Assembly (NCBI GenBank): GCA_022447025.1
Contig: JAKUUL010000007.1
Location: 1 to 41,203 of the forward strand
Length of the DNA: 41,203 nt
Direction: 5' to 3'
Origin: SAR86 cluster bacterium
GTDB lineage: Bacteria > Pseudomonadota > Gammaproteobacteria > Magnimaribacterales > Magnimaribacteraceae
Shown: positions 1-41,203 of the stretch, piece after piece
Numbering within the stretch: position 1 is the stretch's first letter
How the letters are laid out: every line of letters starts with the position of its first letter
Notes under the pieces: generated by a model
The model's database searches: none
What the model was told of the DNA's origin: nothing
Seen by the model: only the letters and a program-made list of their open reading frames with translations
Made by a program: the position numbers and the translations under genes

Positions 1-754
1 TTAGCTCTTTTATTTTAAGTATTGAAAGCCTATCAAGAGATTCAGCGGCACATAACTTTAGATCCAAATAAGCTATTTCATCTAAAATTTCATTAGCTTC
101 TTTTGCCTTACTTGATAAATAAGAAATAGAATTTTTATATTCTGGCCAATTGTCATTCTTCAAGTTTGGAATAACTTTTTTTCTGATGAAATTTCTTGAA
201 ATCGATAAATCTTCATTAGACTCGTCTTCTATCCAGTTAACCTCAAATTGATTTGCATAATCTAAAAGATCTTTTTTTGAATAACTTATTAATGGCCTTA
301 TAAGATCAATGCCTTCCATTTGAGAATATTTCTCTATTCCAGCAAGGCCTTTAATGCCCGTCCCTCTTAGAATCCGAAATAAAATTGTCTCAATGTGATC
401 GTCTTGATGATGGGCTGTACACAGAACATCTCCCTGTTTTAAACAAGAAAAAAGTGCCTCATAACGTGCTTTTCTTAAAATATTTTCATTAGTCTTTGAG
501 TTCTCTAACTCAATTGTTAATGGAATAAAATTTACTCCTAAACCACTACAAAATTTATCACAATGTTTAATCCAAGATTTACTATTTGGGCTTAAGCCAT
601 GATTTACATGGATTGCAAAGACTTTTTCCTTGAATTCCGGAATACCAACCAAACTATGTAGTAGAACTGAAGAATCTAAGCCTCCAGAAAAAGCTACCGC
701 GATTCGACTGTAATTTTCTAAATTAATATCTCTTAAGTTATCTGGAACAAACAT
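1..754 (-). CDS. tilS: tRNA(Ile)-lysidine synthetase TilS, 3' part cut by window edge
   Basis: Translating the minus strand from the ATG at 754 gives about 251 residues that run off the window; the family is usually about 430, so the C-terminal domain is missing here. The PP-loop ATP-pyrophosphatase motif SGGLDSS lies at residues 23-29, and the second family motif HHQDDHIET is near residue 115. TilS attaches lysine to C34 of the AUA-reading tRNA-Ile, changing its decoding from AUG to AUA, in the cytoplasm. It starts 3 nt after the accA stop and is the last visible gene of the minus-strand train. The accA-tilS neighbourhood is typical of gammaproteobacteria. Identification is firm; the truncation is only the window boundary. 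Confidence 0.93.
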   Translation of the reverse strand, partial: MFVPDNLRDINLENYSRIAVAFSGGLDSSVLLHSLVGIPEFKEKVFAIHVNHGLSPNSKSWIKHCDKFCSGLGVNFIPLTIELENSKTNENILRKARYEALFSCLKQGDVLCTAHHQDDHIETILFRILRGTGIKGLAGIEKYSQMEGIDLIRPLISYSKKDLLDYANQFEVNWIEDESNEDLSISRNFIRKKVIPNLKNDNWPEYKNSISYLSSKAKEANEILDEIAYLDLKLCAAESLDRLSILKIKEL

Positions 755-757
755 GGT

Positions 758-1708
758 CTACTTATGCCCATAAGACATTAACCTTTTGTATCTGGTTTCT
801 AAGAGAGAAGAAATAGGTTTTGTTCTTAAATTATCTAGATTATCAATTATTGACTTTTTTAACATAAGAGCAGCTTGATCTGGATTCCTGTGAGCACCCC
901 CTAAAGGTTCATCGATGATTTCATCAATTAGTTTTAACTTCAATATGCTCTCAGCATCCATAAGCATAGCCTCAGCAGCATCAGAGGCCTTTTCGGCATC
1001 ACGCCAAACTATTGATGCACAAGCTTCAGGAGAAGCAACAGAATAAGTAGCATATTTCATCATGGAAATGTGGTCACCTACGGCTATGGCTAAAGCGCCA
1101 CCGGAACCTCCCTCACCTATAATATTTACGAGTAAAGGAGTTCTAAGTGAAGACATAAGCAATAAGTTATTAGCTATAGCTTCACTTTGACCTCTTTCTT
1201 CACTATCTATCCCTGGATAAGCTCCTGGAGTATCAACTAGTGTTACCACTGGTAAGTTAAATTGTTCAGCTAATTTCATTAGCCTCCCAGCTTTTCTATA
1301 CCCCTCAGGTTGGGACATGCCAAAATTCCTTTTAATCTTATCATCAGTAGATCTTCCCTTCTCATGGCCTATCAGCACTAATCGATGATCACCTATTTGC
1401 GCCAATCCTCCTATTAGAGCCTTATCATCTCCGTAATGCCTATCTCCATGAAGCTCATCAAAATTTGTACAAATCTTATCTACAAGATCAATAAAGTGTG
1501 GCCTTTGTGGGTGTCTGGCTACTTGAACACACTGCCAGACGTTTAAATTTTTGTAGATTTGCTCAGTTAATTTAATAATAGACTCATTAAGTTTCGATAT
1601 TTCCTTCTTCAAGTCCTCCCCTTGAGTCTCATCAGAAGATTGTAATTCTTGAATCTTATTCTCCAAAGCACCAATTGGTTCTTCAAAGTCTAAATAATCG
1701 TTGGGCAT
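758..1708 (-). CDS. accA: Acetyl-CoA carboxylase carboxyltransferase subunit alpha
   Basis: The product is 316 residues, close to the 319 of the E. coli protein. AccA and AccD form the carboxyltransferase that moves CO2 from biotin-BCCP to acetyl-CoA, the first step of fatty acid synthesis. The N-terminal third is helical and polar; the crotonase-like core carries the glycine-rich GEGGSGGALAIA segment near residue 200, which forms the oxyanion-hole region, and DTPGAYPG before it. The start is the ATG at 1708, 9 nt after the dnaE stop. The order dnaE-accA-tilS is conserved in gammaproteobacteria. accD is not in the window. Confidence 0.97.
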   Translation of the reverse strand: MPNDYLDFEEPIGALENKIQELQSSDETQGEDLKKEISKLNESIIKLTEQIYKNLNVWQCVQVARHPQRPHFIDLVDKICTNFDELHGDRHYGDDKALIGGLAQIGDHRLVLIGHEKGRSTDDKIKRNFGMSQPEGYRKAGRLMKLAEQFNLPVVTLVDTPGAYPGIDSEERGQSEAIANNLLLMSSLRTPLLVNIIGEGGSGGALAIAVGDHISMMKYATYSVASPEACASIVWRDAEKASDAAEAMLMDAESILKLKLIDEIIDEPLGGAHRNPDQAALMLKKSIIDNLDNLRTKPISSLLETRYKRLMSYGHK

Positions 1709-1717
1709 AACAATGCA

Positions 1718-4700
1718 TTAATGAATATGAGGTCGAGCATAATACACCAAATCAACATTACCCTTTCCACATATGCTTTCTAAAGACCTGTAAGAGGCAT
1801 CGTCTACATTAACGGTTAACTCTTTAGGTAATTCAATATCAGCTCTAGCTTTATCTCCAGAGTAAGAAATAACTACGGGACTTCCTGAGCCATTAGAAGA
1901 CATCTCTCTTAACTGAGAAGTTAAGTAATCAACTTCTTTAAAGTCTTTATTAACAGAAATTTTAATGAATTTTATAAATTCTTTTCGTGCTTGATCAAAT
2001 GAAAGAATTCTCTCTGCCACCATCTTGTATGAAGGGTTATTTTTGTCACCGGAATAACTGTCTTTTTCAATCACTCCTTCAACTACTATTATTTGCCCTT
2101 TCTTTAAGACGCTCCTGTAAGTATCAAATGCTTCAGACCAAACTGAAATTTCTAATCTGCTTGTTGAATCATCTAAAGTAGCAAAAGCATATCGCCCATG
2201 CCTTCCCTGTCTAACGTTTAAATGCATTAGCATTCCTGCAACCCTCTGTTTGTGAGTCGCTTCTTCAAGCTCGGATATAAATAGCCCACACATTTTTCTA
2301 ACTTCTTCCCTTTTTCCTTCAATAGGGTGTGATTCTAAATAGAAGCCTAGGGAACTCCATTCATTAGCGAGGATATCAAAGTCTTCTTCAGCCTTACCGT
2401 GAAAATCTATTCCATTCTGTTCACTAAGATCATCACTAAATAAGTCTTGTATTTGACTCTCTGTCCTTTCTTGAGTTTGTTCTGCTTTCTTTAAAACAGG
2501 ATCAATTAAATTATAAAGTTTATTTCTATCTCCTATAGAGTCCATCGCCCCAGATCCTATCAAAGTAGTTAATGCTCTCTTATTAAGTCTATTACTTCCC
2601 ACTCTTATACAAAAATCATAAAAGTTTTTGAATGAACCTTTCTCTCTTGCACTGATAATTGAGTTAACTAAGGATTCACCGATACCTTTAATTGCACCTA
2701 ATCCATAAAGAATAGTTTTTTCGTCAAGATCCTGGAATTCAAACAAACTTAAATTAATATCTGGTTTAAGAACTTCTAATCCAATTGAACGACAATCATC
2801 AACAAACATTTGTATTCTGTCAGTAGAGTCTAGTTCAGCTGAAAGAGTTGAAGACATAAACTCAGAAGGATAATGCGCTTTTAACCAAGCTGTCTGATAG
2901 GCAATTAAAGCATAAGGTACGGAATGGCATCTATTAAACCCGTAACCTGCAAACTGTTCTATTTGATCAAATAAATTTTCTGCATACCTTTTATTTACTT
3001 TTTTATTTACTGCACCATCGATGAAATCCTTTCGCATTTTTTCCATTTCATCTTTTTTCTTCTTTCCCATTGCTCTTCTTAAGATATCGGCTTGGCCTAA
3101 GCTGAAGCCAGATAGCTCTTGAGCAATTTGCATCACTTGTTCTTGATAGACTATGACTCCATAAGTTGAACTTAGAACCTTCTTTACAGATTCATGGCCA
3201 TAAGTGACTTCTTCACGTCCATGTTTTCTATCAATATACGAATCCACCATATTCATGCCCAGTGCACCTGGCCTGTAAAGAGCATTCATGCTAACTATGT
3301 CTTCAAAGTCATTTGGTTTTAATTGTTTTAGATATTCTTTCATTCCTCGAGATTCAAGCTGAAAAACTCCTGTTGTTAGACCTCTTTGGAGAAGCTTGAA
3401 GGTCTCTTTATCATTTAAGGGTAGATTATTTATATCTATAGGCTCTTTTTTTCTTTTTTTATTTATTCTTTTCAGTGATCGATCTATTACGGTTAAAGTT
3501 TTTAAACCTAAAAAATCAAATTTAACTAACCCAGCAGATTCAACATCTCCCATATCAAATTGTGTAGCTACGGTTCCTCTTTCTTGATCAACTACAAGCG
3601 GTGTGAAGTCTGTTAAAGCAGTAGGTGCAATAACAACTCCGGCTGCATGCGTGCCAACACTCCTTGATAGTCCTTCTAGTTTTAGAGACATATCAAAGAC
3701 CTCTTTGCTCTCTTCATTTGCGTCTATAAGCTCCTTAAATTCCTTTTCTTTATAAGCATCCTCTAAAGAGATACCTAGTACATCTGGTATTGCCTTAGCT
3801 AGTCTGTCCCCAAAACCGTAAGGTTTTCCTAGAACCCGAACAACATCGCGCAAAACAGCTCTTGCTGCCATAGTTCCTCTTGTGCTTATTTGTGCTACTG
3901 AGTCTTTGCCGTATTTTTCTGTTACATATTCAAGAACTTTATCTCTTCCTTCCATGCAGAAATCAATATCGAAATCTGGATTACTCACCCTATCTGGATT
4001 TAAAAACCTTTCGAAAAGTAAATCGTACTTAATTGGATCTATGGCTGTTATACCCAAGGCATAGGCAGTAATAGAACCGGCACCTGAACCACGACCAGGA
4101 CCTACTGGTATCTCATTTTTTTGAGCCCAATTTACAAAATCTGCAACGATAAGAAAGTATCCCTCAAATCCAAGCTTACATATCATGTCCAATTCATACT
4201 CTAATCTTTCCATATAAATCTTTTCATCAATTTCATAAAAATTAACTGATTTAGAGATCTCTTTAAACCTTGTCTTTAAACCTTCTGTAGCTTTCTTTCT
4301 TAAATGATCTTTAGTGGTAATTTCTCCGGGAACTTCAAAATCAGGAAGGTAAAACTCTCCCAATTCTAATTCCAGATTACATTTTTTTGAGATTAAGACT
4401 GTATTTTCTATAGCTTCCGGTAAATCAGAGAATTTTTTAATCATTTCTTCAGTAGAAGAGAAATATTGATCTTCTAGATATTCTTTTGTTCTTGTTGAAT
4501 CAGATAAAACCTCTCCTTTTTGTATACAAACTCTTGCTTCATGTGCTTCAAAATCAGAGGGGCTTTCATCATCTGGATCTATAGGCCTAAGAAATCTAAC
4601 ATCATTTGTAGCGACTATTGGTATAGCTAATTCTTCGGCTAAATTTACAGCTGAAAGGTTATACTGCTCTTCATCTTCCCTACCTATTCTTTGTACCTCT

Positions 4701-5200
4701 ATAAAGAAATCATCTCTGTAAATATTTTTAAAATAATCTACCCTCTTCTTAGCTAAATTATTATTTTTCAATAAAAGAGCTTGCCCAATGTGTCCATTTT
4801 GTCCGCCAGATAAAGCAATTAATCCTTCTGAATAATCTGCTAACCACTCTATCTTAACTAGTGGGTTTCCTGTTTCCTGTCCCTCTATGTAAGCCTTTGA
4901 AACAAGTTTGGTTAAATTTGTATAACCTTTTTTGTTTTTAACTAATAAAACAAATGGTGCGCCATTACTTCCTTCATCTTTAACCAATCTTATTTCACAA
5001 CCAACTATAGGCTTTATACCCTTCTCCCTTGCTATCCTGTAAAACTTAATAAGCCCAAAAAGGTTGGTTAAATCTGTTAATGCAACAGCTGGAAATTTGT
5101 ATTCAGAAGAACGTTCTATTAGATCCTCTATTCTTATGATTCCATCTGACAATGAATACTCTGAGTGCAAATGTAAATGAACAAAATCCTGTGGTTGCAT
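1718..5200 (-). CDS. dnaE: DNA polymerase III subunit alpha
   Basis: This is the replicative C-family polymerase. I place the start at the ATG at 5200, which gives 1160 residues, exactly the E. coli DnaE length; the frame also opens at a TTG two codons upstream (5206). The PHP domain begins at once with the HLHLHS metal-binding motif (residues 8-13). The catalytic PDFDIDF motif of the palm lies near residue 400, preceded by the GPGRGSGAGS motif. The helix-hairpin-helix, OB-fold and C-terminal tau-binding regions follow, and the length fits a complete protein. It begins 8 nt after the rnhB stop; no strong Shine-Dalgarno is seen, so translation may depend on coupling to rnhB. Confidence 0.97.
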   Translation of the reverse strand: MQPQDFVHLHLHSEYSLSDGIIRIEDLIERSSEYKFPAVALTDLTNLFGLIKFYRIAREKGIKPIVGCEIRLVKDEGSNGAPFVLLVKNKKGYTNLTKLVSKAYIEGQETGNPLVKIEWLADYSEGLIALSGGQNGHIGQALLLKNNNLAKKRVDYFKNIYRDDFFIEVQRIGREDEEQYNLSAVNLAEELAIPIVATNDVRFLRPIDPDDESPSDFEAHEARVCIQKGEVLSDSTRTKEYLEDQYFSSTEEMIKKFSDLPEAIENTVLISKKCNLELELGEFYLPDFEVPGEITTKDHLRKKATEGLKTRFKEISKSVNFYEIDEKIYMERLEYELDMICKLGFEGYFLIVADFVNWAQKNEIPVGPGRGSGAGSITAYALGITAIDPIKYDLLFERFLNPDRVSNPDFDIDFCMEGRDKVLEYVTEKYGKDSVAQISTRGTMAARAVLRDVVRVLGKPYGFGDRLAKAIPDVLGISLEDAYKEKEFKELIDANEESKEVFDMSLKLEGLSRSVGTHAAGVVIAPTALTDFTPLVVDQERGTVATQFDMGDVESAGLVKFDFLGLKTLTVIDRSLKRINKKRKKEPIDINNLPLNDKETFKLLQRGLTTGVFQLESRGMKEYLKQLKPNDFEDIVSMNALYRPGALGMNMVDSYIDRKHGREEVTYGHESVKKVLSSTYGVIVYQEQVMQIAQELSGFSLGQADILRRAMGKKKKDEMEKMRKDFIDGAVNKKVNKRYAENLFDQIEQFAGYGFNRCHSVPYALIAYQTAWLKAHYPSEFMSSTLSAELDSTDRIQMFVDDCRSIGLEVLKPDINLSLFEFQDLDEKTILYGLGAIKGIGESLVNSIISAREKGSFKNFYDFCIRVGSNRLNKRALTTLIGSGAMDSIGDRNKLYNLIDPVLKKAEQTQERTESQIQDLFSDDLSEQNGIDFHGKAEEDFDILANEWSSLGFYLESHPIEGKREEVRKMCGLFISELEEATHKQRVAGMLMHLNVRQGRHGRYAFATLDDSTSRLEISVWSEAFDTYRSVLKKGQIIVVEGVIEKDSYSGDKNNPSYKMVAERILSFDQARKEFIKFIKISVNKDFKEVDYLTSQLREMSSNGSGSPVVISYSGDKARADIELPKELTVNVDDASYRSLESICGKGNVDLVYYARPHIH

Positions 5201-5208
5201 AATCAAAA

Positions 5209-5766
5209 TTATTTATCTTTTAATGGCCTAAATGATGCTCTATGTTGCTCACAAGGTCCATACAATTCTAGCGCATTGAAATGCAATTTTGTTGGGTAAC
5301 CTTTGTGCTTTAAAAATCCATATTGAGGAAATTTTTTATCTAATTTCTTCATGAACTCATCTCTTGTTACTTTAGCTATGATTGAAGCTGCCATTATGCT
5401 TTTATGCTTTGTATCACCTTTGATTATTGTAGTAGAAGGTACATGCAGATCAGGCCTACTAATACCATCAATAACAACTTTATCTGGTTTTATTTCGAGA
5501 CCTTCCACAGCCTTTTTCATGGCCAAGAGAGTGGCTTGTAGAATATTTATGCTGTCTATCTTTTTTGATGAAATAAAAGCAGTGTTCCATGACAAGGCTT
5601 TCTCCTTTATAAGAAGGTATAACTCTCTCCTTTGTTTTTCTGATAGAGACTTAGAATCAGCTAATTCATTGAATGAATAATTTTTTGGCAATATAACCGC
5701 TGCTGCCACAACAGGCCCTGCCAAAGGCCCTCTACCTGCTTCGTCTACTCCAGCTATTAATTTCAA
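5209..5766 (-). CDS. rnhB: Ribonuclease HII, TTG start
   Basis: The product is 185 residues. RNase HII removes RNA primers and single ribonucleotides from DNA. The signature DEAGRG at residues 8-13 supplies the first catalytic Asp-Glu pair, and VIDG near residue 98 supplies the next Asp. The first codon is TTG at 5766-5764, and this TTGA overlaps the lpxB stop (TGA at 5765-5763). No in-frame ATG lies upstream of the catalytic motif, so the TTG is required, with translational coupling to lpxB. The lpxB-rnhB-dnaE order is conserved in gammaproteobacteria. Confidence 0.95.
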   Translation of the reverse strand: MKLIAGVDEAGRGPLAGPVVAAAVILPKNYSFNELADSKSLSEKQRRELYLLIKEKALSWNTAFISSKKIDSINILQATLLAMKKAVEGLEIKPDKVVIDGISRPDLHVPSTTIIKGDTKHKSIMAASIIAKVTRDEFMKKLDKKFPQYGFLKHKGYPTKLHFNALELYGPCEQHRASFRPLKDK

Positions 5767-6908
5767 ATCATCTCAGCAATAACCTTGGCTGCAGTATCAG
5801 GACCATCAGCTTTAAGCTCTGAGTGAATCTTTTCAAAAGCTGCTAAGGCATGATGACTACTATTGTTCTCTAGATCTTTGTATGCATTAAAAAGATTTTT
5901 ATCGGTCACTTCATATTGAAGTAGTTCTGGAAGAATAGAACTTCCCGCCAAAAGGTTAGGTAAAGAAAATTGTTTAATCCTTAAGAGCGGTTTAACCAGC
6001 AAATAAGTGATCCAATTTGTTTTGTACACAACTATTACTGGTGTTTTAAAGAGTGCCGCTTCTAAGGATGCTGTTCCAGAAGTTACTATGCCTACATGAG
6101 AGGCTGCAAGAACGTCTTGCGAGTTTTTTTCAGAAAATTTTACCCAAGGGTAATCCTCCCAATTAGGTATCAATTCTTTATGTCCTATATCAGCTAAAGG
6201 CATAAAGAAGCAGACATCCTCTTCTAAGTCTTTAATTAATTTGGCTGTTTTTAATAAAACCTCTCCGATCATTTTTACTTCTGACTTCCTGCTACCGGGT
6301 AATAAAGCAATCATTTTTTCTTTGTTTATATGAAATTTATTATTTCTTATCTCTTTTTTATTAAGCTCGGTTGGGATTTTATGAGCTAAAGGATGGCCAA
6401 CAAAAGAAGCCTCTACAGGAGATTCACTGTAAGCAAGAAGCTCAAAAGGGAATAAAGTTAGAACTTTATCAACAGATTTTTCTATAGTTTTTATCCTACC
6501 CTTTCTCCAAGCCCAGATAGAAGGACTAACGTATTGAACTGTTTTTATCTTTTGCATTTTTAAATGCCTGGAAATGGATAAATTAAAATCAGGAGAATCT
6601 ATGCCGATAAAGATATCTGGCGCTTCTACAGAAAGATATTCTTTGAGTTCTTTTCTTAAAGTTAGTAGTTCCGAAATCTTCATAAGCGGTTCAAAGATTC
6701 CCATGACAGATATCTTTTTCATCTCAAAAAAAGAATCTAGACCCTCTTGTTGCATTTTTCTTCCCCCCACACCAATGAAAGAGGAAGAAGGAAAAATCCG
6801 TTTAAGATCTTTGATAAGAGAAGCTCCTAGTTGATCTCCAGATTCCTCACCGGCAACAAGAGCTATTTTAATTTTTTTATTTTCTTTACTATCGATGTTG
6901 GAGGACAT
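5763..6908 (-). CDS. lpxB: Lipid-A-disaccharide synthase
   Basis: From the ATG at 6908 the product is 381 residues (382 in E. coli). LpxB condenses UDP-2,3-diacylglucosamine with lipid X to form the beta-1,6 disaccharide of lipid A at the inner membrane. The N-terminal VAGEESGDQLGA motif and the GVGG-K-M-QQEGL segment are typical of the GT19 family, as is the SGTASLEAAL motif in the C-terminal half. An upstream in-frame TTG (6911) exists, but the ATG overlapping the lpxA stop as TGATG is the better start. lpxA-lpxB-rnhB are translationally coupled. Confidence 0.97.
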   Translation of the reverse strand: MSSNIDSKENKKIKIALVAGEESGDQLGASLIKDLKRIFPSSSFIGVGGRKMQQEGLDSFFEMKKISVMGIFEPLMKISELLTLRKELKEYLSVEAPDIFIGIDSPDFNLSISRHLKMQKIKTVQYVSPSIWAWRKGRIKTIEKSVDKVLTLFPFELLAYSESPVEASFVGHPLAHKIPTELNKKEIRNNKFHINKEKMIALLPGSRKSEVKMIGEVLLKTAKLIKDLEEDVCFFMPLADIGHKELIPNWEDYPWVKFSEKNSQDVLAASHVGIVTSGTASLEAALFKTPVIVVYKTNWITYLLVKPLLRIKQFSLPNLLAGSSILPELLQYEVTDKNLFNAYKDLENNSSHHALAAFEKIHSELKADGPDTAAKVIAEMI

Positions 6909-7678
6909 CAACGAACGATACCACGTGTGGATTTTCTTATAGTTTGACTAAATAATTTAACTTCTTTGTGTTTCTGTGCGGATGGTCTTAATTCTTTTAA
7001 AGCTTCTTCAATGGTCAGATTTTTTCTGTATATTGATCGATAGGCTGATCTTAATGCTTCTATGGCTCTTTTAGAGTAGCCTATTCTCCTTAACCCAACA
7101 GTATTTATTCCATAGGGTTTAGCTGGATTTCCTCTAACTCTTACAAAAGCTGGAATATCCTTATTTACAGCGCTACCCATAGCACAGAAACTATGAGCAC
7201 CTACAGAACAGAATTGATGCACAATAGCGTAACCGGCTAGAATTGCTCCGGTTCCTACCTTAACTGCTCCTGCCAATGCGGCTTGGTTAGTTAGAACAAC
7301 ATCATCTTCTATCTCACAATCATGAGCTACATGCGAATACGCTAAAAGAAGGTTTCTATTACCTATCTTGGTTATCCCTTTTTCTTGGGCGGTTCCTCTG
7401 TGAATGGTAACACCCTCTCTTATCTGGTTCTCATCTCCAATAACAAGTCTTGTGGGTTCTCCCTTGTACTTCTTGTCTGGGGTGCTATCACCTACTGTAG
7501 AAAATTGAAAAATATGATTCTTCTTCCCTATTTTCGTATTTCCTTTAAGTATGACATGTGATTCTAAAATAGTACCTGAGCCTATTTTCACATTAGGCCC
7601 TATCACACAATAAGGACCAACCTCTACATCTTTATCCAATTTTGCTTTCGGATCAATTATGGCAGTAGGATGATGCAT
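6908..7678 (-). CDS. lpxA: Acyl-[ACP]-UDP-N-acetylglucosamine O-acyltransferase
   Basis: LpxA performs the first lipid A step, transferring 3-hydroxyacyl from ACP to UDP-GlcNAc. The product is a left-handed beta-helix protein with repeated hexapeptides through about residue 180 and a helical C-terminus. The catalytic His is in HVAHDC, near residue 120. I prefer the ATG at 7678 (256 residues; about 262 in E. coli), because MHHPTAI aligns with the usual start of the family and it falls 4 nt after the fabZ stop. The reading frame extends upstream to a GTG at 7702 inside fabZ, which would add eight non-conserved residues. Confidence 0.96.
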   Translation of the reverse strand: MHHPTAIIDPKAKLDKDVEVGPYCVIGPNVKIGSGTILESHVILKGNTKIGKKNHIFQFSTVGDSTPDKKYKGEPTRLVIGDENQIREGVTIHRGTAQEKGITKIGNRNLLLAYSHVAHDCEIEDDVVLTNQAALAGAVKVGTGAILAGYAIVHQFCSVGAHSFCAMGSAVNKDIPAFVRVRGNPAKPYGINTVGLRRIGYSKRAIEALRSAYRSIYRKNLTIEEALKELRPSAQKHKEVKLFSQTIRKSTRGIVR

Positions 7679-7682
7679 ATTT

Positions 7683-8129
7683 TTATTTAGGTCTGTCAGC
7701 ACAAAGAATAGTGGCTTCCCCTATAACCTCATCGTCGACACTAGCTGTGCAGTCAAATTTCCATATTCCCTTTTTGTTGGTTATTACAGTAGACTCTAAA
7801 ATAATCTGATCTCCAGGGACAGCAGGCTGTTTAAAACGAAGTGAGTCTGCACCTACAAAATAATAAATTGAACCTTCCTCTGGTTTTTTATTCATTGTCT
7901 TAAATCCCAGAATCCCCGAAGCTTGTGCCATTGCTTCTAAGATTAAGACACCAGGCATAACTTGTTTTCCAGGAAAGTGGCCTTCAAAATAAGGCTCAGT
8001 TGTGGTTACGTTCTTATAGGCTTTAATGTACTTTCCTAACTCTAATTCAACCACTCTATCAACGAGCAAAAATGGATACCTATGCGGTAAATATTGCTGT
8101 ATTTCCTCTATATCTATTACTTTTTCCAT
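7683..8129 (-). CDS. fabZ: 3-hydroxyacyl-[ACP] dehydratase FabZ
   Basis: The product is 148 residues with a single hot-dog fold. It dehydrates 3-hydroxyacyl-ACP in fatty acid elongation. The family opening [10 protein letters not shown] is at 16-25, catalytic His51 lies in GHFPG and catalytic Glu65 follows PGVLILE. It sits between lpxD and lpxA, the classic place where FabZ and the LpxA/LpxD acyltransferases compete for the same 3-hydroxyacyl-ACP pool. The start is the ATG at 8129, 3 nt after the lpxD stop. A separate FabA is encoded near 38.7 kb. Confidence 0.97.
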
Positions 8130-8132
8130 GTT

Positions 8133-9137
8133 TTATTTCTTGATTAAATCTTTAAGTTTTTTAAAGGCAACAGCATTACGTTTCCATAAGCTGTGTTCTA
8201 TTAGAGGTGTTCCCGATGTATAAGTTCCTGGTTTAGTTATAGATTTTGTTACAAGAGACCCCGCAGTTATATGCACAGAGTCTGTTATCTCAAGATTATC
8301 TATGATGCCACAAGTTCCTGAAACAGTGCAGTTTTTCCCAAGCGTTGTACTTCCTGCTATGGCTGTATTAGCAGCAATTACTGTTGATCTTCCTAGATGA
8401 ACATTGTGAGCTAAGTGAACATTGTTATCGAGTTTTACTTGATCATCAAGAAAGGTATTGCCTGCAGAGCCACGATCTATAGAACAGTTAGAACCGATCT
8501 CTACATTATTGCCTAATATTACTTCACCTAAATGTTCTATTTTTTCCCAGTCCTCTCCGTCTCTTGCAAACCCTAAACCATCTGACCCAATTACCGATCC
8601 CGCATGGATAATGCAATCTTCTCCGATTGTTACTGAATGATAAATTGAAACATTAGCTTGTACGATTGACCTGTTTCCTATACTAGTTGATTCACCTATT
8701 ACAGCTCCAGAACCTACTATTACATGGTCTCCAATTTCAACATTATCCGAAATTTTACAGAAAGAGCCGATGGTTGCATTGGGGCTAATTCTGGCCGAGG
8801 AAGAGATATCAGCTAGTTTTGAGATACCTTGCTGTTGTTGTTCTTGATTTATTTCTTTGAAAACTTGTGTAGCTTTGGCATAAAGAAGATAGGCATCTTT
8901 ACCAACTATAAGATTACCCTTGGCTAGATCTTTGTCTGTTTCACTAATTATTACCGCACCAGCTTTTGTTGAATCAAGCTGTTTTGTGTACTGCCTTCTT
9001 GAAAGAAAACTAACCTCGTCTTGGTTAGCTTCCTTAAGAGTTTTTATACCATTAACTTGAAACTCTGGATCGCCGATTAGCTTTGCATTAAGTTTTTTTG
9101 CAAGCTCACTTAAAGTTATACTTTTTTTTGAAGACAC
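8133..9137 (-). CDS. lpxD: UDP-3-O-(3-hydroxyacyl)glucosamine N-acyltransferase, GTG start
   Basis: The product is 334 residues. LpxD adds the second 3-hydroxyacyl chain (N-linked) in lipid A synthesis. An N-terminal uridine-binding domain (about residues 1-100) is followed by a hexapeptide-repeat beta-helix (about 105-300); the catalytic His region is HLAHNVHLG near 240. The only suitable start is GTG at 9137, placed after a run of nine A/T bases that separates it from the skp stop. The GAAGAG at the end of skp may serve as ribosome binding site. skp-lpxD-fabZ-lpxA-lpxB is a conserved gammaproteobacterial order. Confidence 0.95.
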   Translation of the reverse strand: MSSKKSITLSELAKKLNAKLIGDPEFQVNGIKTLKEANQDEVSFLSRRQYTKQLDSTKAGAVIISETDKDLAKGNLIVGKDAYLLYAKATQVFKEINQEQQQQGISKLADISSSARISPNATIGSFCKISDNVEIGDHVIVGSGAVIGESTSIGNRSIVQANVSIYHSVTIGEDCIIHAGSVIGSDGLGFARDGEDWEKIEHLGEVILGNNVEIGSNCSIDRGSAGNTFLDDQVKLDNNVHLAHNVHLGRSTVIAANTAIAGSTTLGKNCTVSGTCGIIDNLEITDSVHITAGSLVTKSITKPGTYTSGTPLIEHSLWKRNAVAFKKLKDLIKK

Positions 9138-9146
9138 AAAAAAAAA

Positions 9147-9683
9147 TTACTCTTCTTTCTGATTCAGTAGTTCAGTTACTTCTGGTGTCAGATTAAGAGT
9201 AGGATCTCCAGTATCAAAACCAAGAACAGATTGTCTATGTAAAAGTATTTTTATTCCTTTTGCTCTCATCAATTCTGAAACAACCTTTTGAAATTTTGGG
9301 GCTTGTTCATTTTGAATCAATTGCATTAACTCGTTTCTCATTGCCGTCAATTTCTGATTGAGGAAATTGGCATCTTGACTGAGAGAATTTAATCTTTTCT
9401 GGGCTTCGACTTTTTCTTCATCGGACATAGTCGGGCCTTCCTTTTGAAGTCTGTCTTGTATTTCATTGGCTTCATTAATTTTTAGTTTTAGATCTTCTTC
9501 TACTTCTTTCCATTCCTTGCTAGCTTGAAGTTCTTCAAAGGCTTGCTTAGAAGCCTCTGTTCCGTATATAGCAACTTCTACATCTATAACAGCAATGGAG
9601 CCTACTTCTATTTCTTCTGCTTGAAGTGAAAACGGTATAAGCATTGAAGCTAGTAATACTATTAGTGATTTATTTAAGTTCAT
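9147..9683 (-). CDS. skp: Periplasmic chaperone Skp/OmpH family
   Basis: The product is 178 residues with a Sec signal peptide; likely cleavage is after Ala22 (SLQA-EE). The central region (about 45-130) is rich in Lys, Glu, Gln and Leu heptads, matching the tentacle coiled coils of trimeric Skp. Skp holds unfolded outer-membrane proteins in the periplasm for delivery to BamA, which is encoded just upstream. A strong ribosome binding site (GAGGAGAG) precedes the ATG at 9683. The 79-nt gap to bamA (9684-9762) is the largest gap in this part of the train and could hold a weak promoter, but I see no convincing -35/-10 pair. Confidence 0.9.
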   Translation of the reverse strand: MNLNKSLIVLLASMLIPFSLQAEEIEVGSIAVIDVEVAIYGTEASKQAFEELQASKEWKEVEEDLKLKINEANEIQDRLQKEGPTMSDEEKVEAQKRLNSLSQDANFLNQKLTAMRNELMQLIQNEQAPKFQKVVSELMRAKGIKILLHRQSVLGFDTGDPTLNLTPEVTELLNQKEE

Positions 9684-9762
9684 AATCTCTCCTCATTCGG
9701 CTTTAAGTCTAAACTTTGTGGCGCAGTTTACCGTTTAAAGGGCCTCTGTAGCCAGTTAATCT

Positions 9763-12183
9763 TTAAAATTGTGTTCCTATTTCAAATTGAAACCCTTCTG
9801 TCCTGTCTAAAGGACCTTCGTTTCCAACAGCGGCCAGTGCTAAAGACATGGGCCCTAATTGGGTAATCCAAGTTATACCTAATCCATAAGAATATCTCAG
9901 TTCTCCAAAATCCAGCTCACTACAATTTACATTACCTGCATCTCCACAATCCTGGGCAAAAACGTTACCAGTGTCTATAAAAAATGAGGTGCGAACTGAT
10001 CTTTGATCTTCAAGAAAAGGTAGACGAAAAATAAAATCAAACCCACCTTCAATTAAGTAAGCTCCTCCAATGGATCTATCATCATTACGACTATATCCGT
10101 AATAGGGATTAAAAATTTGTTGGCCGTTTTCATCTAACACCGGATTGCCTTCAGGATCTATAATAAATTCAGACTGAGTGGCTCTTGGTCCTAAAGTATT
10201 AGCTCTAAAGCCTCTGACTGAGGTAATTCCACCAGAATAAAAATGTTCGTAAAAAGGTGCTACATTTGTATCTCCATAAGGTTCTAAAGCTCCAATCTCC
10301 CCTCTTAAACCTAAAATAAATTTTCCACCGAATATAGGCCTGTAGTATCTGGTTCTATAAGTAGCTCTCGCGTAAGTGATTGAACTACCTGGAACTGCCA
10401 ATTCAAAGCCAACTGATTGTGAGGTACCTGCCGTAGGGAAAAGACCCCTGTTAAGGGTAACCCTAGACCAAACGATTTGACTCTTTAAAGCTTCAAATTC
10501 ATTTCCTTCTGAAGCGGTAAAAGATAAGATTTGAGATGCCGACATTGCACCTACATCGATTGATGTACTTTCGTATCTTAAATTTAGCCCAATCCTTTCT
10601 ATGTCACTTATAGGTAGCCCAAACTGTATTCCTGCTCCATAAGAGTCTGAGGTATAGGCAGCAATATTGTACTGACCGTAATCTGATTCATTGAAGAAAA
10701 CGCTGTACCCTCTGCTCACTCCATCAATGTTGTAATAAGGATCTCCATAATCAAAGTAATAACTTTTTCGCCAATTACTGTCGTTAATACCTATATTTAC
10801 TCTTTTACCAGTTCCAAAAGCATTGTTTTCCGAATAATTTAAACCAAGCATTAATCCCCAAGATGAATAGCCGAAACTTCCCCCTATACTTCCTGAAACT
10901 TCTTCTTCTACAGTAAATTCAACATCAACCTGATCATTGACTCCAGCAACCGGGACAGATTCAGATTCCACTTCCTTAAAAAAGCCCAATCTCTCCAGTC
11001 TTAGCTTGGAGTTCTCGATTAATAAATTTGAAGCCCATGAGCCCTCCATCTGACGCATTTCTCTTCTTAAGACGACATCATGGGTACGTTTATTTCCTTT
11101 AAATATTATTCTTCTAACGTAGGTTCTTTGCTGCGGATCTATGTAGAAAGTGAGTTCAACACCTCCGGTTTCTTCGTTGAGATCAGGAACTCCGTTAACT
11201 TCTGCAAAACTGTAGCCCTCATTACCCAATATATTAGTAAAAATTTCTTCTGTTTCTGTTATCAAAAACTGAGAATAGGTATCTCCCTCTTTAAGTAGAA
11301 CTAGCGGCCTTAAAATTTCTTCGTCTACAGGAAGATCTCCGGTTAAACTGATCTTATCTATTTTATATGGAAGTCCTTCATCAATATTTAATGTTATGTA
11401 CACTGACTTCTTATCCGGAGTAATACTTACTTGTGAACTGGATAGCACAAACTCCACGTAGCCTCTATCCTTGTAGTACGAGGTTAAGGTTTCTATATCC
11501 CCCTTAAGCTTCTCTCTTGAATATTTGTTATCACTACTCAGAAAAGAGAACCAACCGCCTACACTTAATTCAAAGTCTCTTAAAAGTTCATCGTCTGTAT
11601 ACGTAGTATTTCCTACAACGTTTATGCCTTCGATGGTAGCTACCTCACCTTCTTCTATTTCAATTTCAAGCTCAACTCTATTTCTAGGTTTAGGGTTCGC
11701 TTTTACATCCACCAAAGCTCCGTATCTACCTTGAGAAGTATATTGTCTTTGTATCTCTAAAGCCAAACCACTTAATACAGATCTTTTGAAAACTTGACCT
11801 TCTGATAAACCGGCTCCTTTTAACCCTTTCATCAAATCTTCAGTCTTTAAAGCTTTATTACCATCTATCTCTATAGCTGATATAGAAGGTCTTTCAACCA
11901 AGCTGATAATTAAAATATTTCCATCTCTACCTATTTGAATATCATCAAACTGACCCGTTTTAAATAAAGTTTTGGCCACAACTTGCAGAGAGTAAGTATC
12001 AACTGTATCTCCTATTGCTATAGGCATTTCTGCAAAGACACTTCCAGCAGAAACTCTTTGCAATCCACTAATTCTGATGTCGCTAACCACCCAAGAATCA
12101 TCACTTTTTAATACTTCACCAAAAAATAATAGAGACAGGAAAACAAAGACAATAGGTTTTGTTAAGGAACGAATCTTAATCAT
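9763..12183 (-). CDS. bamA: Outer membrane assembly factor BamA
   Basis: The product is 806 residues from the ATG at 12183. BamA is the central beta-barrel of the complex that inserts outer-membrane proteins. A hydrophobic signal peptide covers about residues 8-25. Five POTRA domains fill roughly 28-425, and a 16-stranded Omp85 barrel follows, with the conserved VRGF motif of loop 6 and a C-terminal Phe. An extracellular-loop segment late in the barrel contains two nearby Cys residues (DCGDAGNVNC) that could form a disulfide. The start overlaps the rseP stop as TGATG, so translation is likely coupled. Confidence 0.97.
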   Translation of the reverse strand: MIKIRSLTKPIVFVFLSLLFFGEVLKSDDSWVVSDIRISGLQRVSAGSVFAEMPIAIGDTVDTYSLQVVAKTLFKTGQFDDIQIGRDGNILIISLVERPSISAIEIDGNKALKTEDLMKGLKGAGLSEGQVFKRSVLSGLALEIQRQYTSQGRYGALVDVKANPKPRNRVELEIEIEEGEVATIEGINVVGNTTYTDDELLRDFELSVGGWFSFLSSDNKYSREKLKGDIETLTSYYKDRGYVEFVLSSSQVSITPDKKSVYITLNIDEGLPYKIDKISLTGDLPVDEEILRPLVLLKEGDTYSQFLITETEEIFTNILGNEGYSFAEVNGVPDLNEETGGVELTFYIDPQQRTYVRRIIFKGNKRTHDVVLRREMRQMEGSWASNLLIENSKLRLERLGFFKEVESESVPVAGVNDQVDVEFTVEEEVSGSIGGSFGYSSWGLMLGLNYSENNAFGTGKRVNIGINDSNWRKSYYFDYGDPYYNIDGVSRGYSVFFNESDYGQYNIAAYTSDSYGAGIQFGLPISDIERIGLNLRYESTSIDVGAMSASQILSFTASEGNEFEALKSQIVWSRVTLNRGLFPTAGTSQSVGFELAVPGSSITYARATYRTRYYRPIFGGKFILGLRGEIGALEPYGDTNVAPFYEHFYSGGITSVRGFRANTLGPRATQSEFIIDPEGNPVLDENGQQIFNPYYGYSRNDDRSIGGAYLIEGGFDFIFRLPFLEDQRSVRTSFFIDTGNVFAQDCGDAGNVNCSELDFGELRYSYGLGITWITQLGPMSLALAAVGNEGPLDRTEGFQFEIGTQF

Positions 12184-13559
12184 CAAACTATCCTTGTAAT
12201 GTCATTAAAAACAGCGAACACCATCAAACCAACTACTAACAACAAACCTATTCTATAGGCAAATTCAACAAACCCTTCAGAAAGAGGAGAGCCTTTGATC
12301 TTTTCTGCAGCTATTAGTACTAATTGTCCTCCATCTAGAATAGGAATAGGGAACAAATTTATTAATCCTAAATTAATACTTAACAAAGCAATCATCCCGA
12401 TAAATGTTACTAATCCTGCTTTGGCAGCAGAACCGGATAAAACTGCTATTTGTATCGGTCCACCTATATTTTCTGCAGAAACTGAACCAGTAATCATTTT
12501 TCCTATGGAATCTAATATAAGAACCGTAAAATTGTAGGTTTCTTTTATACCCAGAACAAAAGCTTCAATTGGTCCCTTTTTGGTGGTTACCAGATACTCT
12601 TCAGGTATCTCTTCATTGCTCGAGATTCTTGCTATACCAATTCTTCCAATTTTTACTCCGAGTTCATTCTGCACTGAGCTAATGGACACAGGAACACTAA
12701 AAATAGATTCGTTTCTTTTGATTGTTAGGAGAGTATCTTTGTCAGGAATTGATGAAATCTCTTCTACCAGTTCATACCAGGTTCTGATTGCATTGTCGCC
12801 AACGCTTATTATCTCATCTCCCTTTAACAAGCCTGATTTTTCAGCTGGGCTTCCTGCCTGAACGGAAGAAACTATGGGAGGTATAAATGGGTTAATACCA
12901 AAGTAAGAAATTACACTTCGATCTAATTCAGATTCAAGCCAGTTTTCTATTCCCACGGATTCTGAGAACGTTATATCAGAACCTGGCTTTTGATAATCAA
13001 CCAGAATTGTGCCTGTTTCACCTATTCTTAAAGCGAGTAAGGTATTTAAATCTTTAAGGGAGCTAACTTGGTTATTGTCTATAGCTAGAATTTTGTCGCC
13101 TACCTCAATTCCTGCTTGTTGGGCTAAACTCTCTTCATTTATGCCACCTACAATTGGGACAATATCTTTTACCCCTATCATGAAAATAAGAAAGTAAGCT
13201 GCGATTGCTAAAACAAAATTTGCGATTGGCCCTGCTGCAGTAATGATAGCTCTAGCCCCTAAAGAGGCTTGAGGGTAAGAGATTTCTTTTGAGCTTAGAT
13301 TTTGATCTGATTCATCTCCTTGCAGTGGGTTATCTTCTCCGAGCATTTGGACATACCCTCCTAGTGGTAATAAACCAATAGCGAATTCAGTTCCTTTTTT
13401 ATCAAATCTACTTAATAAAGTTTTACCAAACCCTATCTTGAATCTAATAACATGAACTTTAAATTTTCGGGCAGCTAGAAAATGACCTAATTCATGTATG
13501 CCTATGATCACACCCAATAAGACGATAATAGATACAAGATTAAAAAGGATGTTGGTCAT
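12183..13559 (-). CDS. rseP: Site-2 intramembrane metalloprotease RseP
   Basis: The product is 458 residues (450 in E. coli). RseP cleaves the anti-sigma factor RseA within the membrane to release sigma-E, and clears signal-peptide remnants. The zinc motif HELGH is at residues 22-26 in the first membrane helix, two periplasmic PDZ domains occupy the middle, and the third metal ligand lies in the C-terminal NLFPIPILDGG motif, followed by the last helices. The gene lies between dxr and bamA, as in Pseudomonas. Start is the ATG at 13559, 1 nt after the dxr stop. Confidence 0.96.
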   Translation of the reverse strand: MTNILFNLVSIIVLLGVIIGIHELGHFLAARKFKVHVIRFKIGFGKTLLSRFDKKGTEFAIGLLPLGGYVQMLGEDNPLQGDESDQNLSSKEISYPQASLGARAIITAAGPIANFVLAIAAYFLIFMIGVKDIVPIVGGINEESLAQQAGIEVGDKILAIDNNQVSSLKDLNTLLALRIGETGTILVDYQKPGSDITFSESVGIENWLESELDRSVISYFGINPFIPPIVSSVQAGSPAEKSGLLKGDEIISVGDNAIRTWYELVEEISSIPDKDTLLTIKRNESIFSVPVSISSVQNELGVKIGRIGIARISSNEEIPEEYLVTTKKGPIEAFVLGIKETYNFTVLILDSIGKMITGSVSAENIGGPIQIAVLSGSAAKAGLVTFIGMIALLSINLGLINLFPIPILDGGQLVLIAAEKIKGSPLSEGFVEFAYRIGLLLVVGLMVFAVFNDITRIV

Positions 13560-13560
13560 A

Positions 13561-14730
13561 TCAATTATTTAATTGTTGAATTCTATTTTGAGCAGACTCT
13601 CTTCCCAAGAAATCAGCTTCTATAACATTTTCTAATTCTTTGACAGTATTTATAGGGATTGTATCCATTACAAATGAAATAATTTCTGCAATTTGAGTAA
13701 AACATATTTTTTTATCCAGGAAAGCCTTAACGGCTTCTTCGTTCGCTGCATTTAGTAATGACGACGATGTTCCACCCGATTCAAGACAGCTTCTGGCTAT
13801 ACCAATACTAGGAAACTTCAGTAAGTCAGGTTTAATGAAGTTTAACTGACCTATTTTTTCTAAGCTTAAACTTTGTGATTTGGAACTTATTCTTTCAGGG
13901 AATCCTAAACCGTAAGCTATTGGTATTTGCATATCCGGTACAGATAATTGCGCAATAACTGAAGCATCATTAAATTCAACTAAAGAGTGAACTATTCCTT
14001 CAGGATGAACCAAGATGTCTATTTTTTCCGAGTTTATTCCAAACAACCATTTAGCTTCAATTATTTCCAAGCCCTTATTCATCATGGTTGCTGAATCTAC
14101 TGATATTTTCTTACCCATTTTCCAGACAGGATGATTTACTGCCTCTTCAGGGGTGATATGCTCAAATTCTTTTAAGTTTCTATTTAAGAAAGGACCGCCT
14201 GACCCCGTGAGGGTAATTTTTCTAACTCCTCCTGAGGTATCTGTTTTCCCTGATAAACATTGATGAATTGCACTGTGCTCACTGTCAATGGGAAAGATAG
14301 TTGAATTATTTGATTCAGCTAATTCGTTTAGTAATTCCCCTGCTACTACATAGGCCTCTTTATTTGCCAACAAGACTCTTTTCCCAGCTGAAACCGCTTT
14401 GTGGATTGATTTTAATCCTGCCACACCAACTATACCTGCAACTACTATGTCAACTTCGTCAGAAGCTAAAATTTTTAGATAATCTTCTTCATCAACTACT
14501 GTGGTATTTAAATTAATAGAATCTATTTTTGATCTAAGTTGGCTAGAGGAAGAGTCGTCATTTAAGTATAAATAATTTGGGCTAAACTTCTTACTTTGTT
14601 CAAAAATTGAATCGATATTGGATTGAGCGGCTAATAAGGTAATTGAAAATACATCGGGATTTGCTTCTATCACATTAAGAGTTGAAGTTCCTATAGATCC
14701 TGTAGAGCCTAATATTGCTACTTTTTTCAT
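13561..14730 (-). CDS. dxr: 1-deoxy-D-xylulose 5-phosphate reductoisomerase
   Basis: The product is 389 residues. DXR converts DXP to 2-C-methyl-D-erythritol 4-phosphate with NADPH, the committed step of the MEP isoprenoid pathway that feeds UppS and IspB in this window. The NADPH-binding GSTGSIGTS is at residues 8-16, the metal site includes DSEHSA near 150, and the substrate-binding MMNKGLE motif lies around 215. The ATG at 14730 overlaps the cdsA stop by 4 nt (ATGA). The order uppS-cdsA-dxr-rseP matches Pseudomonas rather than E. coli, where dxr precedes uppS. Confidence 0.97.
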   Translation of the reverse strand: MKKVAILGSTGSIGTSTLNVIEANPDVFSITLLAAQSNIDSIFEQSKKFSPNYLYLNDDSSSSQLRSKIDSINLNTTVVDEEDYLKILASDEVDIVVAGIVGVAGLKSIHKAVSAGKRVLLANKEAYVVAGELLNELAESNNSTIFPIDSEHSAIHQCLSGKTDTSGGVRKITLTGSGGPFLNRNLKEFEHITPEEAVNHPVWKMGKKISVDSATMMNKGLEIIEAKWLFGINSEKIDILVHPEGIVHSLVEFNDASVIAQLSVPDMQIPIAYGLGFPERISSKSQSLSLEKIGQLNFIKPDLLKFPSIGIARSCLESGGTSSSLLNAANEEAVKAFLDKKICFTQIAEIISFVMDTIPINTVKELENVIEADFLGRESAQNRIQQLNN

Positions 14731-15560
14731 GAACCTAAACCCATTAAATAAACCAGAACTACAAAGCTAGGTGCTGCAGCTAAATGGCTATCTATTCTGT
14801 CTAAAATCCCTCCATGACCTGGTAGAAGATTAGAAGAATCTTTTACTCCTGCTATTCTCTTAAAGAGACTGGCAGAAGCATCCCCAAGGACTGAAAACAT
14901 TGAAACTAGAAGAATTAGTATAAAAAACTTAATAAAGTTAAAGTCAAATATTAAAGCGAGAAAAGGCATCACAAGCAATGGAGTTCCTATGAGAGCTATT
15001 AAGAAACCTTCTAATGTTTTATTTGGGCTAATATTTGAAAGAAACTTTCTTTTTCCGTATTTCTTACCTCCAAAATAAGCCAGAACATCCATTAAAGAGC
15101 TTACAGTTATTAACAGAATCAAAACATACCTAGAAGGTAGCTCAAGACCTATATTACCCAGAAAGTAGCCTTCAAAATTTAAGATTAAGAAAATTGATGT
15201 CCAAAAAGGGATATGAATAAAAAAACCTGACAAGACCCAAAAATATTTATTTTGAAGTATGTTTTTGTTGTGAGGAAAACCTAAAATCAAAAAACCAATC
15301 ACTAACCAAGCCAACAACCCTATGGAACTCAAGCTTAATTTTAGTCCAGTCCCAAAACTCAAATAAATTAATCCAAAAAATAAAACTATGCTGATTGCTA
15401 TCGCTATTTCAGAAGAGAATCTTAATTTATAGAATTCCCATGCGGACAAACTAACAATAAAACTAAGAAGTAAGGTAATAGCATTCAGAGGTAGAAATAA
15501 AAAAGATAAAACAATAAGCAGAGCTAAAGTTATTCCTGTAAGTATTCTAGTTTTATTCAT
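14727..15560 (-). CDS. cdsA: Phosphatidate cytidylyltransferase
   Basis: The product is 277 residues, mostly hydrophobic with about eight membrane helices. CdsA makes CDP-diacylglycerol from phosphatidate and CTP at the inner membrane, the branch point of phospholipid synthesis. The family signature is present near the C-terminus: SLFKR...KDSSNLLPGHGG followed by LDRID. The start is the ATG at 15560, 2 nt after the uppS stop, and its stop overlaps the dxr start. Confidence 0.95.
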   Translation of the reverse strand: MNKTRILTGITLALLIVLSFLFLPLNAITLLLSFIVSLSAWEFYKLRFSSEIAIAISIVLFFGLIYLSFGTGLKLSLSSIGLLAWLVIGFLILGFPHNKNILQNKYFWVLSGFFIHIPFWTSIFLILNFEGYFLGNIGLELPSRYVLILLITVSSLMDVLAYFGGKKYGKRKFLSNISPNKTLEGFLIALIGTPLLVMPFLALIFDFNFIKFFILILLVSMFSVLGDASASLFKRIAGVKDSSNLLPGHGGILDRIDSHLAAAPSFVVLVYLMGLGS

Positions 15561-15562
15561 TT

Positions 15563-16288
15563 CTAGTTGTTATCAAAGTTAGACTTGTCTCCAAAGCGCC
15601 TTTGTCTGCTCGAATATTCTTCAAGAGCTTTTTGAAACTGTATTGAATCAAAATCAGGCCAATAAAGTTCGCTAAAATAAAGTTCAGAATAAGCTAAATG
15701 CCAAAGCAAAAAATTACTTATTCTAAATTCACCTCCTGTACGTATACAAAGATCTGGATCAGAGAAAGGACCCAAAGACGTGTTAGAGCTAATTAACTCT
15801 TCGTTTATTTCTATTTCCCCCTGTGAAGCATTTATTTTTTCTAATGCTTGCACAATATCCCACCTACCTCCATAACTTGCAGCAATTATTAAATCTAGAT
15901 TCTTTTCTTTGTCGCACTCAGTTAATTTTTCTGCTTTCTTCATTCTGACTTGAAGGTCAGCATCAAATTTAGTTAAGTCACCGATGAATGAGAGCTGTAC
16001 TTTATTTTTTATTAAATTAGGTACCTGTTCTTCTAGGGCTTGAGCTAATAACTTCATTAGAAGACTGACTTCTTCATCAGACCTCCCCCAATTCTCACTG
16101 CTAAAAGCAAACAAAGTTAAAGTATCTAGTTTTTTTTCAACTGCATATTCAACTGCTTCCCGCGCCCTTTCCACCCCTTGTTGATGACCAGAAACACCCG
16201 GTAAATTTTTTGCTTTCGCCCATCTGTTATTGCCATCCATAATGATCGCAACATGGGAAGGTAGTGTTTGAATCTTTGTGGCGTTCAT
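15563..16288 (-). CDS. uppS: Undecaprenyl diphosphate synthase (cis-prenyltransferase)
   Basis: The product is 241 residues. UppS extends farnesyl diphosphate with eight isopentenyl units in cis to make the C55 carrier lipid for peptidoglycan and LPS. The signature MDGNNRWAK contains catalytic Asp18. The C-terminal region RTGGEFRISNFLLW is the conserved IPP-binding part. The ATG at 16288 lies 18 nt downstream of the frr stop. The family members uppS and ispB (at 37.6 kb) are easily told apart here by fold-specific motifs. Confidence 0.96.
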   Translation of the reverse strand: MNATKIQTLPSHVAIIMDGNNRWAKAKNLPGVSGHQQGVERAREAVEYAVEKKLDTLTLFAFSSENWGRSDEEVSLLMKLLAQALEEQVPNLIKNKVQLSFIGDLTKFDADLQVRMKKAEKLTECDKEKNLDLIIAASYGGRWDIVQALEKINASQGEIEINEELISSNTSLGPFSDPDLCIRTGGEFRISNFLLWHLAYSELYFSELYWPDFDSIQFQKALEEYSSRQRRFGDKSNFDNN

Positions 16289-16306
16289 ATGGATTCTAGA
16301 TAGGCA

Positions 16307-16864
16307 CTAGAAATCGAGTAGATCCTTCTCTTTAACTGACAGAGCTTCATCTACCTTGTTTACAAACAAGTCAGTGAGCTTTTGAATCTCTTCTTCGCCT
16401 TGCCTCTCTTCATCTTGAGAAATTTCTTTTTCCTTTAAAAATTCTTTTAGTTGTGAATTCCCTTCCCTTCTAACATTCCTTATAGAAATCTTTGTATTTT
16501 CTGCTTCTGATCTTGCTTTCTTAATAAATTCCTTCCTAGTCTCTTCAGTTAAATCAGGAAGAATTACCCTAATAGTATCTCCCGAAGTGGCAGGATTTAG
16601 CCCCAACTCTGACTCCATAATGGCTTTCTCAATATCTTGCACAACAGCTTTCTCCCACGGAATAATTGCTATCGTTTTAGCATCTTCAACGGATATATTC
16701 GCCAATTGCGATAATGGGGTCAGGGTGTCGTAATAGTCTACTTTAATATCGTCCAATAGAGCTGGGCTTGCCCTACCTGTTCTTATTCTGTTAAAAGCAG
16801 CATCCAAAGACTGTAGGCTTCTTTCCATTCCAACTTTGGTGTCTTCTATAATCTCTTGATACAT
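16307..16864 (-). CDS. frr: Ribosome recycling factor
   Basis: The product is 185 residues, the usual RRF length. With EF-G it splits post-termination ribosomes. The RTGRASPALLDDIKVDYY segment near residues 28-45 is highly conserved, as is the long three-helix bundle pattern and C-terminal helix. It begins only 4 nt after the tsf stop. In most gammaproteobacteria pyrH (UMP kinase) separates tsf from frr; here it is absent. Start ATG at 16864. Confidence 0.97.
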   Translation of the reverse strand: MYQEIIEDTKVGMERSLQSLDAAFNRIRTGRASPALLDDIKVDYYDTLTPLSQLANISVEDAKTIAIIPWEKAVVQDIEKAIMESELGLNPATSGDTIRVILPDLTEETRKEFIKKARSEAENTKISIRNVRREGNSQLKEFLKEKEISQDEERQGEEEIQKLTDLFVNKVDEALSVKEKDLLDF

Positions 16865-16868
16865 TATT

Positions 16869-17732
16869 CTAAGTTTTCTCTATTTGAGACATAACTTCAG
16901 CTGCAAAATCTGTTTCTTCTATTTCAATTCCCTCTCCTACTTCAAATCTTTTGAATTGGATAACTTCAGCTTGATTTTTATCCAGTAAGGATTTTATCTT
17001 TAGTCCCGGATCTTTAACAAAGTCTTGTTCTGTAAGACTTACTTCACTTAGAAATTTTTTCACTTTTCCTTCAACCATCTTAACAATAATTTCTTCGGGT
17101 TTACCTGAGTCTGCAGATTGTGCTTCAAAGATTTCTTGTTCTTTTTTTACTGTCTCTTCGGGGATATCCTGTGGGGTAATGGCTAAAGGGTCAGTAGCTG
17201 CTATGTGCATAGCTATGTCCTTAGCTACTTCTTCATTACCTCCTTTTAAACACACTATGCAGGCAATCTTCTTATTTGAGTGCAGATATATGCCTGTATG
17301 ATCAGCCGAATCATCACTAATAAATACCCTTCTTACTACTATATTTTCTCCCAATTTTTGTACTAGCTTTTCTCTCTTATCGCTCAAATCTCCTTCCATT
17401 AACTGATCTAATTCTAGATATTCACCGGAGGAAAAAGTCTTAATGACTTCTTCAGAGAACTCCACAAAAGAACCATCTTTAGCAACAAAATCGGTTTCAC
17501 AATTAATTTCAACCATAAAACCTATAGAGTTAACTAATTGGATCTGTAAAATGCCGTCGGCAGCAGACCTTCCAGCTTTCTTGCTTGCTTTAATACCGCT
17601 AGATTTTCTTAATTCCTCAATGGCTTGGGTAATATCTCCATTAGTTTCTAACAAAGCCTGTTTGCAATCCATCATTCCCATTCCGGTTCTTTCTCTGAGC
17701 TCTTTTACAAGAGAAGCTGATATTTCAGTCAT
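16869..17732 (-). CDS. tsf: Elongation factor Ts
   Basis: The product is 287 residues (283 in E. coli). EF-Ts exchanges GDP for GTP on EF-Tu. The N-terminal UBA-like domain contains LRERTGMGMMDCKQAL, and the core contains the TDFVA motif near residue 80, which contacts EF-Tu. The ATG at 17732 directly abuts the rpsB stop (TAAATG), so it depends on rpsB translation or read-through and is expected to share the S2-mediated control of the rpsB leader. Confidence 0.97.
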   Translation of the reverse strand: MTEISASLVKELRERTGMGMMDCKQALLETNGDITQAIEELRKSSGIKASKKAGRSAADGILQIQLVNSIGFMVEINCETDFVAKDGSFVEFSEEVIKTFSSGEYLELDQLMEGDLSDKREKLVQKLGENIVVRRVFISDDSADHTGIYLHSNKKIACIVCLKGGNEEVAKDIAMHIAATDPLAITPQDIPEETVKKEQEIFEAQSADSGKPEEIIVKMVEGKVKKFLSEVSLTEQDFVKDPGLKIKSLLDKNQAEVIQFKRFEVGEGIEIEETDFAAEVMSQIEKT

Positions 17733-18758
17733 TTAAGTTTCCTTTCCTTCCTCAACTTCTTCGGATTTAGAATCGACTTTAGGATCTTCTTTCTGTTCTT
17801 CTGTTTCTACAGACTCCTCTTTGTCTTTTGATTCTTCAGCTACTTTAGCTTCCTTTCCCTTCTCATCTTCTTTCTGTTCTTCAGTTTCTACTGGCTCCAC
17901 AATTTCTTTTATTTCTTCAGCGTCTTTAGCTTCTTTTATCTTTTCATCTTCTTGAGGTTCTTTAGGTTCTTTCACCTTATCCTCTTCAAGATCCTTTTTA
18001 TTAGAAGATTCTTGTTTCTCTTCTTTTTTAATTATTTTTGGTCCAGTTGAATCTGGAGAAGGCTTCAAGCCAGTGGCAAGCTTAGACCCTTCTAAACAAG
18101 CATCAGAAACTGCTCTAGTAAATAAAGAAATAGACCTTATGGCGTCATCATTTCCCGGCACTAAATAATCAATGCCCTCGGGACTACTGTTGCTATCTAC
18201 TATTCCAACAATAGGTATACCCATTTTGCTAGCTTCAGATATAGCAATAGCTTCTCTCTTAACATCAATCACAAACAAAGCATCAGGTAACCCACCCATG
18301 TCTCTTACTCCGCCTATGGCTTTCTCAAGCCTATCTATTTCTCTTTGTAGTTTTAGGCCTTCTTTTTTAGTAAGTTTGTCAAAAGTTCCATCTTCTTTTT
18401 GTCTTAGAAGGTTTTCAAGTCTATTAATTGAAGATCTGATGGTTTTATAGTTTGTTAGCATCCCTCCTAACCACCTTTCGTTCACATAGGGCATGCCACA
18501 TCGCTCTGCCTCTTCCTTAAGAATATTCGTAGCTGATCTTTTAGTTGCAACAAAAAGAATCTTATTGTTCTTCTGTGCAACTGATTTAATAAAAGCCAAG
18601 GCAGGCTTCAAAAGCTCTACTGTGTGCTGTAGATCAATCATGTGAATTTTATTACGAATTCCAAAAATGTAGGGTTCCATTTTGGGATTCCAGTATTTAG
18701 TTTGGTGTCCGAAGTGGACACCTGCTTGGAGCATATCTTCTATTGATATATCGGCCAT
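17733..18758 (-). CDS. rpsB: 30S ribosomal protein S2 with long acidic C-terminal tail
   Basis: The product is 341 residues, about 100 longer than E. coli S2 (241). Residues 1 to about 232 are a normal S2 (opening [17 protein letters not shown]). From about 235 to the end the protein is almost only Glu, Lys, Asp, Ser, Pro and Val, with no hydrophobic core, and contains a tandem 27-residue duplication (271-297 and 298-324). The tail is in frame and the stop is followed at once by tsf, so it is part of the gene and not a fusion error that I can see. Translation begins at the ATG at 18758 after a good AGGAGA. The 5' leader carries a possible S2-binding structure. Confidence 0.96.
17787..17948 (-). 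repeat. Tandem 81-bp duplication inside rpsB tail
   Basis: Two adjacent 81-bp units (17868-17948 and 17787-17867) encode residues 271-297 and 298-324 of S2. Both begin DEK-KEAK and end in VETEEQKE; the middle is diverged. The DNA is also clearly similar between units, pointing to a real tandem duplication followed by drift rather than chance low complexity. Confidence 0.75.
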
Positions 18759-18846
18759 TTGCTCTCCTAATCTATGAACGATTTTGATCGTTCGGGTTAT
18801 TCTTCCGTGTTTTACTACTCTTAACTAAAGATGAGCAATCCTTTAG
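18759..18846 (-). promoter_or_regulatory. rpsB mRNA leader with two hairpins and an SD-blocking pseudoknot
   Basis: Reading the minus strand 5' to 3', hairpin A (18846-18825) pairs CTAAAG with CTTTAG around a 10-nt loop. Hairpin B (18793-18776) pairs GAACGAT with ATCGTTC around CAAA. The loop of A contains TTGCTC (18838-18833), which is perfectly complementary to GAGCAA (18764-18759), the bases joining the AGGAGA ribosome binding site to the ATG. This loop-to-SD pairing would form a pseudoknot hiding the start. Gammaproteobacterial rpsB leaders are known to mediate feedback by S2 (Rfam t44 family); homology of this leader to t44 is inferred, not tested. Confidence 0.55.
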
Positions 18847-18941
18847 CACCCAAGAGATAGAAACAAACACGTGCTACATTATTTTTAAAATAAATGAATT
18901 TATCCTAAAAAGGGGTGCGTTTATACCATATTTCTAGTAAT

Positions 18942-19682
18942 TCAAGAATATATATCTGACATGGAATAGAGCCCATTTGGCTTAGATTTCAGCCATTTTG
19001 CTCCTATCAGTGCCCCTTTCGCATAAATAGAGCGATCCAAGGCTTTGTGACTTAGCTCAATTCTTTCGAGATCATTTGAAAGAATTATTTTGTGTTCCCC
19101 AGCTAAATCCCCAGTCCTTTCACTTTCTATGTTTATAGGGCTTTCTCTTTCTATTCTTTCTGATAAAAAATTTGCTAAATCTAACGAGGTTCCTGAAGGT
19201 AAATCCTTTTTATCTTTATGGTGTTTTTCTGAAATTTGTAAATTATCAAAGTAAGAAAGTGAATCTGAAGTTAGATCAATTACTTTCTTTAGATAAGCTA
19301 TGCCCACACTTGTATTAGGTGCTTTTAATAAAGGTATAAACTCAGAAGCTTCTTCAATACTGCTTAAATCTGACTCTTGATAACCTGTGGTCCCTAAAAG
19401 AAGAGCCGTATTGTGATTTTTCGCGTATTCAACCGATTGCAGACTAAATTTTGCTTCAGAGAAATCTATCAGTACATCTACTTTAGGAAGATCGCTCAAT
19501 TTAGAAGATAGCTTAACGTCTATCCTCTTTTCTCCAGCCATTTCTCCTAAATCTTTTCCAATATTTGAATTTGATTCACTAGCAACTCCGCCAATAAGTT
19601 TAAAATCCTTATCTTTAGAGATAGCATTAATAAGAGCAAGCCCCATTCTTCCTGTTGAACCTGATATAGCAATCTTTAACAT
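18942..19682 (-). CDS. dapB: 4-hydroxy-tetrahydrodipicolinate reductase
   Basis: The product is 246 residues, slightly shorter than E. coli DapB (273). DapB uses NAD(P)H in lysine and diaminopimelate synthesis. The nucleotide-binding GSTGRMG is at residues 8-14, and the catalytic region EKHHKDKKDLPSGTSL in the C-terminal half carries the catalytic His and Lys and the substrate loop. The ATG at 19682 is 6 nt after the dnaJ stop, so it is probably read from the dnaK operon. In Pseudomonas dapB is followed by carA-carB; here the rpsB operon lies downstream instead, after a 183-nt gap. Confidence 0.95.
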   Translation of the reverse strand: MLKIAISGSTGRMGLALINAISKDKDFKLIGGVASESNSNIGKDLGEMAGEKRIDVKLSSKLSDLPKVDVLIDFSEAKFSLQSVEYAKNHNTALLLGTTGYQESDLSSIEEASEFIPLLKAPNTSVGIAYLKKVIDLTSDSLSYFDNLQISEKHHKDKKDLPSGTSLDLANFLSERIERESPINIESERTGDLAGEHKIILSNDLERIELSHKALDRSIYAKGALIGAKWLKSKPNGLYSMSDIYS

Positions 19683-19688
19683 ACTTCT

Positions 19689-20813
19689 TTACTTGCTATC
19701 AAAAAATGACTTAACTTTATTGAACCACTCAGAGCTAATTGGAGAATTCTTCTTTTCTTTTAGAGAAGTACCTAATTCCTTTAATAAAGCCTTTTGTTTA
19801 GAGTCTAGTTTCTGAGGTGTTTCAACTATCACTCTGCACAAGAGGTCTCCAACAGCTGAACTTCTTATCTTCTTCACTCCCTTACCTTTTAATCTAAATA
19901 ACTTCCCAGTCTGAGTTCCTTCCGGAATCTTAATTTTAACTTTGCCATCTAAAGTAGGAATCTCTATTTCAGAGCCTAAGGCAGCATCGATAAAAGTTAT
20001 TGGTGCTTCACAATACAGGTGTTGTCCATCCCTTTCAAAAACCTCATGAGAAAGAACCTTGATTTGCACATACAAGTCTCCGCTAGGGCCTCCACTCGGT
20101 CCTGCCTCACCTTCACCAGATAATCTAATTCTATCCCCAGAATCTACTCCTGCAGGTATTTTGACTGATAAAGTCTTAGTTTTTTCTACCCTTCCTTGAC
20201 CTCTACATTTTTTGCAGGGATTGGTTATAACTCGACCAGACCCGCCACACTGTCTGCAGGTTTGTGAAATGGAAAAGAAGCCTTGTTGCATCCTAACTTG
20301 TCCAGCTCCTTGGCAAGAAGGACATGAGGATGGTTGTGTTCCGGGTTCAGCCCCTGAACCATCACAACTTTCACAACTTTGTAAAGTGGGGATTCTTATC
20401 TTTTCTGTGGTGCCTTTTACGGCATTCTCTAAATTGATTGTTAAAGAGAACTCGAGATCCGAACCTCTATTAGAACGTCTAGATCTAGAAAATGGATCTC
20501 CGCCTCCAAAAATATCTCCGAATATATCTCCAAAAATATCATTAAATGCATCTGTAGGAGACCTTCCCCCACTACTAAACCCTGAAGCATCTACACCTTG
20601 ATGCCCAAACTGATCGTAAGCGGATCTTTTTGAAGAATCTGACAGGACCTCGTATGCCTCTGTAGCTTCTTTGAATTTTTCTGAAGCAGAAGCGTCATCT
20701 GGATTTCTATCCGGATGATACTTCATCGCTAATTTCCTATAGGCTTTCTTTAATTCATCGCCCTGGGCACTTCGATCAACCCCTAAAATGTCGTAATAGT
20801 CCCTTTTAGACAT
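19689..20813 (-). CDS. dnaJ: Co-chaperone DnaJ (Hsp40)
   Basis: The product is 374 residues (376 in E. coli). The J domain covers 1-70 with HPD at 33-35, which stimulates DnaK ATPase. A Gly/Phe-rich linker follows (about 75-115). Four zinc-binding CxxCxGxG repeats are present in order: [24 protein letters not shown] and CKKCRGQG. The C-terminal substrate-binding and dimerisation domains complete it. The ATG at 20813 follows an AGAAGGAGA ribosome binding site in the 36-nt dnaK-dnaJ gap, where I see no promoter. Confidence 0.97.
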
Positions 20814-20849
20814 TTATGGGCCCTTAGTTTTAAAGAAGAAGGAGAAATA

Positions 20850-22769
20850 TTATGATTTCTCTTCTTCTTTAACTTCCTCAAAGTCAGCATCAACAGCATC
20901 CGAATCTGCAGCTCCTTCCTCTGGGGTTTCTCCCTCTTGGGCTGTGTCTTTAGCTTGTTGTTCTTCGTATAGTTTTTGAGCTAGAGAAGCAGAAGCTTCA
21001 CTTAAAGCTTTTATTTTTTCATCTATCTGATCTTTATCATCAGTTTTAAGTGCTTCTTCCAACTCACCTATTCCTTTTTCTATCGCTTCTTTTTCTTCAG
21101 CTTCTGCCTTGTCACCAGCTTCTTCTAAAGTCTTCTTGCAACTATGAACTAAGTTTTCTCCCATATTTCTGGTTTGAACTAAAGCTTCAAACTTTTTATC
21201 TTCTTCAGCATGGACTTCAGCATCCTTAACCATTTGTTCTATCTCTTCATCAGATAGTCCACTAGAAGCTTTAATTTCTATAGATTGTTCTTTCCCAGTT
21301 GCCTTATCTTTTGCTGAAACATTAAGTATTCCATTTGCATCAGTATCAAAAGTAACTTCTATCTGAGGCATTCCTCTTGGAGCCGCAGGTATATCAGTTA
21401 AGTTAAATTGTCCTAATGTTTTATTTTCAGCTGCTTGCTTTCTTTCACCCTGCAGAACATGAACTGTTACGGCAGTCTGGTTATCTTCAGCAGTTGAAAA
21501 TATCTGAGATTTATTAGTTGGAATAGTTGTGTTCTTATCAATGAGAGGTGTCATTACTCCTCCCATGGTTTCTATACCTAGAGTTAATGGAGTGACATCC
21601 AACAAAAGAACATCAGTCACATCCCCTGCTAATACAGCACCCTGTATTGCAGCCCCAACCGCCACAGCTTCATCAGGGTTTACATCTTTTCGCGATTCCT
21701 TACCAAAAAATGCCTTCACTTTCTCTTGTACCAGAGGCATTCTTGTCTGACCGCCAACTAAAATTACTTCATCCACATCAGATGCTTTAAGTTTGGCATC
21801 ATTTAATGCAGTTTTTACAGGAGCTATAGTCCTTTCAACTAAACCTTCCACCAAAGCTTCTAATTTAGCTCTCGTTAATTTATGCACAAAGTGTTTTGGT
21901 CCAGAAGAATCTGCAGTTATATAAGGCAGATTAACTTCCGTTTGTTGATTGCTAGATAACTCTATCTTGGCTTTCTCTGCTCCTTCTTTTAGTCTTTGTA
22001 GGGCTAATGGATCGTTATGAAGATCCACACCAGATTCCTTTTTGAATTCTTCAGCAAGGTATTCTATGAGAGCAAGATCAAAGTCTTCTCCACCTAAGAA
22101 GGTATCTCCATTAGTTGATAAAACTTCAAATTGATGCTCTCCATCGACCTCAGCTATTTCAATGATTGAAATGTCAAACGTTCCTCCACCTAAATCGTAA
22201 ACGGCTATCTTTTGGTCACCTTTACCTTTGTCTAATCCGTAAGCCAAAGCAGCTGCCGTAGGCTCATTAATTATTCTTTTTACTTCTAGACCAGCAATTT
22301 TCCCTGCATCTTTTGTAGCCTGTCTTTGGGAATCATTGAAGTAAGCTGGAACTGTAATCACAGCTTCCTTAACTTCATGCCCAAGATAGTCTTCAGCCGT
22401 CTTTTTCATCTTTTTAAGAATTTCAGCTGACACTTGTTGAGGAGCTAAACTTTTTCCTCCTGCTTCTACCCAAGCATCACCGTTTTCAGCAGGAACAATC
22501 TTATAGGGAACCATGCTTTGGTCTTTCTTAACTACATCGTCATCATGTTTTCTTCCTATAAGTCTCTTAATTGCATAGAGAGTATTATCAGGATTTGTAA
22601 CCGCTTGTCTTTTTGCGGGAGCACCAACAGTAAGTTCTTCACCATAAGCTACTACTGAAGGAGTCGTTCTGGCTCCTTCGGAATTTTCAATAACTTTGGC
22701 CTGGTCACCTTCCATTACAGCAACACAAGAGTTAGTTGTTCCTAAATCTATGCCTATTACTTTTGCCAT
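20850..22769 (-). CDS. dnaK: Chaperone DnaK (Hsp70)
   Basis: The product is 639 residues (638 in E. coli). The actin-like ATPase begins with [14 protein letters not shown], carries the DLGGGTFD phosphate-binding motif near 195 and VGGQTRMP near 340; the interdomain linker [10 protein letters not shown] precedes the substrate-binding beta domain, and the acidic C-terminus ends in an EEVKEEEKS-like tail. It works with DnaJ and GrpE in folding and heat-shock control. A strong ribosome binding site (CGGAGACGAG) and a consensus sigma-32 promoter lie in the 71-nt gap behind grpE. Confidence 0.98.
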
Positions 22770-22801
22770 TTTCTCGTCTCCGAATTATTTATTTAATATC
22801 T

Positions 22802-22829
22802 AAATGGGGGATAGATAAGATTTTTCAAG
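22802..22829 (-). promoter_or_regulatory. Sigma-32 heat-shock promoter for dnaK
   Basis: On the minus strand, CTTGAAA (22829-22823) is followed after 13 nt by CCCCATTT (22809-22802). This is an essentially perfect match to the RpoH consensus (CTTGAAA, 13-15 nt, CCCCATNT). Transcription would begin near 22795, leaving a short leader before the dnaK ATG at 22769, so dnaK-dnaJ-dapB can be induced independently of grpE. Confidence 0.88.
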
Positions 22830-22840
22830 GGAAAAAGGGA

Positions 22841-23395
22841 TTATTTCTCTTCTGGTTTCTTGGTTACTACTACCTTTGCTGGACGTAATATTCTATTTTG
22901 AATAGTAAATCCCCTTTGAATAACTTCAATTACCGTATTTGCCTCTTGTTTATCATCTTCAACAACTGAGATTGCTTCGTGTTTTTCAGGATCAAAAGGC
23001 TCTTTTTCAGGGTTTAAGGGCAAAATTCCGGCTGTTTCCAAAGACCCTTCAAAACTTTTTAAAGTTAATTCAAGACCCTCTTTTATGGAACTTATCTCAG
23101 CGTCTTCTCCGCAAGACTCAAGAGCTCGTTGTATATTATCTCCGACAGCAATAAATTCTCTTGCTAAAGATTCAACGCCGTAAAGCCTAGCCTTAGTTAT
23201 CTCCTGACCAGCAACTCTCCTAACATTTTGGACTTCAGCCTGAGCTCTTAGAAGTTGGTCCTTAAGCTCTTCTACCTGTTCTTCTAATGACTTTTCTACC
23301 TCTTCTTCAGCTTGCTCTTCCGTGCTCTCTTCAAGCTCCTCTTCAGCTGAATTTTCTTCTTGGTCGAGGCCGTTTTCTTTCTCTTTGTTACTCAA
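22841..23395 (-). CDS. grpE: Nucleotide exchange factor GrpE, TTG start
   Basis: GrpE releases ADP from DnaK. The frame opens at TTG 23416, but that codon lies inside the heat-shock -10 box, so it cannot be the start of the mRNA made there. The TTG at 23395 has AGGAGAA 5-6 nt upstream and gives 184 residues beginning MSNKEKENG. The N-terminal 50 residues are Glu-rich and disordered; the long coiled-coil helix (about 45-80) includes EVQNVRR, and the C-terminal beta domain ends with IQRGFTIQNRILRPAKVVV, the conserved GrpE signature. Confidence 0.93.
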   Translation of the reverse strand: MSNKEKENGLDQEENSAEEELEESTEEQAEEEVEKSLEEQVEELKDQLLRAQAEVQNVRRVAGQEITKARLYGVESLAREFIAVGDNIQRALESCGEDAEISSIKEGLELTLKSFEGSLETAGILPLNPEKEPFDPEKHEAISVVEDDKQEANTVIEVIQRGFTIQNRILRPAKVVVTKKPEEK

Positions 23396-23415
23396 ATCTA
23401 TTCTCCTATCCAACA

Positions 23416-23443
23416 ATATGGGGATAAAGCTTAAGGGTTCAAG
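23416..23443 (-). promoter_or_regulatory. Sigma-32 heat-shock promoter for grpE
   Basis: On the minus strand, CTTGAAC (23443-23437), 13 nt, then CCCCATAT (23423-23416): a near-consensus RpoH promoter placed just after the fur stop at 23448. Transcription should start near 23409, right before the AGGAGAA at 23407-23401. The spacer length is identical to that of the dnaK promoter. Confidence 0.85.
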
Positions 23444-23447
23444 GGTG

Positions 23448-23855
23448 TTATTTTTTAATCGGTTTTACGTATAGGACCATACTGTGGTCAACTATTTCGT
23501 AGCCTTTTTCTTTTGCAACTTTAATTTGATAGTCTTCTATCTCTTCACAATTAAACTCAATAATGTCACCCGTTTCGACACAAACCATGTGGTCATGGTG
23601 TTGCGTTGGGGTTAATTCGTATAAGGCATGGCCTTCTTCAAAATTATGTCTAATGCATATTCCAGCCTGTTCAAACTGAGTGAGAACCCTGTAAACAGTT
23701 GCTAAGCCTACCTCTTCCCCTGCATTGATTAACTTTCTATAGATATCTTCCGCACTGAGGTGAGGCGAATCAGAAGATTCTAATAGCTCCAGAACCCTCA
23801 ATCTGGGTAGAGTTACCTTTAGTCCCGCCTTCTTTAATTCTGCATCATCTGTCAC
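23448..23855 (-). CDS. fur: Ferric uptake regulator Fur, GTG start
   Basis: From the GTG at 23855 the product is 135 residues opening MTDDAELKKAGLKVTLPRLR, which aligns with the N-terminus of E. coli Fur. An upstream GTG (23864) would sit directly on the GAAGG ribosome binding site and is unlikely. The winged helix (about 1-80) includes GLATVYRVL, and the metal-binding dimerisation domain includes HHDHMVC. The second Cys of the usual CxxC structural-zinc motif is Thr (CVET), and the C-terminal Cys pair of E. coli Fur is missing. Fur represses iron-uptake genes with Fe2+. It is divergent from bamE, the usual omlA-fur arrangement. Confidence 0.93.
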   Translation of the reverse strand: MTDDAELKKAGLKVTLPRLRVLELLESSDSPHLSAEDIYRKLINAGEEVGLATVYRVLTQFEQAGICIRHNFEEGHALYELTPTQHHDHMVCVETGDIIEFNCEEIEDYQIKVAKEKGYEIVDHSMVLYVKPIKK

Positions 23856-23886
23856 AATACGCACCCTTCAGAGTAAATAGTTTTAG

Positions 23887-23895
23887 TATTATAAA
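23887..23895. promoter_or_regulatory. Overlapping divergent -10 elements of fur and bamE
   Basis: The 57-nt region between the two start codons contains a minus-strand TATAAT (23893-23888) for fur. On the plus strand TATTAT (23887-23892) or TATAAA (23890-23895) could serve bamE. No good -35 match is at the right distance on either strand, so the exact elements are uncertain. The two promoters would compete for the same bases. Confidence 0.4.
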
Positions 23896-23912
23896 TTAAG
23901 TCCTATGGAACT

Positions 23913-24254
23913 ATGACAAAAAGTATAAAAACCTTATTATTTTTAGCTGTGATCCTAACCTTGACTAGCTGTGGCTGGCCTCAGCTTTTTCAGGTAATCA
24001 TTAATCAAGGCAATCTAGTGGATGATGAAATGCTAGGAAAGCTTGAAGTCGGCATGACGGAATCACAAGTAAGGTATGTTATGGGAACTCCTTTGGTCAG
24101 TGATACTTTTTATCCTGATAGATGGGACTACTACACCTCTATCACTCAGGGAGAAACTGTTTATACGGAGACCAAGATAACTTTGTATTTCGAAGAAGGC
24201 TTATTGGTCAAATGGGAAGGAGGTCTTCACGGAGAAGATCTTGAGCCTAAGTAA
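23913..24254 (+). CDS. bamE: Outer membrane assembly lipoprotein BamE (SmpA/OmlA)
   Basis: The product is 113 residues with a lipoprotein signal peptide ending in the lipobox LTSC; lipidated Cys20. The mature part carries the SmpA/OmlA fold signatures: KLEVGMTESQVRYVMGTPL and the DRWDYYTS segment. BamE is a lipoprotein of the Bam complex, whose core BamA is encoded at 9.8 kb. It is divergent from fur, and its 3' end overlaps the symporter gene by 8 nt in convergent orientation. Start ATG at 23913; an upstream ATG (23905) is out of frame and stops at once. Confidence 0.95.
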   Translation: MTKSIKTLLFLAVILTLTSCGWPQLFQVIINQGNLVDDEMLGKLEVGMTESQVRYVMGTPLVSDTFYPDRWDYYTSITQGETVYTETKITLYFEEGLLVKWEGGLHGEDLEPK

Positions 24255-25608
24255 CCCCAAAGAAAACGGCAGCTACAAAAACTACACCGACCAATACAGG
24301 TGACAAGAATTTCAACAAGAAATACCAGACCTTAAGAACCCACCCTTCTTTTATTTCTAGTTCTTCCAGAACGTTTTCACGTTTCATAATCCAGCCAACA
24401 AAGATTGCGATAAATATCCCTCCGAGCGGTAACAAAATTTGATTGGATAAAAAATCCATCGAATCAAAGAAATTCCGATCGCCTATCGGAGTAAAGTCAG
24501 ATAAGAGATTAAAAGAAAGTGCGCTCAATATACCCAGCGTCCAAGCAATTAAACCCAATGCAGCGGCCGCTACATATCGTTTGGTCTTAAGTGATTCAAC
24601 AACCCAAGCCACCCCTGGTTCCAATAATGAGATGGCTGAACTCAAAGCGGCAATGCTTAACAAAACAAAGAAGAGTTTTCCGAAGATTAAACCCAAAGGC
24701 ATGTTCACGAAGGCCCAGGGTAAGGTTACAAAAACTAAGCCAGGTCCGGCAGCTGCTTCCAGATTATTCGCGAAAACTATGGGGAAAATAGCTATCCCTG
24801 CCAAGATAGCCACTAAAGTGTCTAAAAAGGCCACAGAGAGCGCTGTAGAGCCAATTTTCTGGTTTGCCGGCATGTATGCCCCATAAGCCATAATAGCCCC
24901 CATACCTAAGCTTAAAGTGAAGAAGGCTTGCCCTAAAGCAGCCAGAATAACCGTGGCATCTATTTTGGAGAAATCAGGGGTAAATAAATAAGAAACCCCT
25001 TCAAAAAAAGCTCCTGTTTGCGTTGCGTACGCGCACAAAAGCAAGACGATAATAAACAGCAAAGGCATTAAGCGATTTATCCAGACTTCTAGGCCCTTGA
25101 TTACACCTCTGGCAACTATGAAAACTGTAACGAAGATAAAAATACTGTGAAAAATAACTAATTTTGTTCCATCGGCTAGGAAAGCATTAAATTCCTCTCC
25201 GTAATATTCTGCTGAAGGACCTGAGAAGTCTTCAAAGATGTAGGAAATAGCCCAACCGGCAGCAACACTGTAGAAAGATAAAATAGCTAGACCAGCTACC
25301 GCACCCATGATGCCTAAAATTTTCCATTGAGGGTAAGTGTTTGCTTCTTTGGCTAAGTAAGACATGGAATTGGCAGGACTGCTTCGCCCTCTTCTGCCAA
25401 TTAAAATCTCAGCAATCATAATCGGGATACCAATAAGTAAAATACAAGCCAAGTAAACCAAGACGAAAGCGCCCCCGCCATACTCGCCTGCCATATAAGG
25501 GAATTTCCATATATTACCGAGCCCTACGGCAGAGCCAGCTGCTGCAAGAATAAAGGTCCACCGACCAGTCCAAGTCCCATGTATGGATTTTCTTGCTTCT
25601 GAATTCAT
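24247..25608 (-). CDS. Sodium-dependent symporter, SNF/LeuT family
   Basis: The product is 453 residues with 11-12 membrane helices. The first helix region WTFILAAAGSAVGLGNIW then KFPY is the hallmark of the neurotransmitter:sodium symporter family, with the unwound TM1 that holds Na+ and substrate. Bacterial members carry amino acids; the substrate here cannot be told from sequence by eye. The start (ATG 25608) overlaps the stop of the small membrane protein gene upstream by 4 nt, so the two are coupled. The usual ratA-ratB genes between smpB and bamE are not found; this pair occupies their place. Confidence 0.92.
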   Translation of the reverse strand: MNSEARKSIHGTWTGRWTFILAAAGSAVGLGNIWKFPYMAGEYGGGAFVLVYLACILLIGIPIMIAEILIGRRGRSSPANSMSYLAKEANTYPQWKILGIMGAVAGLAILSFYSVAAGWAISYIFEDFSGPSAEYYGEEFNAFLADGTKLVIFHSIFIFVTVFIVARGVIKGLEVWINRLMPLLFIIVLLLCAYATQTGAFFEGVSYLFTPDFSKIDATVILAALGQAFFTLSLGMGAIMAYGAYMPANQKIGSTALSVAFLDTLVAILAGIAIFPIVFANNLEAAAGPGLVFVTLPWAFVNMPLGLIFGKLFFVLLSIAALSSAISLLEPGVAWVVESLKTKRYVAAAALGLIAWTLGILSALSFNLLSDFTPIGDRNFFDSMDFLSNQILLPLGGIFIAIFVGWIMKRENVLEELEIKEGWVLKVWYFLLKFLSPVLVGVVFVAAVFFGVT

Positions 25609-26099
25609 TTAATTAAATAACTTAGAGGTTCTGAATAAGGATTTAGCCAATAACCTAACATAACTATTAAACAAATGCAGATCATAATATTACTTTTGCG
25701 AATTAATTCTTGAAACCAATAAGGTATCTGGATATCCGAATGACGAGATAGTTTAGAAAAAGACAACGCCAACAAACCCACTAACAAAAAAGTTAAGCCA
25801 TAAGCTGGATTAAGGTAATAAGTTAGAACCCCTCCTCCAATGACCAGAACTAAAAGTATCCAAGCAAGAACGAGAGAGAACCCTTTAGAAAATAGTGGTG
25901 TTGGTACTCGAGATTGGGCGATTAAATAAGTAGCGGAAAATATTAGTAGTAAACCTAAGTATATTTGGAAGAGATGCGCTATTTGAATGGCTAACAAATC
26001 AGGCGTAAACCAAACCAAGGCTGCTAAAAATATGGCTGGACTTAAGGCAACATAGACCCTGCCCGTAAAGTACCTCTCTCTTAGATCATTCTTATTCAT
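25605..26099 (-). CDS. Small multi-pass membrane protein of unknown function
   Basis: The product is 164 residues with about five hydrophobic segments, near 15-33, 38-60, 74-94, 97-113 and 133-152. The N-terminus is charged (MNKNDLRERYFTGR) and a cytoplasmic-looking basic loop separates the last two helices. I do not recognise it; it resembles DUF3429-type small membrane proteins only in general form. The ATGA overlap with the symporter indicates co-translation, so a role tied to that transporter (accessory subunit, stabiliser) is an inference. It is divergent from smpB with 42 nt between start codons. Confidence 0.75.
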   Translation of the reverse strand: MNKNDLRERYFTGRVYVALSPAIFLAALVWFTPDLLAIQIAHLFQIYLGLLLIFSATYLIAQSRVPTPLFSKGFSLVLAWILLVLVIGGGVLTYYLNPAYGLTFLLVGLLALSFSKLSRHSDIQIPYWFQELIRKSNIMICICLIVMLGYWLNPYSEPLSYLIK

Positions 26100-26105
26100 G
26101 GATAA

Positions 26106-26135
26106 TAGAAAATATTCTATATCTTTGTTTATACT
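26106..26135 (+). promoter_or_regulatory. Putative smpB promoter giving a leaderless mRNA
   Basis: TAGAAA (26106-26111), 18 nt, TATACT (26130-26135). With the usual 6-7 nt spacing, transcription would begin at 26141-26142, which is the GTG start codon of smpB. The -10 is good, the -35 matches 4 of 6. Confidence 0.45.
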
Positions 26136-26141
26136 CTAAGC

Positions 26142-26615
26142 GTGAATAAGAAGAAAAAGAAGTCCGAAAATACTATTGCGGAAAACCGTAGGGCTCGCTT
26201 TAACTTTGAATTAACCAACAAATTTGAAGCAGGGGTGTCCCTGGAAGGCTGGGAGGTGCGAAGCATACGTCTAGGTAAAGCTCAGATAGCTGAAGCTTAC
26301 GTTCTTTTGAAAGATAAAGAAGCTTGGCTGATTGGATGTCATATTAACCCTCTGGCTAATAGCAATAAGGAAAATGATCCAACTCGATCCAGAAAATTAC
26401 TCCTTAACAAAAAGGAATTGGCTGAAATCTTCAAATCCACTCAACAAAAAGGTCAAACCTGCGTACCAACAAAATTGTTTTGGAAAAACAATCTAGTTAA
26501 GTGTGAAATAGCATTAGCAACAGGTAAACAAGGCAAAGACAAGCGTCAAACCATTAAAGCAAGAGATTGGGATCGTCAAAAAGCTAGAGAATTAAGAACC
26601 AGAAATAAGAAATAG
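26142..26615 (+). CDS. smpB: tmRNA-binding protein SmpB, GTG start
   Basis: The product is 157 residues (160 in E. coli). SmpB binds the tRNA-like domain of tmRNA and carries it to stalled ribosomes. The core has ENRRARFNF and the FEAGVSLEGWEVRSIR segment typical of the oligonucleotide-binding barrel, and ends in the basic tail WDRQKARELR followed by RTRNKK that reads the empty mRNA channel. The start is GTG at 26142; no ATG or Shine-Dalgarno is nearby and a TATACT box lies just upstream, so the mRNA may be leaderless. Its partner ssrA is only 474 nt downstream on the same strand. Confidence 0.96.
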   Translation: MNKKKKKSENTIAENRRARFNFELTNKFEAGVSLEGWEVRSIRLGKAQIAEAYVLLKDKEAWLIGCHINPLANSNKENDPTRSRKLLLNKKELAEIFKSTQQKGQTCVPTKLFWKNNLVKCEIALATGKQGKDKRQTIKARDWDRQKARELRTRNKK

Positions 26616-26618
26616 AAA

Positions 26619-27026
26619 TTAAGACCAAGGGTCATAAGTGCCAAAGCTCCATATATGTCCTTCTAGGTCCTTACAGACGTATCCTCTCCCACCGTAATCT
26701 TCATCTTTAATGTCAAAGATAATTTCAGCACCACACGATATAGCCTTTTGGTAATGGGCATCGGCATCATCTACAACCATATAAACACTTGCCGTATTCT
26801 GCCCTTCCAGTTCTAAAGGAGAAGAATTCAACCTACCAAATTCATCTCCCTCATGGGCAGATCCCAGCATAATCATTCGATCTTGATAAATGAGCTGAGC
26901 ATGTAGTATGCCGCCAGTATCGCTTGGCACTATAAGGTGTTCTTCGAAACCAAAAGCTTCACACAACCAATCAACAGCCTTCTTGCAATCTTTGTATCTT
27001 ATTGAAGGAATTATTTTTGCTCCCAT
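26619..27026 (-). CDS. VOC-family (glyoxalase/bleomycin-resistance-like) protein
   Basis: The product is 135 residues, consistent with one paired beta-alpha-beta-beta-beta VOC module pair. It opens with IIPSIRYKDCKKAVDWLCEA, the PhnB-like entry, and ends with KDLEGHIWSFGTYDP, where the Glu and His-containing strand supplies a metal or substrate ligand. Members bind metals and small ligands or confer resistance; the activity here cannot be assigned. It lies antisense between smpB and ssrA, with its stop 3 nt from the smpB stop. Start ATG at 27026. Confidence 0.85.
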   Translation of the reverse strand: MGAKIIPSIRYKDCKKAVDWLCEAFGFEEHLIVPSDTGGILHAQLIYQDRMIMLGSAHEGDEFGRLNSSPLELEGQNTASVYMVVDDADAHYQKAISCGAEIIFDIKDEDYGGRGYVCKDLEGHIWSFGTYDPWS

Positions 27027-27068
27027 GCTTTAAATCTACTCCTTTTTAAAAAATTTTTAAAGTTTATG

Positions 27069-27074
27069 TATAAT
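27069..27074 (+). promoter_or_regulatory. ssrA -10 element
   Basis: A perfect TATAAT, 14 nt before the mature 5' end of tmRNA. That distance fits a start near 27081 with a roughly 8-nt leader removed by RNase P. The expected -35 region is only an A/T-rich stretch. Confidence 0.6.
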
Positions 27075-27088
27075 CCCCAGTCCTTTTT

Positions 27089-27441
27089 GGGGGCGAACTG
27101 GATTCGACGGCAGTTACAAACCCACGAGTGCATGTCGAGAAGGTAGTAATTCTCGTAAATCAACTACTACAAACATGTTAGTTGGCGAAAACGCAGACTA
27201 CGCTTTAGCAGCTTAAATTGCTAACTGTTTTAACCTGGTGTCCGTGCCATTGTTACGACAGACGACTTCACGGACTGCGGACGTTGTAGTTCTCATATAC
27301 AACTTCTTAAGTAAACATGAGATCGCTTAATAAGCCCTGTTCATCGGGCCCTATTAAGCAAAATTAATAGATGAAACTAAACATGTAGATCTTATGGCAG
27401 AGTACTGGTGGACGCGGGTTCAATTCCCGCCGCCTCCACCA
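27089..27441 (+). ncRNA. ssrA: Transfer-messenger RNA (tmRNA)
   Basis: The 353-nt RNA starts GGGGGCGAACTGGATTCGACG, whose first seven bases pair with CGCCTCC at 27430-27436 region of the 3' end (one G-U), followed by discriminator A and an encoded CCA. The T arm GGGTTCAATTCCC is intact. The reading frame for the tag runs 27184-27216: GGC GAA AAC GCA GAC TAC GCT TTA GCA GCT TAA, giving GENADYALAA, preceded by UAGUU as in E. coli (UAGUC). Downstream GC-rich complementary segments (for example around 27331-27357) are the pseudoknots. It rescues stalled ribosomes with SmpB, encoded nearby. Confidence 0.96.
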
Positions 27442-27461
27442 TAAGGTATTATTATATTTTT

Positions 27462-28829
27462 ATGGATAGAAGAAAATTCTTAATGTTTAGTGGACTGGGC
27501 TTAGGCTCTGCTGCCTTGCTGGGTTGGGGTTTTAATAGCTTTAATATCTTAGGTAGAGAAAATTATTATCTTCAAGGAAACTTTGCTCCCGTAAAAGAAA
27601 TAATCACTGAAGATAGACTCGAAGTTGTAGGAAACATTCCCAAAGATTTATCAGGCTTATATTTAAGAAATGGCCCTAATCCAATGAGTAAACCAAACAT
27701 AAAAAAATATCATTGGTTTGGTGGGGAAGGAATGCTACATGGAGTTAGGCTTGATGGCGGTAAAGCAGTTTGGTATAGAAATAGACAAGTGGGAGGGAAT
27801 AATGCCAACACACATGTAATTTCTCACGCTAAGAAAATTTATGCCATAGTTGAAGCCGGAGGAAGTCCAGTTGAAATAGACCAAGAACTTAACTCTTTAA
27901 CCGAAGAGCCCTTTTATGGAACCCTAAAAACAGGCTTTACCGCTCATACTAAACTAGACCCGGAGTCTAAAGAATTGCATGGTATTACATATAATTTTCC
28001 AAGAGGTACTTATGAGGCCCATCATGTTGTAGTTGGTAAAGATGGAAGGATTAATAGAGCCGATTTATTACCACTATCTAGCGGGACCATGTTGCATGAA
28101 TGTGCTATCACTGAAAATTATGTCTTGGTTTTTGACCTTTCAATAACTTTCAGTTTTTTGAAGTTAGGTACAGGGTACTTCCCGTTCTCTTGGAACAACG
28201 ATCATCAGGCAAGGATTGGGCTACTCAACAGGAAAACAAATGATGGGGTTATCAAGTGGTTCAGCATAGATCCTTGTTATTTCTTTCACACAGTAAATGC
28301 TTACGAAGATGAAAGAGGTAATGTCATCGTGGATGCCATGAAATACCAGAAACTATTTGATGAAGACTGGAATGGCCCTTTCACTGAGTTCCCTCCTCAC
28401 TTAACTAGGTGGTCACTTAATTTATCTACAGGCAATGCTTCAGAACAGCAGTTAGATGACCTTCCTGCTGAATTTCCTAGAATGCATCCTGATTTAAATG
28501 GAAAGGTTAACCGCTATGGTTATTCTTTAGGTGTTGGTTCAGGTCAAAAACCAGACTTTGGAAGGATTATTAAGTACGACTTTGCTAAGAACACCAATGA
28601 GGTATATGAATTGAGTGAGGAAATGGAAGGGGCGGAACCCGTTTTCATACCCGCAGAAAATCAAAAAAGTGAAGATGAAGGTTATTTATTGCTTTATGTT
28701 TATAACAAAGAGACTAATAAGAGCGATCTAGTCATCTTTGATGCTCAAAGTATCAAGTCAGGTCCTAGGGCGACAGTTAAATTACCTCAAAGAGTTCCAT
28801 TCGGTTTCCACGGTAGTTGGGTTCCTGCC
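27462..28829 (+). CDS. Tat-exported carotenoid-cleavage-type oxygenase
   Basis: From the ATG at 27462 the product is about 456 residues. The frame extends upstream into tmRNA (27408), which must be rejected as a start. The N-terminus MDRRKFLMFSGLGLGS has the twin-arginine pattern and a hydrophobic stretch, so export in folded form is likely. The four iron-binding His of the RPE65/carotenoid cleavage oxygenase beta-propeller are present: H162 (TAHTKLDP), H212 (LHEC), H276 (FHTVNAY) and H450 (FGFHGSW), with the family entry LRNGPNP. Members cleave carotenoids, apocarotenals, stilbenes or isoeugenol; the substrate is unknown. The stop codon is followed 6 nt later by the hydrolase gene. Confidence 0.9.
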
Positions 28830-28838
28830 TAGAATCTA

Positions 28839-29813
28839 ATGAAAAAAGTAATTAAATGGGTTGGGCTGTTATTACTGGCATCTTTAATTTGTATTATTTA
28901 TATAGGAACTTATTTTGATATTCCTCGAGAAGAATTAGAGGCTAAGTATGCTACTGGGGCTTCTCAATTTCTAACTTTAGATGACGGTACCCGTATTCAT
29001 TATCGAGATGAAGGGAACCAGCAAGGTCAGGTCATTGTTCTCGTCCACGGATTCAATGGTTCTTTATTTAATTTTGAAAGACTTGTTCCCTATTTATCCA
29101 AAGACTATCGACTAGTTAGTCTAGATCTTCCAGCTTTTGGTCTTACTGGCGCAATACCATCAGGAGATTACTCAACAGAAAGATTTATGAAAACAATTAA
29201 TCAGCTTGTTGATTCTTTAAATATAGATAAATTTTCAATTGCAGGGAATTCCATGGGAGGTGGAGTGTCATGGAGATACACACTGGAACATCCTGAACAA
29301 ATTAATAGCCTTATATTGATAGCTTCCTCAAGCGTAAGAGTCGAAGGAGAAAAAGAAGCGGAACCTGATGAGGATGAAAGTTCTCCTTTGGCATGGAGAT
29401 TATTATCTTCTAACTTCACAAGAAAGATTTTATTAGTTTTTACCCCAAAATTCCTTGCCGAACAAGGCTTAAAAACATCTGTTTATGATCAAGATTTGGC
29501 TACCAAAGAATGGGCCAACGAATTCCATGAATTAGTTCTTTTAGAAGGTTCCCGGGAGGCAATTATTTCGATGTTCTCGGGTGACAGGTATGGCAATGAA
29601 ACCCCTGAAATATTTAAACAAATTAGCGCTCCTACATTGGTTATTCATGGCGAAGAGGATAACTTAATTGACGTAGAGAGCTCGAAGCATTTTGAAGAGA
29701 ATATTCCTGAGGTAGCGGTAAAGATTTATTCTAATATAGGTCACTTACCTATGTACGAAGACCCTGAAAGAACTGCGAAAGATATTAGAGATTTTATTGA
29801 TACCATAAGATGA
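28839..29813 (+). CDS. Membrane-anchored alpha/beta hydrolase
   Basis: The product is 324 residues. Lys-rich residues 1-6 and a hydrophobic helix (about 7-26) indicate an N-in anchor or uncleaved signal with the enzyme in the periplasm. The fold shows the HGFNGS oxyanion motif, nucleophile Ser138 in GNSMGG, Asp274 in EEDNLID and His302 in GHLPMYEDPE: a complete Ser-Asp-His triad. It resembles meta-cleavage-product hydrolases and esterases; substrate not assignable. It starts 6-9 nt after the oxygenase and overlaps the GNAT gene by 4 nt (ATGA), so the three are likely one transcript. Confidence 0.88.
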   Translation: MKKVIKWVGLLLLASLICIIYIGTYFDIPREELEAKYATGASQFLTLDDGTRIHYRDEGNQQGQVIVLVHGFNGSLFNFERLVPYLSKDYRLVSLDLPAFGLTGAIPSGDYSTERFMKTINQLVDSLNIDKFSIAGNSMGGGVSWRYTLEHPEQINSLILIASSSVRVEGEKEAEPDEDESSPLAWRLLSSNFTRKILLVFTPKFLAEQGLKTSVYDQDLATKEWANEFHELVLLEGSREAIISMFSGDRYGNETPEIFKQISAPTLVIHGEEDNLIDVESSKHFEENIPEVAVKIYSNIGHLPMYEDPERTAKDIRDFIDTIR

Positions 29814-30340
29814 CTACGGCATTGATTATTAGAGATGCCATAAATAAAGACTTAGATAGTATTTATGAAGTTGTGTCACTTGCTTTCCAGGGAGAGCAAA
29901 ATGTACGAGATGGAGAAATTATCCAAGCTAGATTGGTCAAAGAACTTATTCAAGACAATGACGATATAGTCAATTTAGTAGCAGAAGACTCAGTCATCGT
30001 GGGACATGTTTTTGTCTCCCCTGTTACTTTAGAACCTGACGCAGGGTTGTCTTGTGGTCAAGTATCTCCTTTGTCTGTGCTTCCGGAATTTCAATCCGAA
30101 GGAATAGGCAGCGCTCTTATGCAAGCGGTAATTGAGAAGAGCAAGAATGAGGGATTGGATGCCTTATTCCTCTTAGGTGACCCTAATTACTACAAAAAAT
30201 TTGGTTTTGTCGCTTCTGCCGTTAAAAGTGCTTACGGACCTTCGGAATACTTTCAAGAACTAGAGCTTAAGGCTAATTGTTTAGAATCGCTAAACGTTCA
30301 TGTACATCTAGCCCCAGCCTTTATTAGACTAGAACTGTGA
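29810..30340 (+). CDS. GNAT-family N-acetyltransferase (YhbS-like)
   Basis: The product is 176 residues. The acetyl-CoA binding motif A is VLPEFQSEGIGSALMQAVIE, and the following LFLLGDPNYYKKFGF is typical of the YhbS group. The acceptor substrate cannot be deduced. It begins inside the hydrolase stop codon, showing translational coupling. Start ATG 29810. Confidence 0.85.
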   Translation: MTTALIIRDAINKDLDSIYEVVSLAFQGEQNVRDGEIIQARLVKELIQDNDDIVNLVAEDSVIVGHVFVSPVTLEPDAGLSCGQVSPLSVLPEFQSEGIGSALMQAVIEKSKNEGLDALFLLGDPNYYKKFGFVASAVKSAYGPSEYFQELELKANCLESLNVHVHLAPAFIRLEL

Positions 30341-30414
30341 AAGCAAATTTCATTTGTTAGACCCAAAAGTTACCTCAATTGCTTAAATTAAGGAACTAAT
30401 GTAGATTTGGTGTC

Positions 30415-31644
30415 ATGTTTGAAATTAATATTATTTGGGTTCTTTTAGTCGTTATAGCTGTCGTTTGGATAGGTCTAGACTTTATTCAATACATGTCTAA
30501 AGGAATCAATCAAGAAAAGGGAGAAGAAAGACCTTCTCCTCAATCTGACACGGAGGTTTCAGTGACAGGAATAACAAAAAATGACGGTCCGGTAGCCGTA
30601 ACAGGCGCCAGTGGATACATTGGATCGAGAGTTGTAGAAGACTTAATGCAACAAGGCTACGAAGTCCACGCTTGTGTCAGAGACAAAAGTAATGGAAAGA
30701 AAGTTGATCATCTACTCAACCTGAATGGTCAAGGGCTTGAAGGCAGTGTGCAATTATTTGAGGCCGACCTTTTAGATCCAGGTAGTTACGATCAGGCTTT
30801 TTCAGGCTGTGCAGGAGTCATTCATGCGGGGGCTGCTCTGGGTTTCAATCGGGAAACGCCACAGGAAGTTTACGACGGATGTTTTACCCAAAATGAACAC
30901 GTGGTTGAATCAGTAAAGAAAGCTGGAACAGTAAAACGCTTAGTTTTTACCAGTTCGTTTGCGGCGGTGGGCCACCCCAGAGAGGAAGGTTATGTATTTT
31001 CTGAGAAAGATTGGTGCGGCGATAATGTGGAAGGCTACAGAGGTGCCTGGACCGAGGAAAACATCTCCAAAAACCGTGATATAGCTTACGCCATGGCCAA
31101 GGCGAATACCGAAAAAATGATCTATAAGGCTGCCGAAGAAGACGGAAGCTTCGAGGCCGTTTCCATTAACCCTTTGCATGTCGTTGGACCTTTAATGACT
31201 GAAAATCATAATCAATTCTTTAGTTGGCAGTTTTTTATTGGGCAATTACTGAAGGGGGAAGATTTTGGTTATATCAATGGCAAGCAGCTTAGAGGCAGCA
31301 CTATGTTATGGAACATGGTGGATGTTCGAGATGTAGCAAGAGCGCACAGGTTAGGTACTGAAAGTCCTAATGCAAAAAATGGTTCACGATACATTCTTTC
31401 TGCAACCGATAGATCAGGCGAAATGTTCACTTGGGAACTTCAAGCCAAACTAAAAGAGTTGTTTCCTGAAATTGAAAACATTGGTGGCGAAGAAATGGAA
31501 GAAGGACAGCCTAAAGAGAAAACTTATGATTCTCCTAGATCTTACTGTTCTTTAGCGATAGAAGAGCTCGGTCTTTCTACTTACTCAATTGAAGATACGT
31601 TAAAGGGTACGGGGGATTCCTACAGAACTTTAGATCTTCTTTAA
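30415..31644 (+). CDS. Membrane-anchored extended SDR (cinnamoyl-CoA/dihydroflavonol reductase-like)
   Basis: The product is 409 residues. A hydrophobic helix (about 5-25) followed by Lys-containing residues suggests a membrane anchor with the enzyme facing the cytoplasm, where its cofactor is. A linker to about 57 precedes the Rossmann motif TGASGYIG (63-70), and the active site is Y225-x3-K229 (YAMAK) with TSSFAAV upstream. The closest groups reduce or oxidise ketone, aldehyde or 3-beta-hydroxysteroid substrates; exact reaction unknown. It starts 74 nt after the GNAT gene, so it may have its own promoter, and overlaps the SMP-30 gene by 4 nt at the 3' ends. Confidence 0.87.
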   Translation: MFEINIIWVLLVVIAVVWIGLDFIQYMSKGINQEKGEERPSPQSDTEVSVTGITKNDGPVAVTGASGYIGSRVVEDLMQQGYEVHACVRDKSNGKKVDHLLNLNGQGLEGSVQLFEADLLDPGSYDQAFSGCAGVIHAGAALGFNRETPQEVYDGCFTQNEHVVESVKKAGTVKRLVFTSSFAAVGHPREEGYVFSEKDWCGDNVEGYRGAWTEENISKNRDIAYAMAKANTEKMIYKAAEEDGSFEAVSINPLHVVGPLMTENHNQFFSWQFFIGQLLKGEDFGYINGKQLRGSTMLWNMVDVRDVARAHRLGTESPNAKNGSRYILSATDRSGEMFTWELQAKLKELFPEIENIGGEEMEEGQPKEKTYDSPRSYCSLAIEELGLSTYSIEDTLKGTGDSYRTLDLL

Positions 31645-32504
31645 GGCAGTCCAGCTCGGGGAACGTCTACGTCAATTACCTCGATCCTTGCGGACCTTTC
31701 CTTTAAGCAAGTCTCTTCTGTGGAGTCGTTTGCAGTAGAAATAAATAGGGTATTTCCGTTTTCACCTCCCAACATACAAGCAAAGGCTCCCCTATCAACT
31801 TCCACCTTATCCAATAAAGCGCCGCCTTCTTGAACCCTAATTACATCATTGGTTGAAGGCGAAGCGACCCAGATTGCTCCTTCTGCATCCAGACAGATTC
31901 CGTCTGGAACAGGCGTATAGCCCTCCTCTATCGATCTTAAATCTGCCCATACTCTTCTATTGGCTAGAGTTCCATCTTCATTGATATCAAACGCTGTTAA
32001 ACAAGAAGCAAAGGTTTCTCCCACTATTAAAGTTTTGTCGTCCGGTGTAATAACAGTTCCGTTAGGGAAAAAAACATTCTCAGCAACTACACAGGGCTCC
32101 TCTCCGGGTCTCACCAAAATTAGATTAGTTGGTTTTATAGATTCTCCCGCATGTAAATCAAAACCAAAATTTCCTACATAAGCATTACCTTTCTTATCAA
32201 CAACCATATCGTTGCAAAAGTGAGTGGCTAATTGACTTAGATCGGCTACCTCAGACAATTCTCCGTTACTAAAAGATAATAATTTTTGATCGTTCATAGA
32301 AACAATAAGCATGGAGCCGTCCGGTGACCAACCCAAACCGGAAGGCTGTTGGGGTGTTTCAACGATGGTTTCCATATTGCCTTTGGTATCTACAGCCAAA
32401 ACCCTATGCGTAAAAAAATCAGAGAAATAAAGTCTTCCGTCGTGCCACCTAGGACCTTCTGTAAATGTTAGGCCCTCAATAAGGACTTCTGTGTTCTTGC
32501 TCAT
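31641..32504 (-). CDS. SMP-30/gluconolactonase-like beta-propeller protein
   Basis: The product is 287 residues. The six-bladed propeller family pattern is clear: Glu16 in FTEGPRW, Asn in CNDMVVD, Asn in FFPNGTVI and Asp in PVPDGICLD provide the expected divalent-metal ligands. Members hydrolyse lactones or related esters; the true substrate cannot be read. No signal peptide. A strong GGGAGGAAAA ribosome binding site precedes the ATG at 32504. It is divergent from the LLM gene across an 87-nt region that carries a perfect inverted repeat. Confidence 0.88.
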   Translation of the reverse strand: MSKNTEVLIEGLTFTEGPRWHDGRLYFSDFFTHRVLAVDTKGNMETIVETPQQPSGLGWSPDGSMLIVSMNDQKLLSFSNGELSEVADLSQLATHFCNDMVVDKKGNAYVGNFGFDLHAGESIKPTNLILVRPGEEPCVVAENVFFPNGTVITPDDKTLIVGETFASCLTAFDINEDGTLANRRVWADLRSIEEGYTPVPDGICLDAEGAIWVASPSTNDVIRVQEGGALLDKVEVDRGAFACMLGGENGNTLFISTANDSTEETCLKERSARIEVIDVDVPRAGLP

Positions 32505-32526
32505 GTTTAAATTTTCCTCCCAATAC

Positions 32527-32542
32527 GTAAATGGATATTTAC
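32527..32542. promoter_or_regulatory. Inverted repeat in the divergent SMP-30 / LLM promoter region
   Basis: GTAAAT-GGAT-ATTTAC: a perfect 6-bp arm dyad with a 4-nt centre, 23 nt from the SMP-30 start and 50 nt from the LLM start. A TATAAA (32566-32571) for the LLM gene lies downstream. The dyad could be an operator; it is too AT-rich to be a terminator. Confidence 0.4.
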
Positions 32543-32591
32543 CAATACAGCTTATTAAAGCAAACTATAAATCAAACCTCAGGAAAGAAAC

Positions 32592-33392
32592 ATGCATATT
32601 GGGTTAATGATTAGAAACATGGGCGATCAATCGACCAGAGAAATCATGGCGGGAGCAGCATTGGCAGCTGAAGAAAGGGAATTTGAATCCATCTGGGTGG
32701 TAGATCATATTGCCATCCCACCAGAAGACTCCGAAGGCTCTGGTGGTCGTTATGTCGACATTTTGAGCAGTTTAGCCTGGCTGGCAGGATTAACTTCAAC
32801 CATCAAATTGGGAAGCGGGGTTTTGATTGCGCCCTATCGTGAAATCTTACCGACGGCTAAACAAATCGCGAGCATCCAAGAGCTATCGGGCAATCGTTTG
32901 TTATTGGGTATCGGTCTTGGATGGATGGATGCTGAGTTCAAAGCTCTTGGGGTTGATCGGAAAAAGAGAGGAAAGAAGACGGACGAACTATTAACTTTTT
33001 TAAATACAGCTTTTAATCAGGATGAGGTCGAATTAAATGAACAAAAATTTTTGTTTAAGCCCAGACCCCCTAAACCGCCTATATACATAGCAGGATCTAA
33101 AGATTACTCAATTAAAAGGGCCGTAAAGCATGGGGACGGATGGATCCCTATTGTGGGTGCTCCTGAAGAATTCAAAGAAAGTTTAGAAATGTATCGGGAG
33201 CTCTGTGACTCTGAAAATAAACCCAGCGACCAAATTAGTGTGGTCAGCAGGCTAGATCTTGAGGATAAAAATTTAAGTAAAGAGAAATTATTGAAATTTG
33301 AAGATATGGGAATAGAAAGAATTGTTTGTGGCTTACCTTATGAAGATCTGGACGATTATTTAAATAAAATAGATTTTATTAAGTCCCTTTAG
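32592..33392 (+). CDS. Luciferase-like (LLM class) flavin/F420-type oxidoreductase
   Basis: The product is 266 residues, a TIM-barrel LLM protein. Recognisable parts are the N-terminal MHIGLMIRNMGDQ, VVDHIAIPPE, the conserved LGSGVLIAPYREILPTAKQ strand-helix, and LLLGIGLGWMDAEFKALG. The pattern matches the group often named TIGR03619-type F420-dependent oxidoreductases, although many members in proteobacteria probably use FMN. Substrate unknown. AGGAAAG gives a good ribosome binding site for the ATG at 32592. The stop interlocks with that of the GT9 gene on the opposite strand. Confidence 0.87.
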   Translation: MHIGLMIRNMGDQSTREIMAGAALAAEEREFESIWVVDHIAIPPEDSEGSGGRYVDILSSLAWLAGLTSTIKLGSGVLIAPYREILPTAKQIASIQELSGNRLLLGIGLGWMDAEFKALGVDRKKRGKKTDELLTFLNTAFNQDEVELNEQKFLFKPRPPKPPIYIAGSKDYSIKRAVKHGDGWIPIVGAPEEFKESLEMYRELCDSENKPSDQISVVSRLDLEDKNLSKEKLLKFEDMGIERIVCGLPYEDLDDYLNKIDFIKSL

Positions 33393-34423
33393 TTAATTAA
33401 TCTATCAACCTCCTCGATAACCCTTTCTACGGAAATATAACAAAGGCATTTCTTATACTTTCCTTCCATATGCCCGTGTGTTTGGCAAAACTCTTCTTGG
33501 CCTCTAGCAATAATTGACACTTTATCGGACCAAGGTCTCCAATTAACCGGATTGCTTGGGCCAAATAAAGTCACTCCGCTGACCCCTACTGCTGCCCCTA
33601 TATGAGAAGCTACCGAATCTAATCCAATGAAGAATCTAGATTCTTTAATTAAAGCAGCTAATTCAATTAAGCTAGTTTTTCCTCCTAGATTAATTACTTT
33701 GGCTTTTGTTAACTCTTCAATATCTTTTAAATATTGAATTTCCATTTGATCTGGACCTGAAGTCAAAACCACCTTTAATCCCTGATTGGCATAGTGGTCC
33801 ATCAATTTAGCGAAAGCTTCCTTCTTCCATAACTTAGTTTCTCGTCTTGATACGGGATGAAATAAACAATAATTAGTTCCAATAGCATATTTCTCATTTA
33901 TCTCGTTAGCTTCTTGAGGGATTATTAAACTCAATCCAACTTCCTTTTTTATACTGGACAATCCTAAGGTTTTTAGGGCGCTTAGATTTCTTTCAACAAT
34001 ATGACCTTCTCCGGCTTCCGGAAAAATAAAAGTGAAGCTTTTTACCCAAAAAGACTTTCGTCTTTTTACATCATCCACTCCAGCCGTCTTAGCTCCCCTC
34101 AAGCATCTCGCCATCAAAGCCATTCGCCACTGCGTAGTGAGAAACACACCAAAATCGTAATCGGTCCTATTTAGTTTTCTTAATAATTGAATTTCCTTGA
34201 AAATTCTTTTTATCACGTTGGCATTAGATGAGGGTTCCGCTTCGATAATATTATTTACTCTATGATCTGATTCAAGGATAGAACCCGTGCCTTTATAAAC
34301 CAGTAAATCAATAATGGAATCTGGATAATTTTCTTTAATTTCATTGATCATAGGAGTGGTTAGAAGAACATCTCCATGAAATCTAAGAACGGCTACTAGG
34401 AATCTTTGTGTTTTCTCAACCAT
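33389..34423 (-). CDS. Glycosyltransferase family 9, LPS heptosyltransferase-like
   Basis: The product is 344 residues. It opens FLVAVLRFHGDVLLTTPMI, the GT9 acceptor-side start, and has the donor-binding GLDSVASHIGAAVGV then TLFGPSNPVNWRPW in the C-terminal domain. GT9 enzymes add heptose (or related sugars) to the LPS core at the cytoplasmic face of the inner membrane. A WaaQ/RfaQ-type enzyme is most likely, but the sugar and position are not provable here. The C-terminus has Cys in EFCQTHGH and KKCLCYIS. It is divergent from rpsT with a 70-nt gap. Confidence 0.85.
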   Translation of the reverse strand: MVEKTQRFLVAVLRFHGDVLLTTPMINEIKENYPDSIIDLLVYKGTGSILESDHRVNNIIEAEPSSNANVIKRIFKEIQLLRKLNRTDYDFGVFLTTQWRMALMARCLRGAKTAGVDDVKRRKSFWVKSFTFIFPEAGEGHIVERNLSALKTLGLSSIKKEVGLSLIIPQEANEINEKYAIGTNYCLFHPVSRRETKLWKKEAFAKLMDHYANQGLKVVLTSGPDQMEIQYLKDIEELTKAKVINLGGKTSLIELAALIKESRFFIGLDSVASHIGAAVGVSGVTLFGPSNPVNWRPWSDKVSIIARGQEEFCQTHGHMEGKYKKCLCYISVERVIEEVDRLIN

Positions 34424-34437
34424 TTACTGAAACTCGC

Positions 34438-34466
34438 TTGACACTGGTCTTTCCAGAATGCATTAT
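34438..34466 (+). promoter_or_regulatory. rpsT promoter, near-consensus sigma-70
   Basis: TTGACA (34438-34443), exactly 17 nt, CATTAT (34461-34466), then a GC-rich discriminator GCGCGACTC. The initiation site should be near 34473, about 20 nt before the ATG. A GC-rich discriminator is typical of ppGpp-repressed ribosomal promoters. Confidence 0.8.
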
Positions 34467-34493
34467 GCGCGACTCTTAATCTAAGACAAGTTT

Positions 34494-34765
34494 ATGGCAA
34501 ACAGAGAAAAGCTAAGAATTAAATCTGCATTAAAAAGAGCCAAGCAGAATATCAAAAGAAATGCTTTAAAAAGCTCTCAAAGAGCGCTTACTAGGACAGC
34601 TGTTAAGGCTGTAAAGACAGCGATAGACTCTGGAGACAAACAATCTGCTTCGGAAGCTTTTAAAAAGGCTGAGAAAGTGCTCGATACGATGGCAAATAAG
34701 AAAATCATTCATGCCAATAAGGCATCGAGAACCAAATCACGCCTGAGTAAAAGAATAAAATCTCT

Positions 34766-34769
<4 letters not shown>
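34494..34769 (+). CDS. rpsT: 30S ribosomal protein S20
   Basis: The product is 91 residues (87 in E. coli), strongly basic (Lys, Arg), with the three-helix S20 pattern: REKLRIKSALKRAKQN near the N-terminus and IIHANKASRTKSRLSKRI at the C-terminus. S20 binds 16S rRNA at the base of the 30S body. It has its own promoter, a weak ribosome binding site (AAGACAAG), and its stop interlocks with the proB stop on the other strand (TTAA). Confidence 0.96.
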
Positions 34770-36887
<2,118 letters not shown>

Positions 36888-36914
36888 TTAAAATAAGTGA
36901 AGGAAAGTAAAACC

Positions 36915-37172
36915 CTAAGAGGGTTCTACATTGATAAATTGGCGAAGTTTTATTCCCTTTTTTGTAAAAGAAACCTTGCCGTCTATTTTTGCGAAAAGGG
37001 TATGGTCTTTACCGCAGCCTACATTTTTTCCTGGGTGAAACTTTGTGCCTCTCTGTCTTACGAGAATTGAACCCGCAGAGACAGCTTCCCCACCAAACCG
37101 CTTAACTCCTAGACGTTTAGCGTTAGAGTCTCTTCCGTTCCTACTACTTCCACCTGCTTTTTTATGTGCCAT
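36915..37172 (-). CDS. rpmA: 50S ribosomal protein L27
   Basis: The product is 85 residues, equal in length to E. coli L27, with [20 protein letters not shown] at the N-terminus, the extension that reaches the peptidyl transferase centre. There is no cleaved Firmicutes-type leader. The gene follows rplU after 14 nt, so both are read from the promoter at 37534-37562. Confidence 0.98.
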
Positions 37173-37186
37173 AACTAATATATAAA

Positions 37187-37498
37187 CTAAGAGTTTATTG
37201 CCTCTATTAGGACCTCAGTAAAATTTTGTCTGTGCCCTTGTGTCCTACGATAGTCTTTTCTTCTTTTCATCTTAAAAACTATTAATTTATCTGATTTCCC
37301 ATGCCTTACAACTTTTCCAGTCACTTTTGCTTTTTCAAGATAAGGGGTGCCAACCTTTGAGTCTTTCCCATCAGAGATCATTAAGACTTTGTCAAACTCT
37401 ACTTTTGAGCCCTCCTCTCCAGTCAAAAGCTCAACTTGAAGTGAATCTCCTTCACTAACCTTATGTTGTTTCCCTCCGCTTTCTATAACTGCAAACAT
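37187..37498 (-). CDS. rplU: 50S ribosomal protein L21
   Basis: From the ATG at 37498 the product is 103 residues, the same as E. coli L21, opening [18 protein letters not shown]. The frame extends four codons upstream to a TTG (37510), but that codon overlaps the TTTTTGAGG ribosome binding site, so the ATG is the start. L21 binds 23S rRNA near L20. The C-terminal [13 protein letters not shown] is the basic RNA-binding part. Confidence 0.97.
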
Positions 37499-37533
37499 TT
37501 TTAACCTCAAAAACTGGAAATCTGAGGGTGCGC

Positions 37534-37562
37534 ACTATACGAAAAAGAAAAACTTATCGCAA
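37534..37562 (-). promoter_or_regulatory. rplU-rpmA promoter
   Basis: On the minus strand TTGCGA (37562-37557), 17 nt, TATAGT (37539-37534), then GCGCACCC as GC-rich discriminator. Both boxes match 4-5 of 6. Its layout parallels the rpsT promoter, suggesting shared growth-rate control. Confidence 0.75.
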
Positions 37563-37604
37563 TAAAAGAATCTAAGTTTAAGATACTCTAGAATATAAAA
37601 AATT

Positions 37605-38570
37605 ATGGAATCAAGTCCCTATTTACAAATTGAAGCTGAGCTAAGTGAATTAGAGCAAGTTTTACAGAAGTCCATACACTCTGACGTTGAGCTAGCCACT
37701 GAGGTAAGTGCATATATTGTTAACTCTGGTGGCAAGAGGATTCGCCCTACCCTCACTGTTTTATTAGCAAAGACTCTAAATTATCAAGGACAAGAATTGA
37801 TAAATCTTGCCACAGCGATAGAGCTTCTTCATACAGCAACCTTAATTCACGACGATGTAGTTGATCAAAGTGAAATAAGGAGAGGCCAAATGAGTATTCA
37901 TAACAAATGGGATAATGCGCATGGGGTTTTAGTAGGTGATTTTGTTTATTCCAAAGCTTTTCAATTAATGGCCTCTTTGTCTAACAAGGAAATCATTCAA
38001 ACTCTGGCAGATTCAACCAATAGAATTTCAGAAGGAGAAGTTCTACAGCTAAACTTTCTTGAGTCTAGTGCATTCGAAGAAAGTATGTACTTTGAGATTA
38101 TTGGCAGAAAAACAGCCGAACTGTTCAAGGCAGCAACAGTTACAGCTGCAATTTTGGCAGATGTAGATGAAAGGACGATAAACACTGCAGGTGAATTTGG
38201 TTTCTCATTAGGCATTGCTTTTCAACTTAGAGATGATTTATTGGACTATTCTGGAAAAGAAACCAAGACGGGGAAAAAAATAGGTAAGGATTTCTTAGAA
38301 GGTAAGGTTACGTTACCTCTAATCAAAGCTCTAGAGCTAACTGAGGACAAAGAATCAGATTTTCTGAAGAGTGCTTTTGCAAAAGGTGACAGAAAAGATT
38401 TAACACGGGTTATTCAAATAATTGAAAAATCTGGAGCAATTAGAGACGTTCAGAAAGAAACAGAAGCTTATACCAATAAGTGTATGAATTTATTAGATAA
38501 ATTTGATAATTCCATCTACAAAAAATGCCTTGAAACTATAGTGATTGGCTTAAAAAAAAGAGCTACTTAA
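37605..38570 (+). CDS. ispB: Long-chain trans-polyprenyl diphosphate synthase (octaprenyl type)
   Basis: The product is 321 residues. The first Asp-rich motif is D83-D84-x-x-D87 (HDDVVD), the second is LRDDLLDYSGK near 208. GGKRIRPTL at 42-50 binds isopentenyl diphosphate. IspB makes the side chain of ubiquinone, using C5 units from the MEP pathway (dxr in this window). Divergent from rplU, the normal gammaproteobacterial place. A TAGAAT (37589-37594) sits so close to the ATG that the leader would be only a few nt; there is no Shine-Dalgarno. Confidence 0.93.
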   Translation: MESSPYLQIEAELSELEQVLQKSIHSDVELATEVSAYIVNSGGKRIRPTLTVLLAKTLNYQGQELINLATAIELLHTATLIHDDVVDQSEIRRGQMSIHNKWDNAHGVLVGDFVYSKAFQLMASLSNKEIIQTLADSTNRISEGEVLQLNFLESSAFEESMYFEIIGRKTAELFKAATVTAAILADVDERTINTAGEFGFSLGIAFQLRDDLLDYSGKETKTGKKIGKDFLEGKVTLPLIKALELTEDKESDFLKSAFAKGDRKDLTRVIQIIEKSGAIRDVQKETEAYTNKCMNLLDKFDNSIYKKCLETIVIGLKKRAT

Positions 38571-38651
38571 ATAAAATCTTAGAATCAAATATCTCTTATA
38601 CTGATAAAATAACCTCTAGATTTGGATTAAGTACAGCCCAGGAATATATCT

Positions 38652-39173
38652 ATGACCTTTATTGCCAAAGATAGCTACGACAAGCAAGAGCTTCTTGATT
38701 GCGGTCAAGGAGAATTATTTGGAGATGGAAAAGGAAGATTGCCTACCCCAAATATGCTCATGTTCGACAGAATAAATCATATTTCTAGAGAGGGAGGAGA
38801 GTTCAAAAAGGGAAAAATAATTGCTGAACTTGATATCGACCCTACTCTCTGGTTTTTTGACTGCCATTTTAAAGGGGATCCAGTTATGCCTGGGTGTCTT
38901 GGTCTTGATGCTATGTGGCAATTGGTAGGTTTCTTCCTTTGTTGGCTTGATAACCCAGGGAAAGGAAGAGCTTTAGGTTCAGGTGAAGTTAAATTTACTG
39001 GGCAGGTTTTACCTACAGCCAAGAAAGTGACTTATGAGATCGACATGAGAAGAGTACTGAAGCAGAAACTTACCGTAGGTATTGGTAATGGGACTATGGC
39101 AGTAGATGACAGAGTCATATATACCGCTAAGGGTCTAAGAGTGGGTTTATTTGAAGATACCTCTTCCTTCTAA
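38652..39173 (+). CDS. fabA: 3-hydroxydecanoyl-[ACP] dehydratase/isomerase FabA
   Basis: The product is 173 residues (171 in E. coli). FabA dehydrates 3-hydroxydecanoyl-ACP and isomerises the double bond, starting anaerobic unsaturated fatty acid synthesis. Active His72 ([11 protein letters not shown]) and Asp86 (GLDAMWQ) are both present. CAGGA about 10 nt upstream supports the ATG at 38652. A TATACT (38597-38602) in the 81-nt gap behind ispB may be its -10, without a clear -35. fabB follows after 5 nt, the usual pair. Confidence 0.97.
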
Positions 39174-39178
39174 ATCTT

Positions 39179-40396
39179 ATGAAAAGAGTAGTGGTTACAG
39201 GCTTGGGTATTATCTCAAGCATAGGCAATAATATTAATAAAGTTACAGATTCGTTGAAATCTCTAACTTCAGGAATAGATATTAATGAGAAAAACAAGGA
39301 GATGGGCCTTCGAAGTCATGTTTCTGGAATTATCAAAGGAATTGATCTAAAAGAGGAGATAGAAAGAAAAGCCTATCGTTTTATGGGAGATGCTGCAGCT
39401 TATGGGTATCTCAGTGCAGTTCAAGCTCTAGAAGACTCAAAATTAAAAGAAGAAGAAATTTCTAATCATAGGACTGGTTTAATTATGGGATCCGGAGGTG
39501 CATCTTCAGAAGACCAGATAGACGCCGCAGATATATTGAGGTCTAAAGGTTTAAAAAGAATAGGACCCTACCGAGTTACAAAAGCAATGGGAAGTACAGT
39601 TTCGGCATGTCTAGCCACTTCTTTAGGTATTAAAGGGATTAATTATTCAATTTCTTCTGCTTGTTCAACCAGTTCTCATTGCATTGGTTCAGGTATGGAA
39701 CAAATTCAATTAGACAAGCAAGATATAGTGATTGTTGGTGGAGGAGAAGCAGAGCATTGGGGTACAACAAGTTTATTTGATGCAATGGGTGCCCTTTCAA
39801 CAAAATACAATGAAGACCCTAAGTCAGCTTCGAGAGCCTTTGATAGTGATAGAGATGGATTCGTTATAGCCGGAGGAGGAGGAGCGATAATACTGGAAGA
39901 ACTGAATCACGCAAAAGAAAGAGAGGCTCATATATACGCTGAATTGGTAGGTTACGGAGCCACTTCAGATGGAGAAGATATGGTAAGTCCCTCAGGTGAA
40001 GGTGCTTATAGATGTATGGAATTAGCTTGGTCTATGGCTGACAAAAAGGAAATAGATTATATAAATGCTCATGGCACTAGCACTCCAGCAGGAGATGTTG
40101 TTGAAATTGAGGCCATTAAAAAACTTTTTGGTAAAGAAATACCTTACATAAGTTCAACAAAGTCTTTAACTGGACACTCTTTGGGAGCAGCTGGAGTACA
40201 CGAAGCTATCTACAGTTTGCTTATGCTTAAGGAAAATTTCCTTGCAGGGTCAGCTAATATTGATAACTTAGATGAAAAGATTAAAGATGCACCAATCCTG
40301 CTTGAAAATAAAGAACTCGATGTAAATAGGGTTTTAAGTAATAGCTTTGGTTTTGGTGGAACTAATGCCTGTTTAATATTTGAGACATACGCCTAA
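39179..40396 (+). CDS. fabB: 3-oxoacyl-[ACP] synthase I FabB
   Basis: The product is 405 residues (406 in E. coli). FabB elongates cis-3-decenoyl-ACP made by FabA. The Cys-His-His centre is present: Cys162 in SSACSTSSH, His in [12 protein letters not shown] near 297 and His in [10 protein letters not shown] near 333. The close fabA-fabB coupling (5 nt) favours FabB over FabF. Its stop interlocks with the ssb stop on the other strand (CTAA). Confidence 0.96.
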
Positions 40397-40833
40397 AAAG
40401 GGATATCGTCATCATCAATAGCACTATCTGGAACATCTGCTGCAGACTGGTCATTCATTTCAGAGCTTTTCTGAGTTGACTCGTTATTCGAGCTGCCTCT
40501 GCTATCCAGGAATTGCATATCTCTGGCTATTATCTCTGTTGTGTATCTAGTCTGTCCCTCTTGCTCCCATTTTCTGGTTTGTAGTTGGCCTTCTATGTAA
40601 ACCTTTGATCCTTTTTTTAAATATTCACCTGCAACTTCAGCTAATCTTCTCCAAAGTACCACTCTATGCCACTCAGTTCTTTCTTGATCCATACCGGAAT
40701 CTTTGTCTTTCCATGAATCAGAAGTAGCGATACTTAAAGTAGTCACCGCTGCCCCTCCCGCTGTATATTTAATTTCTGGATCTTGTCCCAAATTTCCAAC
40801 TATGATTACTTTATTTATTCCACTTCTTGCCAT
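40393..40833 (-). CDS. ssb: Single-stranded DNA-binding protein
   Basis: The product is 146 residues. The OB-fold (about 1-110) starts [18 protein letters not shown] and includes [22 protein letters not shown] short Ser/Asn/Gln-rich linker is followed by the acidic C-terminal tip DDDDIPF, which recruits repair and replication partners. It is shorter than E. coli SSB (178), mainly in the linker. Divergent from uvrA, the canonical gammaproteobacterial arrangement. Confidence 0.97.
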
Positions 40834-40872
40834 TACTATCCTTTAATTAAATTAATTTATTAGTTTTTGTTT

Positions 40873-40890
40873 AACAGATTATAATCAGTT
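40873..40890. promoter_or_regulatory. Dyad and overlapping divergent -10 boxes between ssb and uvrA
   Basis: AACAGATTATAATCAGTT is an 18-bp near-perfect inverted repeat (only the two symmetric positions 4 and 15, both A, fail). It contains TATAAT on the plus strand (40880-40885, for uvrA) and on the minus strand (40883-40878, for ssb). A LexA box (CTG-N10-CAG) is absent; only one half-like ACAG (40874-40877) is seen. A regulator bound here would block both promoters. Confidence 0.5.
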
Positions 40891-40921
40891 TTTAAATTTT
40901 CAGTTCAAAAGTTTTCACTAA

Positions 40922-41203
40922 ATGAAACATATTAAAGTTAAAGGTGCAAGACAGCATAATCTTAGAAATATAGATGTAGATATTCCTAGAAATCAACTTG
41001 TAGTTTTAACTGGCTTATCAGGATCTGGTAAATCTTCTCTTGCATTTGATACTCTTTATGCAGAAGGTCAAAGAAGATATGTTGAATCTCTTTCTTCTTA
41101 TGCCAGAAATTTCTTGTCTATTATGGAAAAGCCTGATGTTGACCACATTGAAGGGCTTTCTCCTGCGATATCTATTGAACAAAAATCAACGTCTCATAAT
41201 CCT
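40922..41203 (+). CDS. uvrA: Excinuclease ABC subunit A UvrA, 5' part cut by window edge
   Basis: The first 94 codons are in the window and the frame is open to the end. The N-terminal Walker [10 protein letters not shown] is at 31-39, after the family opening [39 protein letters not shown] follows, also diagnostic. UvrA is the damage sensor of nucleotide excision repair. The -10 for this gene lies in the ssb-uvrA dyad; no Shine-Dalgarno is seen before the ATG at 40922. Confidence 0.97.

Follow-up and report, generated by a model that had tools for sequence, protein, structure and literature searches.

The rpsB gene of this SAR86 genome is preceded by a leader in which a hairpin loop is complementary to the bases joining the Shine-Dalgarno (SD) sequence to the start codon, and the locus raises the question of whether the two pair and help to close the ribosome binding site (RBS). 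The question has a counterpart in Escherichia coli, where S2 represses the translation of rpsB, needing S1 for this, and where the RBS is reported to lie outside the S2 operator; for that reason it is described as unclear how the distantly bound S2 blocks its own mRNA (review PMC10931766). The sequence-only reading of the present locus had proposed a leader of the t44 family with two hairpins, A and B, and an SD-occluding pseudoknot stabilised by S2, and had further suggested that leader and S2 tail co-evolved.

For the comparisons, the order was split into four families within the genome collection: f1, to which the genome studied belongs, f2, f3 and f4. The closest named matches of rpsB were to SAR86 cluster bacteria. 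In the S2 tree, f1 grouped with f3 at modest support (84/75) and f2 and f4 branched elsewhere; judged from these sequences, f1 and f3 are probably sisters. Covariation in f1 was assessed from 25 leaders, and the core of the loop-SD complement was counted over 64 distinct f1 and f3 leaders.

In the window, i.e. the whole analysed stretch of 41,203 nucleotides, the leader was read from the sequence and the list of open reading frames (ORFs). It lies in the gap between rpsB and the preceding 246-aa gene, which ends at 18942. A scan of the leader region for sigma-70 consensus promoters found none. Homologues of rpsB were present in 56 of the 61 relatives. In one relative (L048, G015:C1:89321-90002) a frameshift and stop codons interrupt rpsB, which may be an assembly error, and the leader is intact. 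Downstream, frr follows directly after tsf and pyrH is absent between them (window 16307-17732), unlike the gene order of E. coli. The window also includes a tmRNA gene (27089-27441, plus strand, 185 bits). The features of the leader and its gene are the following.

18871-18759, minus strand: 5' leader of rpsB, immediately upstream of the gene.
18806-18871, minus strand: helix P1, CGUGUUU (18871-18865) with AAACACG (18812-18806), from sequence, MFE fold and covariation.
18815-18860, minus strand: helix P2, CUA.CUCUU (18860-18852) with AAGAGUAG (18822-18815), from MFE fold and covariation.
18848-18851, minus strand: junction strand GGGU, 5' half of PK1, the known S2-leader pseudoknot; GGU invariant in the aligned f1 and f3 leaders.
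18824-18847, minus strand: helix P3 (hairpin A), GCUAAAG (18847-18841) with CUUUAGU (18830-18824), from covariation.
18833-18836, minus strand: GCUC in the apical loop of P3, candidate partner of GAGC (PK2); GCUC in 57 and GCUU in 7 of the 64 distinct leaders.
18794-18797, minus strand: ACCC, 3' half of PK1; ACC invariant in the f1 and f3 leaders.
18776-18793, minus strand: hairpin B, GAACGAU (18793-18787), loop CAAA (18786-18783) and AUCGUUC (18782-18776), from sequence, fold and covariation.
18764-18768, minus strand: Shine-Dalgarno sequence AGGAG, from sequence.
18761-18764, minus strand: GAGC over the SD end and the spacer, a candidate for pairing with the P3 loop; in 64 of 64 leaders.
18764-18759, minus strand: GAGCAA, joining the SD to the rpsB ATG, from sequence.
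18758-18756, minus strand: rpsB start codon ATG, from sequence.
17733-18758, minus strand: rpsB (ribosomal protein S2), an ORF of 341 aa with an acidic C-terminal tail of about 115 aa, followed by tsf.

Covariance models were used for assigning the leader to a class. Model R1, built from 17 leaders of the sister family f3 only, had a single match in the window (18879-18793, minus strand, 51.7 bits, E 3.4e-11). It also matched the E. coli leader (31 bits, E 1.3e-5) and further the leaders of other gammaproteobacteria and of f2. The Rfam t44 model (RF00127), which has a gathering score of 44 bits, gave at that score no match in the window, in the genome to which it belongs or in the leaders, and passed the cut-off in none of 203 genomes. 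Below the cut-off it matched the rpsB leader of a genome of the same genus (33.1 bits, E 1.8e-5 over the genome) and, in several f3 genomes, regions directly upstream of rpsB, with up to 41.2 bits (E 7e-8). A permissive Rfam scan of the leader alone produced chance matches only, and the Rfam rpsB model (RF01815) left the leader unmatched, its best match in the genome being on another contig (10.5 bits). Because of the R1 matches and the sub-threshold t44 matches in relatives, the leader is classed as an S2 leader of divergent sequence that falls outside the curated threshold of t44. Also the traits of the class are present in the window: a P1 stalk with P2 and P3, the GGGUGC junction, ACCC after P1, and a position in the 5' UTR of rpsB. 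On this comparative evidence the leader firmly belongs to the S2 leader class (rpsB motif/t44) as a divergent member. The earlier assignment to the t44 family stands for the kind of leader and not for the Rfam model itself, which leaves an entire order of abundant marine bacteria undetected. That the leader is both an S2 leader and a site of translational repression is considered likely, the repression being drawn by analogy from E. coli.

The core of the leader consists of the three helices P1-P3 and the putative pseudoknot PK1. In the 25 f1 leaders, 97.6% of the P1 cells were paired and double changes occurred at four of the five pairs. P2 had double changes at four of six pairs and covaried also in f3, while P3 had 96.4% of its cells paired, with double changes at four of nine pairs in f1 and five of eight in f3. 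The whole structure, here P1, P2, P3 and hairpin B, included 105 double-change cells in the f1 leaders compared with 32.5 after shuffling, and 92.2% of its cells were paired compared with 35-42% when partners were slid. For P1-P3 in the f3 leaders, the corresponding numbers of double-change cells were 48 and 17.7. The PK1 cells were paired in 85-100% in the f1 and f3 alignments, and the junction GGUGC was invariant in the aligned leaders. Since the PK1 core is invariant in both families, covariation within them cannot confirm it, and PK1 is instead backed by homology with the S2-leader class, for which the J2-3 pseudoknot with the 3' extension after P1 is diagnostic (Meyer et al. 2009, PMC2704228). 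The MFE fold of the unconstrained leader comprised hairpins A and B plus two outer helices and left the P3 loop, the SD, GGGU (18851-18848) and ACCC (18797-18794) essentially unpaired; the folding z of the whole leader was only -1.5. Hairpin A (CTAAAG 18846-18841 and CTTTAG 18830-18825, with TTGCTC 18838-18833 in the loop, minus strand) is placed as the sequence-only reading had it, and both hairpins of that reading were borne out by covariation, hairpin A in the f1 and f3 alignments and hairpin B in that of f1, but helices P1 and P2 and the GGGU-ACCC complement of PK1 had been overlooked.

Hairpin B, likewise located where it had been proposed with 7 bp and a CAAA loop, starts immediately past the ACCC of PK1 with no linker. 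In the 25 f1 leaders, 98.7% of its cells were paired and double changes were found at five of six pairs; taken alone, the hairpin had 178 of 180 cells paired compared with 141.5 after shuffling. Family f3 has it as a shorter stem of 4-5 bp. Judged from the alignments, it is firmly a well-supported, covarying addition specific to the lineage, inserted between PK1 and the SD. Automatic parsing, in which a few of the outliers had wrong start codons, gave a median spacing between ACCC and the start codon of 38 nt for f1 and 31 nt for f3, compared with 12 nt for f2 and 18 nt for 87 leaders from other gammaproteobacteria. The extra sequence of f1 is mostly hairpin B, after which approximately seven unpaired nucleotides remain before the SD. 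In f2 (L158-L191, L040-L047), the 3' strand of PK1 nearly abuts the SD (e.g. AACCCCGGAGG), so that pseudoknot formation alone could block the SD there. Five leaders of other gammaproteobacteria (L194, L241, L248, L262 and L280) have a long segment separating the pseudoknot from the SD, and a hairpin appears to be inserted in it, as seen by eye.

Being stable and situated in a leader, hairpin B might alternatively act as a transcription attenuator, and a terminator scan does mark it, on the opposite (plus) strand. On the coding strand, however, the sequence following the hairpin reads CAUAGAUUAGG with no U run, and the scan finds no terminator there. Because the U run is absent, the attenuator was rejected as highly improbable.

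The complement between UUGCUC in the P3 loop and GAGCAA between SD and ATG is present as described earlier. As a single match of six nucleotides it is not striking, runs of at least six occurring in about 2% of shuffled loops in f1 and 0.6% in f3. Its 4-bp core GCUC/GAGC was kept in all 64 distinct f1 and f3 leaders, in 57 with Watson-Crick pairs and in seven via G-U. Of the 25 genes in the window that have an SD, rpsB is the only one with GAGC ahead of its start. Most of the remaining invariant positions in the leaders fall in the S2-leader core or at the SD and start, which argues that the loop and GAGC bases are under constraint. Across gammaproteobacterial S2 leaders generally, pairing of loops with their own SD was marginally above permuted pairing (118/2000) and the runs were short; thus loop-SD complementarity is not general in these leaders. 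The S2 leader itself is of a known kind, and hairpin B and the conserved loop-SD complement are lineage-specific additions to it.

Conservation of this kind could reflect a real second pseudoknot, PK2, serving as the main on-off latch, with GCUC masking GAGC at the SD and S2 stabilising the closed form. The core persists while the sequences of the P3 stem and hairpin B differ, GAGC is retained at three different offsets from the SD among the 64 leaders (GGAGAGC, GGAAGAGC and GGAGC), and f2 lacks both partners together, with GAGC in none of its 26 distinct leaders. Moreover, the loop and SD left free by the MFE fold of the window leader would be opened at a cost of 0.1 kcal/mol, and the 6-bp duplex in isolation has an energy of -6.4 kcal/mol. 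The pairing did not covary, however, when tested by aligned columns: the fifth and sixth of the six pairs vary with no compensatory change, the fifth was formed in 32 of 64 leaders compared with 33.6 after shuffling, and when partners were swapped, the loops matched their own SD no better than those of relatives, both within f1 and within f3. In many relatives the P3 loop has just 4-5 nt, so the closing A-U pairs need to be opened for the four pairs to form, and in six relatives that were folded the opening of the six positions cost 1.8 to 7.5 kcal/mol. As f1 and f3 are probable sisters, the complement may also have a single origin. Of the two outcomes named in the sequence-only reading as speaking against it, the lack of covariation was thus found, and loss of the complement from close relatives was not. 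Taken together, PK2 as the main latch is regarded as doubtful.

The same invariance without compensatory change in either strand would be expected if the GCUC loop were kept for a contact with a protein (S2 or S1) or with another part of the RNA, and GAGC were kept separately, the two never pairing with each other. The leaders contain other invariant positions, CAC, GGUGC, GGA and AACC, which are of recognition type for the class. This explanation requires a coincidence, as the complementary invariant tetramers are jointly present in f1 and f3 and jointly absent in f2, and GAGC does not extend the complementarity of the SD to the anti-SD sequence, taken here in its generally known form. Such independent constraint is a serious possibility, though one falling short of probable. 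If, instead, the complement were a functionless product of shared ancestry and chance, the small size of the core (four pairs) would be unsurprising, with runs of at least four in 28-45% of shuffled loops and f1 and f3 probably of one origin; yet the eight core bases have stayed unchanged while neighbouring positions, both paired and unpaired, diverged widely, and this explanation appears improbable.

The loop and the spacer are, on the evidence of the alignments, constrained and their conservation is real, and pairing between them is not demonstrated. A weak contact of 4-6 bp between the GCUC loop and GAGC may, tentatively, help to keep the RBS shut. Following the E. coli model, S2 in excess over 30S subunits would bind the leader together with S1 and repress rpsB and hence tsf. 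In the f1 lineage, hairpin B adjoins PK1 and probably stacks on it, in which case the SD would be about seven unpaired nucleotides from the folded domain despite 25 nt in sequence. The simplest reading would be that formation of PK1 close to the SD matters and that hairpin B keeps PK1 and the SD near each other in space, to which the P3 loop may add a direct SD contact in f1 and f3. A more far-reaching version, according to which the S2 leader of one SAR86 branch gained a direct RBS latch, hairpin B distancing the SD from PK1, the P3 loop pairing with GAGC and S2 at the junction closing the site, is rather unlikely; if true, such a latch would be a link between operator and RBS that is absent from the E. 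coli model. A natural variant whose operator seemingly reaches the RBS via a short loop contact would allow the E. coli question to be probed with a few point mutations.

The suggested co-evolution of leader and S2 tail was not supported. In the S2 of the window, a tail of about 115 residues (37% D+E, 21% K+R) follows the core, and acidic tails, of 31 to more than 100 residues, occur in f1, f2, f3 and f4 alike, the lengths being lower bounds for several f2, f3 and f4 loci that end inside the gene. As f2 and f4 are tailed without having the loop-SD complement, the tail lends the proposal no support. The tail length varies among near-identical relatives, from 115 aa in the window to 79 aa in L002, and a stretch ending ETEEQKED is present twice in window 17736-18100, which suggests an internal duplication. 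In the streamlined family f4, two rpsB upstream regions (L049 and L050) searched with R1 included no S2 leader, and the leader seems to have been lost there; viral contigs with S2 yielded no relatives. In f3 (L031-L039, L132-L157), all 35 of 35 rpsB genes start with AUGGA followed after a few bases by UCCAU, with the serine codon always UCC, so that the start codon lies inside a possible 5-bp hairpin; the arrangement was found in none of 31 f1 genes.

Ribosomal protein leaders such as that of rpsO/S15 contain SD-occluding pseudoknots, and pairing of the P3 loop with the RBS would act similarly, a likeness of idea only with no kinship claimed. Rfam rpsB (RF01815) describes a leader of the same gene, yet the model does not match at the SAR86 leader. 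The rpsB motif described by Meyer et al. in 2009 (PMC2704228) likewise has P1 with P2/P3, and its J2-3 pseudoknot has a counterpart in the GGGU/ACCC complement of the SAR86 leader. The text on that motif mentions neither loop-SD pairing nor hairpin B. Closest is the E. coli rpsB-tsf operator/t44 (RF00127), which likewise lies 5' of rpsB-tsf and has an outer helix ending GGAGG/GGAAG, the GGGUGC junction, the P3 hairpin and AACCC after P1. Covariance models of E. coli/t44 and of the leaders of SAR86 relatives detect each other both ways, the SAR86 window leader being under the detection limit of t44. In the E. coli leader, ACCCC and the SD are separated by a short A+U-rich stretch, and a loop of this complementarity is absent. 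The leaders of SAR86 f1 and f3 differ in having hairpin B inserted between PK1 and the SD, and in a P3 loop whose GCUC is the complement of the GAGC at the SD.
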